Positions 1-11,582 of a DNA stretch of 11,582 bases are shown here, in pieces. Under the pieces are notes generated by a model. It saw nothing but the letters and a program-made list of their open reading frames with translations, searched no databases and was not told the origin of the DNA. The stretch lies in contig JAATGK010000185.1 of the NCBI GenBank assembly GCA_015654715.1, forward strand, positions 1 through 11,582, given 5' to 3'. The position numbers and the translations under genes were made by a program. This DNA comes from Alphaproteobacteria bacterium (GTDB taxonomy: Bacteria > Pseudomonadota > Alphaproteobacteria > Micropepsales > Micropepsaceae). Positions within the stretch are counted from its first letter, which is position 1; each line of letters starts with the position of its first letter.

Positions 1-2201
1 AGAAGATAGAGATCGAACACCGCTGCTTCGCCGCGCGCGATCGTCAAGGCTCGTTGCTTGGCCACTGGACGCACCGGCTTGAGACTGCCGGCGATCAGCT
101 TGGGATCGGATTTGAAATTGCGAAAATTGTCGACGATGCCGGAATGGTTGTCGATTGCCGTGGTTTCCCAGCCGGAGATGGCGGCGTAGTCGACCGCATC
201 GGCGATGCGCACGTTCTCCATATAGTTCTGCCAGCTCGCATAGGCCTTATGCCCGATCGCGAGGAACAGCGCTTCGGCGCTTGGAAATGCGTCCGTGAAA
301 TTCCAGCGCTTGAGGAACGCCTGATAAGCCGTCAGGATTTCCTGATGGTCCTGGAGGTCGTAGGCCTTGCCGCCGCGCGCCAGGATTTCCGCCACCATCA
401 GCGTGTGATTGTCGGGAACGGCGCAGCCTTCCATTTCGCCGTACTCGACGATGCCGCTGGCCAGCGTGTTGCGATAAGTGAAATGCTCCGGGTCCTGATA
501 AAAAGCGTCGTACCACTGATCGCCGGCGCCTTGGTGATCGTCCCACCAGCCGCCCCACGGCTCGTGATCGGAGCGATGCAGCACGGGATTGTAGGGCTCG
601 TACCACGCCTCAGCCGCATGAAATTCCGGCGACGACATGCCGTCGTTCATCAGGATGATGCGGCTTTCATCTTCCGCCCGCATCGCTTGCAGCACCGCAA
701 GCGTGTTGGGATCGGAAAAATCGGCGTTGTTCTCGTTCTGCAGCGTCCAATGGATGAGGCTGGGATGGCTGCGGAAGGCGCGCATCATCGCTTTGATTTT
801 CGCCATCACATAACGCTGGCAGAATTTGTCGGCCGCGGCTTCCGGCGGCAGCATCACGACGCTGTGCTGATCGACGTTGGTACCATCCGGAAGGCGCCCG
901 AAGGCGAATTTGCCGCCGCCCGGTTCCATGGCGCGGAGGAGCCCCAGCCGGTCCTGCGCGTCGAGCACGTCGTGCTTGCCGGGATTGCGATGAAAGGCGA
1001 GGCAATTGAGCCCCAACGCCTTGGCTTGACGCACTTCCTTTTCGGCGAGATCGGGCGTCGGCCACATCCCGTTGCCGCCCCAATAGCCCCAGGAAATTGC
1101 CGAATAGAGTTTGATCCGCCGCCCGTTGAGTTTGAACACCGCGTTCGTGCCAACACCTTCCGAACTGAACCAGCGAAAGCCGAAGGTCACGCGCCGGTGC
1201 GAGACGCCGCTCTTGGTCGTCAGCGCGGCATCGAGGCGATAGAGCTGCGGTGTTGCCAGATCCCACAGCGCGGGGTTCTTGGCGCGAATTTCGAATTCAA
1301 ACGTTGTGGCCGCCGCCGCGCTCTTGTGCCCCACGGCGATGATTTGCACCGCCAATGCTTTGCCGGATTTGGCCTCCGCAAGGCGCAGCGCGATCTGGCG
1401 TTCGATGTTCGTGAATCCCGGAGCCCCGGTCACGGTCACAAATGCGTGAACCGTTCCCGCTTTCGGCGTATTCAGCACCCAAGCGTCGGTGATGTGCGCG
1501 TCGAACGGATGGGCGGAAATCGTCAGCCCGCGATCCAGCCCACCGAAGCCGTGGCTGCGCTGGATTTTCACTTTGCCCCACGCAGTCGTGTCGCCGTCGA
1601 CCCAATCGAACCGCCCGCCGGGATTGGTGATGCGGATCGCCAAGAGATTTGGCCCGCCCGCCACCATCGCGTCGGTCAGGTCGCAGTCGAACGGCAGCTG
1701 TTCGAGGATCGAGTACCCGACCAGCTTACGGTTGAGATAAACCTCCGCCCGTTGGCGCGCCCCGCGCACGTTGAGGATCAGCCGCTGGTCTTTCAGCGCG
1801 GCCGGAATGTCGATCTCGCGCCACCACCACGACACGCCTTCATAGGCGCCATTTTGCAAGGTTTTGTCGGTATCGGCATAGGTGAATTCGGCGGGCGTAT
1901 ACGGACGGCTGCCGAACGTGCCCCAGTAATGCTGCTCGACGGTCGCGGGCAGAGTAACGTCGGTTCCGGCAAGTGCCCCCCATCCGCCGGTCGGCGGGTT
2001 CACAGGCAGAGCGGCGAGGTTCACATCTTCGGGAAGAAAAATCGCGTCGTCGCGCCACGGCGCTTCACGGTCGAGCCACAGGTGCCAGCCGCTGTCGGGG
2101 ATCGCGGTCGTATCGGCAAACGGCACGGGTTCGGCCTCGGCACAGGCAAGCGTCGCCGCCCCGGCCATACCGACAAACTCGCGACGGTTGATGCGCGCCA
2201 C
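1..2201 (-). CDS. Glycoside hydrolase family 2 protein, Tat-exported, 3' end beyond the window
   Basis: An uninterrupted minus-strand frame runs from a GTG at 2201 off the left edge; 733 residues are visible and the C-terminus is missing. The GTG is preceded by a strong GGGAGG five bases upstream. The N-terminus carries a twin-arginine motif (NRREFVG, R6-R7) and a short hydrophobic stretch ending near ACAEA, so export by Tat is likely. Residues about 45-200 look like the GH2 sugar-binding jelly roll (WWWREIDIP, then YLNRKLVGY), about 200-350 like the Ig-like domain, and from about 355 like the TIM barrel (FKLNGRRIKL, then DRLGLL). The HWTLQNEN motif gives the usual Asn-Glu acid/base pair (N489-E490). 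E586 in VEYGE is a candidate nucleophile. GH2 enzymes are exo-acting beta-glycosidases (beta-galactosidase, glucuronidase, mannosidase); the specificity cannot be read from this sequence. It is divergent from the GH106 pair and probably acts on the same glycan. Confidence 0.85.
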   Translation of the reverse strand, partial: MARINRREFVGMAGAATLACAEAEPVPFADTTAIPDSGWHLWLDREAPWRDDAIFLPEDVNLAALPVNPPTGGWGALAGTDVTLPATVEQHYWGTFGSRPYTPAEFTYADTDKTLQNGAYEGVSWWWREIDIPAALKDQRLILNVRGARQRAEVYLNRKLVGYSILEQLPFDCDLTDAMVAGGPNLLAIRITNPGGRFDWVDGDTTAWGKVKIQRSHGFGGLDRGLTISAHPFDAHITDAWVLNTPKAGTVHAFVTVTGAPGFTNIERQIALRLAEAKSGKALAVQIIAVGHKSAAAATTFEFEIRAKNPALWDLATPQLYRLDAALTTKSGVSHRRVTFGFRWFSSEGVGTNAVFKLNGRRIKLYSAISWGYWGGNGMWPTPDLAEKEVRQAKALGLNCLAFHRNPGKHDVLDAQDRLGLLRAMEPGGGKFAFGRLPDGTNVDQHSVVMLPPEAAADKFCQRYVMAKIKAMMRAFRSHPSLIHWTLQNENNADFSDPNTLAVLQAMRAEDESRIILMNDGMSSPEFHAAEAWYEPYNPVLHRSDHEPWGGWWDDHQGAGDQWYDAFYQDPEHFTYRNTLASGIVEYGEMEGCAVPDNHTLMVAEILARGGKAYDLQDHQEILTAYQAFLKRWNFTDAFPSAEALFLAIGHKAYASWQNYMENVRIADAVDYAAISGWETTAIDNHSGIVDNFRNFKSDPKLIAGSLKPVRPVAKQRALTIARGEAAVFDLYL

Positions 2202-2206
2202 GCTAT

Positions 2207-2212
2207 CCTCCC
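2207..2212 (-). promoter_or_regulatory. Shine-Dalgarno for the GH2 gene
   Basis: On the minus strand this reads GGGAGG, five bases before the GTG at 2201. It fixes that GTG as the start: the Tat motif begins at residue 5 from here, and a later start would remove it. Confidence 0.75.
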
Positions 2213-2386
2213 TGACGGTCGCGAATCCGGCGTTCTGCGACGCCGTGGACACACGCAAAAAATACACCCAGCTTCGCGGCCATTGTTGCGTTAGCATGAG
2301 TGATCTAAAGTGCGCAATATAGAACAGAAAAGCGCCAACTTCGATCAACACCAAACATCAACCGGGGCATCAAAAGACCTCGGACC

Positions 2387-2391
2387 GGGAG
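2387..2391 (+). promoter_or_regulatory. Shine-Dalgarno for the first GH106 gene
   Basis: GGGAG lies seven bases before the GTG at 2399. It supports a GTG start, and the resulting N-terminus is a normal Sec signal peptide. Confidence 0.65.
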
Positions 2392-2398
2392 CGAGATC

Positions 2399-5300
2399 GT
2401 GCCGTTCACCACCGCCAAGCGCCTGTTTTGGCTTGCCTTACTCGCTTCGGCCGCGGTGATTGCCCCGGCTGATGCGGGTGGCAAGCCGGCCGACGCGCTG
2501 GCCCGTGGCTTTGTCGCGCCGCCGCAAGCCGCCCGCCCGCGCACCTTCTGGCCGTGGATGAACGGCAACGTCACCAAGGACGGCATCGCCAAAGATCTTG
2601 CCTGGATGCATCGCGTCGGCATCGCCGGCATGCCAGCGGTCGATGCCGCGATCGACACGCCGACAGTGGTGGAGCATCGCGTCCCTTATCTCTCCGACGA
2701 ATGGAAAGACATCTACCGCACCGCCGTAAGTACGGCTGACAAATACGGCATGGAGATCGCCATCGAAGGCGCGCCCGGCTGGAGCATGACCGGCGGCCCA
2801 TGGGTAACCCCGCAAGAGGGCATGAAGAAACTGGTGTGGAGCGTCACGGCGGTGGAAGGCGGCAAGCCTTTCCACGGCACGCTGCCGCAGCCGCCCGATA
2901 CGATCGGCCCATTGCAGAACGCGCCGCTGGCTGGTGACGAGCCGCCGACACCCAAGACCGCCGCGCTGCATTTCTATCGCGACAGCATCGTGCTCGCTTA
3001 TCGTACGCCTGTGGTCGAGCCGGTCATTGCCGCAGCGACCTGGAACGGCGGCAAGCTGGACATCAAACAACTGACCGACGGCGATTTGTCGAATGCGGTT
3101 GCGCTCACCGCGGCCGCTCCCGACGCCGATGTTTGGATCGCGCAGCAATTCAAGCAGCCCGCCACCATCCAGGGCGTCCGTCTCGGCATGACAGTGGCCA
3201 AAGCACTTGGTTACCGCGCGGTCGTGGAAGCCAGTGATGACGGCGAGGCTTGGCACTTTGTCGCCGAATTTCCGCCCGCGGCGCAGCTTCAACGCATGCA
3301 GATGGGCGAGCAGACGATTTCGTTTGCGCCGGTGACCGCGCGGATGTTCCGCATTGTCTTGAAACCGGCTGATCCTCTCCGCCGCAGCTATCGTCCGACC
3401 GGCGATGCCGCGCCAGGCCTTGTGTCCACCAACGCTGCGCCGGCGCCGGAGCGCGCCTATCAGATCCGCGAGTTGATGTTCCACGCCGCCGCTACCGTGC
3501 ACGAGTTCGAGAAGAAGGCGATGTTCGCCGCGCCGCCGCGCGATTTCTATGCGCTCGCCGCGGTGCCCGACTTCAGGCCCGGTTCGGCGATCGATCCCGC
3601 GGGCGTCGTCAATCTCACCGATCACATGAAGCCCGATGGCAGGCTCGATTGGACGCCGCCGCCGGGCAAGTGGACCGTATTGCGGCTCGGCTATGGGCCG
3701 GTCGGGGCGGAAAACCATCCGGCGCCACGTGAAGCCACCGGTCTTGAGGTCGACAAGCTCAACGCCGATCATGTCCGCACCTATCTGCAGAAGTATTTCA
3801 GCATTTATGAAGGCGCGGTCGGCCCAAACCTAATCGGTCAGCACGGCATCCGCTCGATCCTCATCGATTCCAGCGAAATCGGCCAGCAGAACTGGACCGA
3901 AAACGTCATTGCCGAGTTCAAACGCCTGCGCGGCTACGATCCCACGCCATTTCTGCCTGCGTTAACCGGCGCGGCAGTTGAAAGCCCGGTGTCGTCCGAC
4001 AAGTTCCTGTGGGATTTCCGCCGCACGGTGGAAGAGCTCCTCGCCGCCAATCATTACGGCGAGATCGTACGGTTTGCGCACGAACATGGGCTGCAGACCG
4101 AGGGCGAGGCGCTTGAAATCTACCGCCCGACCTTTGGCGACGACATGGAGATGCGCCGGTATTTCGATGTGCCGATGGCGGCGATGTGGACTTATGACAC
4201 CGACAAGTTTCCGGTCCAGCTCACCTATGAAGCCGACATTCAAGGCGCCGCCTCCGTCGCGCACATCTTCGGCCAGAATATTGTCGCGGCGGAGTCTCTG
4301 ACCAGCGACCGGCAGCCGTGGGCCTGGGCGCCGTCGGGTCTCAAGCGCTATGTCGATATGGAATTCGCGCGCGGCGTCAATCGCCTCTTCATCCACACCT
4401 CGGTGCATCAGCCGGTCGACAAAGCGCCAGGCCTGACACTTGCCGGTTACGGCCAGATGTTCAATCGCCACGAAGCCTGGGCCGGCATGGCTAAACCTTG
4501 GCTCGATTACATTGCGCGCGCCTCGTATCTGCTGCAGCAGGGCCGTTTTGCCGCTGACATCGCCTATTTCTATGGCCAGGAAGCCCCGCTCACCTCGCTG
4601 TTTGGCGAGAAGCGTGTCAGCGACGTGCCAGCGGGTTACGGCTTCGATTTCTTCAACAGTCAGGCGCTGAACGAGCTGTCGGTTGAAAATGGCGCACTGG
4701 TGGCCAAATCCGGTATGCGCTATCGCGTCATTTATCTCGGCGGCATGTCGGATCACTTGACGGTCAGTGTGTTGACCAAGCTGCGGACCCTCGCCGAAGC
4801 TGGTGCGGTGATCGTCGGCAAGCGCCCGCTGGAATCACCCAGCCACGCCGATACGCCGGAGGCCTTTGCCGCCGCCGCCGATGCGCTGTTTGGCACCACA
4901 GGCGAACCCGCGCCGCGCAGCGTCGGAAAAGGCAAAGTCTTCCCATCGGGCGTGCTGCCAGAAGCTCTCTCTGCGATCGACCTCAAACCCGATTTTACGG
5001 TCACCGGCACTGATGCGATGGTGCTGGACCTTCACCGCAAGCTCGCCGATGGCGATCTCTATTTCGTCGCCAGCCGTTCGCTCAAGCCGGAAAGCTTTAC
5101 CGCCAGTTTCCGTGTCGCTGGAAAAATCCCGGAGTTATGGGATGCCGTCACCGGCAAGTCCGCACCGGTATCCTATGCGATCAAAAACGGCCGCACCGAC
5201 ATCGCTCTCTCGCTGCCTGCCGATGGTTCGATCTTCGTCGTCTTCCGCAAGCCCGCTACGAAACCCGTTGTTACCTTGCACCCGACTGCCGAAACCACCG

Positions 5301-5773
5301 TCGCCACCATCGGCGGCGCCTGGACGGTTGCCTTCCAACCAAACCGCGGCGCCCCTGCATCGGTCACGCTGCCCACGCTATCGCCGTGGAATAAAAGCCG
5401 CGATCCGGCCGTGAAATACTTCTCAGGCGAAGGCGTCTACAGCAAAACCTTTACCCTGCCCGGCAAGCGGGGAGGCGCCCGTTACGTGCTCGATCTCGGC
5501 AATGTGAAAGAACTCGCCGAGGTCACGCTCAACGGCAAGCTGGTGGGTGCGGTCTGGGCGACGCCGTTCAAGCTCGACATCACCGCCGCCGTGAAGCCCG
5601 GTACCAACATCCTGAAGGTGAAAGTCGCCAATCTCTGGGTCAACCGCCTCATTGGCGACGCCCAACCCGGTGCCGAGAAACACACCTTTACCATCATTCC
5701 GACCTATCGCGCCGATGCGCCGCTGAAGCCGTCTGGGCTGATCGGGCCGGTCACGGTCAAACGCGTAGAATAG
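2399..5773 (+). CDS. GH106 family (alpha-L-rhamnosidase-like) secreted glycoside hydrolase, copy A
   Basis: A complete 1,124-residue protein starting at GTG. Residues 1-26 form a Sec signal peptide (KR, hydrophobic core, cleavage after ADA). The N-terminal motif W51-P-W-M-N-G-N and GWSMTGGPWVTP (128-137) are typical of GH106. GH106 enzymes remove terminal alpha-L-rhamnose, for example from rhamnogalacturonan side chains, with calcium dependence reported for the family. A discoidin-like beta-sandwich seems inserted at about 215-322 (LTDGD, EASDDGEAWHFVAEF). The central barrel includes DSSEIGQQNW (E493) and IVAAESLTS (E632). These two glutamates are 139 residues apart, close to the spacing I recall for the proposed catalytic pair of the Bacteroides enzyme BT0986 (not checked). 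Residues about 970-1124 form a GH2-type sugar-binding-like domain (GVYSKTF, LNGKLVGAVW, PYK/PFKLDIT). It is the likely first gene of a plus-strand operon with the paralogue 13 bp downstream. The GH106 call is firm; the exact linkage is not. Confidence 0.87.
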   Translation: MPFTTAKRLFWLALLASAAVIAPADAGGKPADALARGFVAPPQAARPRTFWPWMNGNVTKDGIAKDLAWMHRVGIAGMPAVDAAIDTPTVVEHRVPYLSDEWKDIYRTAVSTADKYGMEIAIEGAPGWSMTGGPWVTPQEGMKKLVWSVTAVEGGKPFHGTLPQPPDTIGPLQNAPLAGDEPPTPKTAALHFYRDSIVLAYRTPVVEPVIAAATWNGGKLDIKQLTDGDLSNAVALTAAAPDADVWIAQQFKQPATIQGVRLGMTVAKALGYRAVVEASDDGEAWHFVAEFPPAAQLQRMQMGEQTISFAPVTARMFRIVLKPADPLRRSYRPTGDAAPGLVSTNAAPAPERAYQIRELMFHAAATVHEFEKKAMFAAPPRDFYALAAVPDFRPGSAIDPAGVVNLTDHMKPDGRLDWTPPPGKWTVLRLGYGPVGAENHPAPREATGLEVDKLNADHVRTYLQKYFSIYEGAVGPNLIGQHGIRSILIDSSEIGQQNWTENVIAEFKRLRGYDPTPFLPALTGAAVESPVSSDKFLWDFRRTVEELLAANHYGEIVRFAHEHGLQTEGEALEIYRPTFGDDMEMRRYFDVPMAAMWTYDTDKFPVQLTYEADIQGAASVAHIFGQNIVAAESLTSDRQPWAWAPSGLKRYVDMEFARGVNRLFIHTSVHQPVDKAPGLTLAGYGQMFNRHEAWAGMAKPWLDYIARASYLLQQGRFAADIAYFYGQEAPLTSLFGEKRVSDVPAGYGFDFFNSQALNELSVENGALVAKSGMRYRVIYLGGMSDHLTVSVLTKLRTLAEAGAVIVGKRPLESPSHADTPEAFAAAADALFGTTGEPAPRSVGKGKVFPSGVLPEALSAIDLKPDFTVTGTDAMVLDLHRKLADGDLYFVASRSLKPESFTASFRVAGKIPELWDAVTGKSAPVSYAIKNGRTDIALSLPADGSIFVVFRKPATKPVVTLHPTAETTVATIGGAWTVAFQPNRGAPASVTLPTLSPWNKSRDPAVKYFSGEGVYSKTFTLPGKRGGARYVLDLGNVKELAEVTLNGKLVGAVWATPFKLDITAAVKPGTNILKVKVANLWVNRLIGDAQPGAEKHTFTIIPTYRADAPLKPSGLIGPVTVKRVE
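2548..2595 (+). repeat. Near-identical DNA tract shared by the two GH106 copies (copy A)
   Basis: This 48-bp tract matches 5918-5965 with a single mismatch (G at 2578, A at 5948). It encodes WPWMNGNVTKDGIAKD. Part of the match reflects protein constraint, but the shared codon choice also fits occasional gene conversion. Confidence 0.8.
5690..5730 (+). repeat. 41-bp identical tract shared by the GH106 copies (copy A 3' end)
   Basis: These bases are identical to 9057-9097 near the end of the second copy and encode TIIPTYRADAPLKP. The identity covers silent positions as well, unlike the surrounding sequence. Confidence 0.85.
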
Positions 5774-5786
5774 AAGAGAACACATT

Positions 5787-8700
5787 ATGGAACTCAGGAA
5801 GCGTTTCGTGCCGCTGCTGCTGATCTCGGCCGCGGTGATGTTTCCGGCTTCGGCCGGCCCCGATACGTTGTTGCGCGGCTTTCAAGCCCCGCCTTCGTCG
5901 GCGCGCCCAGGCGTCGGCTGGCCGTGGATGAACGGCAACGTCACCAAAGACGGCATCGCCAAAGACCTTCATTGGATGCACCGCGTCGGCATCACCGGGG
6001 TAGGGCTCGGCAGTGCCGCCATCGATACGCCGACCGTCGTCGAAAAGCGGCTCGAATACCTGACGCCGGAATGGAATGATGCCTTCCGTTATGCCATCGC
6101 CGAGGCTGCCAAGCTCGACATCTCGGTTGGTACCGGCGCCGCGGCGGGCTGGAGCATGACTGGTGGCCCGTGGGTCACACCCGAACAAGCGATTAAAAAG
6201 CTGGTGTGGAGCGCGACACCGGTCGACGGCGGCAAGGCGTTTCACGGCGCTCTGCCCAAGCCGCCGGATGTGATTGGGCCGATTCAAAATGCGCCGTGGT
6301 TCGGTGATCATCCGCCGACGCCCAAAACCGCGAACCTGCATTTCTATGTCGATGCCGTGGTGCTGGCCTATCGCGCCACCGTCGAGGAACCCAAGATCAG
6401 CGACGCCGTGTCCTCGTCCGGCAAGCTCGATGCCAAACTGCTTACCGACGGCGATCTGTCGAAAGGCTTCATTCTCACCCCGGCAACGCCGGACGGCGAT
6501 GTCTTCGTTGCGGTGAAATACAAGAAGCCTGCCACCATTCAGGGTTTGACGCTCGGCATGATCGTGCCGATGGCGCTCGGCTATAAGGCGGTGGTGGAAG
6601 CCTCCGACGATGGCGATGCTTGGCGTCCGGTCGCTGAATTTCCGCAGGCCTCGCAATTGGCACGCATGCAGATGGGCGAGCAGACCATCGGTTTTGCACC
6701 CGTCACGGCGCGTTATTTCCGCTTGGTGCTGAAAGCCAATGCGCCGATTCCGGTCAGCTACCGTCCCAAAGGAGATGCCGCGCCGGGTCTCATCACCGAC
6801 AATTCCAAGCCGGCCCCGAAGCGCAGCTATGACATTCGCGAGGTGGCGTTTCGCGCCGCCGCCACGGTGCACGAATTCGAGAAGAAAGCGATGTTCGCCG
6901 CCCCGCCGCGCGATTTCTACGCGATTGCCGGCACCCGGGAAATCGCACCCGGCACCGCCATCGACCCAGCCGCCATCGTCGACCTCACCGCCAAAATGAA
7001 GCCGGACGGGACGCTCGATTGGACGCCGCCGCCGGGCAAGTGGATCGTGCTGCGCCTCGGCTATTCGCCGGTCGGCACCGAGAACCATCCGGCGCCGCTG
7101 GAAGCCACCGGTCTCGAAGCCGACAAGCTGAACACGGCGCATATGCGCGCCTATGCCGAGCGGTATATCGACAATTTGCAGACCATCACCGGCCCTGATC
7201 TGATGGGCAAGAAGGGGCTTACCGGCATCGGGCTTGGCTCGACGGAAATCAGCGAGCAGAACTGGACCGAAACCATCATTTCCGATTTCAAAACGGCGCG
7301 CGGCTATGATCCGACGCCATGGCTGCCGGCATTGACCGGTCTGATGGTGAAATCGCCCGACGATACCGACAAGTTCCTCTACGACTGGCGCCGTACGGTG
7401 GAGGAGTTGCTGGCCAAGGCGGAGTACCAGGAATTCTGCAAGGTCGTGCACGAGCACAATTTGTCGTGCGGCGGTCAGGCGCTGGAAGATCATCGCCCGA
7501 CCTTCGGCGACGACATGGAGATGCGCCAGTGGTTTGATACCGTCGGCGCCGCCATGTGGACCTACAACAGCGACAAGTTCCCGGCGATTTTGGCATATGA
7601 AGCCGACGTCGAAGGCGCGGCCTCGGCGGCGCACATCTACGGCGCCAATATCGTCAACATGGAAACGCTGACCAGCGATCTGCAGCCCTGGTACTGGGCG
7701 CCGCGCGATACCAAGAAGTGGATCGATTTGATCTTCGCGCTCGGTGGCAACAAACTTGGCATCCATACCTCGGTGCATCAACCGATCGACAAAGCGCCGG
7801 GCCTGTCGCTCGGGCCATTCGGGCAGTTCTTCAACCGCCACGAAACCTGGGCGGAGATGGCGCGGCCATGGCTCGATTATCTGTCGCGGGCTTCGTTCCT
7901 GTTGCAGCAGGGCAAGTACGTCGGCGACATCGTCTATTTCTACGGCCAGGAAGCGCCGATGGTGTCGTTGTGGGGCAACAAGCGCGTCGAAGGCGTGCCG
8001 CAAGGCTATGCGTTCGATTTTGCCAATGCCGAGGTGCTGCTCAACCGCCTGTCGGTCGTGAACGGCGAACTCGTCACCACAACTGGCATGCACTATCGCA
8101 TCCTCTATCTTGGCGGTTCGTCCGACAAGATGACGCTGAAGGCGCTGAAGAAGATCCACGAACTGGTCGATGCCGGTGCGGTGGTGGTGGGTAAGCGTCC
8201 CAGTTCGACTCCTAGCCTCGCCGACGATCCGGCGGCGTTCGCGGCCGAATGCGACGCCGTGTTCGGCAAGGACGGCACGGCGCACGATCTCGGCAAGGGC
8301 AAGGTGTTCCCGTCGGGTTCGATGGCAGAAGCGTTTACGGCGCTGAGGGTTGCGCCTGACTTCGCTTACGACCAGAAGGACGTCAAGCTCCTCTACATTC
8401 ACCGTCATCTCGCCGATGGCGACGTCTATTTTGTCGCCAACCGTGAGGCCAAGCCGGTCAATGTCACCGCCACTTTCCGTGTTGCCGGCAAGGCAGCGGA
8501 ATTGTGGGATGCTCAGACCGGCAAGACCGCGCCGGCGTCCTACAACATCGCCGATGGCCGTACCGCCGTGCCGCTGGCGCTGCCCGCCAACGGCTCGACC
8601 TTCGTGGTGTTCCGCAAAGCGGCCAAGGCGCCGTCGCGGACGATCAAGACGCCGGTCGAAACCACGGTCGAAACGATCGATGGCGCCTGGACCGTCGCCT

Positions 8701-9146
8701 TCCAGCCCGGCCGCGGCGCGCCCGCAGCGGTCACACTGCCCGCGCTCAGCCCGTGGAATGAAAACACCGATCCCGGTATCAAGTACTTCTCTGGCATCGG
8801 CACCTACACCAAGACCTTCACGCTACCTGCCAAGGGCGCCGGGACCTATGTGCTTGATCTCGGTGATGTGAAGGAACTGGCCGGCGTCGTGCTCAACGGC
8901 AAGCCGCTCGGCACGGTGTGGACGACACCCTACAAGCTCGACGTTACGCGCGCGCTCAAACCCGGCAAGAACGTGCTCGAAGTGAAGATCGCCAATTTGT
9001 GGGTCAATCGCCTCGTCGGCGATGCTCAGCCCGACGCCAAGGAGAAATACACCTTCACCATCATTCCGACCTATCGCGCCGATGCGCCGCTGAAGCCATC
9101 GGGGCTGCTGGGGCCGGTGCGCGTCTTGCGGCTGACGCAAAAGTAA
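5787..9146 (+). CDS. GH106 family glycoside hydrolase paralogue, copy B, with altered active-site residues
   Basis: A complete 1,119-residue protein starting at ATG 5787, 13 bp after the stop of copy A, with a purine-rich, modest ribosome site (AGAAGAGAA, ending six bases upstream). Residues 1-23 are a Sec signal peptide (RKR, hydrophobic core, cleavage after ASA). The domain order is that of copy A: GH106 N-terminal motif W45-P-W-M-N-G-N, GWSMTGGPWVTP from G121, discoidin-like insert at about 209-316, barrel, and C-terminal sugar-binding-like domain from about 965. The two presumed catalytic glutamates are kept (E487 in STEISEQNW, E626 in VNMETLTS). Five acidic residues of copy A are changed: D82 to S76, E123 to G117, D490 to G484, E568 to G562 and E570 to Q564. 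The frame is intact throughout, so it is under selection as a protein. It could act on a different rhamnoside linkage, or be a weak or binding-only enzyme. It is probably co-transcribed with copy A. Confidence 0.82.
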   Translation: MELRKRFVPLLLISAAVMFPASAGPDTLLRGFQAPPSSARPGVGWPWMNGNVTKDGIAKDLHWMHRVGITGVGLGSAAIDTPTVVEKRLEYLTPEWNDAFRYAIAEAAKLDISVGTGAAAGWSMTGGPWVTPEQAIKKLVWSATPVDGGKAFHGALPKPPDVIGPIQNAPWFGDHPPTPKTANLHFYVDAVVLAYRATVEEPKISDAVSSSGKLDAKLLTDGDLSKGFILTPATPDGDVFVAVKYKKPATIQGLTLGMIVPMALGYKAVVEASDDGDAWRPVAEFPQASQLARMQMGEQTIGFAPVTARYFRLVLKANAPIPVSYRPKGDAAPGLITDNSKPAPKRSYDIREVAFRAAATVHEFEKKAMFAAPPRDFYAIAGTREIAPGTAIDPAAIVDLTAKMKPDGTLDWTPPPGKWIVLRLGYSPVGTENHPAPLEATGLEADKLNTAHMRAYAERYIDNLQTITGPDLMGKKGLTGIGLGSTEISEQNWTETIISDFKTARGYDPTPWLPALTGLMVKSPDDTDKFLYDWRRTVEELLAKAEYQEFCKVVHEHNLSCGGQALEDHRPTFGDDMEMRQWFDTVGAAMWTYNSDKFPAILAYEADVEGAASAAHIYGANIVNMETLTSDLQPWYWAPRDTKKWIDLIFALGGNKLGIHTSVHQPIDKAPGLSLGPFGQFFNRHETWAEMARPWLDYLSRASFLLQQGKYVGDIVYFYGQEAPMVSLWGNKRVEGVPQGYAFDFANAEVLLNRLSVVNGELVTTTGMHYRILYLGGSSDKMTLKALKKIHELVDAGAVVVGKRPSSTPSLADDPAAFAAECDAVFGKDGTAHDLGKGKVFPSGSMAEAFTALRVAPDFAYDQKDVKLLYIHRHLADGDVYFVANREAKPVNVTATFRVAGKAAELWDAQTGKTAPASYNIADGRTAVPLALPANGSTFVVFRKAAKAPSRTIKTPVETTVETIDGAWTVAFQPGRGAPAAVTLPALSPWNENTDPGIKYFSGIGTYTKTFTLPAKGAGTYVLDLGDVKELAGVVLNGKPLGTVWTTPYKLDVTRALKPGKNVLEVKIANLWVNRLVGDAQPDAKEKYTFTIIPTYRADAPLKPSGLLGPVRVLRLTQK
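5918..5965 (+). repeat. Near-identical DNA tract shared by the two GH106 copies (copy B)
   Basis: Partner of 2548-2595, with one mismatch in 48 bp. It encodes the conserved GH106 N-terminal motif. Confidence 0.8.
9057..9097 (+). repeat. 41-bp identical tract shared by the GH106 copies (copy B 3' end)
   Basis: Partner of 5690-5730, with no mismatch over 41 bp. It lies in the last 90 bases of the second copy. Confidence 0.85.
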
Positions 9147-9186
9147 TTTTCTCTCGGCGGCTCCGGCATATGATGCCAAAGGTCAA

Positions 9187-9194
9187 AGAGGGAG
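9187..9194 (+). promoter_or_regulatory. Shine-Dalgarno for the PanE-like gene
   Basis: AGAGGGAG lies seven bases before the ATG at 9202. It is the best ribosome site on the plus strand and supports efficient translation independent of the gene upstream. Confidence 0.7.
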
Positions 9195-9201
9195 TGTACG
9201 T

Positions 9202-10131
9202 ATGCGATTGTTGGTGGTCGGGGCTGGAGCAACCGGCGGTTATTTCGGCGGGCGTTTGGCCGCGGCCGGGCGTGATGTGACGTTTCTGGTGCGTCCGGGG
9301 CGAGCCACTCGGCTCCAGGCGACCGGCTTGCGGATCGTCAGCCCGCACGGCGATGTTAGCCTGGCGCCGAAATTGGTGACAGCCGGCATCATCCCGGCAC
9401 CGTTCGATGCGGTGCTGGTGACGGTCAAGGCCTATTCCCTCGCCAAGGCCATCGACGATTTTGCGCCCGCCGTTGGTCCGGACACGATGGTCATTCCCGT
9501 GCTCAACGGCATGCGCCACATGGAACTCTTAGCCTCGCGCTTTGGCGATAAGGCCGTCGTGGGAGGATTATGTCGGATTGCGGCGACCATTGACGCCGAG
9601 GGGCGCATCGTGCAGCTCGCCGGCTTCCACGATCTCGTTTATGGCGAGCGGGACGGGACTGTGTCGCCCAGGATCGAAACGCTCGATGCCGCCCTGCGCG
9701 GCGCCGGATTCGATGCCCGGCTGTCGGGGCGGATCGGCGCCGAGATGTGGGAAAAATGGGTGATGCTGGCGGCGCTCGGCGGCGTCACCTGTCTGATGCG
9801 CGGCACGATCGGCGACATCGAAGCGGCCGCCGGCGGGCGCGAATTCGCGGCGGCTTTTCTGAACGAAGTTGTCGCCGTCGCCGAAGCGCTTGGCCATCCG
9901 CCAAGCCCGGCGGCCCGTGCCGAGCTCACATCGCTGTTGCTCGCCAAAGGCTCGGCACTGGCGTCATCGATGTATCGCGACTTGCAGAATGGCAACCCCA
10001 TCGAGGCCGATCAGATCATCGGCGACCTCTTGATCCGCGCGCGGCAAGCCGGCGTTGCGACTCCACTCCTGGCTGCGGCGTACGCGTCGCTTTGCGTCTA
10101 TCAGAACCGATTGCACGCCGTCAGAGCTTGA
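9202..10131 (+). CDS. Ketopantoate reductase family (PanE/ApbA-like) NAD(P)H-dependent oxidoreductase
   Basis: A complete 309-residue cytoplasmic protein of normal length for the family. The N-terminus is a Rossmann fold with the dinucleotide motif GAGATGGYFGG (G7-x-G9-x-x-G12). K76 (TVKAY), N102 (LNGM), K185 (EKWVM) and E268 (NGNPIEAD) line up with the family's conserved and catalytic positions (Lys176 and Glu256 in the E. coli enzyme). SSMYRDLQ at 255-262 is the usual start of the C-terminal substrate-binding helix. The family reduces 2-dehydropantoate to pantoate for coenzyme A synthesis, but many bacteria carry extra paralogues of unknown substrate. The usual Arg in the GRxTE segment is Asn here, so I do not give the name panE. 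It lies 55 bp after GH106 copy B with no terminator seen, so read-through from the glycosidase operon is likely. Its 3' end overlaps the convergent GH28 gene by 11 bp. Confidence 0.85.
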   Translation: MRLLVVGAGATGGYFGGRLAAAGRDVTFLVRPGRATRLQATGLRIVSPHGDVSLAPKLVTAGIIPAPFDAVLVTVKAYSLAKAIDDFAPAVGPDTMVIPVLNGMRHMELLASRFGDKAVVGGLCRIAATIDAEGRIVQLAGFHDLVYGERDGTVSPRIETLDAALRGAGFDARLSGRIGAEMWEKWVMLAALGGVTCLMRGTIGDIEAAAGGREFAAAFLNEVVAVAEALGHPPSPAARAELTSLLLAKGSALASSMYRDLQNGNPIEADQIIGDLLIRARQAGVATPLLAAAYASLCVYQNRLHAVRA

Positions 10132-11582
10132 CCGGCTGCAGCGGCGCCCCCGGAGCGGGCGAGGCGAACACGTCGCTGGCCTTGAGGTCCGCAACGTCGT
10201 CGGTGACCACCGCCGGCCGCCCATCGGGCGCCGAACACCGCATGTCGATGGCGTGCATCGTGATGGCGCGGACGTGGCGGAGATAGAATCCCCACGCCGG
10301 CATCGGGCCGAACATGTCGGGATCGGGATAGCCGCCTTCGTTTTCCGGCGGTTTGACGCCCGCATCGGCTGCCGTGCCGCCGCCGGGATTGAGGGTGCGG
10401 ATGTTGCTCAGCGCAACGTCTTCGATCAGCCCGCCGGGGACGCCCGAAACGATCGAGCAATAGCGCTTGTCGAGGAACTGGCAGTCGATGTCGCTGATTG
10501 AGACGCGCCGCAGCACCGCCATCGGCGCCCCTTTCGGCGCCCGCCGCCGGTCGCCGAGACGCAGGAAAATCGGCGCCGCCGTGCAATCGCGCATCACCAG
10601 ATTCGATACCACCACATCTTCCAGCACCGCGCCGTCGACGCTTTCAAGCGCTAGTCCGTTGCAGCAATCGAACACACAATTCGACACCGCGATATTGCGA
10701 TAGCCGCCGGTCGATTCCGTGCCGAGCTTGATGCGGCCGCTGGTCAGGTGGGGCAGGATGTCTTTCAACTGTTCGCGCTTATAGGTCGCGTCGAGCAGCG
10801 AGCCCACCGCATATCCCGAAACAAAGCAGTTTGTGATACTGACGTTCTCGGTCGGCCGCACTTCGCCCAGCGCATAGGAGCTTTTCAGCACGATGGCGTC
10901 GTCGGTCGGCGAATTCACCGAGCAATTCGAAATCCGGCAATTGCGCACCACATCGATGTCGATGCCGTCGCGATTGGTGTCGATTTTCAGATTGTCGATG
11001 GTGAGATTGTCGACGCCGGTCGCCAGAATGCCGAAGTGGCCGCCGCGATAAATCGTGATGTCGCGCAGGGTGATGTTGCGGCTGTTCTTGATCGCGATCG
11101 CCTTGTTGCCGAGGCCCGCCATTTTCTTCACCGACTCGGTGTGGTCGGCAATGCGTGCCTTCAGCATGGCGTCCTGGGGAAGGTCGTCGCGACCGGCGCC
11201 GATCGACCACGGCGCATTGGGGCTGACGTTGGTCAGGCCCTCGCCGTCAATCATGCCGGGGCCGAGGATCGCGACGTCCTCGATGCTCTCGCCCCAGATC
11301 AGGCTGTTGTGGAAATAGGAGTGGCCGTAGTCCTGATAGCTTTCGTATTTGTTCGGCTCGGCCGCATCGTATTTGCCTTTGTGCTTGGCCGGGTCGGCTG
11401 CCACCAGCACCGCGCCGGATCCGAAATAAAGCGTCACATGGCTCTTCAATTGCAGCGAGAAGGAGAGGAAGCGCCCCTTCGGCAAAAACACCGTGCCGCC
11501 GCCGGCTGCTGCTGCCGCATTGATCGCCTTTTGGATCGCCGCCGTATCGAGCGCGCGCCCGTCGCCTTTGGCACCGAATTTG
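10121..11582 (-). CDS. GH28 family / pectate-lyase-superfold beta-helix protein, 5' end beyond the window
   Basis: A minus-strand frame is open from the right edge to a TGA at 10121-10123; about 486 residues are visible, and the start and any signal peptide lie outside. The first visible residues, FGAKGDGRALDTAAIQKAINAA followed by GGGTVFLPKGRF, are the classic N-terminus of GH28 and pectate-lyase-3-type beta-helices, so only a few dozen residues are missing. Asn/Asp-rich coils follow. DTNRDGIDID (10953-10983) matches the GH28 NTDG motif and PTDDAIVLKS (DD at 10898-10903) the second acidic motif. The third motif, usually GHG, is not seen; YAVGSLLDATYKRE stands there. GRIKLGTESTGGYRNI (about 10690-10740) is the RIK motif. 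GH28 members hydrolyse polygalacturonan or rhamnogalacturonan. This one belongs to a divergent branch whose substrate I cannot name. It is probably periplasmic or secreted. Confidence 0.8.
   Translation of the reverse strand, partial: KFGAKGDGRALDTAAIQKAINAAAAAGGGTVFLPKGRFLSFSLQLKSHVTLYFGSGAVLVAADPAKHKGKYDAAEPNKYESYQDYGHSYFHNSLIWGESIEDVAILGPGMIDGEGLTNVSPNAPWSIGAGRDDLPQDAMLKARIADHTESVKKMAGLGNKAIAIKNSRNITLRDITIYRGGHFGILATGVDNLTIDNLKIDTNRDGIDIDVVRNCRISNCSVNSPTDDAIVLKSSYALGEVRPTENVSITNCFVSGYAVGSLLDATYKREQLKDILPHLTSGRIKLGTESTGGYRNIAVSNCVFDCCNGLALESVDGAVLEDVVVSNLVMRDCTAAPIFLRLGDRRRAPKGAPMAVLRRVSISDIDCQFLDKRYCSIVSGVPGGLIEDVALSNIRTLNPGGGTAADAGVKPPENEGGYPDPDMFGPMPAWGFYLRHVRAITMHAIDMRCSAPDGRPAVVTDDVADLKASDVFASPAPGAPLQPVKL

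Follow-up and report, generated by a model that had tools for sequence, protein, structure and literature searches.

GH106 proteins are little-studied enzymes that form part of pectin breakdown. Two of them, referred to as copy A and copy B, are encoded side by side in the stretch of DNA from a soil alphaproteobacterium analyzed here (11,582 nucleotides; hereafter the window), together with a GH2-like glycosidase gene, an ApbA/PanE-like gene of the 2-dehydropantoate reductase family, and a GH28-like pectin hydrolase gene (cf. Table 1). The two copies share about 64% identity, and the PF17132 model assigned both to GH106, with scores of 936.7 bits for copy A and 884.6 bits for copy B against a cut-off of 29. 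An earlier reading, made from the sequence only, had described copy B as an intact open reading frame, and this was borne out. Its product begins with a hydrophobic stretch that, as judged by eye, is likely a signal peptide, and it contains GH106, F5/8-type, and jelly-roll domains; the (beta/alpha)8 catalytic fold of RHA-P and BT0986 is predicted for it as well. The reductase-like gene adjoins copy B in this pectin locus, and a 2-keto sugar acid would be one idea for its substrate. A third GH106 protein with canonical residues is encoded on another contig of the same genome (locus L003).

Table 1. Genes of the window and residues of copy B considered in this study (positions refer to the whole window; B and A stand for copy B and copy A numbering).
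Feature	Position	Strand	Remarks
GH2-like glycosidase, divergently oriented	3..2354	-	truncated at window edge
GH106 copy A, 1124 aa	2399..5773	+	intact frame; AF2 model pLDDT 89.7
GH106 copy B, 1119 aa	5787..9146	+	intact frame; AF2 model pLDDT 90.6
B S76 (A D82), strand 2	6012..6014	+	alignment
B G117 (A E123), strand 3	6135..6137	+	alignment
B G484 (A D490) = BT0986 D458, calcium ligand lost	7236..7238	+	alignment
B E487 (A E493) = BT0986 E461, general acid kept	7245..7247	+	alignment; invariant in 126
B C551 and C561, Cys pair	7437-7439 and 7467-7469	+	18/18 B clade, 0/107 others, absent from P0027
B G562 and Q564 (A E568, E570); Q564 = BT0986 E538, calcium ligand lost	7470..7478	+	
B G587 (A M593), strand 6, two residues ahead of BT0986 E561 position	7545..7547	+	
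B E626 (A E632) = BT0986 E593, general base kept	7662..7664	+	alignment; invariant in 126
ApbA/PanE-like 2-dehydropantoate reductase family gene	9202..10131	+	
GH28-like pectin hydrolase	10121..11581	-	truncated at window edge

The same gene order (GH2, copy A, copy B, ApbA-like, GH28) was found in Rhizomicrobium electricum, where the surrounding cluster also comprises RhaT, a TonB receptor, further GH28s, a third GH106, RhaD, and a galactarate/altronate dehydratase. GH106 and GH28 enzymes are placed together in RG-I breakdown in PMC8002723, and we read the locus as a rhamnogalacturonan and L-rhamnose utilisation cluster. A 930-residue frame of the R. electricum cluster (L048:4831-7620, minus strand) matches both an FGGY sugar kinase and the L-rhamnose isomerase RhaA, and is apparently a kinase-isomerase fusion.

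The presence of copy B and of the ApbA-like gene varies between otherwise alike loci. L004, L006, and L008 have their GH2, copy A, and GH28 genes next to each other, and neither a separate copy B nor the ApbA-like gene gave a match there, while in L051 (genome G051) an ApbA-like frame, matching in its first letters, directly follows copy A and copy B is missing. Since L051 keeps the ApbA-like gene without copy B, this looks like a loss of copy B. The copy A equivalents carry L488/D490 in the three loci with an ApbA-like gene (the window, L005, and G051) and E488/G490 in the four loci lacking it (L004, L006, L008, and L007, the last with a different gene order); as the seven loci are related, this is a correlation only. 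A match to the copy B protein was obtained in 11 of 96 genomes of the order, and the copy B type was read in two of them, the window's own and that of R. electricum (G016). At the level of the phylum, a PF17132 search of 398 genomes gave matches in seven, six of them above the cut-off. A degenerate DNA pattern for G-x-G-S-x-E matched in 116 of 385 genomes and was non-specific.

The sequence-only reading had proposed that copy B lost five acidic residues of the presumed active-site barrel, at a constant six-residue offset from copy A. We examined these positions in an alignment of 126 proteins (P0002-P0127, drawn from the best 120 of 3207 and the best 120 of 3852 matches), a sample that leans to near relatives and was split into a copy B clade (n=18), an early branch (P0027), and 107 others, copy A of the window among them. 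All five changes (D82/S76, E123/G117, D490/G484, E568/G562, and E570/Q564) are present in the alignment. All 18 proteins of the copy B clade have S76, G117, G484, and Q564, and 16 of them have G562; the copy B of R. electricum (L005), which comes from an isolate genome, has the same letters at these positions. Among the 107 others, position 82 (copy A numbering) is D in 105 and E in two, position 490 is D in 100 and G in seven, and position 570 is E throughout; position 123 holds an acid or Asn in most proteins (D in 67, E in 15, and N in 15, with A in seven, F in two, and S in one), and position 568 is mostly Tyr (in 87, with Q in nine, E in seven, H in two, V in one, and M in one). The proposed loss therefore stands for 82, 490, and 570 and, in the looser sense just given, for 123; E568 is a trait of copy A, because Tyr occupies this position in 87 of the 107 relatives, and "five lost acids" as originally worded was rejected.

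Residue equivalences with BT0986 were counted along the alignments. According to PMC6828813, BT0986 uses E461 as the general acid and E593 as the general base, its calcium ligands are D458, S459, E538, E561, and E593, and RHA-P lacks the E561 ligand. The calcium-site residues of copy A are canonical (D490, S491, E570, and E632). All 18 members of the copy B clade lack the D458 and E538 equivalents, whereas S459 is kept (S491 in copy A, S485 in copy B; invariant in the 126 proteins). The E561 ligand is absent from both copies, being A595 in copy A and A589 in copy B. Two of the changed residues thus coincide with calcium ligands described in that paper, and altered metal binding, one of the possibilities raised earlier, is well supported by the alignment. 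Both putative catalytic glutamates are retained as claimed (the E487 and E626 of the earlier reading follow copy B numbering), and none of the 18 copy B proteins has lost its catalytic acid or base, the sign by which a pseudoenzyme would be recognized.

In a second sample, 120 proteins of the BT0986-like lineage (the best 120 of 1298), the equivalents of D458, S459, E461, E593, and E538 are each present in 120 of 120. Together with E570 in 107 of 107 others, this led us to reject the reverse case, namely that most relatives carry the copy B residues. In the same best 120 of 1298, position 82 is Gly and position 123 is Asn in all 120 proteins, so those two acids are dispensable across the family. 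A further set consisted of 15 GH106 frames from the loci, including the minus-strand L003, L017, L020, L021, L035, L037, L039, and L043, and omitting L009, L014, L019, and L042, which represent the same genes as L005, L007, and L003. Gln stands at the E538 position, with D458 kept, in three of these 15 frames (L040, and L039 and L044 from a single genome), and the idea that E538Q is unique to copy B was rejected. Among all sequences read here, only the copy B clade and P0027 have lost both D458 and E538 while keeping the acid/base pair. They make up 19 of the 126 aligned relatives (the two window copies being counted in the 126), a reminder that a match to PF17132 is by itself not enough to predict an alpha-L-rhamnosidase of the calcium type.

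The seven copy A relatives with G490 (P0020, P0022-P0025, P0038, and P0039) all have E or D at position 488 of the same strand, apparently a relocated calcium carboxylate, and P0026 has both E488 and D490. Such rearrangements bear on the possibility that copy B is an ordinary alpha-L-rhamnosidase with the specificity of copy A, in which the metal is held or replaced by other residues (e.g., E490 or backbone groups). The copy B clade did gain E490 near the general acid (18/18) and E546 (15/18), a carboxylate two residues earlier accompanies D490G in seven of seven copy A relatives, Gln stands at the E538 position in three of 15 other GH106 frames, and the Ram106B enzymes keep few BT0986 ligands yet are metal-dependent rhamnosidases (PMC6828813). 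However, the lost ligands became Gly and Gln, the relocation position is itself Gly in 18 of 18 copy B proteins, and two adjacent copies of one specificity, although possible, need a reason such as dosage. We consider this explanation distinctly unlikely.

The 18 copy B proteins group together in a single clade (SH-aLRT 100) in a tree built from 72 of the 126 proteins, and P0027 is the sister of this clade (98). G44, G73, G75, G117, G482, G484, G562, Q564, G587, and G658 are all present in P0027, but it keeps D76 and V654 and is without the Cys pair; as it shows part of the changes only, the rebuilding was stepwise. The copy B subclade belongs to Rhizomicrobium where its members are named, and copy B is a paralogue located beside copy A. 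When the window was compared with R. electricum, dN/dS by the NG86 method was 0.140 for copy B and 0.148 for copy A, and by YN00 it was 0.068 for full-length copy B, 0.061 for full-length copy A, and 0.076 for the copy A barrel. Copy B is thus about as constrained as copy A. One member of a gene pair can diverge freely, and the window comes from a fragmented assembly (518 contigs, 74% complete), so that the differences might have arisen through relaxed drift following duplication or as an artefact of assembly; but with the same residues fixed in 18 of 18 proteins, their presence in the isolate R. electricum, and the low dN/dS, this is hardly credible, in agreement with the earlier claim that the changes are not random drift.

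The alteration extends beyond what the earlier reading had noticed. The copy B clade is defined by 29 substitutions, of which 10 are to glycine and eight of these lie in barrel strands, where the net side-chain loss is about 850 cubic angstroms. As a fraction, the glycine excess is not unique to this clade, the shares in control clades including 3/10, 2/6, 7/50, and 7/59 (49 clades tested, 40 listed including copy B). Some neighboring positions carry bulkier residues (L/I74 and L/M625 in copy B), which could mean that the barrel shrank instead of becoming hollower. C551 and C561 lie near the lost E538 ligand and may form a disulfide specific to the clade.

The GH106 enzymes covered by PMC6828813 are sensitive to EDTA or metal-dependent, and a protein that has lost the metal site could therefore be inactive. 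Copy B might then be a pseudoenzyme without catalytic activity that binds carbohydrate or serves as a scaffold, capturing pectin fragments on behalf of the GH2, GH28, and copy A enzymes. We regard this as unlikely. It would account for the two calcium ligands lost in a family whose tested members need metal (PMC6828813), for the loss of D82 (S76 in copy B) and of other polar barrel residues, and for a gene kept intact under selection. Nevertheless, relaxed catalytic constraint would be expected to remove the acid and base, which are kept in 18 of 18 proteins, and of 271 columns conserved in at least 95% of the 107 others, only 11 have their residue replaced in more than 80% of the copy B clade. 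The retention of both glutamates leans toward catalysis over binding only.

Copy B is therefore best read as an intact and selected GH106 paralogue with a rebuilt pocket that lacks the canonical calcium carboxylates. The alignment shows that it has lost the carboxylates corresponding to D458 and E538 and kept the general acid/base, and that on most strands of the barrel glycine has taken the place of bulky or polar residues. Since the calcium residues are lost and the barrel is lined with glycine, copy B probably acts on something different or acts differently. It would still be a secreted hydrolase, working without the canonical calcium site and having a larger or reshaped pocket; its substrate may be a rhamnogalacturonan fragment beyond the reach of copy A, e.g., rhamnose bearing a side-chain sugar or an acetyl group, and its products would feed the same L-rhamnose pathway. 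To the proposal that such a hydrolase takes another pectin fragment we give an even chance. A more far-reaching version, which we put forward tentatively and well short of that, is that the copy B clade dispensed with the active-site metal altogether and rebuilt its barrel, now lined with glycine, around the unchanged acid/base pair. It would then be a glycosidase that needs no metal and acts on a bulky or branched sugar of pectin, a C551-C561 disulfide replacing the stabilising ion. No description of a copy B-type GH106 clade was found in the titles and abstract openings of the literature searched, and searches for activity data on any protein of this clade found none. A neighboring pair with and without the calcium site, and with the same acid/base, offers a ready-made experiment on the role of metal in GH106.

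Comparison with known GH106 systems places copy B as follows. In RHA-P, an alpha-L-rhamnosidase of Novosphingobium sp. PP1Y (PDB 6Q2F), the D458 and E538 ligands are retained, as are the bulky residues of the strands, whereas copy B has G484, Q564, and glycines instead. BT0986 of Bacteroides thetaiotaomicron (PDB 5MQM/5MQN/5MWK) acts on RG-II chain B, and its calcium ligands D458, E538, and E561 correspond to G, Q, and A in copy B. Metal dependence is reported for both BT0986 and RHA-P, and near-complete inhibition by EDTA for four tested GH106 enzymes, in PMC6828813. The RG-I alpha-L-rhamnosidase BT4145 (NCBIfam NF049897) belongs to the same family, and a role in RG-I breakdown fits the locus (PMC8002723); the BT4145 model matches copy B with 244 bits and copy A with 257.5 bits. 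Both scores are far under the curated 1300-bit cut-off, and judged by this model neither copy is equivalent to BT4145. Finally, in the Ram106B rhamnosidases of thermophiles, which are stimulated by Co, Ni, Mn, and Mg and inhibited by EDTA, most BT0986 metal ligands are replaced (PMC6828813), which indicates that the GH106 metal site can be rebuilt. According to the same paper, these enzymes keep D458 and have a general acid that does not match E461, whereas copy B keeps E461 and loses D458.
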